The position numbers and the translations under genes are program-made. Below, piece by piece: positions 1-64,000 of a DNA stretch of 64,000 bases. Source of the stretch: Curtobacterium sp. S6 (GTDB lineage: Bacteria; Actinomycetota; Actinomycetes; Actinomycetales; Micrococcaceae). The stretch lies in NCBI RefSeq assembly GCF_000710345.2, contig NZ_JHEL01000015.1, positions 248,001-312,000 on the forward strand, given 5' to 3'. How positions within the stretch are numbered: position 1 is the first letter of the stretch; each line of letters starts with the position of its first letter. The notes beneath the pieces were generated by a model. The model was not told the DNA's origin. It ran no database searches and saw only the letters and a program-made list of their open reading frames with translations.

Positions 1-585
1 GCGACCCAAGAGCGATCCCAAGAAGACCCTGGCCCGAAAACCGTCGCCCTCGACCGGCTCCGGGTGGAAGGACTCCAGCCCCGGCTCGGAGAACCGTGCC
101 GCGTCGGGGAACGCATACCACAGCTGCACGCCGTGCAGGTCGGTGGTCTCCGCGGTGGAGAACTCGGAGTGCGTGATGCCGCGCCCGGCATTCATGAGGT
201 TGACCTCCCCGGGCAGTACGGCCGCGGAGTTCCCCGCGGAATCCACGTGGTCTATCGCCCCGTCGAAGAGCCACGACACCGTGGCCAAGCCCGTGTGAGG
301 ATGCCGCGAAACCTTCATCCCGCCGGTCACCGCGACGTCGTCCGGTCCGAAAGAATCCACAAAGCACCAGGCACCGATGAGGGAACGGGAGCGTTGCGGG
401 AGCGAGCGTTGAACCGTCATCGCGCGTGGCCCACCGAGGGGCACCGCGCGAGGCTCCAAAATCTCCACGACACCGCTGCCGCACTCATGCATCGTCACGC
501 CGTCTCTCAGGCCGTCCGCGAAAGAACCATACTTCGGGTCGCTGGCGCAGACGGCCTCTCGGGGGCTGGATTCCAGATTGCTCAA
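1..585 (-). CDS. Pirin family protein (partial, 3' end outside window)
   Basis: Reading the minus strand from a TTG at 585 gives MSNLE followed by a typical pirin N-terminal cupin. It includes PLGGPRAMTVQRSLPQRSR, then IGAWCFVDSFGPDD and the metal-site region SRHPHTGLATVSWLFDG, then NAGRGITHSE. About 195 of the roughly 300 expected residues lie in the window; the second cupin is cut off by the left edge. The TTG is preceded by GGTGAGG with good spacing, and the MSNLE opening is usual for the family. It starts 7 bp after the AhpD-like gene, so the two are probably co-transcribed. Pirins are bicupin iron proteins; some act as quercetinases or redox sensors. The substrate here is unknown. Confidence 0.85.
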   Translation of the reverse strand, partial: MSNLESSPREAVCASDPKYGSFADGLRDGVTMHECGSGVVEILEPRAVPLGGPRAMTVQRSLPQRSRSLIGAWCFVDSFGPDDVAVTGGMKVSRHPHTGLATVSWLFDGAIDHVDSAGNSAAVLPGEVNLMNAGRGITHSEFSTAETTDLHGVQLWYAFPDAARFSEPGLESFHPEPVEGDGFRARVFLGSLLGR

Positions 586-592
586 GGCGACC

Positions 593-1084
593 TCACCAAT
601 CGGCTCGGGGAACGGGGTGATGGGACATGATCGAAATGCGATTCGTTGCATTCATCGTAATCGCGAGCCACTGGACCGCCCCGAATTGGTCGTCCGTCAA
701 AACCCCTGCGCTGACCTGCTGCGCAAAGTCCCGATCTTCCGAAGACGGCAACCGGGTCACCGCCTCCGCCAAGAACAACGCCGCCCTCTCCACCTCCGAA
801 TAGACATCGCTGTCTTCCCAAGCCGGCAGGAGGGCGAGGCGTTGATCGCTCACGCCGGCCCGCAGCGCCCGTTGCGTGTGAACATTCAGGCAATACGCGC
901 ACCCGTTGATTTGCGAGACGCGGAGACAAATCAACTCGACAATCTCGCGATCCAAACCCGCCTGGCGGGCCGCCTTCGCGGACGCAACGCTCAACGCACC
1001 GATAGCCTTCCACGCCTCCGGATGAGACTTATCCAAGTAAAACTTCAGCGGATCGTGGGCATTGGTGGCGGACGACGAATTCAT
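593..1084 (-). CDS. AhpD-like carboxymuconolactone decarboxylase family protein
   Basis: A 163-residue protein starting MNSSSATNAHDPLKFYL. It contains the alkylhydroperoxidase D-like signature INGCAYCLNVHT, with the redox CxxC pair and the following His. Family members are small all-helical, often trimeric thiol peroxidases or decarboxylases. The ATG at 1084 is chosen over upstream in-frame starts because GAGGAG lies just before it and the family homology begins there. It is followed by the pirin gene after 7 bp, a pairing consistent with an oxidative or quinone-stress role, though that is inference. The gene is divergent from thrS. Confidence 0.85.
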   Translation of the reverse strand: MNSSSATNAHDPLKFYLDKSHPEAWKAIGALSVASAKAARQAGLDREIVELICLRVSQINGCAYCLNVHTQRALRAGVSDQRLALLPAWEDSDVYSEVERAALFLAEAVTRLPSSEDRDFAQQVSAGVLTDDQFGAVQWLAITMNATNRISIMSHHPVPRADW

Positions 1085-1147
1085 GGCACTCCTCACTGAC
1101 GTAGCTGAGCACGAGGATACCGGCGGCCGACGCAGGCGTAGAACAGG

Positions 1148-1153
1148 TAGAAT
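1148..1153 (+). promoter_or_regulatory. Candidate thrS -10 element (TAGAAT)
   Basis: TAGAAT lies about 85 bp before thrS and matches the TANNNT form seen before many genes here. No convincing -35 is visible. A 7-bp hairpin (1160-1166 with 1172-1178) follows in the leader. I see no T-box features. Confidence 0.35.
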
Positions 1154-1240
1154 CGCCACGTCCCCGGAGAACGGGGACTACTCTCAACCGCACGCCCCAG
1201 GTATCGGCGTGCGCCCAAACGACTCTAGGAGTGAGTGTCC

Positions 1241-3274
1241 ATGGCCGAGAATCCGGCCGAATCCCTGCAGATCACCGTCCACGGCGAGCCCCAGCAGGTG
1301 ACCACGGGCACCACCGCCGCGGACCTCTTCCAGGACGAGCCCACCATCGTCGTGGCCCGCATCAATGACGCCCTCAAGGACTTGTCCACCGAGCTCGTCG
1401 ACGGCGACGTCGTCATTCCCGTCACGATCGACCAGCCGGAAGGCCTCGAGGTCCTCCGCCACTCGACCGCGCACGTCATGGCCCAAGCCGTACAGGCCAT
1501 GCGACCCGACGCGAAACTCGGCATCGGGCCCTACATCACCGACGGCTTCTACTTCGACTTCGACGTCGAGGAGACCTTCACCCCGGAAGACCTCAAGAAG
1601 CTCGAAAAATCGATGATGAAGATCGTCAAGTCCGGCCAAACCTTCCGGCGACGCACGGTCACCCACGAGGAAGCCCTCGAGGAAATGAGCGCCGAGCCCT
1701 ACAAGCTGGAACTCCTCGGCCTGAGCCAAGGACCCGGCTCGGGGGCGGACGCTGCCGAAGGAGCTGGCGTCGAGGTCGGCGAAGGCGAGATCACGATCTA
1801 CGACAACGTCGATCGCAAGGGGGAGACGGTCTGGAAGGACCTCTGCCGCGGCCCCCACCTGCCCAATACCAAGCTCATCGCCAACGGATACGCCCTCACG
1901 CGCTCCGGCGGAGCATACTGGCGGGGCTCCGAGAAGAACCCGATGCTTCAGCGCATCTACGGAACCGCCTGGCCGACCAAAGACGAGCTGGTGGCCTACA
2001 AGGAACGCATCGCCGAAGCCGAGCGCCGCGATCACCGCCGGCTCGGAGAAGAGCTCGATCTCTTCTCGTTCCCCAAGACCATCGGGCCGGGCCTGCCGGT
2101 CTTCCACCCCAAGGGCGGGGTCATCAAACGGGAGATGGAAAACTACGTCCGAGACCGCCACATCGCCGAGGGTTTCCAGTACGTCGGAACCCCTCACATC
2201 GCGAAGGAAGACCTCTTCTACACCTCGGGACACCTTCCGTACTATTCCGAAGGCATGTTCCCGGCCATGGAGCTGGACAACGGCGACTACCGGCTGAAGG
2301 CCATGAACTGCCCGATGCACAACGAGATCTTCCGCGCTCGCGGCCGGTCCTATCGCGAATTGCCGCTGCGCTTCTTCGAATTCGGCACCGTGTATCGCGA
2401 CGAGAAGTCCGGCGTGCTTCAAGGCCTGACCCGCGTCCGGATGATCACCCAGGACGACTCGCACAGCTACGTCACCAAGGAACAGGCACCGGATGAGGTG
2501 CGGCACCTGCTGAACTTCATGCTGTCGTTGCTGACGGACTTCGGCCTGACCGACTTCTACCTTGAGCTCTCCACGCGGGCGACCGAGGGGGACAAGAAGG
2601 ACAAATTCATCGGCACGGATGAGCAGTGGGACGAGGCCACCGAGATCCTGGAAAACGTGGCCCGTGAGACCGGGCTGGAGCTCGTTCCCGATCCGGGCGG
2701 GGCCGCGTTCTACGGCCCCAAGATCTCGGTCCAGGCCAAGGACGCGATCGGGCGCACGTGGCAGATGTCCACGGTCCAGTACGATTTCAACCAGCCGTCG
2801 CGTTTCGGGCTCGAGTACCAAGCGGCCGATGGTAGCCGACAAGAACCGGTGATGATCCACTCGGCCAAGTTCGGTTCGATCGAACGCTTCATGGGCGTGC
2901 TGACCGAGCACTACGCCGGCGCCTTTCCGGCATGGTTGTCGCCGGTCCAGGTCATCGGGATTCCGGTGGCCGAGGCCTTCAACGACTACATGGGGGAGAT
3001 CGCCGCAAAGCTCACCGCGCAGGGAATCCGCGTCGAGGTCGATTACGGTACGGACCGTTTCCCCAAGAAGATCCGCAACGCCTCGAAGGAGAAGGCTCCC
3101 TTTGTGCTGATCGCCGGCGGGGAAGACGCCGACAACGGCGCCGTTTCCTTCCGGTTCCGCGATGGATCGCAGGACAACGGGGTCCCCGTCGATCAGGCCG
3201 TGGCCCGGATCGTCGAGCACGTGACCGAACGGGTGAACCTCGACCCCACGGCCGTCACCGCCGACGCGGAGTAA
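1241..3274 (+). CDS. thrS: Threonine--tRNA ligase
   Basis: Class II synthetase charging tRNA-Thr, 677 residues. An N-terminal TGS-like domain (about residues 1-65) is followed by the editing domain with HSTAHVMAQ. The catalytic core carries [12 protein letters not shown] (motif 2) and zinc-site MNCPMHN, and the C-terminal anticodon-binding domain ends the protein. A GTG at 1235 is also in frame, but AGGAG at 1227-1231 is only 3 nt from it and 9 nt from the ATG at 1241, so the ATG is preferred. A strong hairpin terminator follows directly. In relatives thrS heads a HIT-pgsA phospholipid cluster; here only the HIT gene remains nearby. Confidence 0.97.
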
Positions 3275-3292
3275 CTCACCGCGCGCGAGGAG

Positions 3293-3326
3293 AAAGGCCG
3301 CGGAACCCTCGGGTTCCGCGGCCTTT
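3293..3326 (+). terminator. Terminator after thrS
   Basis: A 16-bp perfect stem (3293-3308 with 3311-3326) lies 19 bp after the thrS stop. It starts AAAGGCCGCGG on the left arm and ends in CTTTCGTG. It may also serve the convergent FBP gene. Confidence 0.85.
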
Positions 3327-3349
3327 CGTGTTTCCTGCGGGTTTGAGCG

Positions 3350-3853
3350 TTACCGACCCCGACGATCGCTCAGGCGCTGGATGAAACGCCGGACGTTGTC
3401 GGTGGTCCGCTCCTTGCGATCCTCGATGGTCATGGTCTCTTCCATCTGGCGGATTCCCTCGGGGCGTTTGGAGCCCACGGTGTACTCCGAGCATCCCAGG
3501 TCCGAACAGAGGTAAGTGCCCAGGGACGAGTAGCGTTCCTTCTTGGTGGCCGGTCGGGCCGCGGAATACATGGACACGCCCGTTCCGCCGTGCAGGGTCA
3601 GGCAGAACTGGCACATCTGGGCGGTCGGTCGCCCCCGATGCTGGACCCGGTGAAGAACGATGCCGCGTGCGCCAGAAGGGGAGTCCACGACCACGTAGCC
3701 GCGATGCGGAGACTTCGGATCGATCCACCCCAAAAACGCCATGGACTGCCAATCCGACCGGTCCCAGTGCGCCGGCAGGTGAAGGCGTTGCGCTTCACCG
3801 TGACTGCAGTTCTCGAAGCTGTTCCTGATCTCGGATTCGGAAAGAGCGCGCAT
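3350..3853 (-). CDS. FBP-domain (EF-G-binding/FusB-like C-terminal zinc finger) protein
   Basis: A 167-residue protein. Its second half has the treble-clef zinc-finger pattern of the FBP C-terminal family: MCQFCLTLHGGTG, then a second pair in YLCSDLGCSEYT. The N-terminal half is a short helical region beginning MRALSESEIRNSF. The family is named for FusB-type proteins that bind elongation factor G and rescue it from fusidic acid, but most actinobacterial members have no tested role. The ATG at 3853 is chosen because TATGTT lies 7 nt upstream, which fits a leaderless promoter; an in-frame ATG at 3865 would add four residues. Convergent with thrS. Confidence 0.8.
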   Translation of the reverse strand: MRALSESEIRNSFENCSHGEAQRLHLPAHWDRSDWQSMAFLGWIDPKSPHRGYVVVDSPSGARGIVLHRVQHRGRPTAQMCQFCLTLHGGTGVSMYSAARPATKKERYSSLGTYLCSDLGCSEYTVGSKRPEGIRQMEETMTIEDRKERTTDNVRRFIQRLSDRRGR

Positions 3854-3860
3854 GTCACCC

Positions 3861-3866
3861 AACATA
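3861..3866 (-). promoter_or_regulatory. Candidate leaderless -10 (TATGTT) for the FBP gene
   Basis: On the minus strand TATGTT is separated from the ATG at 3853 by 7 nt, so transcription would begin at or next to the start codon. Confidence 0.4.
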
Positions 3867-3944
3867 TACCCCGGGACAGAAGGGCGACACGACGTGGGCG
3901 CGCGATGCGTGCGGCGAAGACCTCACTCCGGCCCGCGAACCGCC

Positions 3945-3950
3945 TAAGCT
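3945..3950 (+). promoter_or_regulatory. Candidate leaderless -10 (TAAGCT) for the HIT gene
   Basis: TAAGCT, then 6 nt (GGGGAC), then the ATG at 3957. Start-site spacing predicts a transcript beginning at the ATG. Confidence 0.5.
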
Positions 3951-3956
3951 GGGGAC

Positions 3957-4526
3957 ATGACGGACAATCCTGACTATTCGACCGACGACTTTGTGCTTCC
4001 CGGCGTCCCCGATGCGTTCCAACGCATGTGGACGCCGCATCGTCGCGCGTACGTCGCGGGAGGGCAGAAGGACTACACGGAAAAATCCTGTCCATTCTGC
4101 GCCGCGCCCGAGCGGACCGATGAAGAATCCCTGATCGTCCACCGCGGCGAGAAGGTCTTCGTCGTGTTGAACCTGTACCCCTATAACCCGGGGCATCTTT
4201 TGGTCTGTCCGTACCGGCACGTCGCGCAATTCGACGAGATCGACCCGGAGGAGACGGCGGAAATGTCGGCCTGCGTCCAAACCGCGATGAGGGTTCTCCG
4301 CCAGACCTCCAACGCCGCGGGCTTCAATATCGGGATGAACCAGGGCAAGGTCGGCGGCGCGGGCATCGCGGCCCACCTCCACGAGCACGTCGTGCCCCGA
4401 TGGAACGGGGACACCAACTTCCTGCCGATCGTCGCCGGGACCAAGGCCGTCACGCAGACACTGGACCAGATCCGTAGTCTGGTCGCCGGCTCCTGGCCGA
4501 CGGAGAACGCCGGGCCCGCGAGCTGA
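3957..4526 (+). CDS. HIT family nucleotide hydrolase/transferase
   Basis: A 189-residue histidine-triad protein. The C-terminal catalytic motif is HLHEHVVPRW (HxHxH), preceded by NQGKVGGAG. An N-terminal CPFC pair and NLYPYNPGHLLVCPYRH are typical of the actinobacterial Ap4A-phosphorylase-like branch. Members hydrolyse or phosphorolyse dinucleotide polyphosphates or adenylated substrates; the physiological substrate is not known. The gene follows thrS as in many actinobacteria, but the usual next gene (pgsA) is absent; a convergent LOG gene is there instead. The start is predicted to be leaderless. Confidence 0.92.
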   Translation: MTDNPDYSTDDFVLPGVPDAFQRMWTPHRRAYVAGGQKDYTEKSCPFCAAPERTDEESLIVHRGEKVFVVLNLYPYNPGHLLVCPYRHVAQFDEIDPEETAEMSACVQTAMRVLRQTSNAAGFNIGMNQGKVGGAGIAAHLHEHVVPRWNGDTNFLPIVAGTKAVTQTLDQIRSLVAGSWPTENAGPAS

Positions 4527-4572
4527 GCGCGGCCACGGGCTGCGGCGAGCCTTGCTGTGGAAAGCCGACCGG

Positions 4573-5193
4573 TCAGCCCTGACGGTCCCACTTGGGCGTC
4601 GCGGGATGCCACTGCGCCAACGCTTCCAGCAGGGGAGCGGGTTCGGACTCGACGATGAGCGAGTCTCGCAGTTCCTGACGCAGGAAGCCCTCCTCGACCA
4701 TGTGATCCAGGAGGTCCAGGAGGGGGTTCCAAAAGCCCTTGACGTTGTATAGGGCAACCGGTTTGGCATGCAGGCCGAGATGCTGCCACGTCCAGGTCTC
4801 GAACAGCTCTTCCAGGGTGCCGGCTCCTCCCGGGAGGGCGATGAAAGCGTTCCCGAGTTCGGCCATTCGATTCTTGCGTTGGTGCATGTCCTGCACGATC
4901 TCCAAGTCCGTGAGCCCCTCGTGGGCGATCTCCGCATCGGCCAGGGCACGGGGCATCACGCCGGAGACCTTCCCTCCGACGGCCATGACCGAATCGGCGA
5001 GAATGCCCATGAGCCCCACCTTGCCGCCACCGTAGACGACGCCGACACCGCGGCCGGCCAGGGCGACACCCAGTCGTCGCACTGCCTCGGAATAGACGGG
5101 GTCCACCCCGGCGGCCGAACCGGTGTAGGCGGTGACTCGGCGAAGGGGATTCGAGGCGGCGGGGGCGGAAGCGAACGCGTTGTCTGAAGGCAT
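4573..5193 (-). CDS. LOG family protein (TIGR00730 type)
   Basis: A 206-residue Rossmann-fold protein. It has the family signature LPGGAGTLEELFETWTW (PGGxGTxxE) and, upstream, VVYGGGKVGLMG and RKNRMAEL. LOG proteins are cytokinin-riboside 5'-phosphate phosphoribohydrolases; bacterial members release adenine or a modified base from AMP-like nucleotides. Standard length. It has its own predicted leaderless promoter and runs convergently to the HIT gene. The in vivo substrate cannot be told from sequence. Confidence 0.9.
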   Translation of the reverse strand: MPSDNAFASAPAASNPLRRVTAYTGSAAGVDPVYSEAVRRLGVALAGRGVGVVYGGGKVGLMGILADSVMAVGGKVSGVMPRALADAEIAHEGLTDLEIVQDMHQRKNRMAELGNAFIALPGGAGTLEELFETWTWQHLGLHAKPVALYNVKGFWNPLLDLLDHMVEEGFLRQELRDSLIVESEPAPLLEALAQWHPATPKWDRQG

Positions 5194-5200
5194 GTCGTCC

Positions 5201-5206
5201 AGGATA
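5201..5206 (-). promoter_or_regulatory. Candidate leaderless -10 (TATCCT) for the LOG gene
   Basis: On the minus strand TATCCT is 7 nt before the ATG at 5193, with no Shine-Dalgarno between them. Confidence 0.45.
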
Positions 5207-5233
5207 TGCCCGGGGATTCGGTCGGGTCCGTTC

Positions 5234-6253
5234 TCAGAAGAGTCGGATCTGCTCCTCCGCCCGGGAATTCGGGGCGGGGAGCACGCGACACGCCCTGTTC
5301 TTCACAGAAGACATATTCATCAGGGACGGAACCTCGGGACCCGCGGGCGGGCCGCCCGGATCGGACCTGGACGGCCCGGTCAGGAGGAACGGCCCGGAAC
5401 CGGAGGCGATGCGGCGGTCGCCGCCGCGATCCTCGCCGAGCGAGCCGGCCTCCCACATCGTCCCGTTCGACACATGCGCCATGAAAGGCTCGGAGAATTC
5501 GCCCGGTCGCCAGGGTTCATCCACCGCGGAGAATTCCTCGACGTCGAGTTCGTCCAGGAAGTCTCGCACCTGCGAGACGACCCGTTCGTGGTTCCGCACG
5601 ATGGATTCCTCGGCCAGGGGGCTTAACCAGCCGGCCAATTTCGCCGCGACCCGTTTGACCTGGGTCAGCTTCAGGGCGCGGGATACGGCGTCTTCCAGGT
5701 CGCGAACCGTCCGGCCGTCGCGGGCCAACGCGACGTAGCGGGCGCACGCCACCGCCTGCTGATCGAGGCGAGACGTCTTGGAGCGCTCGTGAGCCGTGCC
5801 CACCTTGGAGGATCCATCCGGGAAGGTGGCCACGTAGAGCCAATGCGGACGATCCACATAGGCCCGGGCGGCCTCGGTCAGCTGGGCCCCACGGTGGGCC
5901 CGGTGAATCGGGAGGAATCGATCCAGATGCAGGCACAGTGGACACTGTTGCCCCTTGGCGATGCGGTTGGATTTGGGACACGGAACCTGTCGGAATCGCG
6001 CCGCACCGTCCTCGTCGAACTCCGCGTGGGCGAAGCCGTTGCACCACATTCCCGACGCGGGCCCGTCTCCCGTCCGGAGGAAGGGAAAGAGGTCACCCGG
6101 TCCGAGGCTCGCGGTGTGACGTTCTCCGGTGGGCAGGCCGTCGCGGATGGTCTCGTACCGGATCAGAGGGTGGCGCTCGTGCCAGGACACGTCGCGCCAG
6201 ATGAACGGTTCTTCGGGCAACTCGACCCTTGTCGCCTCGTGCAGGTGATTCAT
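5234..6253 (-). CDS. DUF2797 domain-containing protein
   Basis: A 339-residue protein starting MNHLHEATRVELPEEP. The core matches the DUF2797 family: cysteine positions in CPKSNRIAKGQQCPLCLHLD suggest a zinc site, and LYVATFPDGSSKVGTA resembles the GIY-YIG-like segment reported for the family. No function is established. The last 70 or so residues are low-complexity (Gly, Pro, Arg rich) and unlike the core. Start 6253 is preferred over 6277 because the longer form adds a non-homologous segment. Divergent from murT, sharing about 50 bp of upstream DNA. Confidence 0.75.
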   Translation of the reverse strand: MNHLHEATRVELPEEPFIWRDVSWHERHPLIRYETIRDGLPTGERHTASLGPGDLFPFLRTGDGPASGMWCNGFAHAEFDEDGAARFRQVPCPKSNRIAKGQQCPLCLHLDRFLPIHRAHRGAQLTEAARAYVDRPHWLYVATFPDGSSKVGTAHERSKTSRLDQQAVACARYVALARDGRTVRDLEDAVSRALKLTQVKRVAAKLAGWLSPLAEESIVRNHERVVSQVRDFLDELDVEEFSAVDEPWRPGEFSEPFMAHVSNGTMWEAGSLGEDRGGDRRIASGSGPFLLTGPSRSDPGGPPAGPEVPSLMNMSSVKNRACRVLPAPNSRAEEQIRLF

Positions 6254-6290
6254 CCCATCATCATGGCAAACATCCACGGGGCATGCGGGT

Positions 6291-6296
6291 TAGGAT
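6291..6296 (+). promoter_or_regulatory. Candidate leaderless -10 (TAGGAT) for murT-gatD
   Basis: TAGGAT is 7 nt before the ATG at 6304. The same AGGA could act as a weak Shine-Dalgarno, so both readings remain open. Confidence 0.4.
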
Positions 6297-6303
6297 TGAT
6301 CCC

Positions 6304-7599
6304 ATGCCAAGACCAGTGATCTTCAGACCTGCGACGCGACTGATCGGCCAGGGTATTCGGTATGCGTCATCGCTACGCGGCGGCGGCTCGGCCTTCCCCG
6401 GGCTGGTGATGGAAAAGCTGGATCCGGACTTCGTGCCCCGCGTCTTGAAGAAGCTCCCGCGCGGGGTCGTGGTGGTTTCCGGAACCAACGGCAAGACCAC
6501 CACCACCAAGATGACGGTTCAGCTGCTGGAGGCTCAGGGCCTCAAGGTGTTTACCAACCGCACCGGATCCAATTTCGTGCGCGGGGTGGCCGCGGCGCTG
6601 TTGGCGGAGATGAACCTCAAGGGAGAGCTCGACGCCGACATCGCGGTTCTGGAACTCGACGAGGCGCACGCGGTGCACTTCGTGAAGTTGGTGCAACCGA
6701 GGTACGCCTTGTTGCTGAACGTCATGCGAGATCAGCTGGACAGGTTCGGCGAAATCGACACGACCCGCAAGATGCTGACCAAGGTCGCCCAGGCCACCAC
6801 GGGAACCGTCGTCCTCAACCGGGAAGACCCTCGGATCCGCGGTATCTCTCAGGACCTGTCGGCCGGCACACAGGTCGCCTACTACGGCCTCTCGCCGCAG
6901 TTGCGTTCCAAGTTCCCTTCCGACGACGAGATGCGCGACAAACGCCAGGCCAAGCAGGCCGAGGACCTTCCCGAGGCGGCGGTCACCCTCTCGTCCTTCG
7001 AGGGCACCACGACGAACCTCCTCCTCGGCGACCGCGAGGTCTCCGCGACGATCAATCTCTACGGGATGTACAACATCTACAACGCGGCCGGCGCCGTGGC
7101 CGTGGCCAGGGAGATCCTGGGCGACGAGGTCGACGAGCCCGCCCTTCTCCGGGAACTCGGCGAGGTCACGCCGGCCTTCGGTCGAGGGGAATCCGTGACG
7201 ATCGGCGGTCGCAGCCTGCAATTGTTGCTGGTTAAAAACCCCGCGGGGTTCCGTCTCTCGCTGGCCTCGGCCACCGGGCAAGATTACGCGACCATGATCA
7301 CCATCAACGACGAATACGCCGACGGCCGCGACGTCTCCTGGCTCTGGGACGTGGACTTTGACTCGTTGCGCCACGGGGGAGTCGACGTCGTCTCGGGCAC
7401 GCGCGCCTACGACATGGCCTTGCGTCTCGAGCACGACGACGTGCCCGTTGGTGCCGTGAACACCGAACTCCGCAGCGCTCTCGACGAGTTCATCCGGGGG
7501 TCCGGGGATCAGCCGATGCGCGTCTTTTGCACCTATACCTCGATGCTGGCCCTGCGCCGCGAACTCGCCAAGATCACGAAGGTGGACGACATCGGATGA
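6304..7599 (+). CDS. murT: Lipid II isoglutaminyl synthase, MurT subunit
   Basis: A 431-residue Mur-ligase-like protein with the P-loop SGTNGKTTTTKM at about residues 59-70, ELDEAHAVHF, and a C-terminal DUF1727 domain (FDSLRHGGVDVVSGTRAYDM). With GatD it amidates the alpha-carboxyl of D-Glu in lipid II to D-isoglutamine. MurT activates the glutamate with ATP and GatD supplies ammonia. The inserted zinc-ribbon cysteines of firmicute MurT are missing: there is no CxxC pair. It overlaps gatD by 4 bp (ATGA), which fits translational coupling of an obligate complex. In-frame upstream ATGs at 6229 and 6283 are rejected as non-homologous extensions. Confidence 0.93.
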   Translation: MPRPVIFRPATRLIGQGIRYASSLRGGGSAFPGLVMEKLDPDFVPRVLKKLPRGVVVVSGTNGKTTTTKMTVQLLEAQGLKVFTNRTGSNFVRGVAAALLAEMNLKGELDADIAVLELDEAHAVHFVKLVQPRYALLLNVMRDQLDRFGEIDTTRKMLTKVAQATTGTVVLNREDPRIRGISQDLSAGTQVAYYGLSPQLRSKFPSDDEMRDKRQAKQAEDLPEAAVTLSSFEGTTTNLLLGDREVSATINLYGMYNIYNAAGAVAVAREILGDEVDEPALLRELGEVTPAFGRGESVTIGGRSLQLLLVKNPAGFRLSLASATGQDYATMITINDEYADGRDVSWLWDVDFDSLRHGGVDVVSGTRAYDMALRLEHDDVPVGAVNTELRSALDEFIRGSGDQPMRVFCTYTSMLALRRELAKITKVDDIG

Positions 7600-8318
7600 C
7601 GACTCAGAAGCTCACCATTCTCCAGCTGTACCCGCGGGACATGAACATCTATGGCGACTGGGGCAACGTGCTCTCGCTCTCCCGCCGCGCCCGTCAGCAC
7701 GGATTCGACGTCGAGATCATCGACTACAACCCGGGCGACGTCTTCCCGGAGGAGTACGACATTCTGGTCGGCGGCGGAGGCCAAGACTCCGGGCAGACCG
7801 TGATCCAGGATGATTTGCACCGCATCGCCCCGAAACTGCGGGAGGACGCCGAGGCCGGAACCCCGATGCTGGTGATCTGCGGCCTGTACCAACTGTTCGG
7901 GAAGGAATTCCGGACCGTTGGGGGCGAGTCGCTGGAAGGCATCGGTCTGTTCAATGCGCACACCATCGGCGGAGAGCAACGGCTGATCGGCAACATCGTG
8001 CTCGAGTCCGAGGAGTTTGGCACGATCGTCGGTTACGAGAACCACTCGGGGCTCACGTATCTGGACGGCGACGTCCAACGCCTCGGGACCGTGACCAAGG
8101 GTGACGGAAATAATCTCGACGATGACGGCGAGGGCGCGCGCGTGCACCACGTCATCGGCAGCTACCTGCACGGGTCCCTGTTGCCGAAGAACCCGGTGAT
8201 CTCCGATTACCTGATCAGGCACGCCGCCGAGAAAAAGTACGGGCAATTCCAACCGGCAGATATCGACGACACCCTGCCCACCAGGGCCCGCGGGGTCGCC
8301 GCATCCCGCCCTCGTTAG
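7596..8318 (+). CDS. gatD: Lipid II isoglutaminyl synthase, glutaminase subunit GatD
   Basis: A 240-residue CobB/CobQ-like class I glutamine amidotransferase. The catalytic Cys is at residue 95 in MLVICGLYQLFG and the His at about residue 192 in GSYLHGSLLPKNP. An N-terminal LQLYPRDMNIYGDWGN segment is typical. It hydrolyses glutamine and channels ammonia to MurT. Its start overlaps the murT stop (ATGA). The complex makes amidated peptidoglycan in the cytoplasm before lipid II is flipped. Confidence 0.93.
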   Translation: MTTQKLTILQLYPRDMNIYGDWGNVLSLSRRARQHGFDVEIIDYNPGDVFPEEYDILVGGGGQDSGQTVIQDDLHRIAPKLREDAEAGTPMLVICGLYQLFGKEFRTVGGESLEGIGLFNAHTIGGEQRLIGNIVLESEEFGTIVGYENHSGLTYLDGDVQRLGTVTKGDGNNLDDDGEGARVHHVIGSYLHGSLLPKNPVISDYLIRHAAEKKYGQFQPADIDDTLPTRARGVAASRPR

Positions 8319-8374
8319 CGGTCTTCTGGACCCCGGGGGACCCGCTCGGTGCGGGGGTGAAGGTGCCCCACCGT

Positions 8375-8380
8375 TACAAT
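8375..8380 (+). promoter_or_regulatory. Candidate yebC -10 element (TACAAT)
   Basis: GTTACAATGG lies 137 bp before yebC, inside the 198-bp gap after gatD. The same GTTACAAT string precedes efp at 36819. A GC hairpin (CCCGC-TCGGT-GCGGG, 8341-8355) just upstream could be a weak gatD terminator. Confidence 0.45.
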
Positions 8381-8516
8381 GGACCCCGGAGTTCATCGCG
8401 GACTGGCCCATCGATCGCCCCAGCGCCGTCGGTTAAGACGGTGCGCCGATTCGGTAGCGTCGGTCATCACGAGGCAGTTCCGCGTCACGTCAACGTCTAT
8501 ATCGAGGAGCACATTC

Positions 8517-9278
8517 ATGTCGGGTCACTCCAAATGGGCCACCACCAAACACAAGAAGGCCGCGATCGACGCCAAGCGCGCCAAGGCCTTCGCCAAGTAC
8601 ATTAAGGGCATCGAGGTCGCTGCCCGCATGGGCGGTGCCGACATCTCCGGAAACCCTGCCCTGGATCTGGCGATCTCCAAGGCCAAGAAGAACTCGGTGC
8701 CGAACGACAACATCGACCGGGCCGTCAAGCGCGGCGCGGGGCTGACCGGCGAGGTCATCGACTACGCGGAAATCCTCTATGAAGCCCGTGGGCCTCAGGG
8801 ATCGGCGCTCTACATCGAGTGCTTGACGGACAATAAGAACCGCGCGGCCGCCGAGGTGCGCACGGCCGTGACCCGCAGCGGTGGCACCATGGCCGATCCC
8901 GGATCCGTCTCATTCATGTTCGAGCGTAAGGGCGTGGTCGAGGTCGCCAAGAAGGACGGCCTGACCGAGGACGATCTCCTCATGGCCGTTCTCGACGCCG
9001 GGGCGGACGAGGTCAAGGAAGAAGACGAGGTCTTCGAGGTGATTTCGGAGGCCTCGGATCTTAACGCGATTCGCAAGGCCCTGGACGAGGCCGAACTCGA
9101 GTACAACAACGACGACCCCCAGTGGCGTCCTACCATGACCGTCGATCTGGACGCCGACGGCGCCCGGAAATTCCTGCGCTTGGCCGATGCCGTGGAGGCC
9201 CTCGACGACGTCCAGAGCGTTTACTCGAATGCGGATATTTCCCCCGAGGTCTTGGCCGAGCTCGAAGCCGACGACTAG
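8517..9278 (+). CDS. yebC: YebC/TACO1 family translation/transcription factor
   Basis: A 253-residue protein opening [18 protein letters not shown], the invariant family start, with GAGGAG 8 nt upstream. Three-domain YebC architecture with the acidic segment [12 protein letters not shown] in the middle. Family members aid translation of polyproline stretches (as TACO1 and YebC2 do) or act as DNA-binding regulators. It precedes ruvCAB as in most bacteria and probably shares that transcript. An upstream in-frame ATG at 8379 lacks homology. Confidence 0.95.
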
Positions 9279-9296
9279 CACGCACGGGACCTTCGC

Positions 9297-9968
9297 ATGA
9301 CCCCCGCCTCTTCGGCCCCGCTCGGGGCCGTCTCTTCGACGGCCTCGAGCGGGCCCCTGCGCATTCTGGGCGTTGACCCCGGTCTGACCCGTTGCGGTTT
9401 CGGCGTGGTCGACATGACCGGAAACCGCAAGGCCCGGTACGTCGATGCGGGCGTCGCGGGCACGCAGGCCGCGGATCCCCTCGACGCGCGGGTCCTGCAC
9501 ATCCAGCGGGCCATGCAAGGGTGGATCGAGACCTACTCGCCCGATGTCATGGCCATCGAGCGCGTCTTCGCGCAAGAATCCGTGAACACCGTGATCGGAA
9601 CGGCTCACGCGTCCGGGGTGGTCATCGCCGCCGCCGCGGCCGCCGGGATTCCGGTGGCCTGGCATACCCCCTCGGAGGTTAAGGCCGCGGTGACCGGGAG
9701 CGGGCGAGCCGACAAGGGTTCCGTCGGCCGCATGGTCACCCGTATCTTGGACCTGAAGACGGTACCCAAACCCGCCGATGCCGCCGACGCCCTCGCCCTG
9801 GCGATCTGCCACGGGTGGCGCTCAGGAATCATCGGGACGGGCCTCAACATGAGCAACGGGGTCCAAACCCATCAGGGATCCGTGCCGCGGTCGCGAGCCT
9901 CCGGCGGCATGACCCCTGCGCAACGCGCCTGGAAGGTCGCCGAAGAGAAGTCACGCCGCGGTCGGTGA
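9297..9968 (+). CDS. ruvC: Holliday junction resolvase RuvC
   Basis: A 223-residue endonuclease that cuts Holliday junctions symmetrically. The four acidic catalytic residues are visible: D27 in [12 protein letters not shown]88 in MAIERVFAQ, and D161 and D164 in [14 protein letters not shown]. It is longer than the roughly 170-residue E. coli protein because of an N-terminal Ser/Ala-rich extension of about 20 residues and a basic C-terminal tail. It begins 18 bp after yebC, so the two are co-transcribed. ruvA follows after 77 bp that appear to hold a separate promoter. Confidence 0.95.
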
Positions 9969-10016
9969 GATTCCGCCAGGACACGAATCGTCCACAGGGG
10001 CGTGATGAAGTGTCAT

Positions 10017-10032
10017 TCGTATCTGTGTTCGA
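10017..10032 (+). promoter_or_regulatory. Candidate LexA (SOS) box upstream of ruvA
   Basis: TCGTAT-CTGT-GTTCGA compared with the actinobacterial/Gram-positive SOS box TCGAAC-N4-GTTCGA. The right half is perfect and the left half has two mismatches. It lies immediately before the predicted -10 TAGGGT, in the promoter spacer, where a bound repressor would block RNA polymerase. Confidence 0.5.
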
Positions 10033-10033
10033 A

Positions 10034-10039
10034 TAGGGT
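10034..10039 (+). promoter_or_regulatory. Candidate leaderless -10 (TAGGGT) for ruvAB
   Basis: TAGGGT, then 6 nt, then the ATG at 10046. Position 10011-10016 (TGTCAT) could be the -35. Confidence 0.45.
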
Positions 10040-10045
10040 GGATCC

Positions 10046-10690
10046 ATGATTTCTTCTTTGTCTGGGACCGTGACCCACGTGGGTCTTCACGAGGCCGTCG
10101 TCGAGGTCGGCGGTGTCGGCATGCTCTTCCACGCAACGCCGGGAACCCTGGCTACGCTCCGGCTCGGCGAGCACGCTCGAGTCGAAACCTCCCTGATCGT
10201 GAAGGAAGACTCCCTCACGCTGTTCGGATTCCGGGACAATGAGGAGCGCGAAGTCTTCACGACCATGCTCTCCGTCTCGGGCATCGGGCCGCGCATCGCG
10301 CTGGCCGTTCTGTCCGTCTATTCGCCGGTCGAGGTATCCCGTGCGGTCGCCGCCGGGGACGACAAAGCCTTCAGCAAGGTGCCCGGCATCGGACCCAAGG
10401 GCGCCCGACGCATCGTCCTGGAGCTGGCGGGAAAGCTCGTGCTGCCCGACCCGGAATCCGAATCGGAACCGGCGTCGGATTCCGGCACGGCCTCTCAGGG
10501 GCCCACGTGGAGGGGGCAGGTCCTGGACGCGTTGGTCGGCCTCGGGTGGACCGAAAAGGACGCCGTGAGCGCCGTCGACGCCTTCGTGGATTCTTCTCCC
10601 GAGGCCGCGTCCCTGACCGTGGCCGAGGCCCTGCGCAACGTCCTGGCCGGGCTGGGCCGCGCGAACGCCATGGGCCACCGGGCCAAATAG
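10046..10690 (+). CDS. ruvA: Holliday junction branch migration complex subunit RuvA
   Basis: A 214-residue protein. It has the OB-fold domain I (MISSLSGTVTHVGLHEAVVEVGG), helix-hairpin-helix domain II (VSGIGPRIALAVLS and VPGIGPKGARRIVLELAGKL), and a RuvB-contacting domain III near the C terminus (ALVGLGWTEKDAVSAVD), joined by an acidic Ser/Pro linker. RuvA tetramers bind the four-way junction and load RuvB. Translation of ruvB begins 18 bp later. Likely SOS-inducible given the upstream LexA-like site. Confidence 0.96.
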   Translation: MISSLSGTVTHVGLHEAVVEVGGVGMLFHATPGTLATLRLGEHARVETSLIVKEDSLTLFGFRDNEEREVFTTMLSVSGIGPRIALAVLSVYSPVEVSRAVAAGDDKAFSKVPGIGPKGARRIVLELAGKLVLPDPESESEPASDSGTASQGPTWRGQVLDALVGLGWTEKDAVSAVDAFVDSSPEAASLTVAEALRNVLAGLGRANAMGHRAK

Positions 10691-10708
10691 TCTGCCGGAG
10701 AGGAAAAG

Positions 10709-11764
10709 ATGACTCAGCAATTCCCCGAGAACGACGCCCAACACCTGCCGGGCCAGCAGCGACAGGGGCAAGACCGGCTCGTGGACGCGGAGGTCGAGCC
10801 CGAGGACAAAGCGATCGAAGCCGCGTTGCGCCCCAAGGCCCTGGACGATTTCGTGGGGCAGAAGCGGGTCCGTCAGCAACTGTCCCTGGTCCTGGAAGCA
10901 TCGCGTCTGCGGGGGCGAAGCGCCGACCACGTGTTGCTGTCCGGCCCTCCCGGCCTGGGAAAAACCACCTTGGCGATGATCATCGCCGAGGAAATGGGCG
11001 CGCCGCTACGCATCAGCTCGGGGCCGGCGATCCAGCATTCGGGAGATCTCGCGGCGATTCTTTCCTCCCTGACTCCCGGCGAGGTGTTGTTCCTCGACGA
11101 GATCCACCGGATGTCGCGACCGGCCGAGGAAATGCTGTACATGGCCATGGAGGATTTCCGCGTGGACATCGTGGTCGGCAAGGGCGCGGGCGCGACCTCG
11201 ATCCCGTTGGAGCTGCCCAGCTTCACGCTGGTCGGGGCGACGACGCGCGCCGGGCTCCTCCCGGGCCCCCTGCGGGATCGCTTCGGATTCACCGGCCATC
11301 TGGAGTTCTATGAGGTCGCCGAGCTGGAACTCGTGCTCCGCCGATCCGCCGGCCTGCTCGACCTGAGTATCACCACGGAAGGGTTCCACGAGATCGCCTC
11401 CCGGTCCCGCGGAACACCGCGTATCTCCAATCGCCTGCTCCGGCGCGTTCGCGACTGGGCGCTGGTCAACGAGATCGACCACATCGATGCTAGGGCGGCG
11501 TCGGCGGCCTTGGACATGTACGAGGTGGATTCACGCGGCCTCGACAGATTGGACCGCTCGGTGCTGGAGTCCCTGATTCACAAATTCGGCGGGGGACCGG
11601 TGGGTCTGTCCACGCTGGCGATCGCGGTGGGAGAAGAGACCGAGACGGTCGAGACCGTCGCCGAACCCTACCTCGTCCGCGAAGGGCTCATGGGGCGCAC
11701 GCCCCGAGGGCGCGTCGCGCTGCCCGCGGCGTGGGAACACCTCGGTCTCGAGGCGCCGGAGTGA
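10709..11764 (+). CDS. ruvB: Holliday junction branch migration helicase RuvB
   Basis: A 351-residue AAA+ motor. The N-terminal region (about 35 residues) is a disordered Gln/Asp-rich extension. Walker A is [13 protein letters not shown] (about 78-90) and Walker B is LFLDEIHRM. Sensor 1 lies in [11 protein letters not shown], with the arginine-finger region LRDRFG. A winged-helix C-terminal domain follows ([21 protein letters not shown] is split here as [10 protein letters not shown] and [11 protein letters not shown]). RuvB hexamers pump DNA through the RuvA-bound junction. It is preceded by GGAGAGGAAA. Confidence 0.97.
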
Positions 11765-11802
11765 GCGTCCCGAACTAACACGCGGCATTCAGACTCTTCC
11801 CC

Positions 11803-11808
11803 TAGACT
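11803..11808 (+). promoter_or_regulatory. Candidate yajC -10 element (TAGACT)
   Basis: TAGACT in the 116-bp gap after ruvB gives a leader of about 65 nt to yajC, which has its own Shine-Dalgarno (GTGAGGAA). The hexamer recurs before aspS, coaBC and leuS. Confidence 0.45.
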
Positions 11809-11880
11809 GGAAAGGTCTGCCCATCCTGTCCCACAGCGGACCGGAAGACCGGCAGCCCAGCTTCAAGACGTGAGGAACAC

Positions 11881-12471
11881 ATGCTACTTTCCACCATCAA
11901 CTCCACCGGGAGCCTCCAGGCCGCCGAAGGCGGCGGCGGAGGCTCGAACTTCCTGCTTCTGGGACTGATGTTGGTGGTTGTCGTGGTCTTCCTCGTGCTT
12001 CCGATGCGCCGTCAAAAGAAGGCGCGGCAACAGATGGCCGAGCGCCAAGAGGCCATGGTCCCCGGAACCCGTGTCATGACGCAGTTCGGTGTCTTCGGCA
12101 CCATCGTCTCGGTGGACCGCGCCAGCAACCGCGCCGTCATCGAGGTCGCCCCCAAGACCGAGATCACCGTCCACTTGGGCGCCGTGACCACGGTTCTCGA
12201 CGAGAACGGCCAGATCCCGGGCACCCCGGAAGCAGCCCGCGCCGCCGCCGAACACGGCGTGACCGAACCTGCGGCCGACGCCCAGGAGCGCCCCGCTCAG
12301 AACCCCACGGACCCCCGGTACGACGCCGGTTCCACCTCCGCCGAGGGACGCGCGCCGCGCATCAACGGTGAGGTCGTCGACGAGGACGGCCCCACGGGAT
12401 ACCGCCAGGACGGCTCGGAGGGGTTCCGCGATGATCGCGGCGACGACTTCCCCCATGGGTCCTCCCGCTAG
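11881..12471 (+). CDS. yajC: Preprotein translocase accessory subunit YajC
   Basis: A 196-residue protein with one membrane segment at about residues 24-42 (LLLGLMLVVVVVFLVLP) followed by MRRQKKARQQMAERQ, then a small beta-rich domain (VPGTRVMTQFGVFGTIVSVD) typical of YajC. YajC binds SecDF and the SecYEG holotranslocon. The C-terminal 90 residues are a long, acidic, Pro/Gly/Asp-rich disordered tail, an actinobacterial extension. It is the first gene of yajC-secD-secF; a striking hairpin separates it from secD. Confidence 0.9.
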   Translation: MLLSTINSTGSLQAAEGGGGGSNFLLLGLMLVVVVVFLVLPMRRQKKARQQMAERQEAMVPGTRVMTQFGVFGTIVSVDRASNRAVIEVAPKTEITVHLGAVTTVLDENGQIPGTPEAARAAAEHGVTEPAADAQERPAQNPTDPRYDAGSTSAEGRAPRINGEVVDEDGPTGYRQDGSEGFRDDRGDDFPHGSSR

Positions 12472-12487
12472 AAATCTCATCAACCCA

Positions 12488-12521
12488 ACTCGAGGTGCCC
12501 GCTCAGGCGGGCACCTCGAGT
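12488..12521 (+). terminator. Perfect 15-bp hairpin between yajC and secD
   Basis: Left arm 12488-12502 (ACTCGAGGTGCCCGC), 4-nt loop, right arm 12507-12521, all paired. No T-run follows and secD starts 20 bp later, so this may be an attenuator or mRNA-stability element rather than a full terminator. Confidence 0.7.
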
Positions 12522-12541
12522 CGTGATCCACAGGAATCGTC

Positions 12542-14311
12542 ATGGCTCGGAATACAAGAATGTCGGGTGCGAAAAAGGCCCTGATCCTGCTGACCGCCAT
12601 CGTGGTGGTCCTCGGCGGGGTCATCGGCCTGTCGGCGGCAAAGCTCGGTGGTGAGTCCACCCCCAAATTGGCTCTCGACCTGTCCGGCGGAACCGAGATG
12701 ATCCTTTCGCCCAAGGCCACCAACGGCGGCGGGGACATCAGCAAGGACCAGCTCGACCAGGCGGTCGACATCATCCGCCAGCGCGTCGACGGAACGGGCG
12801 TCTCCGAGGCCGAGGTCAGCACCCAGTCAGGGCGCAACGTCGTCGTCTCGATGCCGGGTGTCCCCAGCCAAGAGACGCGTGACCTGATCCAGGCCTCGGC
12901 CCAGATGTCCTTCCGCTCCGTTTTGGCGCAGAGCGACGGTAAGCCGGTTCCCCAGGAGAGCCGCACCGATTACGCGAAGATGCCCAAGCCCTCGGGCGAG
13001 CCCAAGGACGGCTCGGACTCGGCGTGGATCACCCCGGAATTGCAAAAGCAATACGAGCTCAGGGACTGCGCGGCCCATCCGGGCAAGGACGACGAGCTGG
13101 ACCCCCACAAGGCCGTGGTCGCCTGTTCCGATGACGGCCAGCAGAAATACATGTTGGGGCCCGTCGAGCTGAACGGCTCCGATATCTCCGACGCCAGCTA
13201 TTCCCAGGTGGACTCCGGTAACGGGGTCAGCACGGGCCAGTGGGGCGTGAATATCTCCTTCAACGATCACGCCAAGAAGGTCTTCAAGACCGTCACCGAG
13301 CGCCTCTACGGTTTCTACGGCAAGAATCAAAACGATCCCAAGGCCTCCTTCGCGATCATGCTCGACGGCAGCGTATTGCAGGCACCTCGTTCGCAGGCCG
13401 TGATTTCCGATGGCAAGGCCCAAATCACCGGCAACTTCACCGAGGACGATGCCAAGGGCCTGTCCGAACAGCTCAAGTACGGCGCCCTGCCCATCAGCTT
13501 CCACATCGAGTCGGAGCAACAGATCTCGGCAACGTTGGGCACCGACCAGCTGAAGATGGGCATCATCGCGGGCATCATCGGCCTGCTACTGGTCTGCATC
13601 TATTCCCTCTTCCAATACCGACTCCTCGGTTTCGTGACGATCGCGTCCCTGTTGGTCGCGGGCGTGGTCACCTACGAGGCGATCACGCTCCTGGGCTGGG
13701 CCGTGAATTATCGCTTGTCCCTGGCCGGAGTCGCCGGCCTGATCGTGGCCATCGGCCAGACCGCCGACTCGTTCATCGTCTACTTCGAACGCATCAGGGA
13801 TGGGCTCAGGGACGGGCGAAGCGTTCCATCGGCCATCGACCACGGCTGGCTTCGCGCGCGTCGAACCATCTGGGCCTCGAAGGGCGTCAATCTCCTGGCC
13901 GCCGTGGTGCTGTATTTCGTGGCGGTCGGCAACGTGCGTGGCTTCGCCTTCACCCTCGGCCTGACGGCCATCGCGGACCTCATGGTGATCTTCTGGTTTA
14001 CCCATCCGATGATGGTTCTGCTGTCGCGGACCAGGTTCTTCGGTGAAGGCCACCGGCATTCCGGCCTCGATGCCAAGGCCCTCGGCTACGTGCCGCTGTA
14101 CCGCGGTGCCGGTCGGCTCAGGGATCCCGAAGACGCCCCGAAGGCCTCGCGGCGGCGTCGAGGCGCCGAAAGCGAAGAAGCGGTTCGCCCGATGACGATC
14201 GCCGAACGGCGTCGTGCGGAGGCTCTGAAAGCGCAGGGTGATTCCGTCGACCGGAAGACCACGACCGACGACGCAACCGGCGAGAACCCCGAAGGATCCG
14301 ATCATGCCTAA
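12542..14311 (+). CDS. secD: Protein translocase subunit SecD
   Basis: A 589-residue RND-like membrane protein. TM1 is at about 12-33, followed by the D-x-x-GG motif in LALDLSGGTEMIL. A large extracytoplasmic P1 region comes next, then five membrane segments in the C-terminal half (including GIIAGIIGLLLVCIYSLFQY and VAGLIVAIGQTADSFIVYFE). With SecF it uses the proton-motive force to pull proteins out after SecYEG. The C-terminal tail is basic and disordered. RBS CAGGAA precedes the ATG. It overlaps secF by 8 bp. Confidence 0.96.
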   Translation: MARNTRMSGAKKALILLTAIVVVLGGVIGLSAAKLGGESTPKLALDLSGGTEMILSPKATNGGGDISKDQLDQAVDIIRQRVDGTGVSEAEVSTQSGRNVVVSMPGVPSQETRDLIQASAQMSFRSVLAQSDGKPVPQESRTDYAKMPKPSGEPKDGSDSAWITPELQKQYELRDCAAHPGKDDELDPHKAVVACSDDGQQKYMLGPVELNGSDISDASYSQVDSGNGVSTGQWGVNISFNDHAKKVFKTVTERLYGFYGKNQNDPKASFAIMLDGSVLQAPRSQAVISDGKAQITGNFTEDDAKGLSEQLKYGALPISFHIESEQQISATLGTDQLKMGIIAGIIGLLLVCIYSLFQYRLLGFVTIASLLVAGVVTYEAITLLGWAVNYRLSLAGVAGLIVAIGQTADSFIVYFERIRDGLRDGRSVPSAIDHGWLRARRTIWASKGVNLLAAVVLYFVAVGNVRGFAFTLGLTAIADLMVIFWFTHPMMVLLSRTRFFGEGHRHSGLDAKALGYVPLYRGAGRLRDPEDAPKASRRRRGAESEEAVRPMTIAERRRAEALKAQGDSVDRKTTTDDATGENPEGSDHA

Positions 14312-15485
14312 GTTCGCACAGCTCGGTAGCAACCTCTATACCGGCAAGACCTCCGTCCCCTTCATCCCGAAGAAGAAGCTCTGGCTGGGCATTTCGGCGG
14401 TCTTGGTGGTGATAGCCATCTTGATTCCGGTCTTCACTGGCGGCTTCAAAATGGGCATCGACTTCCGGGGCGGCTCGGAATTCACGGTCTCCGACACGCA
14501 AAACACGGATATCGCGGTCGGCGAGAAGGCCGTCTCGCAGAACGCGGGTGCCAAGCAGACCGAGGTCACCAAGATCGCCGCGGGCACGATCCGCGTCCAG
14601 ACGGAACAGCTCAACGACGACCAAACCTTGTCCGTCAAGAAGGCCCTTCAGGAGGCCTACAAGGTGAGCTCCGACGACGTGACCTCTTCCTACGTGGGGC
14701 CGACCTGGGGCCAGGGCGTGACGCGCCAGGCGACCTGGGGCCTCATCGCTTTCGTGGTGCTCGCGACCGTCGGCATGGCGCTGTACTTCAGAACCGTCAA
14801 GATGTCCCTGTCCGCGATCGCGGGGCTCCTGTTCACCGTGATCACGACCGCCGGGGTGTACGCCCTCGTGGGGTTCGAGGTGACCCCGTCGGCGATCATC
14901 GGTTTCCTGACGATCCTGTCCTATTCGTTGTATGACTCCGTCGTGGTTTTCGACAAGATCCGCGAAAACACCAAGGACTATCAACGCAATACCAGGATGA
15001 CGTTTGCGGACGAGGTCAACTTGGCGACCAACCAGACCTTGGTTCGGTCCATCAATACCTCGGTCGTCGGGATCCTGCCGGTCGGCTCGATCCTGTTCAT
15101 CGGGGCCTTCATGCTCGGCGCCGGTACCCTGCAGGATCTCTCCCTCGCGTTGTTCATCGGGATCATCATGGGCACCCTCGGCACCCTCTTCGTGTCAGCG
15201 CCGCTGTACGCGACGCTGCGGCAAGGGGAGAAGCCGATCAAGGAACACGCCCGGCGGATCAGGGACGGCCACGAGACCGGGACCGAAGGAACGGATCCGG
15301 AGGACCTGCCGGAGGCGTTCGGCCCCGAGAAGGGCCAGGAGCGGGAGGAATCCGGTTCCGGGCGTTCCGGCTCGAGCGCGGCCGGTCGGTCGGGCGCCGA
15401 GGCGTCGGCTCGTGGGGACGAGTCGCGGGAGACCGGCTCGAGGCGGTTCGGCCGCCAGGGGCCGGACAGCGGGGCCGTGGTCTGA
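14304..15485 (+). CDS. secF: Protein translocase subunit SecF
   Basis: A 393-residue partner of SecD, beginning MPKFAQLGSNLYTGKTSVPF. TM1 (LWLGISAVLVVIAILIPVF) leads to the conserved GIDFRGGSEF motif. Membrane segments 2-6 include IAGLLFTVITTAGVYALVG and the signature LSYSLYDSVVVFDKIREN. The last 80 residues form an unusual Glu/Arg/Ser/Gly-rich tail, probably disordered. Its ATG lies within the end of secD (8-bp overlap); a longer upstream in-frame start at 14238 is discarded as it would lie wholly in secD. Confidence 0.96.
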   Translation: MPKFAQLGSNLYTGKTSVPFIPKKKLWLGISAVLVVIAILIPVFTGGFKMGIDFRGGSEFTVSDTQNTDIAVGEKAVSQNAGAKQTEVTKIAAGTIRVQTEQLNDDQTLSVKKALQEAYKVSSDDVTSSYVGPTWGQGVTRQATWGLIAFVVLATVGMALYFRTVKMSLSAIAGLLFTVITTAGVYALVGFEVTPSAIIGFLTILSYSLYDSVVVFDKIRENTKDYQRNTRMTFADEVNLATNQTLVRSINTSVVGILPVGSILFIGAFMLGAGTLQDLSLALFIGIIMGTLGTLFVSAPLYATLRQGEKPIKEHARRIRDGHETGTEGTDPEDLPEAFGPEKGQEREESGSGRSGSSAAGRSGAEASARGDESRETGSRRFGRQGPDSGAVV

Positions 15486-15612
15486 CGAAGACCGGAGCGT
15501 CGGCGGCGGTATCGAACGGGCTGAGGTCCCGAAAGGACGATCGCCGTCCCGCACGCCGGGGCGCCGACCCGGTGGTTTCCGTGCCGTGGTCTCACCGCGC
15601 GTGCCCTGGGTC

Positions 15613-15618
15613 TACACT
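15613..15618 (+). promoter_or_regulatory. Candidate relA -10 element (TACACT)
   Basis: TACACT lies 28 bp before the TTG start of relA, in the 161-bp gap after secF. It leaves a short leader holding the GTAGGAG Shine-Dalgarno. Confidence 0.4.
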
Positions 15619-15646
15619 GGGTCCATCACAGGGGTAGGAGTTTACT

Positions 15647-18025
15647 TTGGCAGGATCCGATCAGCACGACGGGCACGGAACCCACAGAGTCATTTCCGCG
15701 TCCACCAGGACACCGGAACGCCGGGCCTTCCCGCGCGCCTCCGCGTCGGCGGACCACGGGGACGGTCACGGTTCGGAGTCGAATCCGAGCGCCGCCGTGA
15801 ACCGCACCAAACCGGTCTCACCGGTACTTGTCCCTTTGCTGAGGACGGTCAAGGCCAATAATCCGCAAGAGGACTTTTCCGCCATCGAGCGCGCCTTCGC
15901 GGTCGCGGATAAATACCACACGGGCCAAAAGCGAAAGAGCGGGGACCCGTACATCACCCACCCGGTCGCGGTGACGACGATTCTGGCCGAGCTGGGGGCC
16001 TCGGGTGCGACGCTCATCGCGGGGCTCCTGCACGACACCGTCGAAGACACCGAATACAGCCTGGCGGAGCTCACGGAAGAGTTCGGCCAGGAGGTCGCCG
16101 ACCTCGTGGACGGCGTCACCAAGCTCGACAAGGTGACCTACGGCGAGCACGCCCAGGCGGAGACCGTCCGCAAGATGGTCATCGCCATGGCCAAGGACAT
16201 CCGGGTCCTCGTGATCAAGCTCGCGGACCGGCTGCATAACGCCCGAACCTGGCGATTTGTCTCTCCGGAGTCGAGCGCGCGCAAAGCCAAGGAGACCTTG
16301 GAGATCTTTGCGCCCCTGGCCCATCGTCTGGGGATCAACACCATCAAGTGGGAGCTCGAGGACCTCTCGTTCGCGGCCCTCGAACCGCGAATCTACGACG
16401 AGATCGTGCGCATGGTCGGCGATCGCACGCCCGAGCGAGAGCGGCAACTCCAAGAGATCCGCACCGGGGTCAGGGACGAGCTGGCGAGGTCGAACATCAC
16501 CTGCGAGGTCACCGGACGACCCAAGCACTATTACTCGATTTATCAGAAGATGATTCTTCGAGACAAAGAATTCGACGAGATCTATGACCTGCTGGCCATC
16601 CGGATCCTCGTCGACTCCGTCCGCGATTGCTACGCGGCATTGGGCGCGATCCACGAGGTCTGGAAGCCTCTGCCCGGTCGTTTCAAGGATTACATCGCCG
16701 TCCCGAAATTCAATACGTACCAATCCCTGCACACGGCCGTCATCGGTCCCTCGGGCCGTCCGGTCGAGGTGCAGATCCGCACCCATGAGATGCACCAGAA
16801 GGCCGAATACGGCATCGCGGCGCACTGGAAGTACAAGGCCGCCGCCAGGGGAGAGGCCCAGGCCAACGGTCGGCGCACCGAAGACTCCGCGGACACGATG
16901 AAGTGGCTGCAATCGCTCATGTCCTGGCAGTCCGAGACCAAGGACTCCTCGGAATTCCTCGACTCCCTGCGCTACGAGGTCAATGCGCAGGAAGTCTTCG
17001 TCTTCACCCCGGCCGGGGACGTGTTGTCTCTTCCCAGCGGCTCGACCCCGGTGGATTTCGCCTACTCGATCCACACGCAGATCGGCGAGCACACCATCGG
17101 CGCCCGGGTCAACGGAAAACTGGTTCCGTTGTCCTCGAAGCTCAACCACGGTGATCGCATCGAGATCCTGACCACCAAGGCCGAGGACGCCGGACCCAGC
17201 GAGGACTGGCTGAAATTCGTCGCCAGCCCTCGCGCCCGAACCAAGATTCGGCACTACCTGACCAAGGAACGTCGCGAAGAGGCGATTGAAAAGGGCAAGG
17301 ATAATCTCACCCGCTCGATGCGTCGGCACAGTCTTCCGCTGCAGCGACTGCTCACGAGCAAGCTGCTCCTGTCGGTCGCCGAGGAGCACCACAAGGACGA
17401 CGTGGCGGCTCTCTACGAGGCCGTGGGGGAAGGGCAGATCAAAGCCCAGGAGGTGATCGATCGCCTTGTCGACCTGCTGGGTGGACAGGTCGGCACCGAA
17501 GAGGACCTCGAAGAGGAAACCTCGATCACGACCCACGCCCGGCCCAAATTCGCGGACTCCGGGGTGATCGTCAAGGGCGCCGACGGCGTCTATACCAAAC
17601 TCGCCCGTTGCTGCACGCCGGTGCCCCCGGACGACATCATCGGCATCGTCACGCGGGGTCACGGGATCTCGGTGCACCGGTCGGACTGCCCCAACATGCG
17701 GCACGCGAAGGACGACCCGCGGCGGATCGACGTTCGGTGGGCCCCGACCAAATCATCGGTATTTCTGGTGGAGATCCAGATCGAGGCGCTCGACAGAAAG
17801 TCCCTGCTCTCGGACGTGACCCGGGTCCTGTCCGAGAGCCACGTGAATATCCTCTCGGCCAACGTCCACACGAACGTGTCCCGGTTGGCGATCTCGAGGT
17901 TCTCCTTCGAGATGGGGGATCCGCGGTATCTCGACCACGTGCTCAATGCCGTGCGCGGGATCGACGGCGTCTACGACGTCTACCGCATCACCGGTTCGCG
18001 GCCGACGCCTCAGCCGTCGGCGTAG
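15647..18025 (+). CDS. relA: Bifunctional (p)ppGpp synthetase/hydrolase Rel
   Basis: A 792-residue RSH protein. The N-terminal disordered extension (about 60 residues, His/Ser rich) precedes the HD hydrolase domain: HTGQKRKSGDPYITHPVAV and LLHDTVEDTEY, with the catalytic HD at about 129-130. The synthetase domain follows (RFKDYIAVPKFNTYQSLHT, VEVQIRT), then TGS (FAYSIHTQIGEHTIGARV), a zinc-finger/helical region (KLARCCTPVPPDDIIG) and an ACT domain. Both active sites look intact, so it should make and degrade the alarmone. TTG start with AGGAG 6 nt upstream. Its last 38 bp overlap the convergent AbiEi-like gene. Confidence 0.96.
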   Translation: MAGSDQHDGHGTHRVISASTRTPERRAFPRASASADHGDGHGSESNPSAAVNRTKPVSPVLVPLLRTVKANNPQEDFSAIERAFAVADKYHTGQKRKSGDPYITHPVAVTTILAELGASGATLIAGLLHDTVEDTEYSLAELTEEFGQEVADLVDGVTKLDKVTYGEHAQAETVRKMVIAMAKDIRVLVIKLADRLHNARTWRFVSPESSARKAKETLEIFAPLAHRLGINTIKWELEDLSFAALEPRIYDEIVRMVGDRTPERERQLQEIRTGVRDELARSNITCEVTGRPKHYYSIYQKMILRDKEFDEIYDLLAIRILVDSVRDCYAALGAIHEVWKPLPGRFKDYIAVPKFNTYQSLHTAVIGPSGRPVEVQIRTHEMHQKAEYGIAAHWKYKAAARGEAQANGRRTEDSADTMKWLQSLMSWQSETKDSSEFLDSLRYEVNAQEVFVFTPAGDVLSLPSGSTPVDFAYSIHTQIGEHTIGARVNGKLVPLSSKLNHGDRIEILTTKAEDAGPSEDWLKFVASPRARTKIRHYLTKERREEAIEKGKDNLTRSMRRHSLPLQRLLTSKLLLSVAEEHHKDDVAALYEAVGEGQIKAQEVIDRLVDLLGGQVGTEEDLEEETSITTHARPKFADSGVIVKGADGVYTKLARCCTPVPPDDIIGIVTRGHGISVHRSDCPNMRHAKDDPRRIDVRWAPTKSSVFLVEIQIEALDRKSLLSDVTRVLSESHVNILSANVHTNVSRLAISRFSFEMGDPRYLDHVLNAVRGIDGVYDVYRITGSRPTPQPSA

Positions 18026-18650
18026 CGGCCGAATCCGGGGGAGGCCCGAGCCTCAGGACGCGTTGCACGGCGTGCTGCCGGAATTTCAGTCGCGGTAGCG
18101 CGTTCAGGGCAAGGCACACCGTCTGCGGCGGGCACCCGAGGTCGGTCGCCCGCAGCATCGTGGCCAGGGCGGCGTCGCCTCGCGCGCCAGGGTCGTGAAC
18201 GGCGAGGTCCACGCAGGTTCTCAATGGCGTCGTGACGCGCACGTCGCCGATTCGCAGATCGTCATAGGGCGAGTACCGCATGAATCGGTGGCGAATATAG
18301 CGGATCTCGTCGGCACCGAACCGGTGGGCAGAACGACCATTCACGGAGCACTCGACGTAGAACGGCGCGACCGCACAGCCGTAGATCCACGCGGCCGTGA
18401 GCCGATGGATGATCGCGACCCGTTGGCTATGAGGCTTGAGATAGTGCGCCACGGCGGCGGCACGCACCTGCGGATTGGGCGGGACCGTCGAATAGACCTC
18501 GCGCAGGACGTGGGCCAATAATCCCCGCGCGACCAGCCCGTGTGCCTCGGCCTGGGTGAGGTCCCGACCGGCCAGGATCAACCGACCGGGCCCCTTGAGG
18601 GTTTCGGCGAGGTGAGGCGTCGACGCGGTGTCACGGTGAGGAATAGTCAT
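17988..18650 (-). CDS. AbiEi-antitoxin-like hypothetical protein
   Basis: A 220-residue protein beginning MTIPHRDTASTPHLAETL. The N-terminal part (LAGRDLTQAEAHGLVARGLL) resembles the winged-helix of AbiEi-type antitoxin/regulator proteins. The rest (TPLRTCVDLA and an Arg-rich C terminus) fits the widespread actinobacterial family annotated as type IV toxin-antitoxin AbiEi-like. No AbiEii toxin lies beside it, so a toxin-antitoxin role is doubtful. It overlaps the relA 3' end by 38 bp tail to tail. TATGCC lies 6 nt upstream of the ATG, a weak leaderless signal. Family assignment is by pattern only. Confidence 0.6.
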   Translation of the reverse strand: MTIPHRDTASTPHLAETLKGPGRLILAGRDLTQAEAHGLVARGLLAHVLREVYSTVPPNPQVRAAAVAHYLKPHSQRVAIIHRLTAAWIYGCAVAPFYVECSVNGRSAHRFGADEIRYIRHRFMRYSPYDDLRIGDVRVTTPLRTCVDLAVHDPGARGDAALATMLRATDLGCPPQTVCLALNALPRLKFRQHAVQRVLRLGPPPDSAATPTAEASAANR

Positions 18651-18680
18651 GAGAAGGGCATACCCGAATCTCGATCAAAA

Positions 18681-18726
18681 AAGCGCGGATCCGGAAGATT
18701 GTGGAGAATCTTCCGGATCCGCGCTT
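18681..18726 (-). terminator. Strong terminator for the DUF349 gene
   Basis: Perfect 20-bp stem (18681-18700 with 18707-18726) and 6-nt loop. On the minus strand it is followed by a run of six T (complement of the A run at 18677-18682), a classical intrinsic terminator. Confidence 0.9.
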
Positions 18727-18748
18727 CACCGTGAACCGACGGCAGGTG

Positions 18749-20086
18749 TTAGTCCGTTGCCGAAGAAACCTGGCTCAACCACTGACGACGTGCCTCCAGG
18801 GCCTCACGGGCCTGGGCGGCTGCCTTCTGATCACCGGCCGCCTCGGCCTTCTCGAGGTCCGCCTCGAGACCCGCGATGGCTTCCCGGAGCTGGATCTCCA
18901 TGGACGAGGCCCGGGCCTGGGTCTCCGGGTTGGACCGCTCCCACTCTGCCTGTTCCGCGTCGGCGATGGCCTGCTGGACCTTCTTGAGTTCGTTTTCAAC
19001 GCGGCGGAGATCCCCTCGGGGAACCATTCCGGCCTGGTCCCATTCGTCAAGAATCGGCGCGAGCCGCGCTTTGGCTTCTTCCGGCTTGGTCACCGGAAGA
19101 ATCGCCCGGGCACGCTCGAGGAGCGCCTCCTTGACCTTCAGGTTCTCTCGGAACTCCTGCTCGGTTTCCTCGTTCGCGGCGGCACGGGCGTCGAAGAAGA
19201 CGTCCTGGGCCGCGCGGAAACGCGCCCAGAGGGCATCGTCTTCCTTGCGCGAGGCCCTCGGGGCCTGCTTCCAGCGGTCCATGAGGTCCCGGTACTTACC
19301 CGAGGTGGCACCCCAATCCGTCGAGCCTGACAGGGCTTCGGCCTCGGCGATGAGGCCTTCCTTGACCTTTTTGGCCTTCGCGTTGTCCTGATCCAACTGC
19401 GAGAAGTACGCCCGTCGATTCTTATCGAAGACGGTGCGCGCCGTGCGGAACCGTTTCCAGAGAGCGTCTTCGACCTGTTTGGGAAGGCGGGTCTGCTTTT
19501 GGGCGACCTTCCAGGTGTCGAAGAGGTCCGACATCCTGGCGCTGGAATTCTTCCAGTGGGTTTGTGAGGGGTCCTGGGCGGCGACCTCTTCGGCGGCTTT
19601 CACGATGGCCTCTCGCTCGGTCTCGGCGCGGCGCTTGGCCTCTTCGGCCTCGACCTGTTGGGCTTCCGCCCGGTCGGCGATCTTCTCCTCCAACTGGTGG
19701 ACGCGGCGTTCCAGATCCGCGATGTCCCCGACCATGGTTCGGGCCGCGAGCTGCTCCCGGACGTGGTCCAGGTTCTTGCGGGCGGCATCGGCGTCGGCTC
19801 CCTGGGCGATGCGATTCTCCAGGAGGGAGACCTGGGTCTCGACCTCGGTAAACTTTCGCGCAAAGTACGTCAGGGCCTCGTCGGCCGAAGCCTCGGGAAA
19901 GGCGCCGACCGGAAGCTGTTCCCCCTGATAGGTCACGTACACATGGCCGTCCTCGGCAACGGTGCCGTGCCGTTTGGCCTCATCTAAGGAACGGGACGCG
20001 GCCGGAGGGGCCACGGGCTTGGGCGTGGCAGGGGCGCCGGGGAGCTTGGCCGGCGTGGGCTGGTCGTCGGGCTTCTGATCGGTCAC
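18749..20086 (-). CDS. DUF349 domain-containing protein
   Basis: A 445-residue, highly charged, mostly helical protein starting from GTG at 20086. An N-terminal Pro/Ala-rich region is followed by repeated DUF349 three-helix units. Each has a Trp-centred pattern: THWKNSSARMSDLFDTWKVA, then TDWGATSGKYRDLMDRWKQA, with DALWKRFRTARTVFDKNRR and DALWARFRAAQDVFFDARA following. Long coiled-coil stretches (residues about 95-170 and 380-430) flank these. Conserved across actinobacteria; no function is established, though some relatives are nucleic-acid or ribosome associated. Divergent from hisS. Confidence 0.85.
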   Translation of the reverse strand: MTDQKPDDQPTPAKLPGAPATPKPVAPPAASRSLDEAKRHGTVAEDGHVYVTYQGEQLPVGAFPEASADEALTYFARKFTEVETQVSLLENRIAQGADADAARKNLDHVREQLAARTMVGDIADLERRVHQLEEKIADRAEAQQVEAEEAKRRAETEREAIVKAAEEVAAQDPSQTHWKNSSARMSDLFDTWKVAQKQTRLPKQVEDALWKRFRTARTVFDKNRRAYFSQLDQDNAKAKKVKEGLIAEAEALSGSTDWGATSGKYRDLMDRWKQAPRASRKEDDALWARFRAAQDVFFDARAAANEETEQEFRENLKVKEALLERARAILPVTKPEEAKARLAPILDEWDQAGMVPRGDLRRVENELKKVQQAIADAEQAEWERSNPETQARASSMEIQLREAIAGLEADLEKAEAAGDQKAAAQAREALEARRQWLSQVSSATD

Positions 20087-20341
20087 CGCTGAAACTCTTT
20101 TCGTGGGAGGGCCTTGGCCCTAGATAATTCGATGTGCGACGGCATCCACTGTCTGACGGACGCTGGGTACCAATATATATGGGACATCGGTCACTGAGCC
20201 TCAGGGTTTCGCGAGGAGACGATTGCCGCCCGGCACGGAACCGTGACATCGGTTCGCTCGGCGGGCCGCGCAAGGTTTAGTCTTAAGGGCGAATATGCGC
20301 TCGACACAGCAGGTCCAGTGCGGCAAACCGAGGAGAGATTC
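20087..20341. other. Divergent promoter region between DUF349 gene and hisS
   Basis: 255 bp with no gene. It has a short AT-rich patch (ATATATAT at about 20173) and ends with the hisS Shine-Dalgarno GAGGAGAG. A plausible hisS -10, TAGTCT, is at 20278-20283. I see no T-box or other riboswitch pattern. Confidence 0.5.
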
Positions 20342-21694
20342 ATGGCCCGAAAAGCGTCCCTGTCAGGCTTTTCCGAATTGCTACCCGAAGAAAGGGTCGT
20401 GGAAAACCACGTACTGGACGTTTTGCGCCGGACCTTCGAGCTGCATGGATTTTCCTCGATAGAAACCCGTTCGGTCGAAACCGTGGATCAGCTTCTCCAG
20501 AAGGGCGAGATCGACAAAGAGGTCTACGCGGTCTCGCGGTTGCAGGAAGATCCTGGTACCTCCTCCGGGGAAAAGCTCGCGCTACACTTCGACCTCACCG
20601 TGCCGTTCGCGCGCTACGTCGTGGAAAACGCCGGATACCTGAATTTCCCGTTCATGAGGTATCAGATTCAAAAGTCGTGGCGGGGAGAACGCCCCCAGGA
20701 AGGCCGCGCGCGAGAATTCACGCAGGCGGATATCGACGTGGTCGGGGAGGAGACTCTTCCGTTCCGCTATGACGTCGAGCTTGCCCTGATCGTCGTCGAG
20801 GGGCTGTCCCAGCTTCCCATCCCGGATTTCAAGCTGAGGCTCAACAACCGCAAGCTTTCGGAGGGCTTCTACCGGGGCATCGGCCTGAGCGACACCGCCG
20901 GCGTTCTGCGGGCCATCGATAAATTGGAAAAGATCGGTCCCGAGGCGGTTGCAACCATCCTGCGCGAGGAGGTCGGGGCCACGGATCGTCAGGCCCAGGC
21001 CGCCTTGGAACTCGCGTCGGTCAAGAGCGAGAGCATGGATTTCGTGGACAAGGTCCGGGCCTTCGGCGTCGAAGACGAACTCTTGGAACAAGGTCTGCGG
21101 GAGTTGTCCGAGGTCATGGCCGAGGCGTCCAAGAGGGCGCCGGGCACCGTGATCGTCGATCTCTCGATTGCCCGAGGGCTCGACTACTACACCGGGACGG
21201 TCTACGAGACGTTCCTGGTCGGCCACGAGAAGCTCGGGTCCATCTGCTCGGGCGGGCGGTACGAGTCGCTCGCCAGCAGCGGCAAGAAGACCTATCCGGG
21301 GGTCGGCCTTTCCATTGGAGTGACCCGGCTCGTGGCCAGGATGCTCTCCCAGAACCTGGCCAGCGTGACCCGTAAGGTCCCCTCCGCGGTGCTGATCGCC
21401 CTGACCAACGACGAGGCCTGGTCCCAGGCCCAGGACGTCGCGGACCAGCTGCGTCGCCGTGGCGTATCCTGCGAGGTCTCCGCCAGCGCAGCCAAATTCG
21501 GCAAACAGATTAAGTACGCCGACCGGCGGGGGATTCCCTTTGTGTGGTTCCTCTCGACCGACGAGGCCGGAGACCTCGTCCACGAGGTCAAGGATATTCG
21601 CTCGGGAGAGCAGGTCCCCGCCGATCCCACCTCGTGGATGCCCCCAGAAGAGGACCTCTCCCCGCGCGTCCTCGCACGCGAGGACGCGAACTAA
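20342..21694 (+). CDS. hisS: Histidine--tRNA ligase
   Basis: A 450-residue class II synthetase beginning MARKASLSGFSELLPEE. Motif 2 region FMRYQIQKSWRGERPQ, the histidine-binding signature RGLDYYTGTVYE and the C-terminal anticodon-binding domain are clear. GAGGAGAG lies 6 nt before the ATG at 20342; an in-frame ATG at 20243 gives a non-homologous extension. aspS follows after 108 bp, the usual actinobacterial order. The sequence is of the longer bacterial/archaeal-like type, with EVMAEASKRAPG between motif blocks. Confidence 0.95.
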   Translation: MARKASLSGFSELLPEERVVENHVLDVLRRTFELHGFSSIETRSVETVDQLLQKGEIDKEVYAVSRLQEDPGTSSGEKLALHFDLTVPFARYVVENAGYLNFPFMRYQIQKSWRGERPQEGRAREFTQADIDVVGEETLPFRYDVELALIVVEGLSQLPIPDFKLRLNNRKLSEGFYRGIGLSDTAGVLRAIDKLEKIGPEAVATILREEVGATDRQAQAALELASVKSESMDFVDKVRAFGVEDELLEQGLRELSEVMAEASKRAPGTVIVDLSIARGLDYYTGTVYETFLVGHEKLGSICSGGRYESLASSGKKTYPGVGLSIGVTRLVARMLSQNLASVTRKVPSAVLIALTNDEAWSQAQDVADQLRRRGVSCEVSASAAKFGKQIKYADRRGIPFVWFLSTDEAGDLVHEVKDIRSGEQVPADPTSWMPPEEDLSPRVLAREDAN

Positions 21695-21743
21695 CCACCA
21701 GCCCAGCGAGTCGCACGCTGTCCGCGGTCAACATCGCGATCGG

Positions 21744-21749
21744 TAGACT
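21744..21749 (+). promoter_or_regulatory. Candidate aspS -10 element (TAGACT)
   Basis: TAGACT in the hisS-aspS gap, 53 bp before the aspS GTG; it matches the recurrent hexamer of this genome. Confidence 0.4.
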
Positions 21750-21802
21750 CGGCATCACACATCCCGGCGGACAACCCGCCGACCACGTCGAAAGGACCGT
21801 GA

Positions 21803-23578
21803 GTGTTACGCACCCATACCCTCGGTGAGCTCACCGCCGAGAACATCGGAGAAACCGTCACCCTGGCCGGGTGGGTTGCCCGCCGTCGCGACCACGGCGG
21901 CGTCGCCTTCGTCGATCTGCGCGATCGTCAGGGCGTGACCCAGTGCGTATTCCATGATGAGGCGGACTTCGATGCCTTGCGCAACGAGTACGTCCTCCAG
22001 GTCACCGGCAAGGTCACGCGCCGTCCCGACGGCAACGATAACCCCAACCTCGTGACGGGCCAGATCGAGGTGGAGGTCCAGGGCGTCGAGGTGCTCAACA
22101 CGTCCGCTCCGTTGCCCTTCCAGATCGACGAACACGTCGAGGTCGGCGAGGAAGCCCGGTTGCGCCACCGGTATCTTGACCTGCGCCGTCCGGCGCCCGC
22201 CGCGGCCATGCGGCTTCGCTCCGACGCCAGCCGAGCCGTGCGCGAGTTGTTGCACGGCGACGAGTTCCTTGAGGTCGAAACCCCCACCATGACGCGGTCC
22301 ACCCCCGAGGGCGCCCGTGACTTCGTGATTCCCGCGCGCCTGGCCCCGGGATCCTGGTACGCCCTGCCGCAGTCGCCTCAGCTGTTCAAGCAGCTCCTTC
22401 AGGTCGGCGGCATCGAGAAGTACTTCCAGATCGCCCGCTGCTATCGGGACGAAGATTTCCGTGCGGATCGCCAGCCCGAGTTCACCCAGCTGGACATCGA
22501 AGCCTCCTTCGTGGAGCAGGACGACATCATCGAGCTCGGTGAGCGAGTGGTCGAGACCCTGTGGGGCTTGATCGACGTCCAGGTCCCGCGCCCGATCCGG
22601 CGCATGACCTACTGGGAGGCCATGGAGAAGTACGGCTCCGATAAGCCGGATCTCCGTTTTGGCCTCGAGCTGACCGAATTGACCGACTACTTCAAGGACA
22701 CGACCTTCCGCGTGTTCAAGGCGCCGTACGTCGGTGCCGTGGTGATGCCCGGCGGCGCGTCGCAGCCGCGCCGCACGCTCGACGCGTGGCAGGAATGGGC
22801 CAAGCAACGCGGCGCCAAGGGACTCGCCTACGTCTTGGTTCAGGAAGACGGCACCCTGACGGGGCCCGTGGCGAAGAACATCACCGAGGCGGAGCGCGAG
22901 GGCATCGCGGCCGAGGTCGGCGCGCAGCCGGGCGACTGCATCTTCTTCGCGGCGGGCGAGGCCAAAACCTCTCGCGCGCTGCTGGGTGCGGCCCGCGTGG
23001 AAATCGGGCATCGCACCGGGCTGATCAAGGACGACGAGTGGGCCTTCGTCTGGATCGTTGATGCGCCGATGTTTGAGTCGGCTCAAGACGCCGTCGACTC
23101 CGGCGACGTCGCCCTGGGGAACTCGGCGTGGACCGCGGTCCACCACGCCTTCACCTCGCCGAAGCCCGAATTTATGGACACCTTCGACGAGGACCCCGGG
23201 TCCGCGCTGGCCTATGCCTACGACATCGTGTGCAACGGCAACGAGATCGGCGGCGGCTCGATCCGTATCCACCGCCGGGACGTGCAGGAGCGAGTCTTTG
23301 GCGTCATGGGCATCAGCGAGGAAGAAGCCCAGGAGAAGTTCGGGTTCCTCCTGGAAGCCTTCAAGTACGGCGCGCCGCCTCACGGCGGAATCGCCTTTGG
23401 GTGGGATCGCATGATGGCCCTGCTCGCCGGCACCGACTCGATCCGTGAGGTCATCGCCTTCCCCAAGACGGGTAACGGCTACGACCCGCTGACCGCCGCC
23501 CCGGCGCCGATCACGGATCAGCAACGCAAGGAGACCGGAGTGGACGCCAAGCCCGAGCCGAAGGGCCCGGAGAAGTAG
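21803..23578 (+). CDS. aspS: Aspartate--tRNA(Asp/Asn) ligase
   Basis: A 591-residue class II enzyme starting from GTG ([17 protein letters not shown]) with AAAGGA upstream. It has an N-terminal OB-fold anticodon domain ([20 protein letters not shown]), motif 2 ([20 protein letters not shown]), a bacterial GAD insertion, and motif 3 ([20 protein letters not shown]). Many actinobacteria lack asparaginyl-tRNA synthetase and use a non-discriminating AspRS with GatCAB; sequence here does not settle that. The C-terminal tail is Lys/Pro/Glu rich. A hairpin terminator follows 17 bp after the stop. Confidence 0.96.
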
Positions 23579-23595
23579 ACTCTCGCGTTTCCGAT

Positions 23596-23629
23596 CCTCG
23601 AAACCCCGGCCCCGGCCGGGGTTTCGAGG
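23596..23629 (+). terminator. Terminator after aspS
   Basis: 14-bp stem (23596-23609 with 23616-23629, CCTCGAAACCCCGG and its complement), 6-nt loop. The downstream tract is weak (GTTAAAG). Confidence 0.75.
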
Positions 23630-23654
23630 GTTAAAGAGCCGTGGGCGGGGCCGC

Positions 23655-23660
23655 TACGAT
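23655..23660 (+). promoter_or_regulatory. Candidate leaderless -10 (TACGAT) for dtd
   Basis: TACGAT, 6 nt (GGACCG), ATG at 23667. No Shine-Dalgarno is present. Confidence 0.5.
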
Positions 23661-23666
23661 GGACCG

Positions 23667-24104
23667 ATGCGCATCGTTTTACAGAGAGTCCTTCGAGCCA
23701 GCGTTACGGTGGACCGAGAGATCGTCGGGCACATCGAGCGGCCCGGATTGCTCGCCCTCGTGGGCGTGACGCATCAGGACGGCGATCCGGAGATTCAGAA
23801 GCTCGCCGACAAAACCTGCAACCTGAGAATCCTGGAGGACGAGAAATCCTGCCTGGAGGCCGGCGCGCCCATCCTGGCGGTCAGCCAGTTCACGCTGTAC
23901 GGCGACGCCAAAAAGGGCCGCAGGCCATCCTGGGCCGGGGCCGCTCCGTCTCAGGTGTCCGAACCGGTATATGACCGCTACGTCGACCGGCTCCGCGAGT
24001 TGGGGGCCACGGTCGAAACGGGTCGCTTCGGCGCGGACATGAGTGTCGAATTGGTCAACGACGGTCCGGTGACGCTGATCCTGGACTCCGCGGATTTGTT
24101 GTGA
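23667..24104 (+). CDS. dtd: D-aminoacyl-tRNA deacylase
   Basis: A 145-residue Dtd1-type enzyme that removes D-amino acids (and Gly from tRNA-Ala) from mischarged tRNAs. The family start [16 protein letters not shown], the catalytic-site motif VSQFTLYGD and the cross-subunit motif NDGPVT (NxGPVT) are all present. Standard length. It sits between aspS and rarA, with its own predicted leaderless promoter. Confidence 0.96.
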
Positions 24105-24123
24105 GGCTCGGTTCCGGGCCGGA

Positions 24124-24129
24124 TAGGCT
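24124..24129 (+). promoter_or_regulatory. Candidate leaderless -10 (TAGGCT) for rarA
   Basis: TAGGCT, 6 nt (GAGCAG), GTG at 24136. Confidence 0.45.
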
Positions 24130-24135
24130 GAGCAG

Positions 24136-25518
24136 GTGACCCAATCTCTCTTCGACGCACCCGACGACGACGGTGCGGACGGTGCCGCCACCGGTCGGCG
24201 CGGTCCGGCCAGCCCGCTGGCCGTGCGCATGCGACCGCGCACCGTGGACGAGATCGTCGGGCAGCAGCACGCCCTGAAGCCGGGCTCGCCGTTGCGGGTC
24301 TTGGCCGGGGAGGACGCCGGGCCGGCGGGCCCCTCCTCCGTCATCCTTTGGGGCCCGCCCGGCACCGGCAAGACCACCATCGCGCACGTCATCGCGCGCG
24401 GTTCCTCCCGAAAATTTGTGGAGCTCTCGGCGGTGACCGCGGGGGTCAAAGACGTCCGCGCGGTCATGGACCAAGCGCTGAACGACCGCGACCTGCGTGG
24501 CGTGACCACCGTGCTTTTCCTGGACGAAATCCACCGTTTTACGAAGGCCCAGCAAGATGCCCTCCTGCCGGGCGTCGAGAATCGGTGGGTCGTGCTCGTC
24601 GCGGCCACGACGGAAAATCCATCCTTTTCCGTCATCTCCCCGTTGCTCTCGCGGTCGATCCTGGTGACCCTGCACAGCTTGGACGCGGCGGACATCGGTA
24701 GCCTGCTGGACCGGGCGGTGACCGACGAACGCGGTCTGCAGGGGAAGGTGACCCTAGGCGAGACCGCCCGCACGCACCTGGTCGAGCTGTGCGGCGGCGA
24801 TGCGCGGCGCGCCCTGACCGCCCTGGAAGCCGCCGCCGCGGTGGCCTATGGCGAGTCGGACGGCGCCGAGGGTCCCATCGACATCACCGAGAAGCACACC
24901 GAGGAGGCGCTGGACCGGGCCGCCCTGCGGTACGACCGGCAGGGCGATCAGCACTACGACATCATCTCGGCCTTCATCAAGTCCATCCGCGGGTCCGATG
25001 TCGACGCGGCGCTGCACTACCTGGCCCGGATGATCGAGGCGGGGGAGGACCCTCGTTTCATCGCGCGCCGGATCGTGGTGCACGCGAGCGAAGATGTCGG
25101 CATGGCCGATCCCACGGCGCTACAGTCGGCCGTGGCGGCCGCGCACGCGGTTCAGCTCATCGGCATGCCGGAAGCGCGCATCAACCTCGCCCAGGCCGTG
25201 ATTCACTTGGCCACCGCCCCGAAGTCCAACGCCGTGGTCACCGCGATCGACCAGGCGATCGCGGACGTGCGGGCGGGGAAGGCCGGGGCCGTCCCTGCTC
25301 ACGTGCGCGATGCCCACTACCCTGGGGCCGCGGAACACGGGCACGGCAAGGGGTACATCTACCCCCACGACGTCGAGAACGCCGTCGCGGCGCAACAGTA
25401 CGCCCCCGCGGAGCTCGCGCATCGCGAGTACTACCGCCCCACGCAGTACGGGGCAGAACGGGGCTTGCGGCAACGGCTGGGAATTATCCGGCGGATCCTG
25501 CGACGCGCCGACGGATGA
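24136..25518 (+). CDS. rarA: Replication-associated recombination protein A (MgsA/RarA AAA+ ATPase)
   Basis: A 460-residue clamp-loader-like AAA+ ATPase. Walker A WGPPGTGKTTIAH is at about 72-84, Walker [10 protein letters not shown], and sensor AATTENPSF. The C-terminal MgsA domain has DRQGDQHYDIISAFIKSIRG and DVGMADPTAL. It acts at stalled replication forks and interacts with SSB. An N-terminal QSLFD clamp- or SSB-binding-like stretch is typical. After it the conserved gene order (rarA then rpsD) is interrupted by about 850 bp carrying the Tat-exported protein. Confidence 0.94.
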   Translation: MTQSLFDAPDDDGADGAATGRRGPASPLAVRMRPRTVDEIVGQQHALKPGSPLRVLAGEDAGPAGPSSVILWGPPGTGKTTIAHVIARGSSRKFVELSAVTAGVKDVRAVMDQALNDRDLRGVTTVLFLDEIHRFTKAQQDALLPGVENRWVVLVAATTENPSFSVISPLLSRSILVTLHSLDAADIGSLLDRAVTDERGLQGKVTLGETARTHLVELCGGDARRALTALEAAAAVAYGESDGAEGPIDITEKHTEEALDRAALRYDRQGDQHYDIISAFIKSIRGSDVDAALHYLARMIEAGEDPRFIARRIVVHASEDVGMADPTALQSAVAAAHAVQLIGMPEARINLAQAVIHLATAPKSNAVVTAIDQAIADVRAGKAGAVPAHVRDAHYPGAAEHGHGKGYIYPHDVENAVAAQQYAPAELAHREYYRPTQYGAERGLRQRLGIIRRILRRADG

Positions 25519-25614
25519 GCCCCTGGACCGTCGACGTGGATCGGTGTCGAGGAATTCTCGACTGACGAGCCATTTATGGATCACTATCTCGTTCCACACT
25601 TCTCACGTGTCCAC

Positions 25615-25644
25615 TTCAAATTTTGAGGAGAAATCGGATACCAT
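25615..25644 (+). promoter_or_regulatory. Possible promoter for the Tat-protein gene
   Basis: TTCAAA (25615-25620), 18-nt spacer, TACCAT (25639-25644). It lies in the AT-rich 234-bp gap after rarA. It competes with reading the ATG at 25643 as the start of a leader peptide, so both cannot hold as drawn. Confidence 0.3.
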
Positions 25645-25705
25645 GTGTGTGATCGCCGACCATTGGCATTTCATTGTCATGGGTTATCTGTCGGTGGTTA
25701 CGTAG
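25643..25705 (+). CDS. Possible 20-residue leader peptide
   Basis: A short open frame reads MCVIADHWHFIVMGYLSVVT and stops at 25703. GAGGAG precedes it, although 12 nt away, which is long. It ends 6 bp before a hairpin and 47 bp before the Tat-protein gene, an arrangement like a leader-controlled gene. The peptide is hydrophobic with two His and a Trp. Nothing else supports translation. Confidence 0.25.
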   Translation: MCVIADHWHFIVMGYLSVVT

Positions 25706-25711
25706 TGAATT

Positions 25712-25736
25712 AACGGAGCATTGCTCACGCTCCGTT
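25712..25736 (+). repeat. Hairpin before the Tat-protein gene
   Basis: AACGGAGC (25712-25719) pairs with GCTCCGTT (25729-25736) around a 9-nt loop. It lies just before the Shine-Dalgarno GGGGGAA of the gene at 25753, so it could affect translation or act as a weak attenuator. Confidence 0.5.
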
Positions 25737-25752
25737 CTGACTTGGGGGAATA

Positions 25753-26367
25753 ATGGACACTCAGTTTTCTCGACGAACCCTGGCTAAGGGGGCGGCCTGG
25801 TCCTTGCCGACCATGGTCGCCGCGGCACCCGTGCGCGCGGCCACGGCCTCGAGCATTTGCCCGCCGGACGTGGATCTCAACGCCGGCGTGTGCGATAGGA
25901 GGATCGCCGATGCCTGGGAGGTCATCGGGGGCAAGCGGGTCATGTCCGCCGGCGGCAGATTGCTTCTGGCGTCGACGACCATGAACTTCGGGACGCGGTC
26001 GCCATGTTTCAATCGCGGTCTCGTCAACTGGAAGTTGCACAACCGCACGGCGCACCGCGGCTTGCCCACGGCGCAGCTGTTCCTGCGCGACGGCACCGCG
26101 TACAGCGGTGTCGCCACCCTGGGATCCGACCAGGGCGGAGGCGCTCGAGTCGGGTTTATTTTCTCGGTGACCATTCAGTGGGAAAATTCAAAATGGTCCG
26201 CCAAAAAAGACTGGCAAGGGGCCACCGTTCATCTCCCAATGCTTTTGCATTACACGGCGCCGAATGGATCCTTGAAGAGTTGCCAATTGAAAATGGTTTA
26301 CGAAATGTCCAGCGGTTTTTCAGGGGTGCTCAAGCCGATGGTTAACCCGCATTTCGAAATCATGTGA
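25753..26367 (+). CDS. Tat-exported protein of unknown function
   Basis: A 204-residue protein. A twin-arginine signal is clear: FSRRTLAKGAAWSLP at residues 5-19, then a short hydrophobic stretch and a likely cleavage near VRAATA (residues 27-32). This signal form (RRTxxKGAAW) is common in actinobacterial surface proteins. The mature part has four Cys (36, 47, 85, 177), enough for two disulfides, and beta-like stretches (ARVGFIFSVTIQWENS, KSCQLKMVYEM). No domain is recognised. No membrane anchor or sortase motif is visible. The last third uses more AT-ending codons than its neighbours, which suggests transfer. The gene stands alone between rarA and rpsD. RBS GGGGGAA. Confidence 0.75.
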   Translation: MDTQFSRRTLAKGAAWSLPTMVAAAPVRAATASSICPPDVDLNAGVCDRRIADAWEVIGGKRVMSAGGRLLLASTTMNFGTRSPCFNRGLVNWKLHNRTAHRGLPTAQLFLRDGTAYSGVATLGSDQGGGARVGFIFSVTIQWENSKWSAKKDWQGATVHLPMLLHYTAPNGSLKSCQLKMVYEMSSGFSGVLKPMVNPHFEIM

Positions 26368-26646
26368 TGTGCCAGGGGCTATCTGCGGTTCTCGCACCCG
26401 CGGTTGTGACGTACGCGAACGGAGTGGCCCCTGGTTGGCGGAGACGGCGTGAGGTAGGATGGATCGTTGGCTGGCAAGCTCCCCAAAACGCACCGAACGG
26501 TGATCACCGGGGTAGTTGTAGCAAGGGTTGCGGCTGACCCGAGCTCTCCACCGCGCGAAACGTGCGCGGAATTCTGGAGGCCAGTTACACCAGAACAATG
26601 ACCGAGGACCTCCGCGGAATTCGGTCAACCGCATGAAAGGTAAATT
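26368..26646. other. rpsD upstream region with long leader
   Basis: 279 bp without a gene. A candidate -10 (TAGGAT, 26455-26460) would give a leader of about 180 nt to rpsD. It contains a hairpin (CCGCGC, 26551-26556, with GCGCGG, 26564-26569). S4 represses its own mRNA in several bacteria, so a regulatory leader is plausible but not shown. Confidence 0.4.
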
Positions 26647-27288
26647 GTGGCTGCTACCACTAAGAGCAAGCGCGCCCGTAACTTGGTGCGCAAGTCCCGT
26701 GCCCTCGGAATCCCGCTGACTCCGAAGGCCGAGAAGTACTTCGAGCGTCGTCCGTACGGCCCCGGCCAGCACGGCCGTGCCCGCAAGAAGGCCGACTCGG
26801 ACTACGCCGTCCGTCTGCGCGAGAAGCAGCGTCTGCGGGCCCAGTACAACATTCGCGAGGCTCAGATGCGTCGCGCCTACGCCGAGGCCAAGCGCGTCGA
26901 GGGGCAGACCGGTGAAAAGCTGGTCGAGCTGCTCGAGTCGCGTCTGGACGCCCTGGTGCTTCGTTCGGGCTTCGCTCGCACGATCTCCCAGGCCCGTCAG
27001 ATGGTCGTTCACCGCCACATCATGGTGGATGGCGTCCGCGTCGACCGTCCGTCCTTCCAGGTGAAGCCCGGTCAGCTCATTCACGTTCACCCGCGTTCGG
27101 AAAAGATGGACCCGTTCCAGGTTGCCGCCACTGGCGCCAACCAGGACGTCCTGCCGGACACTCCGGGGTACTTGAATGTCGAGATCGACAAGCTCCACGC
27201 CAAGCTGGAGCGCGCCCCCAAGCGCAGCGAAATCCCCGTGACCTGCGAGGAACAGCTCGTGGTCGAGTACTACGCCCGCATGGCGTAA
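26647..27288 (+). CDS. rpsD: 30S ribosomal protein S4
   Basis: A 213-residue primary 16S rRNA-binding protein, starting from GTG with AAAGGT upstream. The family core is clear: YFERRPYGPGQHGRARKK, then LLESRLDALVLRSGFARTI and the S4 RNA-binding motif (ARQMVVHRHIMVDGVRVDRP). The N terminus lacks the four zinc-binding cysteines, so this is the C-minus paralogue type. It is transcribed alone, far from the rpsK-rpoA locus; actinobacteria often have it beside alaS, as here. A 14-bp hairpin follows. Confidence 0.97.
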   Translation: MAATTKSKRARNLVRKSRALGIPLTPKAEKYFERRPYGPGQHGRARKKADSDYAVRLREKQRLRAQYNIREAQMRRAYAEAKRVEGQTGEKLVELLESRLDALVLRSGFARTISQARQMVVHRHIMVDGVRVDRPSFQVKPGQLIHVHPRSEKMDPFQVAATGANQDVLPDTPGYLNVEIDKLHAKLERAPKRSEIPVTCEEQLVVEYYARMA

Positions 27289-27304
27289 CTCTTTCGGCCT
27301 CGAT

Positions 27305-27336
27305 GTGATGGCCCGGGCATGAGCCCGGGCCATCAC
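27305..27336 (+). terminator. Terminator after rpsD
   Basis: Perfect 14-bp stem (27305-27318 with 27323-27336, GTGATGGCCCGGGC) and ATGA loop, 17 bp after the rpsD stop. Tail GTACTTAACGG. Confidence 0.8.
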
Positions 27337-27358
27337 GTACTTAACGGTGGTGATGCCG

Positions 27359-27364
27359 TAAACT
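27359..27364 (+). promoter_or_regulatory. Candidate -10 (TAAACT) for the DUF948-alaS transcript
   Basis: TAAACT just after the rpsD terminator, about 72 bp before the DUF948 gene. Confidence 0.4.
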
Positions 27365-27436
27365 GTCACACGTTCCGGTGATGCGTTATGTGTCTGTCGC
27401 CGGCCACAGAGGACAACAAAGGAGACGGGTGCATAT

Positions 27437-27859
27437 ATGACGGGCGGAGCAATTGCCGGCCTGATCGCCGCAGGGGTGTTCGCCATCTTGGTGGCCCTGC
27501 TCGCGGTGCCCATCATCAAACTGGGCAAGGTCTTCGACGAGGTGCGCATCGCGGTGCGTCAGATCAACGAGGGCACCGGCCCCCTGATCGACGAGGTCAC
27601 CCGCACCGTGACCACCACTAATTCCCAGCTCGCCAAGGTCGAAGGGATCACCGATAACGTCTCGGACGCCTCCGCCAACGTTTCCGCGCTCTCGAGCCTG
27701 GTCGCATCGACGGTGGGCCAGCCTCTGATCAAGATGGCCGCCTTTTCCTACGGCGTCCGCAAGGCCTTCCGCTCGGAAGATGCCCCCGGCGACCGCAACG
27801 ACGACGCCGGTCGGGGCACCCCGGGTGACACCACGGGCTCGGCAGGGGGCGATCGATGA
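27437..27859 (+). CDS. DUF948 domain-containing protein
   Basis: A 140-residue protein. One N-terminal membrane segment (about residues 5-27, IAGLIAAGVFAILVALLAVPI) is followed by a heptad-rich region (VRIAVRQINEGTGPLIDEV and on), as in the DUF948 family. The C terminus is Asp/Gly/Thr rich. Family members are thought to sit at the membrane with a periplasmic or cytoplasmic coiled coil; general-stress links exist in Bacillus relatives. It overlaps the next gene by 4 bp (ATGA) and precedes alaS, a conserved actinobacterial trio. Confidence 0.8.
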   Translation: MTGGAIAGLIAAGVFAILVALLAVPIIKLGKVFDEVRIAVRQINEGTGPLIDEVTRTVTTTNSQLAKVEGITDNVSDASANVSALSSLVASTVGQPLIKMAAFSYGVRKAFRSEDAPGDRNDDAGRGTPGDTTGSAGGDR

Positions 27860-28350
27860 GTTTCTGGTCCAAAGCAGGACTCCTGGTAGCCGGTGCCGCC
27901 GCGGGCTATCTGGCCTCGAAACGCGGGGGCGACGTCATCCACGCCGCCCAGGAACTAGTCGTGAGGGATCCGATGCAGGTCGACAAGCGTGAGAACGGTC
28001 GCGGATCGGTCGAGAAGTTCTTCTCTTCCACGGCCATGGCGCCGGTGCGTCGAGGCGCCCTCCGCGCGGTCAAGTTTGCCGCAACCGTCAAACAGGGCAT
28101 GACCGAGCGTGAAGAACAGCTCAATCGTCAGTACGCCCGGCAGAAGACCGATATCCGCCCCGGATCGCTCGACACGTGGGATCACGAGGACGCCTCGGTC
28201 CCACCGCGGCCCTCGCACAACGCGGTCTCGGCCTCCGATCAAACCCAGCCCGAGGTCATCGACGGGCGAGCGTCGGCGCGGTCTCAGCGCGACGCGGATC
28301 TTCCCCCGGAATTCTTCACGGGGCAGGACGCGCACCGCCCGCAGGAGTAG
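27856..28350 (+). CDS. DUF6167-like small membrane-associated protein
   Basis: A 164-residue protein. Its N-terminal region (MSFWSKAGLLVAGAAAGYLA) forms a short membrane or lipophilic helix, followed by a basic, helical segment with EREEQLNRQYARQK and a disordered acidic C terminus. This resembles the DUF6167 family, always beside the DUF948 gene before alaS in actinobacteria. No function is known. ATGA overlap with its upstream partner implies joint translation; a membrane complex of the two is inference. Confidence 0.65.
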   Translation: MSFWSKAGLLVAGAAAGYLASKRGGDVIHAAQELVVRDPMQVDKRENGRGSVEKFFSSTAMAPVRRGALRAVKFAATVKQGMTEREEQLNRQYARQKTDIRPGSLDTWDHEDASVPPRPSHNAVSASDQTQPEVIDGRASARSQRDADLPPEFFTGQDAHRPQE

Positions 28351-28425
28351 CCCCGGCCACTCGCCGGACCTCAGCACATTTTTGTCGTCACGAAAGACAC
28401 CCAGGACGAAGGACATATAGCCGAA

Positions 28426-31107
28426 ATGCTCTCTCAGGAAATCAAGAAGCGTTGGATCGAATTCTTTGCCGAACGTGGGCACACCGTGGTCCCGTCCGCA
28501 TCCCTGGTCTCCAACGAACCCGGCGCGATGTTCACGATCGCGGGCATGGTGCCGTTCATCCCGTACTTCCTCGGCCGTGAGACGGCTCCCTATAACCGCG
28601 CGACCTCGGTGCAGAAGTGCATTCGTACGCTGGATATCGACGAGGTCGGAAAGACGGCGCGCCACGGCACGTTCTTCCAAATGGCCGGCAACTTCTCTTT
28701 CGGTGATTACTTCAAGGACCAGGCGATTCCTTTCGCCTACACGCTGTTGACCACGCCCCAGTCCGAGGGTGGATTTGGACTGGACCCCGAGCGCCTGTGG
28801 GTCACGGTCTACGAGGGCGATCAGGAAGCCTTCGACATCTGGACGAGGGAGGTGGGCTTCCCCGAGGAACGTGTTCAGCGCATGAACATGAAGGAGAACT
28901 ACTGGTCCACCGGCCAGCCCGGTCCCGCCGGCCCGGATTCCGAAATCTTCTACGACCGTGGCCCCGCCTACGGCCGCGATGGTGGCCCCGCCGCCGACGA
29001 GGACCGCTACATCGAGATCTGGAACCTCGTGTTCATGCAGTTCCAGCGTGGCGAGGGCATCGGCAAGGACGACTTCGAGATCCTCGGCGAGCTGCCTAAG
29101 AAGAACATCGATACCGGCCTGGGGCTGGAGCGTCTGGCCATGCTGTTGCAGGGCGTCGAAAACTTCTACGAGACGGATCAGGTTCGCCCCGTGCTCGACG
29201 CCGCGGCAGAGCTGTCCGGCAAAAAGTACTTCGGCTCGGAATCCTCGGCGGATGAGGGCTACGAGGACGACGTGCGCCTGCGCGTGGTCGCCGACCACAT
29301 CCGCTCGTCGTTGATGCTCATCGCCGACGGCGTGAGCCCGTCCAATGAGGGACGCGGCTATATTCTGCGTCGTCTTCTGCGCCGCGCCATCCGGGCCATG
29401 CGTCTGCTGGGAGTCACCGAGCCCTGCCTGCCGGTCCTTCTGCCGGTGTCCAAGGACGCGATGCAGGGGGCCTACCCGGAAGTCGGCACCGACTTCGACC
29501 GCATCTCTCGGATCGCCTACGCCGAAGAGCGAGCATTCCTTCACACGATTGAGTCGGGGACGACCCGGCTCAACGAGGCTGTCACTCACGCCAAGTCCTC
29601 CGGCGCTTCCGTCACGGGCGAAGAGGCTTTCGCCCTGCACGACACGTACGGATTCCCCATCGACCTGACCCTCGAGATGGCCTCCGAGGCCGGGGTCGCG
29701 GTCGACGAGCAAGCCTTCCGCTCGCTGATGGAAGAACAGCGTCACCGCGCCCAGGCCGACGCCAAGGCCAAGAAGGGGTCCCACACCGACCTCAGCGCAT
29801 TCCGAGAGCTCGTGGACGAACGCGGCTCGGTCTTTACCGGTTACACGCAGCTGCGCGGGGAGAGCCCGATCCGGGCAATCCTTCAGAACGGCGTTTCCGT
29901 TCCGGCCGCTTCGCAGGGGGAGACCGTGGAGATTGTCCTGGACGAGACTCCGTTCTACGCGGAGGCCGGCGGACAGGCCGCGGACACGGGCATGATCACC
30001 GGAAACGGCTTCTCGATCCGGATTCACGACGTTCAGCAGCCCGTCAGGGGCCTCAGCGTCCACAAGGGTGAGGTGACCGAAGGCCAGGTTGTGGCGGGCG
30101 CGGACGCCGTGGCCCAGGTCGACGTCCAGCGCCGCAAGGATGCCGAGAAGGCGCACTCCGGCACGCACATCGTGCACGCCGCGTTGCGACGCGTGCTGGG
30201 TCCAGAGGCCGTTCAGCGCGGTTCCTTCAACAAGGAGGGCTACCTGCGGTTCGACTTCGCCTGGACCGATGCGCTCTCCGACGGCGCGCGGGAAGAGGTC
30301 GAGGGTCTGTCCAATACGGCGATCCGCGATAACTACGAGGTCGTGACCCGCGAGATGCCGCTGGACGAGGCCAAGGCCATGGGCGCCATCGGGCTCTTCG
30401 GCGAGAAGTACGGCGACGTCGTGCGTGTGGTCGAGATGAACGGCGACTTCTCCCGCGAGCTGTGCGGCGGCACCCACGTGTCCAGTTCGGCCGAGATCGG
30501 TTCGTTGTCCCTGCTGTCGGAGCAGTCGGTCGGCTCGGGTAACCGACGCGTCGAGGCCCTGGTGGGGTTGGACTCCTTCAACCACCTGGCCGCGGAGCGA
30601 ACCCTGGTTCAGCAACTCACGGACCTGCTCAAGGTCCAGAATTCGGCGGACCTGCCCGAAAAGGTGTCCTCGACCCTGGGGCGCCTCAAGCAGGCGGAGA
30701 AGGAACTGGAGAAGCTCCGCAAGGAGAAGCTCCAGGCCGAGGCCGGGCGCCTCGTCGAGAAGGCGGAGCTGTTGGGTGGCGTCCGGGTTCTTGCCCACGA
30801 TGCCGGCCAGCTCGCCGGAGACGATGTCCGGAACCTGGCCACGGACCTGCGGCATCGCCTCGGTGAAGAGGCCGCGACCGTGATCGTCTCCGGGGTCAAC
30901 AACGAGCGCCCCGTGGTCGTCGTCGCGACCAACCAGGCCGCCCGTGACCTGGGCGTCAAGGCCGGTGTCCTCGTGCGCACCGCCGCCGGTGTTCTCGGCG
31001 GCGGCGGTGGCGGCAAGGACGACCTCGCGCAGGGCGGCGGCCAGGACGCCTCGAAGATCGGCGAGGCCTTCGAGGCCGTCAAGCACCACATCGCCGCGAG
31101 CAAGTAG
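28426..31107 (+). CDS. alaS: Alanine--tRNA ligase
   Basis: An 893-residue enzyme. The N-terminal class II core has VQKCIRTLDIDEVGKTARH and FFQMAGNFSFGDYF. The editing domain carries the zinc-type motif SGTHIVHAALRRVLG (HxxxH) and CGGTHVSSSAEIG (C...H), which clear Ser/Gly mischarging. The Gly-rich C-terminal C-Ala/DHHA1 domain ends GGGGGGKDDLAQGGG. Full length. It is followed 8 bp later by ruvX and then mltG, a usual actinobacterial order. Confidence 0.97.
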   Translation: MLSQEIKKRWIEFFAERGHTVVPSASLVSNEPGAMFTIAGMVPFIPYFLGRETAPYNRATSVQKCIRTLDIDEVGKTARHGTFFQMAGNFSFGDYFKDQAIPFAYTLLTTPQSEGGFGLDPERLWVTVYEGDQEAFDIWTREVGFPEERVQRMNMKENYWSTGQPGPAGPDSEIFYDRGPAYGRDGGPAADEDRYIEIWNLVFMQFQRGEGIGKDDFEILGELPKKNIDTGLGLERLAMLLQGVENFYETDQVRPVLDAAAELSGKKYFGSESSADEGYEDDVRLRVVADHIRSSLMLIADGVSPSNEGRGYILRRLLRRAIRAMRLLGVTEPCLPVLLPVSKDAMQGAYPEVGTDFDRISRIAYAEERAFLHTIESGTTRLNEAVTHAKSSGASVTGEEAFALHDTYGFPIDLTLEMASEAGVAVDEQAFRSLMEEQRHRAQADAKAKKGSHTDLSAFRELVDERGSVFTGYTQLRGESPIRAILQNGVSVPAASQGETVEIVLDETPFYAEAGGQAADTGMITGNGFSIRIHDVQQPVRGLSVHKGEVTEGQVVAGADAVAQVDVQRRKDAEKAHSGTHIVHAALRRVLGPEAVQRGSFNKEGYLRFDFAWTDALSDGAREEVEGLSNTAIRDNYEVVTREMPLDEAKAMGAIGLFGEKYGDVVRVVEMNGDFSRELCGGTHVSSSAEIGSLSLLSEQSVGSGNRRVEALVGLDSFNHLAAERTLVQQLTDLLKVQNSADLPEKVSSTLGRLKQAEKELEKLRKEKLQAEAGRLVEKAELLGGVRVLAHDAGQLAGDDVRNLATDLRHRLGEEAATVIVSGVNNERPVVVVATNQAARDLGVKAGVLVRTAAGVLGGGGGGKDDLAQGGGQDASKIGEAFEAVKHHIAASK

Positions 31108-31115
31108 TCCGTATC

Positions 31116-31658
31116 GTGTTCACGAGGGGTGTACGAATGGGGGTCGACGTGGGCAATGCCCGCGTCGGCCTGGCCCTCAGCGACCCCGATGGGATCTTGG
31201 CCACACCGTTGAAGACCCTGAAGAGAAACGTGAACACCAATTCCGATCGGCGCGTCCTGCGCAAGTTGATCGACGTTCACGAGGTGACCGAGGTATTTGT
31301 CGGCCACCCGCGCACCATGCGCGGAGGTTCGAGCCCTTCCACCCGGATGGCGGAGGAATACGCGGAAGGCCTCGTCGCCGAGCTTGCCGACGAGGGCAGG
31401 CCCGAAATTCCGGTGTGGTTGGTCGACGAGCGTCTCACGACGGTCTCGGCGCAACGGTCCCTGCACGAGGCCGGCGTCTCGTCGCGAGACTTCAAAACCA
31501 TGGTTGACCAGATGGCCGCGGTCAATATTCTTCAGCAGTCGCTCGACGCGCTGAAAGCGGATCGGTCTGTCGCGGGATATTGTATTAACCCGGAGCCACG
31601 CGGCGTCGAGTGCGAGCCGTTACCCGATGACACCGAACAGAATGGAGCACCTTCGTGA
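31116..31658 (+). CDS. ruvX: Putative pre-16S rRNA nuclease YqgF/RuvX
   Basis: A 180-residue RNase H-like protein starting from GTG (MFTRGVRMGVDVGNARVGLA). Catalytic acidic residues lie in GVDVGNARVG, LVDERLTT and MVDQMAAVNILQ. YqgF matures the 5' end of 16S rRNA and may resolve DNA junctions. The C-terminal extension (residues about 155-180) is Pro/Glu rich. It lies between alaS (8 bp) and mltG (4-bp overlap, GTGA). Confidence 0.92.
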   Translation: MFTRGVRMGVDVGNARVGLALSDPDGILATPLKTLKRNVNTNSDRRVLRKLIDVHEVTEVFVGHPRTMRGGSSPSTRMAEEYAEGLVAELADEGRPEIPVWLVDERLTTVSAQRSLHEAGVSSRDFKTMVDQMAAVNILQQSLDALKADRSVAGYCINPEPRGVECEPLPDDTEQNGAPS

Positions 31659-32869
31659 GCGAGGATTCTTCACGAACGAACCGTGGCGAGTCTTCGGGTG
31701 ATGACAACGAGTCCTTCCACGGGCTTTTCTCCCCGACAGACGCCGAAAAGCGCGCCGGAATCCAAGGCCTGCGGATCGAGCAGGAAAACCTGACTCCCGC
31801 GCAGGCTCGCCGGCGTGAGGCGCGGCGTCGTCAAGCGTTGGTCTCCGCGACCATCATCTTCGTGATTGGCCTCGTGACCACGCTCGCGATCGTGGGCCCG
31901 CGCATGGGCCTGTTCGAGGCCAAGGATTACCACGGCGACGGCAACGGTAAGAGCGTGAGCGTCGAGGTCGGGCAGGGCGACACCAACGCCACGATCGGCC
32001 AGCAGCTCGAGCAGAAGGGCGTCATCGCCAATTCGCAGAAGTTCGTCTCGACGATGGAAGAAAAGGCCAACGGCAAGTACATTCAGCCGGGCACCTTCGA
32101 GCTCCAGGAGCACATGAGCTCCGAATCGGCCATGAAATCGTTGACGGGATCGGGCAGCGCCAAGCACTACGTGGCGATCAACCAGAATCTTCGGAAGGAT
32201 GAGGCCTTCGATGCCCTGTCCAAGGGGACCGGCATCAGCGTCGACAAATTCAAGGCCCTGGACCAGGACCCCGGACAATTCGGCATACCGAGCAAGTTCA
32301 CCTCTCTGGAAGGTTTCCTGCATCCGGGCGAATACCGTTTCAAATCCGACGCGTCGGCCAAGGACGTCATCCAGGAGATGGTCGACAAGACCAAGAAGGA
32401 CCTCAAGGATGCCGGCGTCAGCGGTGACGACGACATCTTCCACACGGTCACGGTCGCCTCGATCCTCGAGTTCGAGGCCACGCCCCAGGACTACAAGTCG
32501 GTCGCCGGTGCCATCGACAACCGCGTCGATAACCCCGACGGAGAAACCCAAGGGTTCCTGCAGTCTGATGCCACCGTCGCGTATGGGCTGGGCAAGAAGA
32601 CCTACCAGATCACCGACGAACAGAAGCAGGACGCGTCGAACGGGTACAACACCTTTGCGAATAAGGGGTTGCCGGTGGGACCGATCGGTTCGCCCGCGGC
32701 CGACGCCATCAAGGCGGCCGCGAAGCCCGAGCACAACGACTACTACTACTGGGTCACCGTGAATCTGGATACCGGCGAAACCAAATTCGCCAAGACCTAC
32801 GAAGAGCATCAGAAAAACGTGGCCCAATACGATCAGTGGTGCTCGGAGCACGAGGGCAAATGCTCCTAA
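31655..32869 (+). CDS. mltG: Endolytic transglycosylase MltG
   Basis: A 404-residue inner-membrane lytic transglycosylase that terminates glycan strand growth. A cytoplasmic N terminus (about 60 residues, acidic then Arg rich) precedes one TM (about 61-80), a LysM-like region, and the YceG catalytic domain with VASILEFEAT (catalytic Glu), LQSDATVAYGLG and YNTFANKGLPVGPIGSP. The C terminus contains two Cys (WCSEHEGKC). GTG start overlapping ruvX; its stop overlaps aroE by 10 bp. Confidence 0.93.
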   Translation: MSEDSSRTNRGESSGDDNESFHGLFSPTDAEKRAGIQGLRIEQENLTPAQARRREARRRQALVSATIIFVIGLVTTLAIVGPRMGLFEAKDYHGDGNGKSVSVEVGQGDTNATIGQQLEQKGVIANSQKFVSTMEEKANGKYIQPGTFELQEHMSSESAMKSLTGSGSAKHYVAINQNLRKDEAFDALSKGTGISVDKFKALDQDPGQFGIPSKFTSLEGFLHPGEYRFKSDASAKDVIQEMVDKTKKDLKDAGVSGDDDIFHTVTVASILEFEATPQDYKSVAGAIDNRVDNPDGETQGFLQSDATVAYGLGKKTYQITDEQKQDASNGYNTFANKGLPVGPIGSPAADAIKAAAKPEHNDYYYWVTVNLDTGETKFAKTYEEHQKNVAQYDQWCSEHEGKCS

Positions 32870-33798
32870 TCGACCCTCCCGCGGGGCCCTGGGCCGCGGT
32901 GCTTGGTCATCCGGTGGGGCACAGCCTCTCGCCGGTCATGCATCGCGCGGCGTATCGCGTCCTGCACGAAGACATCGCCTACACCTCCGCGGACATCCAG
33001 GAAGCGGAATTCCGCGAGGCGGTTGGCCCAGCGCTGACCGATCCCGGCTGGTCCGGATTCTCCGTGACCATGCCGCTGAAGTCGGTGGCTCGTGGTGCCG
33101 CCGACCGGCTGACGGACTTCGCGTCCCTGGTCGGTGTGATCAATACCCTCGCGCCTCTGGGTCCCGGCGATCGGCGCGAGGTCGTGGGGCACAACACCGA
33201 TGTCTCGGGAATCGTCAACGCGCTGTCCTTCGCGCATCCGGACATGCCGGCTTCTCCCCGTGCGGCGATCATCGGCGGGGGAGGGACGGCCACGGCCGCG
33301 GCGGCGGCCCTCCATATCCTCGGAGCGTCGGAGGTGACCGCTTTTGTCCGCGACCCCGAGCGAGCGGGCCGGGTGGTCCAGATTGCCGAACGGCTCGGTA
33401 CCCGCCTCGAGCTGTCGCCCCTGAACGAGTCCCCGACTCGCATGGGTGAATTCGACGTCGTGGTCTCGACGCTGCCGGCCCATGCCTTCGACGACCAGGC
33501 CGAACGCATCGACGGCGACCTGAGTGGCCTCGCGCTCTTGGACGTCTCCTACGAGCCGTGGCCGTCAGAGCTCGCGGTATCTCTGGGACGACACGGGGCG
33601 GTTGCGGTCTCGGGACGTGAAATGTTGTTGTATCAGGCGATCGACCAGATCAAAATGTTCACGGGACGTGATCTGTCGGAGGATCTGCCTCGTCAAGACG
33701 AGGTGCTGACCGCGATGTCCGAGGCCATCGGACTACCACCCCGGACGTCTCCTCCCCGAAAGATCTACGATGGCCGGGACCTTCGGCCTCGGGGCTGA
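32860..33798 (+). CDS. aroE: Shikimate dehydrogenase
   Basis: A 312-residue NADP-dependent enzyme reducing 3-dehydroshikimate. It has the substrate-binding motif GHPVGHSLSPVMHRAAY, catalytic Lys in SVTMPLKSVA and Asp in VGHNTDVSG, and the nucleotide-binding IIGGGGTATAAAAAL. The C terminus has GREMLLYQAIDQ. The start chosen, ATG at 32860, overlaps mltG by 10 bp; an upstream in-frame ATG at 32836 lacks homology. It heads aroE-aroC-aroK-aroB of the aromatic pathway. Confidence 0.92.
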   Translation: MLLIDPPAGPWAAVLGHPVGHSLSPVMHRAAYRVLHEDIAYTSADIQEAEFREAVGPALTDPGWSGFSVTMPLKSVARGAADRLTDFASLVGVINTLAPLGPGDRREVVGHNTDVSGIVNALSFAHPDMPASPRAAIIGGGGTATAAAAALHILGASEVTAFVRDPERAGRVVQIAERLGTRLELSPLNESPTRMGEFDVVVSTLPAHAFDDQAERIDGDLSGLALLDVSYEPWPSELAVSLGRHGAVAVSGREMLLYQAIDQIKMFTGRDLSEDLPRQDEVLTAMSEAIGLPPRTSPPRKIYDGRDLRPRG

Positions 33799-33874
33799 GC
33801 CCACTCGTACGCGCGAGACGACCCACCCGAGGTGGGACGTACTCGCAATTCAGACTAAAGATTGAGGTAACACC

Positions 33875-35095
33875 GTGACATTGCGTTGGCTGACTGCCGG
33901 GGAGTCCCACGGCGAGGCACTGGTCGGAATCATCGAGGGCGTGCCGGCCGGCGTCGAGCTGGAGTCGGCGGATATTCGCGACGCTTTGGCTCGACGCCGG
34001 CTCGGTTACGGCCGGGGCGCCCGCATGAAGTTCGAAGAGGACCGCGTCCGGATTCTCGGCGGCGTCCGCCACGGCCTGACCCAGGGCGGCCCGGTATCCA
34101 TCGAAATTGCCAATTCCGAATGGCCGAAATGGACCGACGTCATGGCCTCGGATCCCGTGGATCCTTCGGTGCTCGAAGGCCGTGCCCGCAATGAGCCCTT
34201 GACCCGTCCGCGGCCGGGGCACGCAGACTTTACCGGAATGCAGAAATTCGGCTTTTCGGAGTCCCGGCCCGTCTTGGAGCGGGCCAGCGCGCGCGAAACC
34301 GCCACGCGGGTTGCCCTGGGCGTCGTGGCCGCCAAGATTCTCAAGGCCCTGGGGGCTCAGCTCGTGAGCCACACGACCGCGATCGGTTCGGCCGCCGCGC
34401 CCACGAACGCGCCGCGGCCCTTGCCCCGCAACGTCGACGCCCTCGATGCGGATCCGTTGCGGTGCTTCGACCCGGAGACCTCGGCGGCCATGGTGCGCGA
34501 GGTCGACGAGGCCCATAAGGACGGCGAAACCCTCGGCGGCGTCGTCGAGGTCCTCGCCTACGGACTCGTCCCGGGGCTCGGATCGTACGTTCACTGGGAC
34601 CGTCGTCTCGATTCGCGTCTGGCCGGGGCCCTGATGGGTATCCAGGCCATTAAGGGCGTCGAGGTCGGAGACGGATTCCTGACCGCCGCCCGGCGCGGCA
34701 CCGAGGCCCATGACGAGATTTCCTTGGACGAGGACGGCCGCGTATTCCGGGAGACCAACCGCGCCGGAGGCATCGAAGGCGGCATGAGCATCGGGGATAC
34801 CCTCCGGGTGCGGGCCGGGATGAAACCCATCGCGACGGTGCCCCGCGCGTTGAAGACCGTGGACACCTCGACCGGGGAGGTCACCACGGCGCATCACCAG
34901 CGGTCCGACGTGTGCGCGGTGCCAGCCGCGGGCGTCGTCGCCGAAGCCATGGTGGCGCTGGTCCTCGCCGATGCGTACCTCGAAAAATTCGGTGGCGACT
35001 CGATCCACGAGACCCGACGCAACGTGACGTCCTACCTGGAGAACATCCCGGAGGAGCTGGGGTGGACGTCCAACTCGCAGGGCTGGGATCAATGA
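33875..35095 (+). CDS. aroC: Chorismate synthase
   Basis: A 406-residue FMN-dependent enzyme that makes chorismate from EPSP. Signatures include [36 protein letters not shown] and [17 protein letters not shown] start with GAGGT upstream, after a 76-bp gap that may contain a promoter. It overlaps aroK by 4 bp (ATGA). Confidence 0.97.
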
Positions 35096-35655
35096 GCAAG
35101 CACACCGGCGGCGCGATCGTGCTGATCGGGCCCATGGCCGCGGGAAAGTCTTGGCTTGGACGCGGGTTGTCCACCACGCACGGCTATACCTTCGTGGACG
35201 CCGACGAGTACATCGTCGCCCGGCACGGGGAAATCCCCACCATCTTCGCCGAACACGGCGAGGCCTATTTCCGTGACCTCGAGGTCGCCTCCATCGAGGC
35301 CATCCTCAGCGATCCCGAGCATGCCGGATCGGTGGTCTCTCTGGGCGGGGGAGCACCCATGTCCGCTCGGGTGCGCGAACTCATCTCGGACCACACCGTG
35401 ATCTACCTTCGGGTGGACGCCGAGACGGTGCGCCCGCGTATCGTGGGAAATTCGACCCGACCGTTGCTCCAACCCGATCCCGTCTCCCGGTGGAATCAGA
35501 TGTTTGAGCAACGCCGGAGCACATATGAGGCCCTCGCCGACGTCGTCGTCGACGCGAGCGGCCCTCGGGATGTCGCGGAACTCGTCGGAGAAATCCACGA
35601 CGCCATCCAACACTCGACACAGAACTCGGGGTCGGCGGCCGCGGAGGCCGGCTGA
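35092..35655 (+). CDS. aroK: Shikimate kinase
   Basis: A 187-residue P-loop kinase phosphorylating shikimate. Walker A is [14 protein letters not shown] and the substrate-site Asp lies in VDADEYI. The GGGAP loop is at [12 protein letters not shown] and the lid Arg at NSTRPLL. The C-terminal segment is slightly longer than usual. Its ATG overlaps the aroC stop; aroB follows after 43 bp with a strong AGGAGG. Confidence 0.94.
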
Positions 35656-35698
35656 CCCGCAGGACGTTGCCGTGGGGCGACGCCGACAGGAGGAATAC

Positions 35699-36799
35699 AT
35701 GACCCAGGACCAGACCGCCTCGACACGCATCTCCGTGACGGGAGAGCAGCCGGCGGACAACTACGACGTCCATATTGGGCACGATCTCCTGGTGAAGCTG
35801 CCCGAGATCTTGGGCCCCCGCGTGCGTCGGATCCTGGTGGTGCACCCCCGAGCGCTTCGGTCCACGGGGGAGCTGGTCATGAACGATCTCAAGTCCGCGG
35901 GCTTCGAGTCGTTCAGCGCCGAGATCCCGGACGCGGAAGAAGGAAAGCACGTTCAGGTTGCGGCGTTCTGCTGGCAGGTTCTGGGACAAAACGACTTCAC
36001 CCGGTCGGACGCGATCATCTCGGTGGGTGGCGGCGCGGTCTCCGACGTCGCCGGATTCGTCGCGGCGACCTGGTTGCGCGGCGTGCGCGTCATCCACATC
36101 CCCACGACGTTGCTCGGCATGGTCGACGCCGCCGTGGGAGGCAAGACCGGCATCAACACGGCCGAGGGAAAGAACCTGGTCGGGTCCTTCCATCCGCCGG
36201 CCGCGGTGCTCTGCGATCTGGGAACTCTTCGGACCCTTCCCGTCAACGAGCTGGTCACCGGGCTGGCCGAGGTCATCAAGTGTGGGTTCATCGCCGATCC
36301 GGCAATTCTCGACCTGATCGAGGCGGAGCCCGAGAAGATCCGGGATTCGCAGTCCGCGGTGATTCGCGAGCTCATCGAACGGTCGGTCAAGGTCAAGGCC
36401 GACATCGTCTCCTCGGACCTGAAGGAATCGGGCCGCCGCGAGTTCCTGAACTACGGGCACACGCTGGCGCACGCGATCGAGGTCAACGAGAGATACCAGT
36501 GGCGCCACGGGGCGGCCGTCTCCGTGGGAATGGTCTTCGCGGCGGAGCTGTCCGCCGCCGCGGGGAACCTGGACGGCGCCGTCGTGGACCGCACGCGTGC
36601 CATCCTGGAAAGCGTGGGGTTGCCCACGACCTACCGCTCGGACCAATGGAAGAAGCTCCTGGACGCGATGCATCTCGACAAGAAGGCTCGCGGAAATCTG
36701 CTGCGTTTCGTGGTTCTGGATAAGGTCGCGGCGCCGCGCATCATGGAAGTACCGGACGAATCCATCCTGTTTGCGACCTACCAGGAGATCGCCGCCTGA
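35699..36799 (+). CDS. aroB: 3-dehydroquinate synthase
   Basis: A 366-residue NAD- and zinc-dependent enzyme converting DAHP to dehydroquinate. NAD site GGGAVSDVAGFVAATWLRG, then HIPTTLLGMVDAAVGGKTGI, and metal-site His in NYGHTLAHAIE. The ATG at 35699 follows CAGGAGG; an earlier in-frame ATG at 35504 is inside aroK and is rejected. It ends the aro cluster; efp follows from its own promoter. Confidence 0.95.
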   Translation: MTQDQTASTRISVTGEQPADNYDVHIGHDLLVKLPEILGPRVRRILVVHPRALRSTGELVMNDLKSAGFESFSAEIPDAEEGKHVQVAAFCWQVLGQNDFTRSDAIISVGGGAVSDVAGFVAATWLRGVRVIHIPTTLLGMVDAAVGGKTGINTAEGKNLVGSFHPPAAVLCDLGTLRTLPVNELVTGLAEVIKCGFIADPAILDLIEAEPEKIRDSQSAVIRELIERSVKVKADIVSSDLKESGRREFLNYGHTLAHAIEVNERYQWRHGAAVSVGMVFAAELSAAAGNLDGAVVDRTRAILESVGLPTTYRSDQWKKLLDAMHLDKKARGNLLRFVVLDKVAAPRIMEVPDESILFATYQEIAA

Positions 36800-36820
36800 A
36801 CCCCCGCCCCACAAGGGCGT

Positions 36821-36826
36821 TACAAT
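36821..36826 (+). promoter_or_regulatory. Candidate efp -10 element (TACAAT)
   Basis: GTTACAATAG lies 64 bp before efp in the 91-bp gap after aroB; it matches the yebC promoter motif. Confidence 0.5.
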
Positions 36827-36890
36827 AGCTACCGATTAACCGTGCACGCGGACTGAGCGTGCCGATCGACGATCCGCCAAAGGAGTGTTC

Positions 36891-37454
36891 GTGGCAACGA
36901 CCAACGACATCAAGAACGGGACCATCCTCAAGCTCGACGGAAATCTCTGGGGTGTCATCGAATTCCAGCACGTCAAGCCGGGTAAGGGCGGCGCCTTCGT
37001 CCGCACCAAGTTGCGCAACGTCAACACCGGCAAGGTCGTCGACAAAACGTTCAACGCGGGTTCCAAGGTCGAGCTGACCACCGTGGATCGTTCCGAGTAC
37101 CAGTACCTGTACCAGGACGGCGCCGACTACGTCTTCATGGACAACAAGACCTACGACCAGATCAATGTCCCCGAGGCCGTGGTCGGAGACGCCGCGAACT
37201 TCATGCTGGAGAACCAGAACGTGACGCTCGCGATGCACGAAGGCGCCCCGCTGTACATCGAAATGCCCCCGTCGGTGGTCCTCGAGATCACCTACACCGA
37301 GCCCGGTCTCCAGGGGGACCGCTCGACCGGTGGCAACAAGCCGGCGACCCTCGAAACCGGCGCGACCATTCAGGTTCCGCTGTTCGTCGAGCAGGGAACC
37401 AAGGTCAAGGTCGACACCCGCTCCGGCGATTACCTGGGGCGCGTCAACGAGTGA
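36891..37454 (+). CDS. efp: Elongation factor P
   Basis: A 187-residue factor relieving ribosome stalls at polyproline. It has three OB-like domains: [17 protein letters not shown] opens domain I, and the P-site loop KPGKGGAFV carries the lysine tip at residue 32. The final residues [10 protein letters not shown] are typical. Two GTG starts are possible (36885 and 36891). AAAGGAG overlaps the first and sits 5 nt before the second, and 187 residues is the family length, so 36891 is used. nusB overlaps its end (GTGA). Confidence 0.96.
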
Positions 37455-37864
37455 ATTCGCGGACAAAGGCGCGCGTTCGCGCCCTGGAAGTACTGTTTGA
37501 GGCGGAAGAGCGCCACGAGGACACCCTCGAGGTGCTCCGCCGCCGTCGCCTGCATACCTCGGCCCTGATCTCCGACTACTCCGAGCGCATCGTGCTCGGG
37601 GTCGTCGAGCGGGACGAAGAGATCCGGGAGTACATCGAGACGTACTCCAAGGGATGGACCATGGACCGGATGCCCTCGGTCGATCGAGCCGTGTTGCGCA
37701 TGGGCGCGTGGGAACTGCTCTACAACGACGAGATCCCGGACGCCGTGGCGGTGGCCGAGGCAACCGGACTCGCCAGGACCCATTCGACCGATGACTCACC
37801 GAGGTTCATCAACGGTGTCCTGGGCCGCCTGCAAAAGGTCAAGCCCACCTTGATGACCGATTAA
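37451..37864 (+). CDS. nusB: Transcription antitermination factor NusB
   Basis: A 137-residue all-helical RNA-binding factor for rRNA antitermination with NusE (S10). Family start [18 protein letters not shown], then [14 protein letters not shown] and [14 protein letters not shown] start overlaps efp by 4 bp. A perfect palindromic terminator follows 9 bp after the stop, so efp-nusB is a closed unit. Confidence 0.95.
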
Positions 37865-37873
37865 GAACGACAT

Positions 37874-37905
37874 GACGCCGCCGGGGAGATCTCCCCGGCG
37901 GCGTC
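37874..37905 (+). terminator. Terminator after nusB
   Basis: A 32-nt perfect palindrome (16 bp, GACGCCGCCGGGGAGA and complement) ending in GTTCATTC. It separates the efp-nusB unit from the pyr operon. Confidence 0.85.
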
Positions 37906-37917
37906 GTTCATTCGGTG

Positions 37918-37926
37918 TGATAACTT
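37918..37926 (+). promoter_or_regulatory. Candidate extended -10 (TGATAACTT) for the pyr operon
   Basis: TG-A-TAACTT lies directly after the nusB terminator and 69 bp before pyrR. It gives a leader that would include the PyrR-binding site. Confidence 0.45.
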
Positions 37927-37960
37927 GGCCGAGATGCATTCATCCTGCTGACCTTTAAAT

Positions 37961-37986
37961 TCCGTCCTGTGAGGCGGGGAAGGAGG
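37961..37986 (+). promoter_or_regulatory. PyrR-binding loop overlapping the pyrR ribosome site
   Basis: TCCTGTGAGGCGGGGAAGG matches the PyrR RNA-binding loop (UCC..G.GAGGC..G.AAGG), and the same stretch contains the Shine-Dalgarno AAGGAGG of pyrR. UMP-bound PyrR would therefore block translation directly, as proposed for mycobacteria. Confidence 0.65.
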
Positions 37987-37994
37987 CAATCGCG

Positions 37995-38657
37995 ATGACT
38001 ATTCACTCTCGTTCCGCGTCAGAACCGAAGCCTCGGGTTTCGTCGAACGCGCGCGTGATCTTGGATACCGCGGATGTCAATCGGGCGCTGACCCGAATTG
38101 CGCACGAGATCGTCGAGTCCAATAAGGGCACGAAGAATCTGGTGCTGTTGGGAATTCCCCGGCGTGGCTACCCCCTCGCCCAACGACTCGCGGAAAAGAT
38201 CGCCGCGACGGAAAATAACTTCGACGCCCAGGCCTGCCTCGGCCAGCTCGACGTCACGATGTATCGCGACGACCTGCGGCGAAGCACCTCCCGCACCCCG
38301 CAGCCGACGCACATTCCGGACACGGGCATCGACGGCAAAAACGTCGTGTTGGTCGACGACGTCCTGTATTCGGGTCGCACGATCCGTGCCGCCCTCGACG
38401 CCTTGGCCGACTTCGGTCGCCCCGCCGTGGTCCGCTTGGCGGTCCTGACGGACCGGGGGCACCGTCAACTGCCGATCCGCGCGGATCACGTCGGCAAGAA
38501 CCTTCCCACGTCGCACGAGGAATCCGTCAAGGTTTTCCTCCGCGAAACCGACGACCCTCACGCCGTCGACGGCCTGGCCGACGGCCGCGACATCGCCGAC
38601 TGCGTTCTGCTCGATCCCGGTCACGCCCCGGCCGTGGAGAAGGGATTCATCGGATGA
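37995..38657 (+). CDS. pyrR: Bifunctional pyr operon regulator/uracil phosphoribosyltransferase PyrR
   Basis: A 220-residue PRTase-fold regulator. PRPP loop [18 protein letters not shown] and the RNA/UMP region [11 protein letters not shown]. It is about 35 residues longer than Bacillus PyrR, with a C-terminal tail ([17 protein letters not shown]...) that I do not recognise. It controls the operon through the loop just upstream. Overlaps pyrB by 4 bp (ATGA). Confidence 0.94.
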
Positions 38658-39649
38658 AGCACCTGCTCGACACCAAGGACCTCAGCCTCGAGGAAGCGGT
38701 GAGCCTCCTGGACACCGCCGACAGCATGGCCGAGGTCGGCACGCGCGAGGTCAAGAAGCTTCCGGCTCTCCGGGGCCGGACCGTGGTCAACCTCTTCTTC
38801 GAGGACTCGACGCGCACGCGGATCTCTTTCGAGACGGCCGAAAAGAGGCTCTCGGCGGACGTCATCAACTTTGCTGCCAAGGGGTCGTCGGTCTCGAAGG
38901 GCGAATCGCTCAAAGACACCGCCCAGACCCTCGAGGCCATCAACGCCGACGCCATCGTGATTCGTCACCCCGCGTCGGGGGCCCCCGAGCGGTTGGCCAC
39001 CAGCGGGTGGATCACCTCGCCGGTCATTAACGCCGGTGACGGGATGCACGCCCACCCCACGCAGGCCCTGCTCGACGCGATGACGCTCAGGCAGCATCGC
39101 TCCCGCCTGACGGGGGAGCCCACGCGGGGCTCGACCCTCGAGGGCATGAGCGTCGCGATCGTCGGAGACGTGCTGCACTCCCGCGTGGCCCGATCGAACG
39201 TGTGGTTGCTGGCTCTCCTCGGCGCGCGCGTCGTTCTGGTCTCGCCTCCGACGTTGCTCCCGGTGCGCATCGACGACTGGCCGGTCGAGGTGTGCTACGA
39301 CATGGACGAGGCCCTGACCAGGGACCTGGACGCCATCATGATGCTGAGAATCCAGCGGGAACGCATGCACGCGTCCTTTTTCCCCTCCTCGGAGGAGTAC
39401 GCCCGGCTGTGGGGCCTGACGCCCGAGAGGCTGGCCCTTCTGGACGCCCGGGGAGCCGAGACCGCGATCCTGCATCCCGGCCCGATGAATCGGGGCCTCG
39501 AGATCAGCGCGGCCGCCGCAGATTCGCCGCGTTCGCTGGTTCTCGACCAGGTCACCAACGGGGTGTCCGTCCGGATGTCGGTGCTCTACAGCCTGATGAC
39601 CGGCCCGCAGGACACCACCGAACACACCGCACCCCTTAGGACGTCATGA
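38654..39649 (+). CDS. pyrB: Aspartate carbamoyltransferase catalytic subunit
   Basis: A 331-residue enzyme, first committed step of pyrimidine synthesis. Carbamoyl-phosphate site [17 protein letters not shown], then [12 protein letters not shown], then [11 protein letters not shown]. No pyrI regulatory subunit is present, as usual in actinobacteria. It overlaps both pyrR and pyrC by 4 bp. Confidence 0.96.
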
Positions 39650-40968
39650 GCCCTCAGCACTACCTCATCCGCCGCGCCACTGTTCTCGGTGAAAAGGTCA
39701 CCGACCTGCGCCTCGAGGCGGGAACCATCACGGAAACCGGTACCGATCTGGAGCCCCGCGGGGCGGAGATGATCGACGCGGAGGGGCTGATCGCCCTACC
39801 CGGCCTCGTTGACGTCCACACCCACCTCCGAGAGCCGGGCCGCGAGGACGCTGAGACGGTCGAAACCGGCACGCGTGCCGCGGCGGCAGGTGGATACACC
39901 GCCGTGTGCGCGATGGCCAATTCCCAACCCGTCGCGGACACCGCGGGCTTGGTCGAACAGGTGTGGGAACTGGGCCGGGCTGCCGGGTGGGCCGACGTCC
40001 ACCCGATCGGCGCGGTGACCGTGGGCCTTGGCGGCGAGCAACTCGCCGAGATCGGCGCGATGGCCGACTCCCGCGCTCAGGTGCGGATGTTTTCCGACGA
40101 CGGCAAGTGTGTTCACAACGCGCTGCTCATGCGGCGTGCCCTGGAATACGTCAAGACCTTCGACGGCGTCGTGGCCCAGCACGCCCAGGAGCCCCAGCTC
40201 ACCGAGGGCGCGCAAATGAACGAGGGAAGCGTCTCGGCGGATTTGGGGCTGGCCGGATGGCCGGCCGTCGCGGAGGAAGCGATCATCGCCCGCGACGTGC
40301 TCCTCGCGCAGCACGTGGGCTCCCGCGTGCACATCTGCCACGTGTCGACCCAAGGATCCGTGGAGATCATCCGCTGGGCCAAAGAGCGGGGCATCGATGT
40401 CACCGCGGAGGTCACGCCTCATCACCTGGTGCTGACGGACGAGATGGTCAGATCCTATGACCCCGTGTACAAGGTCAATCCGCCGCTGCGGACCCGCGAG
40501 GACGTCGAGGCCCTCCGCGCCGCGGTCGCCGATGGCACGATCGACGTGATCGGCACGGATCATGCCCCGCACCCGCTCGAGGCCAAGGAATGCGAATGGG
40601 CCAGCGCGGCGATGGGCATGACCGGCCTGGAGACCGCCCTGTCGGTCATTCAGATGACCCTGGTGGAAACCGGCATCGTGAACTGGAGCGACGTCGCCCG
40701 CATCATGTCCACCGTGCCCGCCAGGATCGCCCGCATCGACGACCAGGGCCGCCCCCTGACGCAGGGCGAACCCGCCAACATCGTGCTCGTCGACCCTGCG
40801 GTTCGCCGCGTCGTCGACCCGCAGACGCACGCTTCGAAGGGACGGAACTCGCCGTATCGGGCCATGGAACTTCCTGGCCAGGTCCGTGCGACCTTCCTTC
40901 GGGGCCACCCGACGGTCCTGAACGGCCGCCTGACCACACCGGGTTCTCGTAACCCCGCGGAGAATTAG
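39646..40968 (+). CDS. pyrC: Dihydroorotase
   Basis: A 440-residue class I zinc amidohydrolase. Metal site [18 protein letters not shown], then [13 protein letters not shown], and catalytic Asp region [15 protein letters not shown]. Full length with active-site residues intact, so it is a true dihydroorotase and not an inactive PyrC-like subunit. It overlaps pyrB by 4 bp; the PH-domain protein follows after 5 bp. Confidence 0.96.
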
Positions 40969-40973
40969 GACAT

Positions 40974-41558
40974 ATGACTCTCAACCACATGCTCACGCTG
41001 GTTTCCTCGGTGATCCTGGCGGGAATCGTCTTTTCCCTGATCGCCTGGGGCTGGCGTTCCCGAACCAAGCGGCAGGCGGGAATCGCGGATCTCCCCGAGG
41101 TCCCGCGCGAGCTGGACGGCGCCGCCGCCGAGTTCGCCTGCGACGTCCAATACGTGTGCACGACCACGGCCGGCGATTGGCTCGACCGCATCGCGGTTCA
41201 CGGATTGGGGGTCAAGGCCAACGGCCAGGCCCTCGTGTACCCCACGGGGCTCATCGTGACCCGTGACGGGGCTCGTGATCTCTGGATCGGTAGCGAATCC
41301 ATCGAGGTGCTGCGCCGCGAATCCGGTATGGCCGGAAAATTCGTTGAGAAAGACGGACTCGCGGTGATCTCGTGGCGATTGGGCGGGCGCTTGGTCGATA
41401 CCGGCCTGCGAACCCGACGCGCCGCAGACACCCCGGAGCTGCTCGATCGTCTCCGCGACCACGCCCCGCAGGCATCCTCATCGTTGCCCGCAACAGACCA
41501 GAACCAGGACACCGCGGCGTCCGACGATGCCGCCTCCGACCATCCCTCAAGGAAGTGA
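40974..41558 (+). CDS. Membrane-anchored PH-like domain protein of the pyr operon
   Basis: A 194-residue protein. One N-terminal membrane helix ([20 protein letters not shown]) is followed by a pleckstrin-homology-like beta domain (residues about 55-150) and a Ser/Asp/Ala-rich disordered tail. It lies between pyrC and carA in many actinobacterial pyr operons, which argues for a linked but untested function. It is probably cytoplasmic-facing, tethering something to the membrane, but that is inference. Next to carA with a 4-bp gap. Confidence 0.7.
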
Positions 41559-41562
41559 ATTC

Positions 41563-42747
41563 ATGACCAACGCACATCAGCCCGAGGCTCGGGCGGTACT
41601 GGTTCTCGAAGACGGCACGATCTACCGAGGCCGAAGCTACGGCGCGACCGGCGAGGCCTTCGGGGAAGCGGTATTTTCCACCGGTATGACCGGATACCAG
41701 GAGACCTTGACCGATCCCTCGTACGCGGGCCAGATCGTGGTGCAGACCGCGCCGCACATCGGCAATACCGGGGTCAACCGGCAGGACGCCGAATCGCGCC
41801 GCATCTGGGTCAGCGGCTATGTGGTGCGTGACGCGGCGCGGCGAGCCTCCAACTGGCGGTCGGAAGGTTCCTTGGACGAGGACCTGACCAAGCAGAACAT
41901 CGTGGGAATCCAGAATATTGATACCCGTGGCCTGACCCGTCACCTGCGTGACTCCGGTGCCATGAGGGCCGGGGTCTTCAGCGGGGCGTCGGCGGACCTC
42001 ACCCAGGAAGAGATGATCCGGCGGGTCACCGACGTGGCGCCGATGAAGGGTCGCCAGCTCGCCGACGAGGTCAGCGTCGAGGAAACTTACACGATCGAGC
42101 CGCGCGACCACGGATGGACGGGCGAGACCAAGGGCACCTTGGTCGCCGTGGACTTGGGCATCAAGTCCATGACGCCGCAGCGATTCGCCGAGCGTGGCGT
42201 GCGCGTCCACGTGGTGCCCGCCGATATCACCCTGGACGAACTCACCGCATTGCACCCGGACGGAGCGTTTTTCTCGAACGGCCCCGGCGACCCGGAGACG
42301 GCGGACCTCCAGGTCGAGCTGTTGCGCGGCATCCTTCGACGGGGGATCCCGTTCTTCGGCATCTGCTTCGGCAACCAGCTCCTCGGGCGGGCCCTGGGAT
42401 TCGGCACCTACAAGTTGCCCTTCGGGCACCGCGGGATCAACCAACCCGTCTTGGACCGGTCGACCGGTCGTGTCGAGATCACCGCGCAGAATCACGGGTT
42501 CGCCGTGGACGCCCCGCTGGACGGACCGGTCACCGCGCCCGTGTCCGAGTTCGGCAGGGTCGAGGTCTCGCACGTGTGTCTCAACGACGACGTCGTCGAG
42601 GGCCTGCGCTGCCTGGATGTCCCGGCCTTCTCCGTCCAGTACCACCCCGAGGCCGCGGCGGGCCCGCACGATGCCGCCTACCTGTTCGATCGATTCATCG
42701 AACTCATGAACTCCACCGATGCCGCCAGCCAGAAAGCAGGAAAATAA
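41563..42747 (+). CDS. carA: Carbamoyl-phosphate synthase small (glutaminase) subunit
   Basis: A 394-residue class I amidotransferase supplying ammonia to CarB. N-terminal CPSase domain ([20 protein letters not shown]), catalytic nucleophile in [16 protein letters not shown], and His/Glu in [23 protein letters not shown] precedes the ATG at 41563; an earlier in-frame ATG at 41527 is inside the PH gene. Its stop is followed after 4 bp by carB. Confidence 0.96.
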
Positions 42748-42751
42748 CCCC

Positions 42752-46056
<3,305 letters not shown>

Positions 46057-46060
<4 letters not shown>

Positions 46061-46914
46061 GCGCCCCCGAGTCGCCGGCCGGAGACCGCCTCTACGAGGC
46101 CATGCAGGAATTCGGCCCGCTGTGCGTGGGGATCGACCCCCACCCGGGGTTGCTGCGCGATTGGGGGCTCGAGGACTCCGTCGCGGGCCTCGAATCCTTT
46201 GCCCTGACCGTCGCCGAATCGGTCTCGGGCCGGGTCGCCTCGATCAAACCGCAGGTGGCCCTGTTCGAGCGGCACGGGTCCGAGGGGATGAGGGTCCTCG
46301 AACGGGTCATCGAGGCGATGCAGGGATCGGCAACCCAGGTCGTGTGCGACGCGAAGCGCGGCGATATCGGGTCCACGATGGCCGCCTACGCGGACGCGTG
46401 GTTGGGCCCCCAGTCACCGCTGGCCGGTGACTGGGTGACCCTGAGCCCTTATCTGGGATTCGGTTCGCTGGACCCGGCACACCGGGTCGCGGAGGAATCC
46501 GGACGAGGGACGTTCGTGTTGGCCCTCACCTCCAATCCCGAAGGGGCATCGGTGCAGCATCGCGGGGCGGAGTCTTCGGTGGCACGGTCGATCGTCGAGG
46601 CCGCCCAGCGCGAAAACGAACGTCACAAAGCGAAATACGCGGGCCCTTGCGGTCTCGTCGTGGGCGCTACGGTGGGTGACGCTCTCGCAGCGTTGGGCAT
46701 CGACCTCGGCCGGTTCAATGGCCTGATGCTGGCACCCGGATACGGGGCGCAAGGGGCGACCGAAGAGGACCTTGCCCACGTCTTTGCCGGATGCCGAGAC
46801 AAGATCGTGGTGTCCTCCTCACGTGGGGTTTTGCGTCACGGTCCGGCCCAAGACGCGCTCCTGGCCGAAGCGACGGCGTGCAATGACCGACTCAGGAAAG
46901 CACTGCATCGGTAA
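46057..46914 (+). CDS. pyrF: Orotidine 5'-phosphate decarboxylase (type 2)
   Basis: A 285-residue TIM-barrel enzyme making UMP. Catalytic D-x-K-x-x-D motif in [28 protein letters not shown] at the N terminus. It is the longer group III/type 2 form (PyrF2) used by actinobacteria. Its ATG overlaps the carB stop. It is the last pyr gene; mihF follows after 178 bp. Confidence 0.95.
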
Positions 46915-47032
46915 CCAATGTAACTGCTCGCGGTGAAGGGGCCAGGGGTGCCCTGCCGGGGGTGGGGACGAGAAATTTGCTCGGGTTACTGACTGGTATG
47001 GCCGACATTCCTGGGGTACTTTGGTCTCCATA

Positions 47033-47073
47033 CGTACGGGAATCTTGGGGATTCGTAATTGTTATCCCGTACG
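47033..47073 (+). repeat. Inverted repeat in the mihF leader
   Basis: CGTACGGGA (47033-47041) and TCCCGTACG (47065-47073) pair over 9 bp around a 23-nt loop that has its own small AATC/GATT stem. It lies 20 bp before the mihF start, so it may be an operator or a translational control hairpin. Confidence 0.6.
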
Positions 47074-47092
47074 CAGTGGAGAGGAAGTAACT

Positions 47093-47409
47093 ATGGCTCT
47101 ACGCCCTCTGACAGATCAGGAACGTGCCGCTGCCCGCGAAAAGGCTAAGCAGTCGCGGCAGATTCGCGCCACTGCGAAACAGGCGCTCAAAAACAGAGAA
47201 ATCACGATCAGTGAATTCTTGCAACGGGCAGACGCGGATGAGGCTTTGCAACGCATCCGTGTCGAGGATATGTTGAAAAATCCCTCCCAAGCATTGGGGA
47301 CGTGCGCGCGGCGGCGATCATGCGAGAACTACGGATCGCGCCGAGCCGCCGTCTTCGTGGCTTGGGGGCACACCAGCGCAAGAATCTCATCGAATACCTC
47401 GAAGGGTAG
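47093..47409 (+). pseudogene. mihF: Integration host factor MihF, frameshifted
   Basis: Starting at ATG 47093 ([20 protein letters not shown]; Shine-Dalgarno GAGAGGAAG), the frame is good MihF until MLKN near 47281, then turns to nonsense. The conserved C-terminal HhH half continues one frame back: [18 protein letters not shown], then [20 protein letters not shown], stopping at TAG 47407. Adding one A to the A5 run at 47276-47280 restores a continuous 105-codon gene ([11 protein letters not shown]), the family length. MihF binds DNA without sequence preference and is essential in mycobacteria. The broken frame reads on without a stop into gmk. Sequencing error, true mutation or slippage cannot be told apart here. 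Confidence 0.85.
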
Positions 47410-47413
47410 TCCA

Positions 47414-47992
47414 GTGACAGAGACCCAGTCCCCGAAATTGACCGTGTTGGCCGGACCGACAGCCGTCGGAAAGGGGACGGTCTCTGCATACATTCGCGAT
47501 CACCACCCCGAGGTATGGTTGTCGATCTCGGCGACCACGCGCGACCCGAGGCGCGGCGAGGAAGACGGCGTCCATTACTACTTCGTCTCGGACGAAGAAT
47601 TCGACTCCATGGTCGATAACCGACAGATGCTCGAGTGGGCTAAAGTCCACAACAATCATCGGTACGGAACCATGAAGCGGATGGTGCTCGAGGCGCTCGA
47701 CGCCGGCCGCCACGTGTTGTTGGAAATCGATATTCAGGGTGCTCGGCAGGTGCGCAACGCCATGCCGGAGGCGAATATGATTTTCCTTGCCCCGCCGAGC
47801 TGGGAAGAGCTGGTCCGTCGCCTGCGCACGCGTGGCACCGAGACCGATACCGAACAGCAGGTGCGGCTGGAGACGGCCAAGGAAGAGCTGGCCTCGGAAC
47901 CCGAATTCGACGTCACGGTGGTCAACGAGACAGTCGAGAAGGCCGCCGCCGAGGTCCTCGAGATCATGGGAATCAGCTCCCCGGCGAAGTAA
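47414..47992 (+). CDS. gmk: Guanylate kinase
   Basis: A 192-residue P-loop kinase (GMP to GDP). Walker [15 protein letters not shown], then [19 protein letters not shown] (GMP site), and [17 protein letters not shown] at 47414 with AAGGG 8 nt upstream is the natural start; the frame stays open upstream only because of the mihF frameshift. It follows mihF closely, as in all actinobacteria. Confidence 0.94.
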
Positions 47993-48096
47993 TCCGGCCC
48001 GAGGACCACGGGCGCCATCGTCTCTCCGAGCGGTGGAGCCTGTGGTTCTCGCGCGCCGAATGCGCGCCTGAGGGTGCAATCGTTGCCCCGCGGTTG

Positions 48097-48102
48097 TATC
48101 AT
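48097..48102 (+). promoter_or_regulatory. Candidate rpoZ -10 element (TATCAT)
   Basis: TTGTATCATGG lies about 97 bp before rpoZ in the 206-bp gmk-rpoZ gap, which otherwise shows no gene. Confidence 0.4.
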
Positions 48103-48198
48103 GGACTTTTAGTTTTGCCCGAGGCCCATCGTGTGGTCGTCGGATGACATCCGGACGCTCCGTCCGATGCATACCCATCAACGTCACGGGAGAAATTC

Positions 48199-48597
48199 TT
48201 GGCACTTTCCGAACATGAAGGCATCATCGACCCCTCCGTGGACTCGCTCCTCGAGAAGACCGATTCGAAGTACGGTCTGGTGATCTTCGGTGCCCGCCGT
48301 GCGCGTCAGATCAACGCGTACTATTCGCAGCTTCAGGAAGGCCTCTTCGAGCACGTGGGGCCCCTGGTCGATACCGCGGTCAACGAGAAGTCGTTGTCCA
48401 TCGCGATGCGCGAGATCGAAAACGACGTCATCGAGGCCCGCCACGTCGAGGGCGGTCGCTTCAACGAAAACGGCCAGGTCATCCACGATGACCAGCCCGT
48501 GGCCGACTTCTTCAACTCGGAGATTTTCGCCCAGGAATCGGATTCCGCGGACGCCTTCGTGGAGTTCAGCGAAGACAATTCCGCACAGTCCGAATAA
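48199..48597 (+). CDS. rpoZ: RNA polymerase omega subunit
   Basis: A 132-residue subunit starting from TTG ([18 protein letters not shown]) with CGGGAG upstream. The family core is [19 protein letters not shown]. The C-terminal half after about residue 90 is an acidic actinobacterial extension. Omega helps beta' fold and assemble and is linked to ppGpp binding in E. coli. It lies between gmk and coaBC, the standard place. Confidence 0.93.
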
Positions 48598-48605
48598 CAC
48601 GGGTC

Positions 48606-48624
48606 GGACGGCGATCCGCCGTCC
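48606..48624 (+). terminator. Weak hairpin after rpoZ
   Basis: 8-bp stem (GGACGGCG / CGCCGTCC) with a 3-nt loop 8 bp after the rpoZ stop, with no T-run. Possible weak terminator before the coaBC promoter. Confidence 0.45.
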
Positions 48625-48638
48625 GGGCCCGCGCCCGT

Positions 48639-48644
48639 TAGACT
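48639..48644 (+). promoter_or_regulatory. Candidate leaderless -10 (TAGACT) for coaBC
   Basis: TAGACT, 6 nt (GAACGG), GTG at 48651; no Shine-Dalgarno. Confidence 0.55.
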
Positions 48645-48650
48645 GAACGG

Positions 48651-49916
48651 GTGCGAATCATATTAGGAATCGGTGGAGGCATCGCGGCGTATAAGGCCGC
48701 GATGCTTCTGCGTTTATTCACCGAACAAGGGCACGACGTCGTGCCCATGCCCACCCGATCTGCCTTGCGGTTCGTCGGCGAGCCCACGTGGGAGGCGTTG
48801 TCGGGACACCCCGTGAATACCTCGGTGTTCGAGGACGTCGAATCCGTCAATCACGTGCGACAGGCCGAACGGGCCGATCTTGTGGTGGTTGCCCCCGCGA
48901 CCGCGGATCTCATGGCGCGCGTGGTCGGCGGGCGGGCGGATGATCTGTTGAGCGCCACGATCCTCACCGCGACGTGCCCGGTCGTCTTTGCCCCGGCCAT
49001 GCACACCCAAATGTGGGAGAACCCGGCGACACGGCGTAATGTCGCGCAGCTCCGCGAGGACGGATACACCGTCATCGACCCCGCCGTGGGCCGGCTGACG
49101 GGTCACGACTCCGGGGCCGGACGTTTGCCGGATCCGCGCGAGATCTACCGACGTGCCCTGGCCGCCGCGAGCTCTGCCGGCGCGGCGTTGCCGGACCTGA
49201 CGGGGTGTCGGCTGGTGGTCACCGCGGGAGGAACCCGCGAAGCCCTGGACCCCGTGCGCTACCTCGGCAACCGCTCGTCGGGAAAACAGGGGATCGCGAT
49301 AGCACAGGCGGCCGCCGACCTTGGCGCCTCGGTCGAACTGATCCTCGCGCACACCGAAGTATCTGCTCCCGAAGGCTCGGAGAAGCTCCGCATCCGCCGG
49401 GTCTCCTCGGCCCTGGAACTGGAAAACGCCGTCGGTGAAGCCCTCGGGGACGGACGGTCCGTGGACGGGGTCATCATGACGGCCGCGGTCGCGGATTTTC
49501 GTCCGCGGTCCGTGGCCGTGTCCAAAATCAAGAAGGATCCCTCCGCCGACGACGCGCCGACCCTGGAGCTGGTGCGCAACCCGGATATTCTCCGCGGGCT
49601 GGTCGAGGCCAAGTCGCGGGGGGAGCACGGGGCGTTCCTCGTGGGTTTCGCCGCCGAAACGGGTTCGGAGGACCACACGGTCGCGGAACTGGGGGAGTCG
49701 AAGCTCGTCTCCAAGGGCGCGGACATGCTGGTGGTCAACGAGGTAGGAACCGACCTCGTCTTCGGCCAGGACCAGACGGCCGCCACGATCTTGGTCCGAG
49801 AGGCCGAGGAGATCCGCTCCGAGGCCGTCGTCGGTACAAAAATCGACCTTGCGCGACGTCTCATGACGCGGGTGGCGTCACACCTCAACATTGGCTCACG
49901 CACCGCGCGCGGATGA
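48651..49916 (+). CDS. coaBC: Bifunctional phosphopantothenoylcysteine decarboxylase/phosphopantothenate--cysteine ligase
   Basis: A 421-residue two-domain CoA enzyme. N-terminal flavoprotein CoaC (GIGGGIAAYKAAMLLR, PAMHTQMWENPATRRN) and C-terminal CoaB (VTAGGTREALDPVRYLGNRS, NEVGTDLVFGQDQTA). Both sets of active-site motifs are present. GTG start, predicted leaderless. metK follows after 22 bp that hold another leaderless promoter. Confidence 0.96.
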   Translation: MRIILGIGGGIAAYKAAMLLRLFTEQGHDVVPMPTRSALRFVGEPTWEALSGHPVNTSVFEDVESVNHVRQAERADLVVVAPATADLMARVVGGRADDLLSATILTATCPVVFAPAMHTQMWENPATRRNVAQLREDGYTVIDPAVGRLTGHDSGAGRLPDPREIYRRALAAASSAGAALPDLTGCRLVVTAGGTREALDPVRYLGNRSSGKQGIAIAQAAADLGASVELILAHTEVSAPEGSEKLRIRRVSSALELENAVGEALGDGRSVDGVIMTAAVADFRPRSVAVSKIKKDPSADDAPTLELVRNPDILRGLVEAKSRGEHGAFLVGFAAETGSEDHTVAELGESKLVSKGADMLVVNEVGTDLVFGQDQTAATILVREAEEIRSEAVVGTKIDLARRLMTRVASHLNIGSRTARG

Positions 49917-49926
49917 ACCGAACGAG

Positions 49927-49932
49927 TAGAGT
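49927..49932 (+). promoter_or_regulatory. Candidate leaderless -10 (TAGAGT) for metK
   Basis: TAGAGT, 6 nt (GGACGG), GTG at 49939. The same hexamer-GGACGG/GAACGG-GTG layout occurs at coaBC. Confidence 0.55.
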
Positions 49933-49938
49933 GGACGG

Positions 49939-51147
49939 GTGACTTCCAAAGACAACCAGCACTTGCGCCTCTTCACCTCCGAATCGGTGACCGAAGGCCA
50001 TCCGGACAAGATCTGTGATCAGATCTCTGACTCGATCCTCGACGCCCTGCTGGCGGTCGACCCCACCTCAAATGTGGCCGTGGAAACGATGGTCACCACC
50101 GGGCAGGTGATGGTCGCCGGCGAGGTGACGACCAACGGGTACGTCGAGATCCCTAAGATCGTGCGCGACACCATCTTGGAGATCGGCTACAACTCCTCGA
50201 CGCGAGGATTCGACGGCGAATTCTGCGGAGTGTCGGTCTCGATTGGCGAGCAGTCCCCGGATATCAACGCCGGCGTATACACGTCGCTGGAGACGCGCGA
50301 TGGCACCGCCAACGACGTCCTGGACAGCCAGGGCGCGGGAGACCAAGGCCTGATGTTCGGATACGCGAGCAATGAGACCGAGGCGTTGATGCCGGCCCCC
50401 ATCTGGATCGCGCATCGTCTCTCGGAGCGACTGACCAACGTCCGGAAGGAAGGGGTTCTTCCGGACCTCCGCCCGGACGGGAAAACGCAGGTCACCCTGG
50501 GCTACGACGGCAGCACCCCCGTTTCGGTGGACACCGTGGTGCTCTCGACCCAACACGACGAAAAATACGCGCTGAGCACCCTCAAGGAGGAAGTTCAGCG
50601 TTACGTGATCGATCCCGTGCTTGAAGACCTCGATCTCGATATCGACGCGGCGAAATTCATCATCAATCCGGCTGGCCAGTTTGTGCAGGGTGGTCCGGTC
50701 GGCGATGCCGGCCTGACCGGCCGCAAAATCATCGTGGATACCTACGGCGGCATGGCCCGACACGGCGGCGGCGCTTTCTCGGGCAAGGACCCGTCCAAGG
50801 TGGATCGCTCCGCGGCGTACGCCATGCGGTGGATCGCCAAGAACGTCGTCGCGGCGGGCCTCGCGGATCGCGCGGAGGTGCAGGTCGCGTACGCGATCGG
50901 ACGGGCACGTCCGGTGGGGCTCTACGTCGAGACCTTCGGAACCCATCACGTCGACCCGTTGCGCATCGAAAAGGCCATCAGCGAGGTCTTCGATCTGCGC
51001 CCCCTGGCCATCATCAACGACCTCGACCTACGTCGGCCCATCTATGCGAAAACAGCGGCGCACGGTCACTTCGGGCGGTCCGAGCCCGAGTTCACCTGGG
51101 AACGTACAGACCGCGTGGACGCCTTGCGGGCCGCCATCTCGGAATGA
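49939..51147 (+). CDS. metK: S-adenosylmethionine synthase
   Basis: A 402-residue enzyme joining Met and ATP. Signatures [31 protein letters not shown] and [19 protein letters not shown]. Full length. GTG start with no Shine-Dalgarno (leaderless prediction). It overlaps priA by 4 bp (ATGA). No SAM riboswitch is visible; there is no leader to hold one. Confidence 0.97.
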
Positions 51148-53315
51148 CCGAGGAATCGGAGGAGGTCCTTCCCGGCCTCGAGGGCTGGGAGACTTCCGCG
51201 ATCGATCCGGGGAAAGAGCCCGGCGCCGTGGCCTTGGCCGCTCAGCTGCCGGTGGCCAAGGTCGCGATTGATACCCGCGTCCCGCACCTGGATCGCCTGT
51301 TTGACTATTCGGTGCCCGCGCATCTGGCGGATACGGCCCAACCCGGCGTTCGCGTCAGGGTCTCGTTCCACGGTCGTGACACGGTCGCTTGGCTGATCGA
51401 TCGGGTCGACGCGAGCGATTCCAGGGTCGCCCTACAGCCGCTGCGAGACGTCGTGTCGCCGGTGCGAGCCCTGACGCCCGAGGTGTGGCGATTGTGCCAG
51501 TCCGTGGCCTCGCGGAGCGCGGGCCTGGTCTCCGATGTACTGCGATTGGCGGTTCCCCCGCGTGCGGCGCGAACCGAAAGGGCCTTTGAACGCGACGTCC
51601 TCGGCATCTCTGCGAAGCCCGCCGAACCGCCGGGGGACGCGTCGCCGGATGACGGCCGCGAGGCCGAGGACCGCCAGGGTACCGTTCAGTTTCCGGAACC
51701 CGCGTGGACCCCGGGGACGGCCGATGAGGCGTCACCGGGTTGGGGCCTGTACCAAGGCGGTCCGGAATTCCTGGCGGCCGTGGCCGACCGCGAGGGGAAG
51801 CCCGCCCGAGGGGTCCTGGCGGTCGCGCCGTCGGCACCGCAGAATTGGGCCGAGCTCACGGCCCGGGCTTGCGCCGCGACCCTGTCTTCGGGTCGCCGCG
51901 CGTTGGTCGTGGTGCCAGACCGCAGGAGCCTGGATCGCCTCGAAGCGGCCATCAACCGCTTCGTCGACGCGGAGAAGATCGCACGCCTGAATCATGACGA
52001 CGGTCAGGCGGCCCGCTACTCTTCGTTTCTCCGAATCCTTTCGGGGGAGGCCTGGGTCGTGATCGGTACCCGGTCCGCTGCCTTTGCGCCGGTGCCCGGG
52101 CTTGGACTGGTCTCCTGCTTCGACGATGGCGACTCCAATCTCATCGAGCGGCAGGCGCCGTATTGCCACGCCCGCGACGTGCTCCTATTGCGCGCGCAGC
52201 AGGAGGAGTGCTCGGCCTTATTCTCGGGTCACAGCGTGAGCCCGGAATGCCAGCGCCTGGTCCAGACGCGGTGGGCCAGGCCATTGGCCGCCTCGCGGGA
52301 GAACCTGCGCCACCATTCGCCGCTGATCCGCTCCACGTCGGACTCTTACACGAGGGAACGGGACCCGATGGCGGCGATGGCGCGCATCCCGCACCTGGCG
52401 TATCAGGTCGCGCGGGAGGCCCTGAACCGTGGGCCGGTATTGATCCAGGTCGCGAGGACCGGCTATGCGCCGTCCCTGGCCTGCACGCGATGCCGGGCCT
52501 CCGCCAGGTGCGAGCACTGTTTCGGTCCCTTGAGCCTGGAGAAGGACTCGCGATCGCAGGCGATCTGCCGCTGGTGCCATCGAGGCGTCACCAATTGGCA
52601 CTGCGCCGAATGTGGCGGCGAGAAGTGGCGGCTGACCACGGTGGGAGCCCTGCGCACCGCGGAGGAGCTGGGACGGGCCTTTCCGCAGGTCCCCGTCGTA
52701 TCGTCCAGCGGGGAGAACATCAAGGCGGCGGTCGGTGACGAGCCGGCCATCGTGGTGGCCACGCCAGGGGCCGAGCCCCAGGTTCCCGGCGGGTACCGCG
52801 CGGCGTTGCTTCTTGACGGCGACCGCATGATGGCGCGCGACTCGCTGCGGAACAACGAGGCGGTGCTACGTCGCTGGATGAATGCCTGCGCGCTCGTCGC
52901 CTCGCAGGCCAACGGCGGTCAGGTCATCTGCACGGCGGAGGATTCCTCCGTGCTGGGCGCGCTCATCCGATGGGATCCGGCGGGCTATGCCTCCCGGGAG
53001 CTGGCCGAGCGTCACGAGCTTTCCTTGCCTCCGGCGGTTCGCACCGCGGCCATCACCGGCCCCCGGGTCTCGGTCGAAGAATTCGTCCGGGTTCTCGGGC
53101 TCGACGAGTTCGATCCGGCGACCGGAATCCGGGTCATTGACCCCGTGCCGTTGTCCGACGACGACGAGGACGACGAATACCGGGCCATCATCTTTATGCC
53201 CTACGGCCTCGCGGCGCGCGTCACGGAGAGACTCCGGAGCGCGAGGGCCTCGTTCTCGGCCTCGAAGAAGTATCAGTCGGTCCAGGTCAGGTGCGACGCC
53301 CCGGACGTTCTCTGA
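51144..53315 (+). CDS. priA: Replication-restart protein PriA, helicase-inactive actinobacterial type
   Basis: A 723-residue protein with the PriA N-terminal DNA-binding domain ([20 protein letters not shown]) and the eight-Cys zinc region ([35 protein letters not shown]). The nucleotide site is degenerate: where Walker A should be, the sequence reads [12 protein letters not shown], and the DEEH box is FDDGDSN. Such PriA proteins in actinobacteria are thought to be non-helicase loaders. The genes that often follow (fmt, def) are missing. It overlaps metK by 4 bp and its 3' end overlaps the convergent glycosyltransferase gene by 29 bp. Confidence 0.88.
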
Positions 53316-54492
53316 CGGGTCCCCCTGCCGTCGGCGGAGGGGAGAATCTTGCTGACCGGCCGCGGCGGCCCCGCACGGTGTGGGCCAGACTGACGAGGGC
53401 ACGGGCCGAAGTCTCCCAGCTATCCCGCTCGGCGTCCCGCAGGGCGCTGAGTACTTGCCGCTTGAATTCACCCGGCTCTTCCAGATCGCGCACGGCCTGC
53501 CGGAGCGCGCCGGGACGTCGGAAGTTCAGATGCACCGCGCCCGGAGCCACCTCCCGGAAAATGGGGATGTCGGAGAGAATCCGTGGGGCGCCTTCCGCGG
53601 CCGCCTCGACGACCGGCAATCCGTAGCCTTCCGCGGAACTTGCGGAGACCAAGGCGGTACAGGTCGCCAATAGGTGGCGATACTCCTCGTCGCTGACTCC
53701 GTCGTGAAAGACCACGCGGGCTCCGTCAGGCACCATCCGTTCCAATTCTTCGCGGCGTCGAGGATCGAACCGGGAGAGGAGATGAAGCTCGTAGTCGGGA
53801 AGGTCCGTCATCGACCGGATGAGCAGGTCAACACCCTTGTACGGCATAGCCGACCCCATGTACACCAGCGACTTGCCGCGACCGGGGATCCTCGCCAACG
53901 CCGTGGAGCGATCGATGATCGAGCCCTCGGGCGGGGCGTTCGGGATCACGTGCACCGGTCTGCGGGTCAGCCGATGACGCGCGATCAGTCCGGCGGTGGT
54001 GTGGCTGACCGTCGCGACGTCGTCGGCACGGTTCAACAGAATCCGTTGGGGGACATACGTGCGATGAAATTGGCGCCACCCCCAGCGAACGGGTCCCGGC
54101 AGAAACCCCGGTGCTTCTGGGTGGTCGTAGTAGATCAGGTCGTGCAGGGTCAGGATCAGGCCGTAGTTTCTGCCCCAGGAACCTATGGTCTGCATGGGGG
54201 AGAAAAGGACATCTGGCCGGTACCGATTGATCGCCAGGGCGCTCAAGGGCTCGAGGGGCCCCGTGGGGGAGAACCCCCGGACATGCGGCAGGTCGGGGAG
54301 CTGGGCCAATTGCTCGTCGTCCGAGATCAGCATCGCCACGCGAACCCCGGCAAGAGAACCGTCGGTCACCCCGCGGTAGAGGGCATGGAGGAGGCTCGAG
54401 GTATACCGGCTGATGCCATCGTGGACCGGGCGAACATACCGGGCGTCGACCATGAGCTTCAGGTCCTCATGAGAGTCTTTCGGTGCCATCAT
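53287..54492 (-). CDS. Glycosyltransferase family 4-type protein
   Basis: A 401-residue GT-B enzyme. N-terminal domain with DARYVRPVHDGISRYTSSLL; C-terminal nucleotide-sugar domain with SLVYMGSAMPYKGVDLLIRS and the E-x7-E-type motif SSAEGYGLPVVEAAAEG. Typical of retaining GT4 transferases using GDP-Man or UDP-sugars; the acceptor is unknown. It follows an alpha/beta hydrolase with an ATGA overlap. The C terminus is Arg/Pro rich and overlaps priA by 29 bp on the opposite strand. Confidence 0.85.
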   Translation of the reverse strand: MMAPKDSHEDLKLMVDARYVRPVHDGISRYTSSLLHALYRGVTDGSLAGVRVAMLISDDEQLAQLPDLPHVRGFSPTGPLEPLSALAINRYRPDVLFSPMQTIGSWGRNYGLILTLHDLIYYDHPEAPGFLPGPVRWGWRQFHRTYVPQRILLNRADDVATVSHTTAGLIARHRLTRRPVHVIPNAPPEGSIIDRSTALARIPGRGKSLVYMGSAMPYKGVDLLIRSMTDLPDYELHLLSRFDPRRREELERMVPDGARVVFHDGVSDEEYRHLLATCTALVSASSAEGYGLPVVEAAAEGAPRILSDIPIFREVAPGAVHLNFRRPGALRQAVRDLEEPGEFKRQVLSALRDAERDSWETSARALVSLAHTVRGRRGRSARFSPPPTAGGPVRERPGRRT

Positions 54493-55445
54493 CGTGCCGT
54501 CGCCCGGGAAACGGCCGGCGCGGCGTCGTGGGCCTCCACGAATGATGACACCAGCTTCGCCGCCCGGCGGGGGGTCTCGTAGTGGATCAGGTGCCCGACC
54601 TGGGGGATCACCTCGAGGCGCGCGTCGGGAAACTTCTCGGCCAGCCGTTGCTGGGCCGGCACCGATCCCAGGTCGTCGCGTTCGGCCACGATGAGTGAGG
54701 TCGGCGACCGGACCTCGCCGGCCACCTCGCGCACGGTATCGCGGATGGACGACTCATAGGACTCGAGGACCACGGCGCGAGACGCGAAGGAACCGAAATA
54801 CGCGTCATGTTGTCCGTTGATGAATCGACGCAATTCCGGACGGCGGTTCTTCATCATGATCTCCGAGGAGATGCGCGTGACCCACGAGGATCGCACCAGG
54901 GCGTTGCCGGGCCCCGAGGGCAGGGCGGCGCACGTGCGGTAGAACGCGGACGCGGCCAGCGTCGCGAGCCTTGCCGAGGAGTCCAACGCCGGTTCACAGA
55001 TCGGATTGATCAGTGCCAACGAGACGACGTCGCGAGGATGTCGTGCGGCGGTACGCGCGGCGATCACGGATCCAAAGGAGTGGCCGACCAAGGCCACGGG
55101 GCCCGAACCCAGTCGGTGGATCAGCGCACCGATCACCTCGGCATAGCTATCGGCGGAATGCTCCCGTTCGAGAAGAGGCTCCGAACGTCCGAATCCGGGA
55201 AGATCCGGCACCACCACGTTCCAGCGTGATGCCAGAGCATCAGCGATGATGGCCAGCCCGTGATGGTCCCCTCGGAATCCGTGGACCATGACTATGGTCG
55301 GTCGCTCGTCGGTCTGCGCGGGGTGGTTTCGACCGTAGGTCCAATATCGGACCCGTGAGCCTTCGAAGGCCATGGTCGATTCCGCGGGAAACCCCAGTGA
55401 CGTGGGGGCATCCTCGAATACGGAAGAATCTACGGTTCGAGGCAC
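54489..55445 (-). CDS. Alpha/beta hydrolase
   Basis: A 318-residue alpha/beta-fold hydrolase. Oxyanion region VMVHGFRGDHHG, nucleophile elbow VALVGHSFGSVIAAR (GHSFG), catalytic His in IPQVGHLIHYETP. The nearest relatives by motif are general esterases/peptidases; no substrate is evident. GTG at 55445 with AAGGAG upstream is preferred to an in-frame upstream GTG at 55502, which has no Shine-Dalgarno. Operon with the glycosyltransferase. Confidence 0.82.
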   Translation of the reverse strand: MPRTVDSSVFEDAPTSLGFPAESTMAFEGSRVRYWTYGRNHPAQTDERPTIVMVHGFRGDHHGLAIIADALASRWNVVVPDLPGFGRSEPLLEREHSADSYAEVIGALIHRLGSGPVALVGHSFGSVIAARTAARHPRDVVSLALINPICEPALDSSARLATLAASAFYRTCAALPSGPGNALVRSSWVTRISSEIMMKNRRPELRRFINGQHDAYFGSFASRAVVLESYESSIRDTVREVAGEVRSPTSLIVAERDDLGSVPAQQRLAEKFPDARLEVIPQVGHLIHYETPRRAAKLVSSFVEAHDAAPAVSRATAR

Positions 55446-55541
55446 GATGCTCCTTACAGGTCGCCGGGGGCTACGCGTGATGTCTCGACGCGGCCACTTC
55501 ACACCTTACAAGCCGTATCGGTGCTCCCACGGAATGAGGGT

Positions 55542-55547
55542 TAGACT
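55542..55547 (+). promoter_or_regulatory. Candidate leuS -10 element (TAGACT)
   Basis: GGTTAGACTG in the 184-bp divergent gap between the hydrolase and leuS, 82 bp before the leuS GTG. No other gene is seen in the gap. Confidence 0.45.
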
Positions 55548-55629
55548 GTGGAATATTCCCGGTGACATGCCCTCGACGGGTGCGCCCTGTTAAACACGTT
55601 CTATGCCCCACCAGCGCAAAGGAAACACT

Positions 55630-58134
55630 GTGCCTCAATCGGTTGGAGAGAATCCCTCACGAGATCTCGCGGACGAGAAGACCTACGACTTCTCCTCGAT
55701 GGAAGCGACGTGGGCGGACTACTGGGATCGCGAGAAGGTTTTCGCCCCGCTCGACGACGGTTCACGGGAGCGCAAATACGTCCTGGACATGTTCCCGTAT
55801 CCCTCGGGCGACCTGCACATGGGCCACGCCGAGGCGTTCGCCATGGGGGACGTCGTGACGCGGTATTGGAAGCAGAAGGGCTACGACGTCCTACACCCGA
55901 TCGGCTGGGATTCCTTCGGCCTGCCGGCGGAGAACGCCGCCATCAAAAACAACACGCATCCGGCGGAGTGGACCTACAAGAATATTGAGACGCAGGCATC
56001 GTCCTTTAAGCGTTACGGCATCGCCGTCGACTGGTCCCGGCGACTCCACACCTCCGACCCCGAGTACTATCGCTGGACCCAGTGGCTGTTCCAGCAGTTT
56101 TACTCTCGGGGATTGGCTTACCGCAAGGATTCGCCGGTCAACTGGTGCCCCAAGGACCAGACCGTCCTGGCGAACGAACAGGTGGTCAACGGGGCCTGTG
56201 AACGATGCGGTACCCAGGTGACCAAGAAGTCGTTGAACCAGTGGTACTTCAAGATCACCGAATACGCCCAGGAGCTGCTCGACGACATGAAGCAGCTCGA
56301 AGGGCATTGGCCCGACCGGGTGCTGGCCATGCAACGCAACTGGATCGGGCGCTCGGAAGGCGCCGAGGTGCACTTTGAGGTGGAATCCGCGGGCCAGAAG
56401 CCCGGGACCCGGCTTTCCGTGTTCACGACCCGGCCGGACACCCTGTACGGGAATACCTTTTTCGTCGTCGCGGCGGACTCCGAGCTCGCCCTGGAGCTGG
56501 TGACCGACGAGCAGAAGGACGCGCTGGATCAATACCGCGAGGAGGTCAAGGCCTTCTCCGATATCGAGCGCCAGTCGAGCGAGCGTCCCAAGACGGGCGT
56601 GTTCACCGGCCGGCACGCGGTCAATCCGTTGACGGGCGAACGTCTGCCCATCTGGGCCGCCGACTACGTGTTGGCGGACTACGGAACCGGCGCGATCATG
56701 GCGGTTCCGGCGCACGATCAGCGCGACCTCGACTTTGCCCTGGCCTTCGACCTGCCGGTCCGCGTGGTCGTCAGCACGGACGAGGGCGATCCCCGGGAGA
56801 CCGGCGAAGCGACCGCCGGGGACGGCGTCATGATCAACTCGGCAGACCTCAACGGCCTCGGCAAAACCGACGCGATCCGTCGGGCCATTGACATCTTGGA
56901 GCGCGACGGCGCGGGCGAGGGAAAGACGATCTTCCGGTTGCGTGACTGGCTGCTTTCCCGCCAGCGCTTCTGGGGCGCGCCCATCCCCATCATCCACTGT
57001 GATGCGTGTGGCGAGGTGCCGGTTCCGGAGGACCAGCTTCCGGTTCGGCTGCCCTCGGACCTCAAGGGCGAGGACCTCTCCCCGAAGGGGCAGTCTCCGT
57101 TGGCGGCGGCCGCCGATTGGGTCAACGTGGACTGCCCCTCGTGCGGAGGTCCCGCGCAGCGGGATACCGACACGATGGACACGTTCGTGGACTCGTCGTG
57201 GTACTTCCTGCGCTTCGCCTCGCCTCACCTGGACACCGCGGCCTTCGACCCGGAGGAACTCCGCAAATGGGAGCCGGTGGACCAGTATGTCGGCGGCGTC
57301 GAGCACGCGATCCTGCACCTGTTGTACTCACGCTTCTTCGTCAAGGTCATCCGGGACCTCGGCTACATCGACTACGACGAGCCGTTCCGTGCCCTGTTGA
57401 ACCAGGGCCAGGTCCTCAACGGCGGTAAGGCGATGTCCAAATCCTTGGGCAACGGCGTCGACCTCGGCCAGCAAATCGACGAATACGGCGTTGACGCCGT
57501 GCGCACGACGATGGTCTTCGCGTCACCTCCCGAGGACGACGTGGACTGGGCCGATGTCTCTCCGGGTGGCGCCGGTAAATTCCTGGCCCGGGCATGGCGC
57601 TTGGGCCAGGACGTGGGACGAGACAAGCCCGCCGAGGGCACGGGTGACGTCGGGTTGCGCCAGATCACTCACCGGACCATTCACGAGGCCCAAAGCGCCT
57701 TGGAGTCTCATAAGTTCAACGTGGTCGTGGCCAAGACGATGGAATTGGTCAACGCGACCCGAAAGGCCATCGACTCCGGCCCCGGTGCACGGGACGCCGC
57801 GGTCCGCGAGGCGACCGAGGCGGTGGCGGTGCTGCTCTCGCTCTACGCCCCGTACACCGCGGAGGACCTCTGGCACGAGATCGGCCACGAGACTCCGGTC
57901 TTGACGGCCGGGTGGCCCGCCGTGGACCCCGCGCTGTTGATCGACGACACCGTGACGGCCGTCGTGCAGGTCAAGGGCAAGGTGCGGGCGCGGCTGGAGG
58001 TCGCCAAGGATATCTCCGCCGAATCTCTGGAGGCCATGGCCCTCGCCGATCCCGCCGTGCAGCGAAACATCGAAGGCGCGACGATCCGCAAGGTGATTGT
58101 CCGGGAACCCAAACTCGTCAACATCGTGGTCTGA
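55630..58134 (+). CDS. leuS: Leucine--tRNA ligase
   Basis: An 834-residue class I synthetase. HIGH-type motif [16 protein letters not shown]1 editing domain ([14 protein letters not shown], and the conserved [20 protein letters not shown]), and KMSKS-type [12 protein letters not shown]. The C-terminal anticodon region ends [14 protein letters not shown] at 55630 lies 6 nt after AAAGGA and is preferred to an ATG at 55603. It ends 8 bp before degV. Confidence 0.97.
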
Positions 58135-58142
58135 GGGCCGCG

Positions 58143-59090
58143 ATGACCACGGAATCAAGCCCCCGGCCAACGGTCGCCGTCGTGACGGATTCGGCCACGG
58201 GACTCAGCCGCGCCATGGCGGAGTCGCTGAGCGTCGGGGGCGGTTTCTTGAGGGTCCCGTTGCCGTTGATGGTTGGTGACCAAATTTTCACCGAGATCGA
58301 CGACCCGGGCGTGAACGAAAAGCTCGTGGTGGCGAGCGCGGAAGGCCGCCGCATGACCACCTCCAGGCCCTCGCCGGGGGCCTTCGCCACGGCCTACGAG
58401 TCGTTGGCGAAGGAAGGGTACGAGCACATCGTGTCGGTTCATCTCTCCTCGGAGCTATCCGGGACCGTCGACGCCGCTCGCGCCAGCGCTCGGGGGGCGG
58501 CCGCCACCGTATCGGTGATCGATACCCGGACCGTGGCGATGGCCGAGGGCATGGCCGTGATCGCGGCGTTGGATGCGGCCCGCGCGGGCGGCGGTCCGGC
58601 GGAGGTCGAGGCCGCTGCGGGAAACGCGGCCCGACGAGCCCGGCTGCTCTTTTACGTCCCCACCCTGGAGGCCCTGGCCCGCAGCGGACGCATTCCGAAG
58701 AGCCTCGCGATCGTGGGGCAGATGTTTCAGATTCGGCCCATAGCAACGGTCGCTCAGGGTCGCTTGAAATACCTCGAGCGCCCCCGCCAGGAGGCGTCCG
58801 CGGTGAAGAGACTCGGTGAACTCGTGGCGGCCGATGCCCGTCAGGCCCTCGAAGAGGACCGCACGACGGTTGGGGAATCCGGCCGGGTCGTCGTGGCCAT
58901 CCAGGATTTCTACGGCAGTTCTCTGGCCGATCACCTCTCCGACGTGGTGGCCAAGGAATTCGGCGGGGACGCGATCATCCAACGCTCGACCGTCCCGCCG
59001 GTTTTGGCCGTTCACGCCGGGTTGGGTCCGGTCAGCGTGGTCTGCGAGCCGGCGTCGTTGGTGCACGGTCTGACATCCACAGTGGCCTGA
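58143..59090 (+). CDS. DegV family fatty-acid-binding protein
   Basis: A 315-residue protein. DegV opening VAVVTDSATGLSRAMAES, then the conserved HLSSELSGTVDAARA and VPTLEALARSGRIPKS. DegV proteins bind a fatty acid and in staphylococci act as FakB, the acyl-binding partner of a fatty-acid kinase. No fakA lies here. It starts 8 bp after leuS and probably shares its transcript. Confidence 0.92.
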   Translation: MTTESSPRPTVAVVTDSATGLSRAMAESLSVGGGFLRVPLPLMVGDQIFTEIDDPGVNEKLVVASAEGRRMTTSRPSPGAFATAYESLAKEGYEHIVSVHLSSELSGTVDAARASARGAAATVSVIDTRTVAMAEGMAVIAALDAARAGGGPAEVEAAAGNAARRARLLFYVPTLEALARSGRIPKSLAIVGQMFQIRPIATVAQGRLKYLERPRQEASAVKRLGELVAADARQALEEDRTTVGESGRVVVAIQDFYGSSLADHLSDVVAKEFGGDAIIQRSTVPPVLAVHAGLGPVSVVCEPASLVHGLTSTVA

Positions 59091-59171
59091 TCGCCGGGCA
59101 ATTTCCTGTACTCCCTCCCCAGTCGGCGGATTTTCGGTTCGTCGGGGAGCCGCATCGGTCTCGGTCGTCCA

Positions 59172-59177
59172 TAGCCT
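59172..59177 (+). promoter_or_regulatory. Candidate leaderless -10 (TAGCCT) for comEA
   Basis: TAGCCT, 6 nt (CGGTCC), ATG at 59184, in the 93-bp gap after degV. Confidence 0.45.
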
Positions 59178-59183
59178 CGGTCC

Positions 59184-60086
59184 ATGGAACAGAGAACATC
59201 GAGCGACACGGTCCGCACGCCCCGACCCCGGGTTTCTCCGGGCCGACGCCGCGCGGGCTCGGCGGCGGGACGTGAGCGGCTCGATGCCATGATGGAGCGT
59301 TCACGCCGCGACCTGGGCGTATCGGATGACCCGCTCCTCGTCTCCCGCGGGGAGTTGCCGACGGCTCGGGATCACCATGGCGAGGAAACTTCCCCGGTAT
59401 TGTCTCGTCTCCGGACGCCGGGTCCTGAGGGTTCTTCGGCGCGATGGCGTGGCCTCGTGCCCTCCCCACGAGCGGCGTTGGCCCTGGTGGCGCTCTTCGC
59501 CGTCGTGGTGCTCGGAGCCGTCGTGTTTCAATCCCAGGGGCGCGAAGCGGCGACGGTAGCCGTCCAGGCCTCCGGTAGCACCATCCCGTGGGAGTCCTTG
59601 GCCGCCTCATCGGGTGCTCCCGCCGGAGCATCGGCCGGAGAAGGCGAGGAAGTCGTCGTTCACGTGGTCGGCGCCGTGAAGACCCCCGGACTGGTCAGGC
59701 TGCCCCGTGGCTCCTTGGTCAACGACGCGATTCAAGCGGCAGGTGGCGCCAGCGAGACCGCCCGTTTGGAAGGCATCAACCTCGCCGAGGTCCTGGTCAG
59801 CGGGCGGCAGGTCAGGGTGCCGAGCACCGATGAGGCCTCGGGGCCGACGGAATCCGCCGGATCGAGCGGAACCCCGGGCGATCACGCGGACACGGGAAAG
59901 ATCAATATTAATTCTGCCAGCGCCGAGGATCTTCAGCGGCTCCCCAAGGTCGGCCCTAAACTGGCTCAACGCATCATCGAATGGCGGACGCAACACGGCC
60001 CCTTCCACAGCGCCGACGAGTTGGACGCGGTGCCGGGTATCGGGCCGGGCCTGCTGGCCTCCCTCGAACCTCTCGTCACATGGTGA
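59184..60086 (+). CDS. comEA: ComEA-like DNA-binding protein
   Basis: A 300-residue protein. A long basic N-terminal region (residues 1-90) precedes a membrane segment (about 97-115), an extracellular SLBB domain (about 156-212, VVVHVVGAVKTPGLVRLPRG) and a C-terminal helix-hairpin-helix pair (ININSASAEDLQRLPKVGPK, VPGIGPGLLASLEP) for DNA. It binds incoming single-surface DNA for uptake, with ComEC. Overlaps comEC by about 4-7 bp. Confidence 0.9.
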   Translation: MEQRTSSDTVRTPRPRVSPGRRRAGSAAGRERLDAMMERSRRDLGVSDDPLLVSRGELPTARDHHGEETSPVLSRLRTPGPEGSSARWRGLVPSPRAALALVALFAVVVLGAVVFQSQGREAATVAVQASGSTIPWESLAASSGAPAGASAGEGEEVVVHVVGAVKTPGLVRLPRGSLVNDAIQAAGGASETARLEGINLAEVLVSGRQVRVPSTDEASGPTESAGSSGTPGDHADTGKININSASAEDLQRLPKVGPKLAQRIIEWRTQHGPFHSADELDAVPGIGPGLLASLEPLVTW

Positions 60087-61651
60087 ACGTCAGAGGGTCG
60101 GCGCGGGGACCCCAAGCGACGGACTTCCGTCTGGCGCCCTCCGCGCTGGCGGCGTGGGCCACGGCGATCTACGTGTCGCGAGACGGGCATGTGGATAGCG
60201 TTTGGACGGCCCCGGTCCTCTGGGGCTGCGCAGCGGGCCTGGGAATTTTCGCGTGGTATCTGATGTCGAGGAATGGGCCCGCGGTCTGGCGCACCGCGGC
60301 CGTCGTCGCGTGCCTGGGGGCCCTCGGGGTGGCCGGTGTTCTGGGGAGGGTGGGATTCTCGAACCCGTCGAGCACCGAGGGCATGAGCCGCCTGGCCACA
60401 CAGGCCGCCGAGCAGGGAGTCACCGTGCGGGCTACTTTTGAGGTGGTCGGTGCTGCACGCAGCGTTTCGTCTCGCTTCGGAGGCGCAACGATGATCCCGG
60501 CGAGGCTTCACCGTCTCGAGGTGGGCCCCGAGAAGGCAACCGGGTCGATGCCGATCACCGTGCGGTGGTCCGGCCCTGACTCATCGTGGTTCTCTGACGA
60601 CGACCACGAGCTCATGTCCGCCGTGGCAACAATTCGCCCGGAAGCGGACGGGCGGATCTCTCTCAAGCTCCGCAATCGGCCTCGCGGTGTGGGCCGCGAA
60701 GGCCCCGTCAGGTCCGCCTCGACGTGGCGGAGCGATCTGAGGCGTAGCATGTCGGAAAGGAGTCAACGCCTCCTCGACACGGACGTCGGTGCATTGGTCA
60801 TGGGAATGAGCTACGGGGATGATTCACGGCTCAGCCCCGAGGCGCGGGATGCCATGAGAATCTCCGGCCTCACGCATCTCACGGCGGTCAGTGGATCCGA
60901 CGTGGCTCTCGTTGCGGTGGTCGGGACGTGGGCCGCCAGATCGATCCGTTGCCCCCGAATTGTCGGCTTCCTCGTGGCGATAGCAGCCGTGTGGGGATTT
61001 GTCCGTCTGGTAGGTCCAGAACCTTCCGTGCTGAGGGCATCATGGATGGGCATCCTGGGGGCCATAGGGATGACGCTGGGCCGAACGCGGCCGACGATGT
61101 CGGCATTGTGGGCCAGCATGGTCGGCCTGCTCATCCTGGACCCAGGCCTCTCGACGGACCTCGGCTTTGTGCTCTCGGTTCTGGCGACGTTAGGGATCCT
61201 CTCGCAGGGAACCGCGCTGAGCGAATGGCTCGTGCGGTTCTGCCCCCGGACGCTCGCGGATACGCTTTCCATGAGTATCGTCGCGACCGTGTGGTGTGCT
61301 CCGGTCGTGACCGCGATATCGGGAACGGTGGGGGCATTTACCGTCGTGGCAAACGTCCTCGTCGCCCCCGTGGTTCCGATCGTGACGGTGGTGGGCCTCG
61401 GAGCCACCCTGGCGGCCTCGATCCCTTCCGCGGCGGACGTGCTCACCGTGGTGGCAGGTTACGGCGCCAAGCCGATACTGGTCGTGGGGGAGACGATCGC
61501 ATCGTTGCCCGGTGCCTCCGTGCCGATCGGCGATGATACTCGGGCGATGGTCGGCACCATCCTGGTGAGTCTGGTGCTCGTCGTCGGGATCTTTCTTCTT
61601 TCCTCGTGGCAACGAACTAGACTGGTCAACGATCTTGAGGGAAAAGGATGA
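60080..61651 (+). CDS. comEC: ComEC/Rec2-type competence membrane protein (lacking C-terminal metallo-hydrolase domain)
   Basis: A 523-residue polytopic membrane protein. An N-terminal DUF4131-like/OB region (residues about 60-200) precedes the Competence domain (GLTHLTAVSGSDVALVAVVG; many hydrophobic helices from about 60970 on). Canonical ComEC ends with a beta-lactamase-fold nuclease domain of about 250 residues; this one stops after the membrane part (VGIFLLSSWQRTRL). That short form is frequent in actinobacteria. ATG 60080 and GTG 60083 are both in the comEA stop overlap and cannot be separated. Confidence 0.85.
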   Translation: MVNVRGSARGPQATDFRLAPSALAAWATAIYVSRDGHVDSVWTAPVLWGCAAGLGIFAWYLMSRNGPAVWRTAAVVACLGALGVAGVLGRVGFSNPSSTEGMSRLATQAAEQGVTVRATFEVVGAARSVSSRFGGATMIPARLHRLEVGPEKATGSMPITVRWSGPDSSWFSDDDHELMSAVATIRPEADGRISLKLRNRPRGVGREGPVRSASTWRSDLRRSMSERSQRLLDTDVGALVMGMSYGDDSRLSPEARDAMRISGLTHLTAVSGSDVALVAVVGTWAARSIRCPRIVGFLVAIAAVWGFVRLVGPEPSVLRASWMGILGAIGMTLGRTRPTMSALWASMVGLLILDPGLSTDLGFVLSVLATLGILSQGTALSEWLVRFCPRTLADTLSMSIVATVWCAPVVTAISGTVGAFTVVANVLVAPVVPIVTVVGLGATLAASIPSAADVLTVVAGYGAKPILVVGETIASLPGASVPIGDDTRAMVGTILVSLVLVVGIFLLSSWQRTRLVNDLEGKG

Positions 61652-61714
61652 TCCCCGCCCCGGTCGCGGTGTCTCATGATCGCCCACACTTCTCGCCGAC
61701 ACAGGGAGTTTGAC

Positions 61715-62731
61715 GTGCCTCCACGTTCACCGTCACGGACCGCACCGACGGGACCGACCTGGCGCGATGTCGAGCCAGCGCCCGTCGTTCTGCTGCACGG
61801 CTCGGAGGAATTCTTCGCGACCCAAGCACGCCGACGCATCGTAGAACAAGTGCGGGAGGCCGACGGCGAGGTCGAGGTCCACGATCTGTCGGCCAAGGAT
61901 TACACCCCCGGAACGTTGACCATGGCGACCAGCCCCTCGCTTTTCGGCGATGCACGCGTCGTCGTGATTCGGGAACTGGACAAGATGAGCGACGAGTTCT
62001 TGACCGAGAGCCTTCGCTACGTCGAGGCACCCGACCCGGAGTCCGTCGTGGTGCTCCAACACGGAGGAGGCAACCGGGGGAAACGACTCCTCGACGCCGT
62101 CAAGAAGGCGCGTCATCCGGTCGTGGAGTGCAAGCCGCTCAAGAACGATCGCGACAAGATGGATTTCGTGTACCAGCTCTTTCGTGCCGAGGAGCGTCGC
62201 ATCGAACCCGACGCGGCGAGGATGTTGATCGCGGCGGCGGGATCGGATGTCGCAGAGCTCGCGTCCGCGAGTCATCAGCTCATTTCGGATGGGCCTGCGA
62301 CCATCACCGATGCGGTCGTGGAAAAATACTACGGCGGCCGGGTCGAGGTCACCGCCTTTAAGGTCGCCGACGCGGCCGTCAGCGGACAAAGCGGCTTCGC
62401 GCTCAGGAGCTTGCGTCAGGCCCTGGATTCTGGCGTCGATCCGGTACCGCTGGTGGGCGCCATTTCGATGCGGGTCCGCCACATCGCGCAGGTTCACGGA
62501 CGTCGTGAGAGCCCGGCATCCCTGGCCAAAGCGCTAGGAATGGCACCGTGGCAGGTCGAACAGGCGCAACGGGATTCCCGACGATTCACCTCGGAATCTC
62601 TGAGCTGGGTCATTCGCGGGCTGGCGACGGCAGACGCACAGGTCAAAGGCGAAGGGCAGGACCCCATCTTCGCGCTCGAAAGGGCGGTGTTGACGTTGTC
62701 CATGGCAGGTTCACGGGGGAGGAGCCGGTAA
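61715..62731 (+). CDS. holA: DNA polymerase III delta subunit
   Basis: A 338-residue clamp-loader subunit. N-terminal AAA+-like domain without a working P-loop (VVLLHGSEEFFATQARRRIV), LFGDARVVVIRELDKM, and a C-terminal collar domain (TAFKVADAAVSGQSGFALRS). GTG at 61715 with AGGGAG 6 nt upstream is used; the ATG at 61676 extends a non-conserved stretch. It delivers the beta clamp. Followed by a strong terminator. Confidence 0.9.
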   Translation: MPPRSPSRTAPTGPTWRDVEPAPVVLLHGSEEFFATQARRRIVEQVREADGEVEVHDLSAKDYTPGTLTMATSPSLFGDARVVVIRELDKMSDEFLTESLRYVEAPDPESVVVLQHGGGNRGKRLLDAVKKARHPVVECKPLKNDRDKMDFVYQLFRAEERRIEPDAARMLIAAAGSDVAELASASHQLISDGPATITDAVVEKYYGGRVEVTAFKVADAAVSGQSGFALRSLRQALDSGVDPVPLVGAISMRVRHIAQVHGRRESPASLAKALGMAPWQVEQAQRDSRRFTSESLSWVIRGLATADAQVKGEGQDPIFALERAVLTLSMAGSRGRSR

Positions 62732-62776
62732 GGCCTCCGGCACGGCGGTCAGACGAACAAAGCCCTAGGGGATGCA

Positions 62777-62810
62777 CGAAGGGCCCCTCCCGGATGGGAG
62801 GGGCCCTTCG
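62777..62810. terminator. Bidirectional terminator between holA and rpsT
   Basis: Perfect 15-bp stem (62777-62791 with 62796-62810, CGAAGGGCCCCTCCC and complement), 4-nt loop, followed by CACTTTT on the plus strand. It serves convergent holA and rpsT. Confidence 0.85.
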
Positions 62811-62831
62811 GCTCACTTTTCCTGAAACAGG

Positions 62832-63095
62832 TTAGGAAAGAGCGTTGACTCGCTGGCTGAGGCCCGACTTCTTGTTCGCAGCGTTGTTCTTGTGCAGAAC
62901 ACCCTTGCTCACGGCCTTGTCGAACTTCTGGCCGGCGACGCTGAGGGCCTTGACGGCCTCATCCTTGTTGCCGGCGGCGACAGCGGAGTTCACCTTACGA
63001 ACCGCGGTGCGCAGCTCCGACTTATAAGCGTTGTTGCGCAGACGCGACTTCTCGTTCGTGAGGATGCGCTTCTTCTGGGACTTGATGTTAGCCAC
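62832..63095 (-). CDS. rpsT: 30S ribosomal protein S20
   Basis: An 87-residue helical, Lys/Arg/Ala-rich protein, [19 protein letters not shown] to [10 protein letters not shown], matching S20 throughout. GTG start at 63095 with GAAGG 9 nt upstream on the minus strand. It binds 16S rRNA early in assembly. Divergent 219-bp upstream gap holds its promoter. The holA-rpsT-lepA order is standard in actinobacteria. Confidence 0.97.
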
Positions 63096-63314
63096 GTAAA
63101 AAACCTTCTGTTTTGTCTAATAGGTCAGTGAGGGCAAACGAGCCGGATCTTGACTGAGCGGCGTGGGGATGCCTATGGCAACCCGGCTCGCAGTGCCCGA
63201 TGACCATCGGACACACAGCTAACGAGTTTATCAGAGCCCATCACATGGAGCCAGGGTAAACACGCCATGAACCACGCCACGTCTCAACGGCATCGCCTGA
63301 GCCGTGGACCCGGA
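63096..63314. other. rpsT upstream region
   Basis: 219 bp between rpsT and the PemK-like gene, both on the minus strand. It holds the rpsT leader. GATAAACTCG (minus strand, about 63220-63230) could supply a -10 (TAAACT), giving a leader of over 100 nt. I see no gene. Confidence 0.35.
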
Positions 63315-63842
63315 TCACCGTACCGAGTTGGCCTCGGATACCACCCGATCGAAAATCTCCCGGCTGACGGTGGCGCCCTCACGCCGTACCTGCGCGGCGT
63401 CCACGCGGATCACCCGATCAATCTTGACCTCGGAGGCTCGGCCCTGCCTGTCCCACGGGCCGCTTCCGATATCGACGTAGCGCGCATCGGCATGGCTCCG
63501 GTTGTTGTGGTCTTTGCTCGTGAGCATGAGACCCAGCAGGTTCGCGCCGTCACGCCCCACCAAGAGGACCGGGCGGTCCTTGCCCTTTGAGTAGTCCTCT
63601 TCGAAGGGCACCCACGTCCAGACGATTTCGCCGGGATCCGGTCGACCGTCCGGCTTGGGCGCGTAGCTGGCCTCCAGCCGCCCGTGGAAATCCCCGGTAT
63701 AGCCGGATGCCCCACGATTCTGTCCCCGAGATGGGCCCTGCCCAGCGGGTCCGCCCGAGCTGTTCCGCAACTGCCGAACCTGACGATAAATCGAGCGTCC
63801 CAGGCGGAAGATTCTGTTCACGGTGTTCCCATCGAGATTCAT
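63315..63842 (-). CDS. PemK/MazF-like toxin-family protein without antitoxin
   Basis: A 175-residue protein. The C-terminal half matches the PemK/MazF fold: DPGEIVWTWVPFEEDYSKGK then DRPVLLVGRDGANLLGLML. The N-terminal 45 residues are helical/Arg rich (IFRLGRSIYRQVRQLRNSSG) and not part of the toxin fold. No antitoxin gene adjoins it: rpsT and lepA flank it. The family carries mRNA interferases, but this lineage's function is unknown. GGGG precedes the ATG. Divergent from lepA. Confidence 0.75.
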   Translation of the reverse strand: MNLDGNTVNRIFRLGRSIYRQVRQLRNSSGGPAGQGPSRGQNRGASGYTGDFHGRLEASYAPKPDGRPDPGEIVWTWVPFEEDYSKGKDRPVLLVGRDGANLLGLMLTSKDHNNRSHADARYVDIGSGPWDRQGRASEVKIDRVIRVDAAQVRREGATVSREIFDRVVSEANSVR

Positions 63843-63899
63843 GGCCCCAGCTTAGGGGAGAACTTCGCTAACCGCGGGAAAACGTGGGAAACTAAGACC

Positions 63900-63929
63900 T
63901 TGACCGGCACTAGCGTGCGTCCGTACCAG
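63900..63929 (+). promoter_or_regulatory. Candidate lepA promoter
   Basis: TTGACC (63900-63905), 18-nt spacer, TACCAG (63924-63929). GGAAAGGAAGG before the GTG is a Shine-Dalgarno. Confidence 0.35.
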
Positions 63930-63944
63930 GAAAGGAAGGCCCCC

Positions 63945-64000
63945 GTGGCACCACAGGCGAGTCAGGCCCCTCGGCCCGCCGCAACTGATCCGGCGATTCT
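63945..64000 (+). CDS. lepA: Elongation factor 4 (LepA), first codons only
   Basis: A GTG at 63945 opens MAPQASQAPRPAATDPAI, running off the right edge. The Ala/Pro-rich stretch ending ATDPAI resembles the N terminus of actinobacterial LepA before the GTPase domain, and lepA follows holA-rpsT in this phylum. GGAAAGGAAGG is 4-14 nt upstream. With only 18 codons visible, the identity rests mostly on position. Confidence 0.6.
   Translation, partial: MAPQASQAPRPAATDPAI

Follow-up and report, generated by a model that had tools for sequence, protein, structure and literature searches.

A Private Two-Base Length Difference Splits the Only mihF Gene in the Genome Record of Curtobacterium sp. S6

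Introduction

What does it mean for a bacterium when mihF, the gene for the actinobacterial integration host factor (IHF), appears in two pieces? A study that deleted this gene in Mycobacterium tuberculosis describes it as essential there, and reports that gmk and rpoZ had to be supplied to the deletion strain owing to polar effects (PMC6155035). In the 64,000-nucleotide stretch of DNA analyzed here (the window), which lies on contig C12 of the 12-contig, 2.75 Mb genome of Curtobacterium sp. S6 (G000), the two halves of mihF occupy different reading frames directly upstream of gmk, in the same order as in relatives and as befits a gene for actinobacterial IHF. An earlier note on this DNA proposed that a single A had been lost, and listed an assembly error, a real mutation, and slippage or -1 recoding with two products as possible causes. 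The comparisons below point to a private and very recent length difference of two bases that splits the sole mihF gene without any evolved function. We give this reading, which covers a real mutation and an assembly error jointly, a probability of about 0.92.

Organization of the mihF-gmk Locus

Translation from ATG 47093 yields the N-terminal half of MihF, and the C-terminal half is read in a different frame that ends at TAG 47407-47409 (Table 1), as the earlier note had found. The switch between frames, which it had put near 47276-47290, can be narrowed to the run of five As. The GTG start of gmk lies 4 bases past the mihF TAG. No stop occurs between the shift and the gmk start, and translation confirms a raw open frame of 299 residues.

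Table 1. Features of the mihF-gmk locus in the window, and genomes of the same family in which no mihF match is found.
Feature	Position	Strand	Evidence or remark
mihF N-terminal half, codons 1-62, start frame	47093..47278	+	translation; K. massiliensis MihF match; NF041260 profile 1-62
mihF codons 51-61, nearly invariant DNA	47243..47275	+	lowest 11-codon window in mihF
TTGCAA, candidate -35 of putative internal promoter	47246..47251	+	sequence and conservation
TATGTT, candidate -10	47269..47274	+	17 bases past TTGCAA, one base before the A run; sequence and conservation
A5 run, point of frame change	47276..47280	+	sequence; DNA alignment of 8 sequences
mihF C-terminal half, 42 codons and TAG, other frame	47281..47409	+	ORF P0001; PF22525; NF041260 profile 61-101
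raw open frame: mihF N-half, out-of-frame stretch and Gmk, 299 aa	47093..47992	+	ORF P0003
gmk, guanylate kinase, intact, own GTG start	47414..47992	+	sequence; PF00625 and TIGR03263
mihF-less family genomes G065, G066, G068, G094, G095, G097, G117, G118, G120, G139, G140	loci L208-L218		

Among the named genomes of the collection, those nearest to the window's own are Kocuria massiliensis (G013), Rothia koreensis, and Kocuria sp. 36, as identified by a search that may omit records very near the window's own. The intact K. massiliensis MihF matches the window in two pieces, over residues 1-65 at 86% and residues 62-104 at 95%, in different frames. The family profile NF041260 (actino_IHF) is likewise matched in complementary parts, both encoded at this one locus, and the two results together place the split beyond what chance would produce. 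Each piece alone scores below the NF041260 cut-off of 60 bits (59.2 and 50.7 bits, respectively), so that no single protein of the window's mihF exceeds it, and the K. massiliensis protein reaches 120.1 bits. The H2TH domain, PF22525, is interrupted by the break, and its second half (profile positions 31-69 of 71) is carried by the C-half.

Almost the whole of the intact MihF of K. massiliensis can be aligned with mIHF (PDB 6tob, E 3.5e-23) and with sIHF (SCO1480, PDB 4itq, E 1.6e-18). Unlike in these proteins, the family profile is covered by no single reading frame in the window genome. No second mihF copy was found in this genome, where the K. massiliensis query and the NF041260 profile match the same single locus. 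A search for a start belonging to the C-half found only a 35-residue ORF from GTG 47302, and no Rfam family was found within the window.

These observations suggest what each possible origin would entail. If the break is real, the product of mihF in this strain would be a shortened N-half that continues into gmk as an incidental fusion; working MihF would be missing, and normal Gmk would still be made from gmk's own start. If the break is an assembly error, the strain would have an ordinary mihF.

A Two-Base Difference Confined to One Genome

The comparison with relatives that the earlier note had proposed leaves the window genome isolated. Among the 35 genomes of the genus (Rothia/Kocuria group) that were searched, all 34 others show an uninterrupted mihF match without stops. 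In the family sample, for which the per-genome table of mihF matches is complete, 186 of 197 genomes match mihF, and in the order sample (119 genomes of 95% or higher completeness) 107 match at E up to 1e-7; in both samples a match in two pieces is seen in the window genome only. A literature search for mihF frameshifts, or for mihF in Rothia, returned nothing on topic as judged by titles and the opening of abstracts. One of the 34 congeners (G022) carries two mihF-gmk copies with equal scores, at C1:15787 and C1:2275154, near both ends of a 2.3 Mb contig. This duplicate is probably a terminal overlap left in the assembly.

The size of the difference is not the one originally proposed. In a DNA alignment of eight sequences, the window is 2 bases longer at the A run than all seven aligned relatives, each of which has AAA or AAG at the equivalent site and then a codon for serine. 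Since the window has A5 where these relatives have AAA or AAG, the net change is +2, which replaces the -1 shift with one missing A that the earlier note had claimed. Its reconstruction of a 105-codon original gene does not hold either, as this would be one residue longer than the gene of close relatives. The mihF gene has 104 codons in 27 of the 30 congeners examined, and 115-119 codons, by the script's count, in three more distant ones.

Recoding and the Fused Frame

Could the split serve a purpose? Programmed -1 ribosomal frameshifting or transcript slippage at the A run would yield both MihF and a MihF-Gmk fusion, and several features of the site speak for it. The frame change would be in the required direction, a GAGG precedes the run, and a short CCCAA/TTGGG hairpin stands a few bases downstream. 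In its A run, upstream purine stretch, nearby hairpin, and -1 direction, the site resembles programmed frameshifting of the dnaX type. Unlike at a dnaX-type site, however, the run has no counterpart in the seven aligned relatives, which read mihF as one continuous gene and need no shift, and the downstream fold is no better than chance. The segment 47281-47345 folds with a z of +0.55, and 133 of 200 shuffles are at least as stable, in a test that covers structures other than pseudoknots; no stimulatory structure was thus found in this segment. All seven relatives carry the GAGG as well, and a -1 product would exceed the MihF of close relatives by one residue. Furthermore, five As is short for slippage. 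No conserved slippery site accompanied by a split gene was found among the seven aligned relatives or the 34 unbroken congeners. Lacking a conserved run, a better-than-chance downstream fold, or a conserved split, programmed frameshifting was rejected, and we regard recoding as very improbable. Of the causes first listed for this locus, assembly error and real mutation survive, and slippage or -1 recoding with two products finds no support.

The open path from the break into gmk was considered as a possible object of selection in its own right. In 25 of 29 intact relatives, among them all six closest ones, at least one stop interrupts the stretch that leads from the equivalent site to gmk. In 12 of the 29, the stop of mihF itself lies in the gmk frame. 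In the other 17, gmk is out of frame with mihF, and four of these have no stop in the stretch. Because an open stretch also occurs in these four intact relatives, whose gmk is out of frame with mihF, selection for a fused frame was rejected, and the path into gmk looks incidental and unremarkable.

Age of the Break

If mihF had been lost some time ago in this species, it should now be decaying, and other genera of the family do live without detectable mihF. However, the sequence past the break shows no such decay. Between the C-half of the window and that of K. massiliensis there are 3 nonsynonymous and 18 synonymous changes (pN 0.032, pS 0.55). Pairwise comparisons of seven intact relatives (21 pairs) span a pN of 0 to 0.166 and a pS of 0.22 to 0.74 over the same half, and the pN/pS of the window lies inside the range of these intact pairs; no sign of relaxed selection was found in the C-half by this comparison. 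Nor does the eight-sequence DNA alignment contain a second indel in mihF. An older pseudogene is thus extremely unlikely. As both halves are normally constrained, the break is either very recent or an assembly error.

Real Mutation or Assembly Error

Small non-triplet changes at an A run, seen in one genome with intact flanks, are typical both of strain-private frameshifts and of assembly indel errors. The mihF break differs from this class in that the gene is kept by all 34 sampled congeners and in that the gain is of two bases rather than one. To weigh the two origins, a frameshift survey set 840 kb of the window genome against 800 kb of K. massiliensis. The latter contributed 699 ORFs, of which 498 proved to be conserved; over the 572,775 nt compared in these, 10 ORFs show a change of frame. 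When the candidates other than mihF were aligned and judged by eye, all nine fell in leaders, in intergenic or tRNA sequence, or at overlapping gene ends, leaving mihF as the only intragenic case. Two of the nine have Rfam tRNA matches. Candidate 645 carries, on the other strand, the letters GGTGGTACCGCG, which we take to be T-box-like, and no Rfam match was found there. Candidate 164, a tenth case of the leader type that an initial pass had raised, lies below threshold in the full survey.

A reverse control over 372 conserved ORFs produced 13 candidates, namely mihF itself and 12 others, four of which were aligned. Two of the four appear to be intragenic in K. massiliensis, with gaps of 10 bases and of 1 base, and two are leader-like. 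Intragenic shifts in the K. massiliensis record indicate that such events are not peculiar to the window genome, and a lone event of this kind tells little in either direction. Two ORFs that are open in the window genome, G000:C12:279655-280866 (404 residues) and 319691-320647 (319 residues), have counterparts with frame changes at these two gaps in K. massiliensis G013.

The absence of any further intragenic frameshift among the 498 conserved ORFs leaves the rest of the surveyed sequence looking clean. At the level of sequence comparison, this argues against an indel-ridden assembly, and would still allow for a single isolated error. An error of this sort, whereby mihF is ordinary on the chromosome and the added length is a feature of the record alone, would account for the intact gene in every sampled congener and for the normal constraint on both halves, and the genome is a 12-contig assembly. 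Against it stands the clean survey, as does the type of change, because errors seldom add two bases to a short run. We place the chance of an assembly error somewhat short of even. A real mutation, by which the break exists in the strain, draws on the same survey, in which mihF is the sole intragenic frame change, and on related genera that live without detectable mihF. It must be reconciled with the retention of mihF by all 34 sampled congeners, with the lack of any trace of decay, and with the essentiality of the gene described for M. tuberculosis (PMC6155035). Overall, we consider the odds of a real mutation to be roughly even.

A Conserved Block Next to the Break

Immediately upstream of the A run, mihF contains a block of nearly invariant DNA (Table 1). 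Across the window and six relatives, codons 51-61 average 2.2 differing pairs of 21 per codon, compared to 5.9 in the lowest window of gmk. This low value is reached by only 2 of 20000 column shuffles, and degenerate codons with an invariant amino acid are unchanged in 8 of 10 cases inside the block but in 10 of 63 beyond it (Fisher p 1e-4), values that serve as guides given that the block was chosen after being seen and the species are related. Within the block, TTGCAA-N17-TATGTT fits 8 of the 12 sigma-70 consensus positions; a promoter scan with a threshold of 9 omits this arrangement. The arrangement is present in 6 of the 29 congeners shown, and absent from G008 and 22 others.

From its sequence and conservation, TTGCAA-N17-TATGTT is a candidate internal promoter for gmk-rpoZ. 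If it drives these genes, the A run would sit at its start site. This suggests one way in which a real break might be tolerated: the strain would be a living natural mihF-null, viable because MihF is dispensable in the family, with gmk-rpoZ run by a conserved promoter within mihF that lies before the break. Taken as a whole, this scenario is conceivable but rather unlikely.

Is mihF Dispensable Outside Mycobacteria?

The distribution of mihF bears on how surprising a real break would be. Of the 197 family genomes, 11 gave no mihF match (Table 1), and together they make up the entire sample from three genera. In 10 of them, NF041260 gives weak H2TH matches only, and the three that were opened, one per genus, are presumably ribosomal protein S13. 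All 11 genomes retain gmk and what we take to be rpoZ. Nine of the 11 loci are long enough to include, besides gmk, a gene that we take to be pyrF; it lies directly upstream of gmk, and the 127-255 nt between the two matches leave too little room for mihF. In the order sample, no match at E up to 1e-7 was found in 12 of 119 genomes, namely all nine of one family (f4), two from a second (f3), and one from a third (f17). The sampled relatives of the f3 and f17 genomes mostly keep mihF.

Since mihF goes undetected in three genera of the family and in 12 genomes of the order sample, its essentiality in mycobacteria is not simply transferable. The earlier note had called mihF essential in mycobacteria and a true loss surprising. 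The first part agrees with what the M. tuberculosis study describes (PMC6155035), and the second is weakened by the family genomes without mihF. These absences suggest that the essentiality seen in mycobacteria is not shared by the order as a whole, and because absence is recurrent, a real break in this strain would not be astonishing.

As a lesion, the mihF break is ordinary. The near-frozen block beside it marks a candidate promoter inside mihF, one that would let gmk-rpoZ be expressed independently of that gene. If real, the break would be a natural test of the need for the actinobacterial integration host factor outside mycobacteria.
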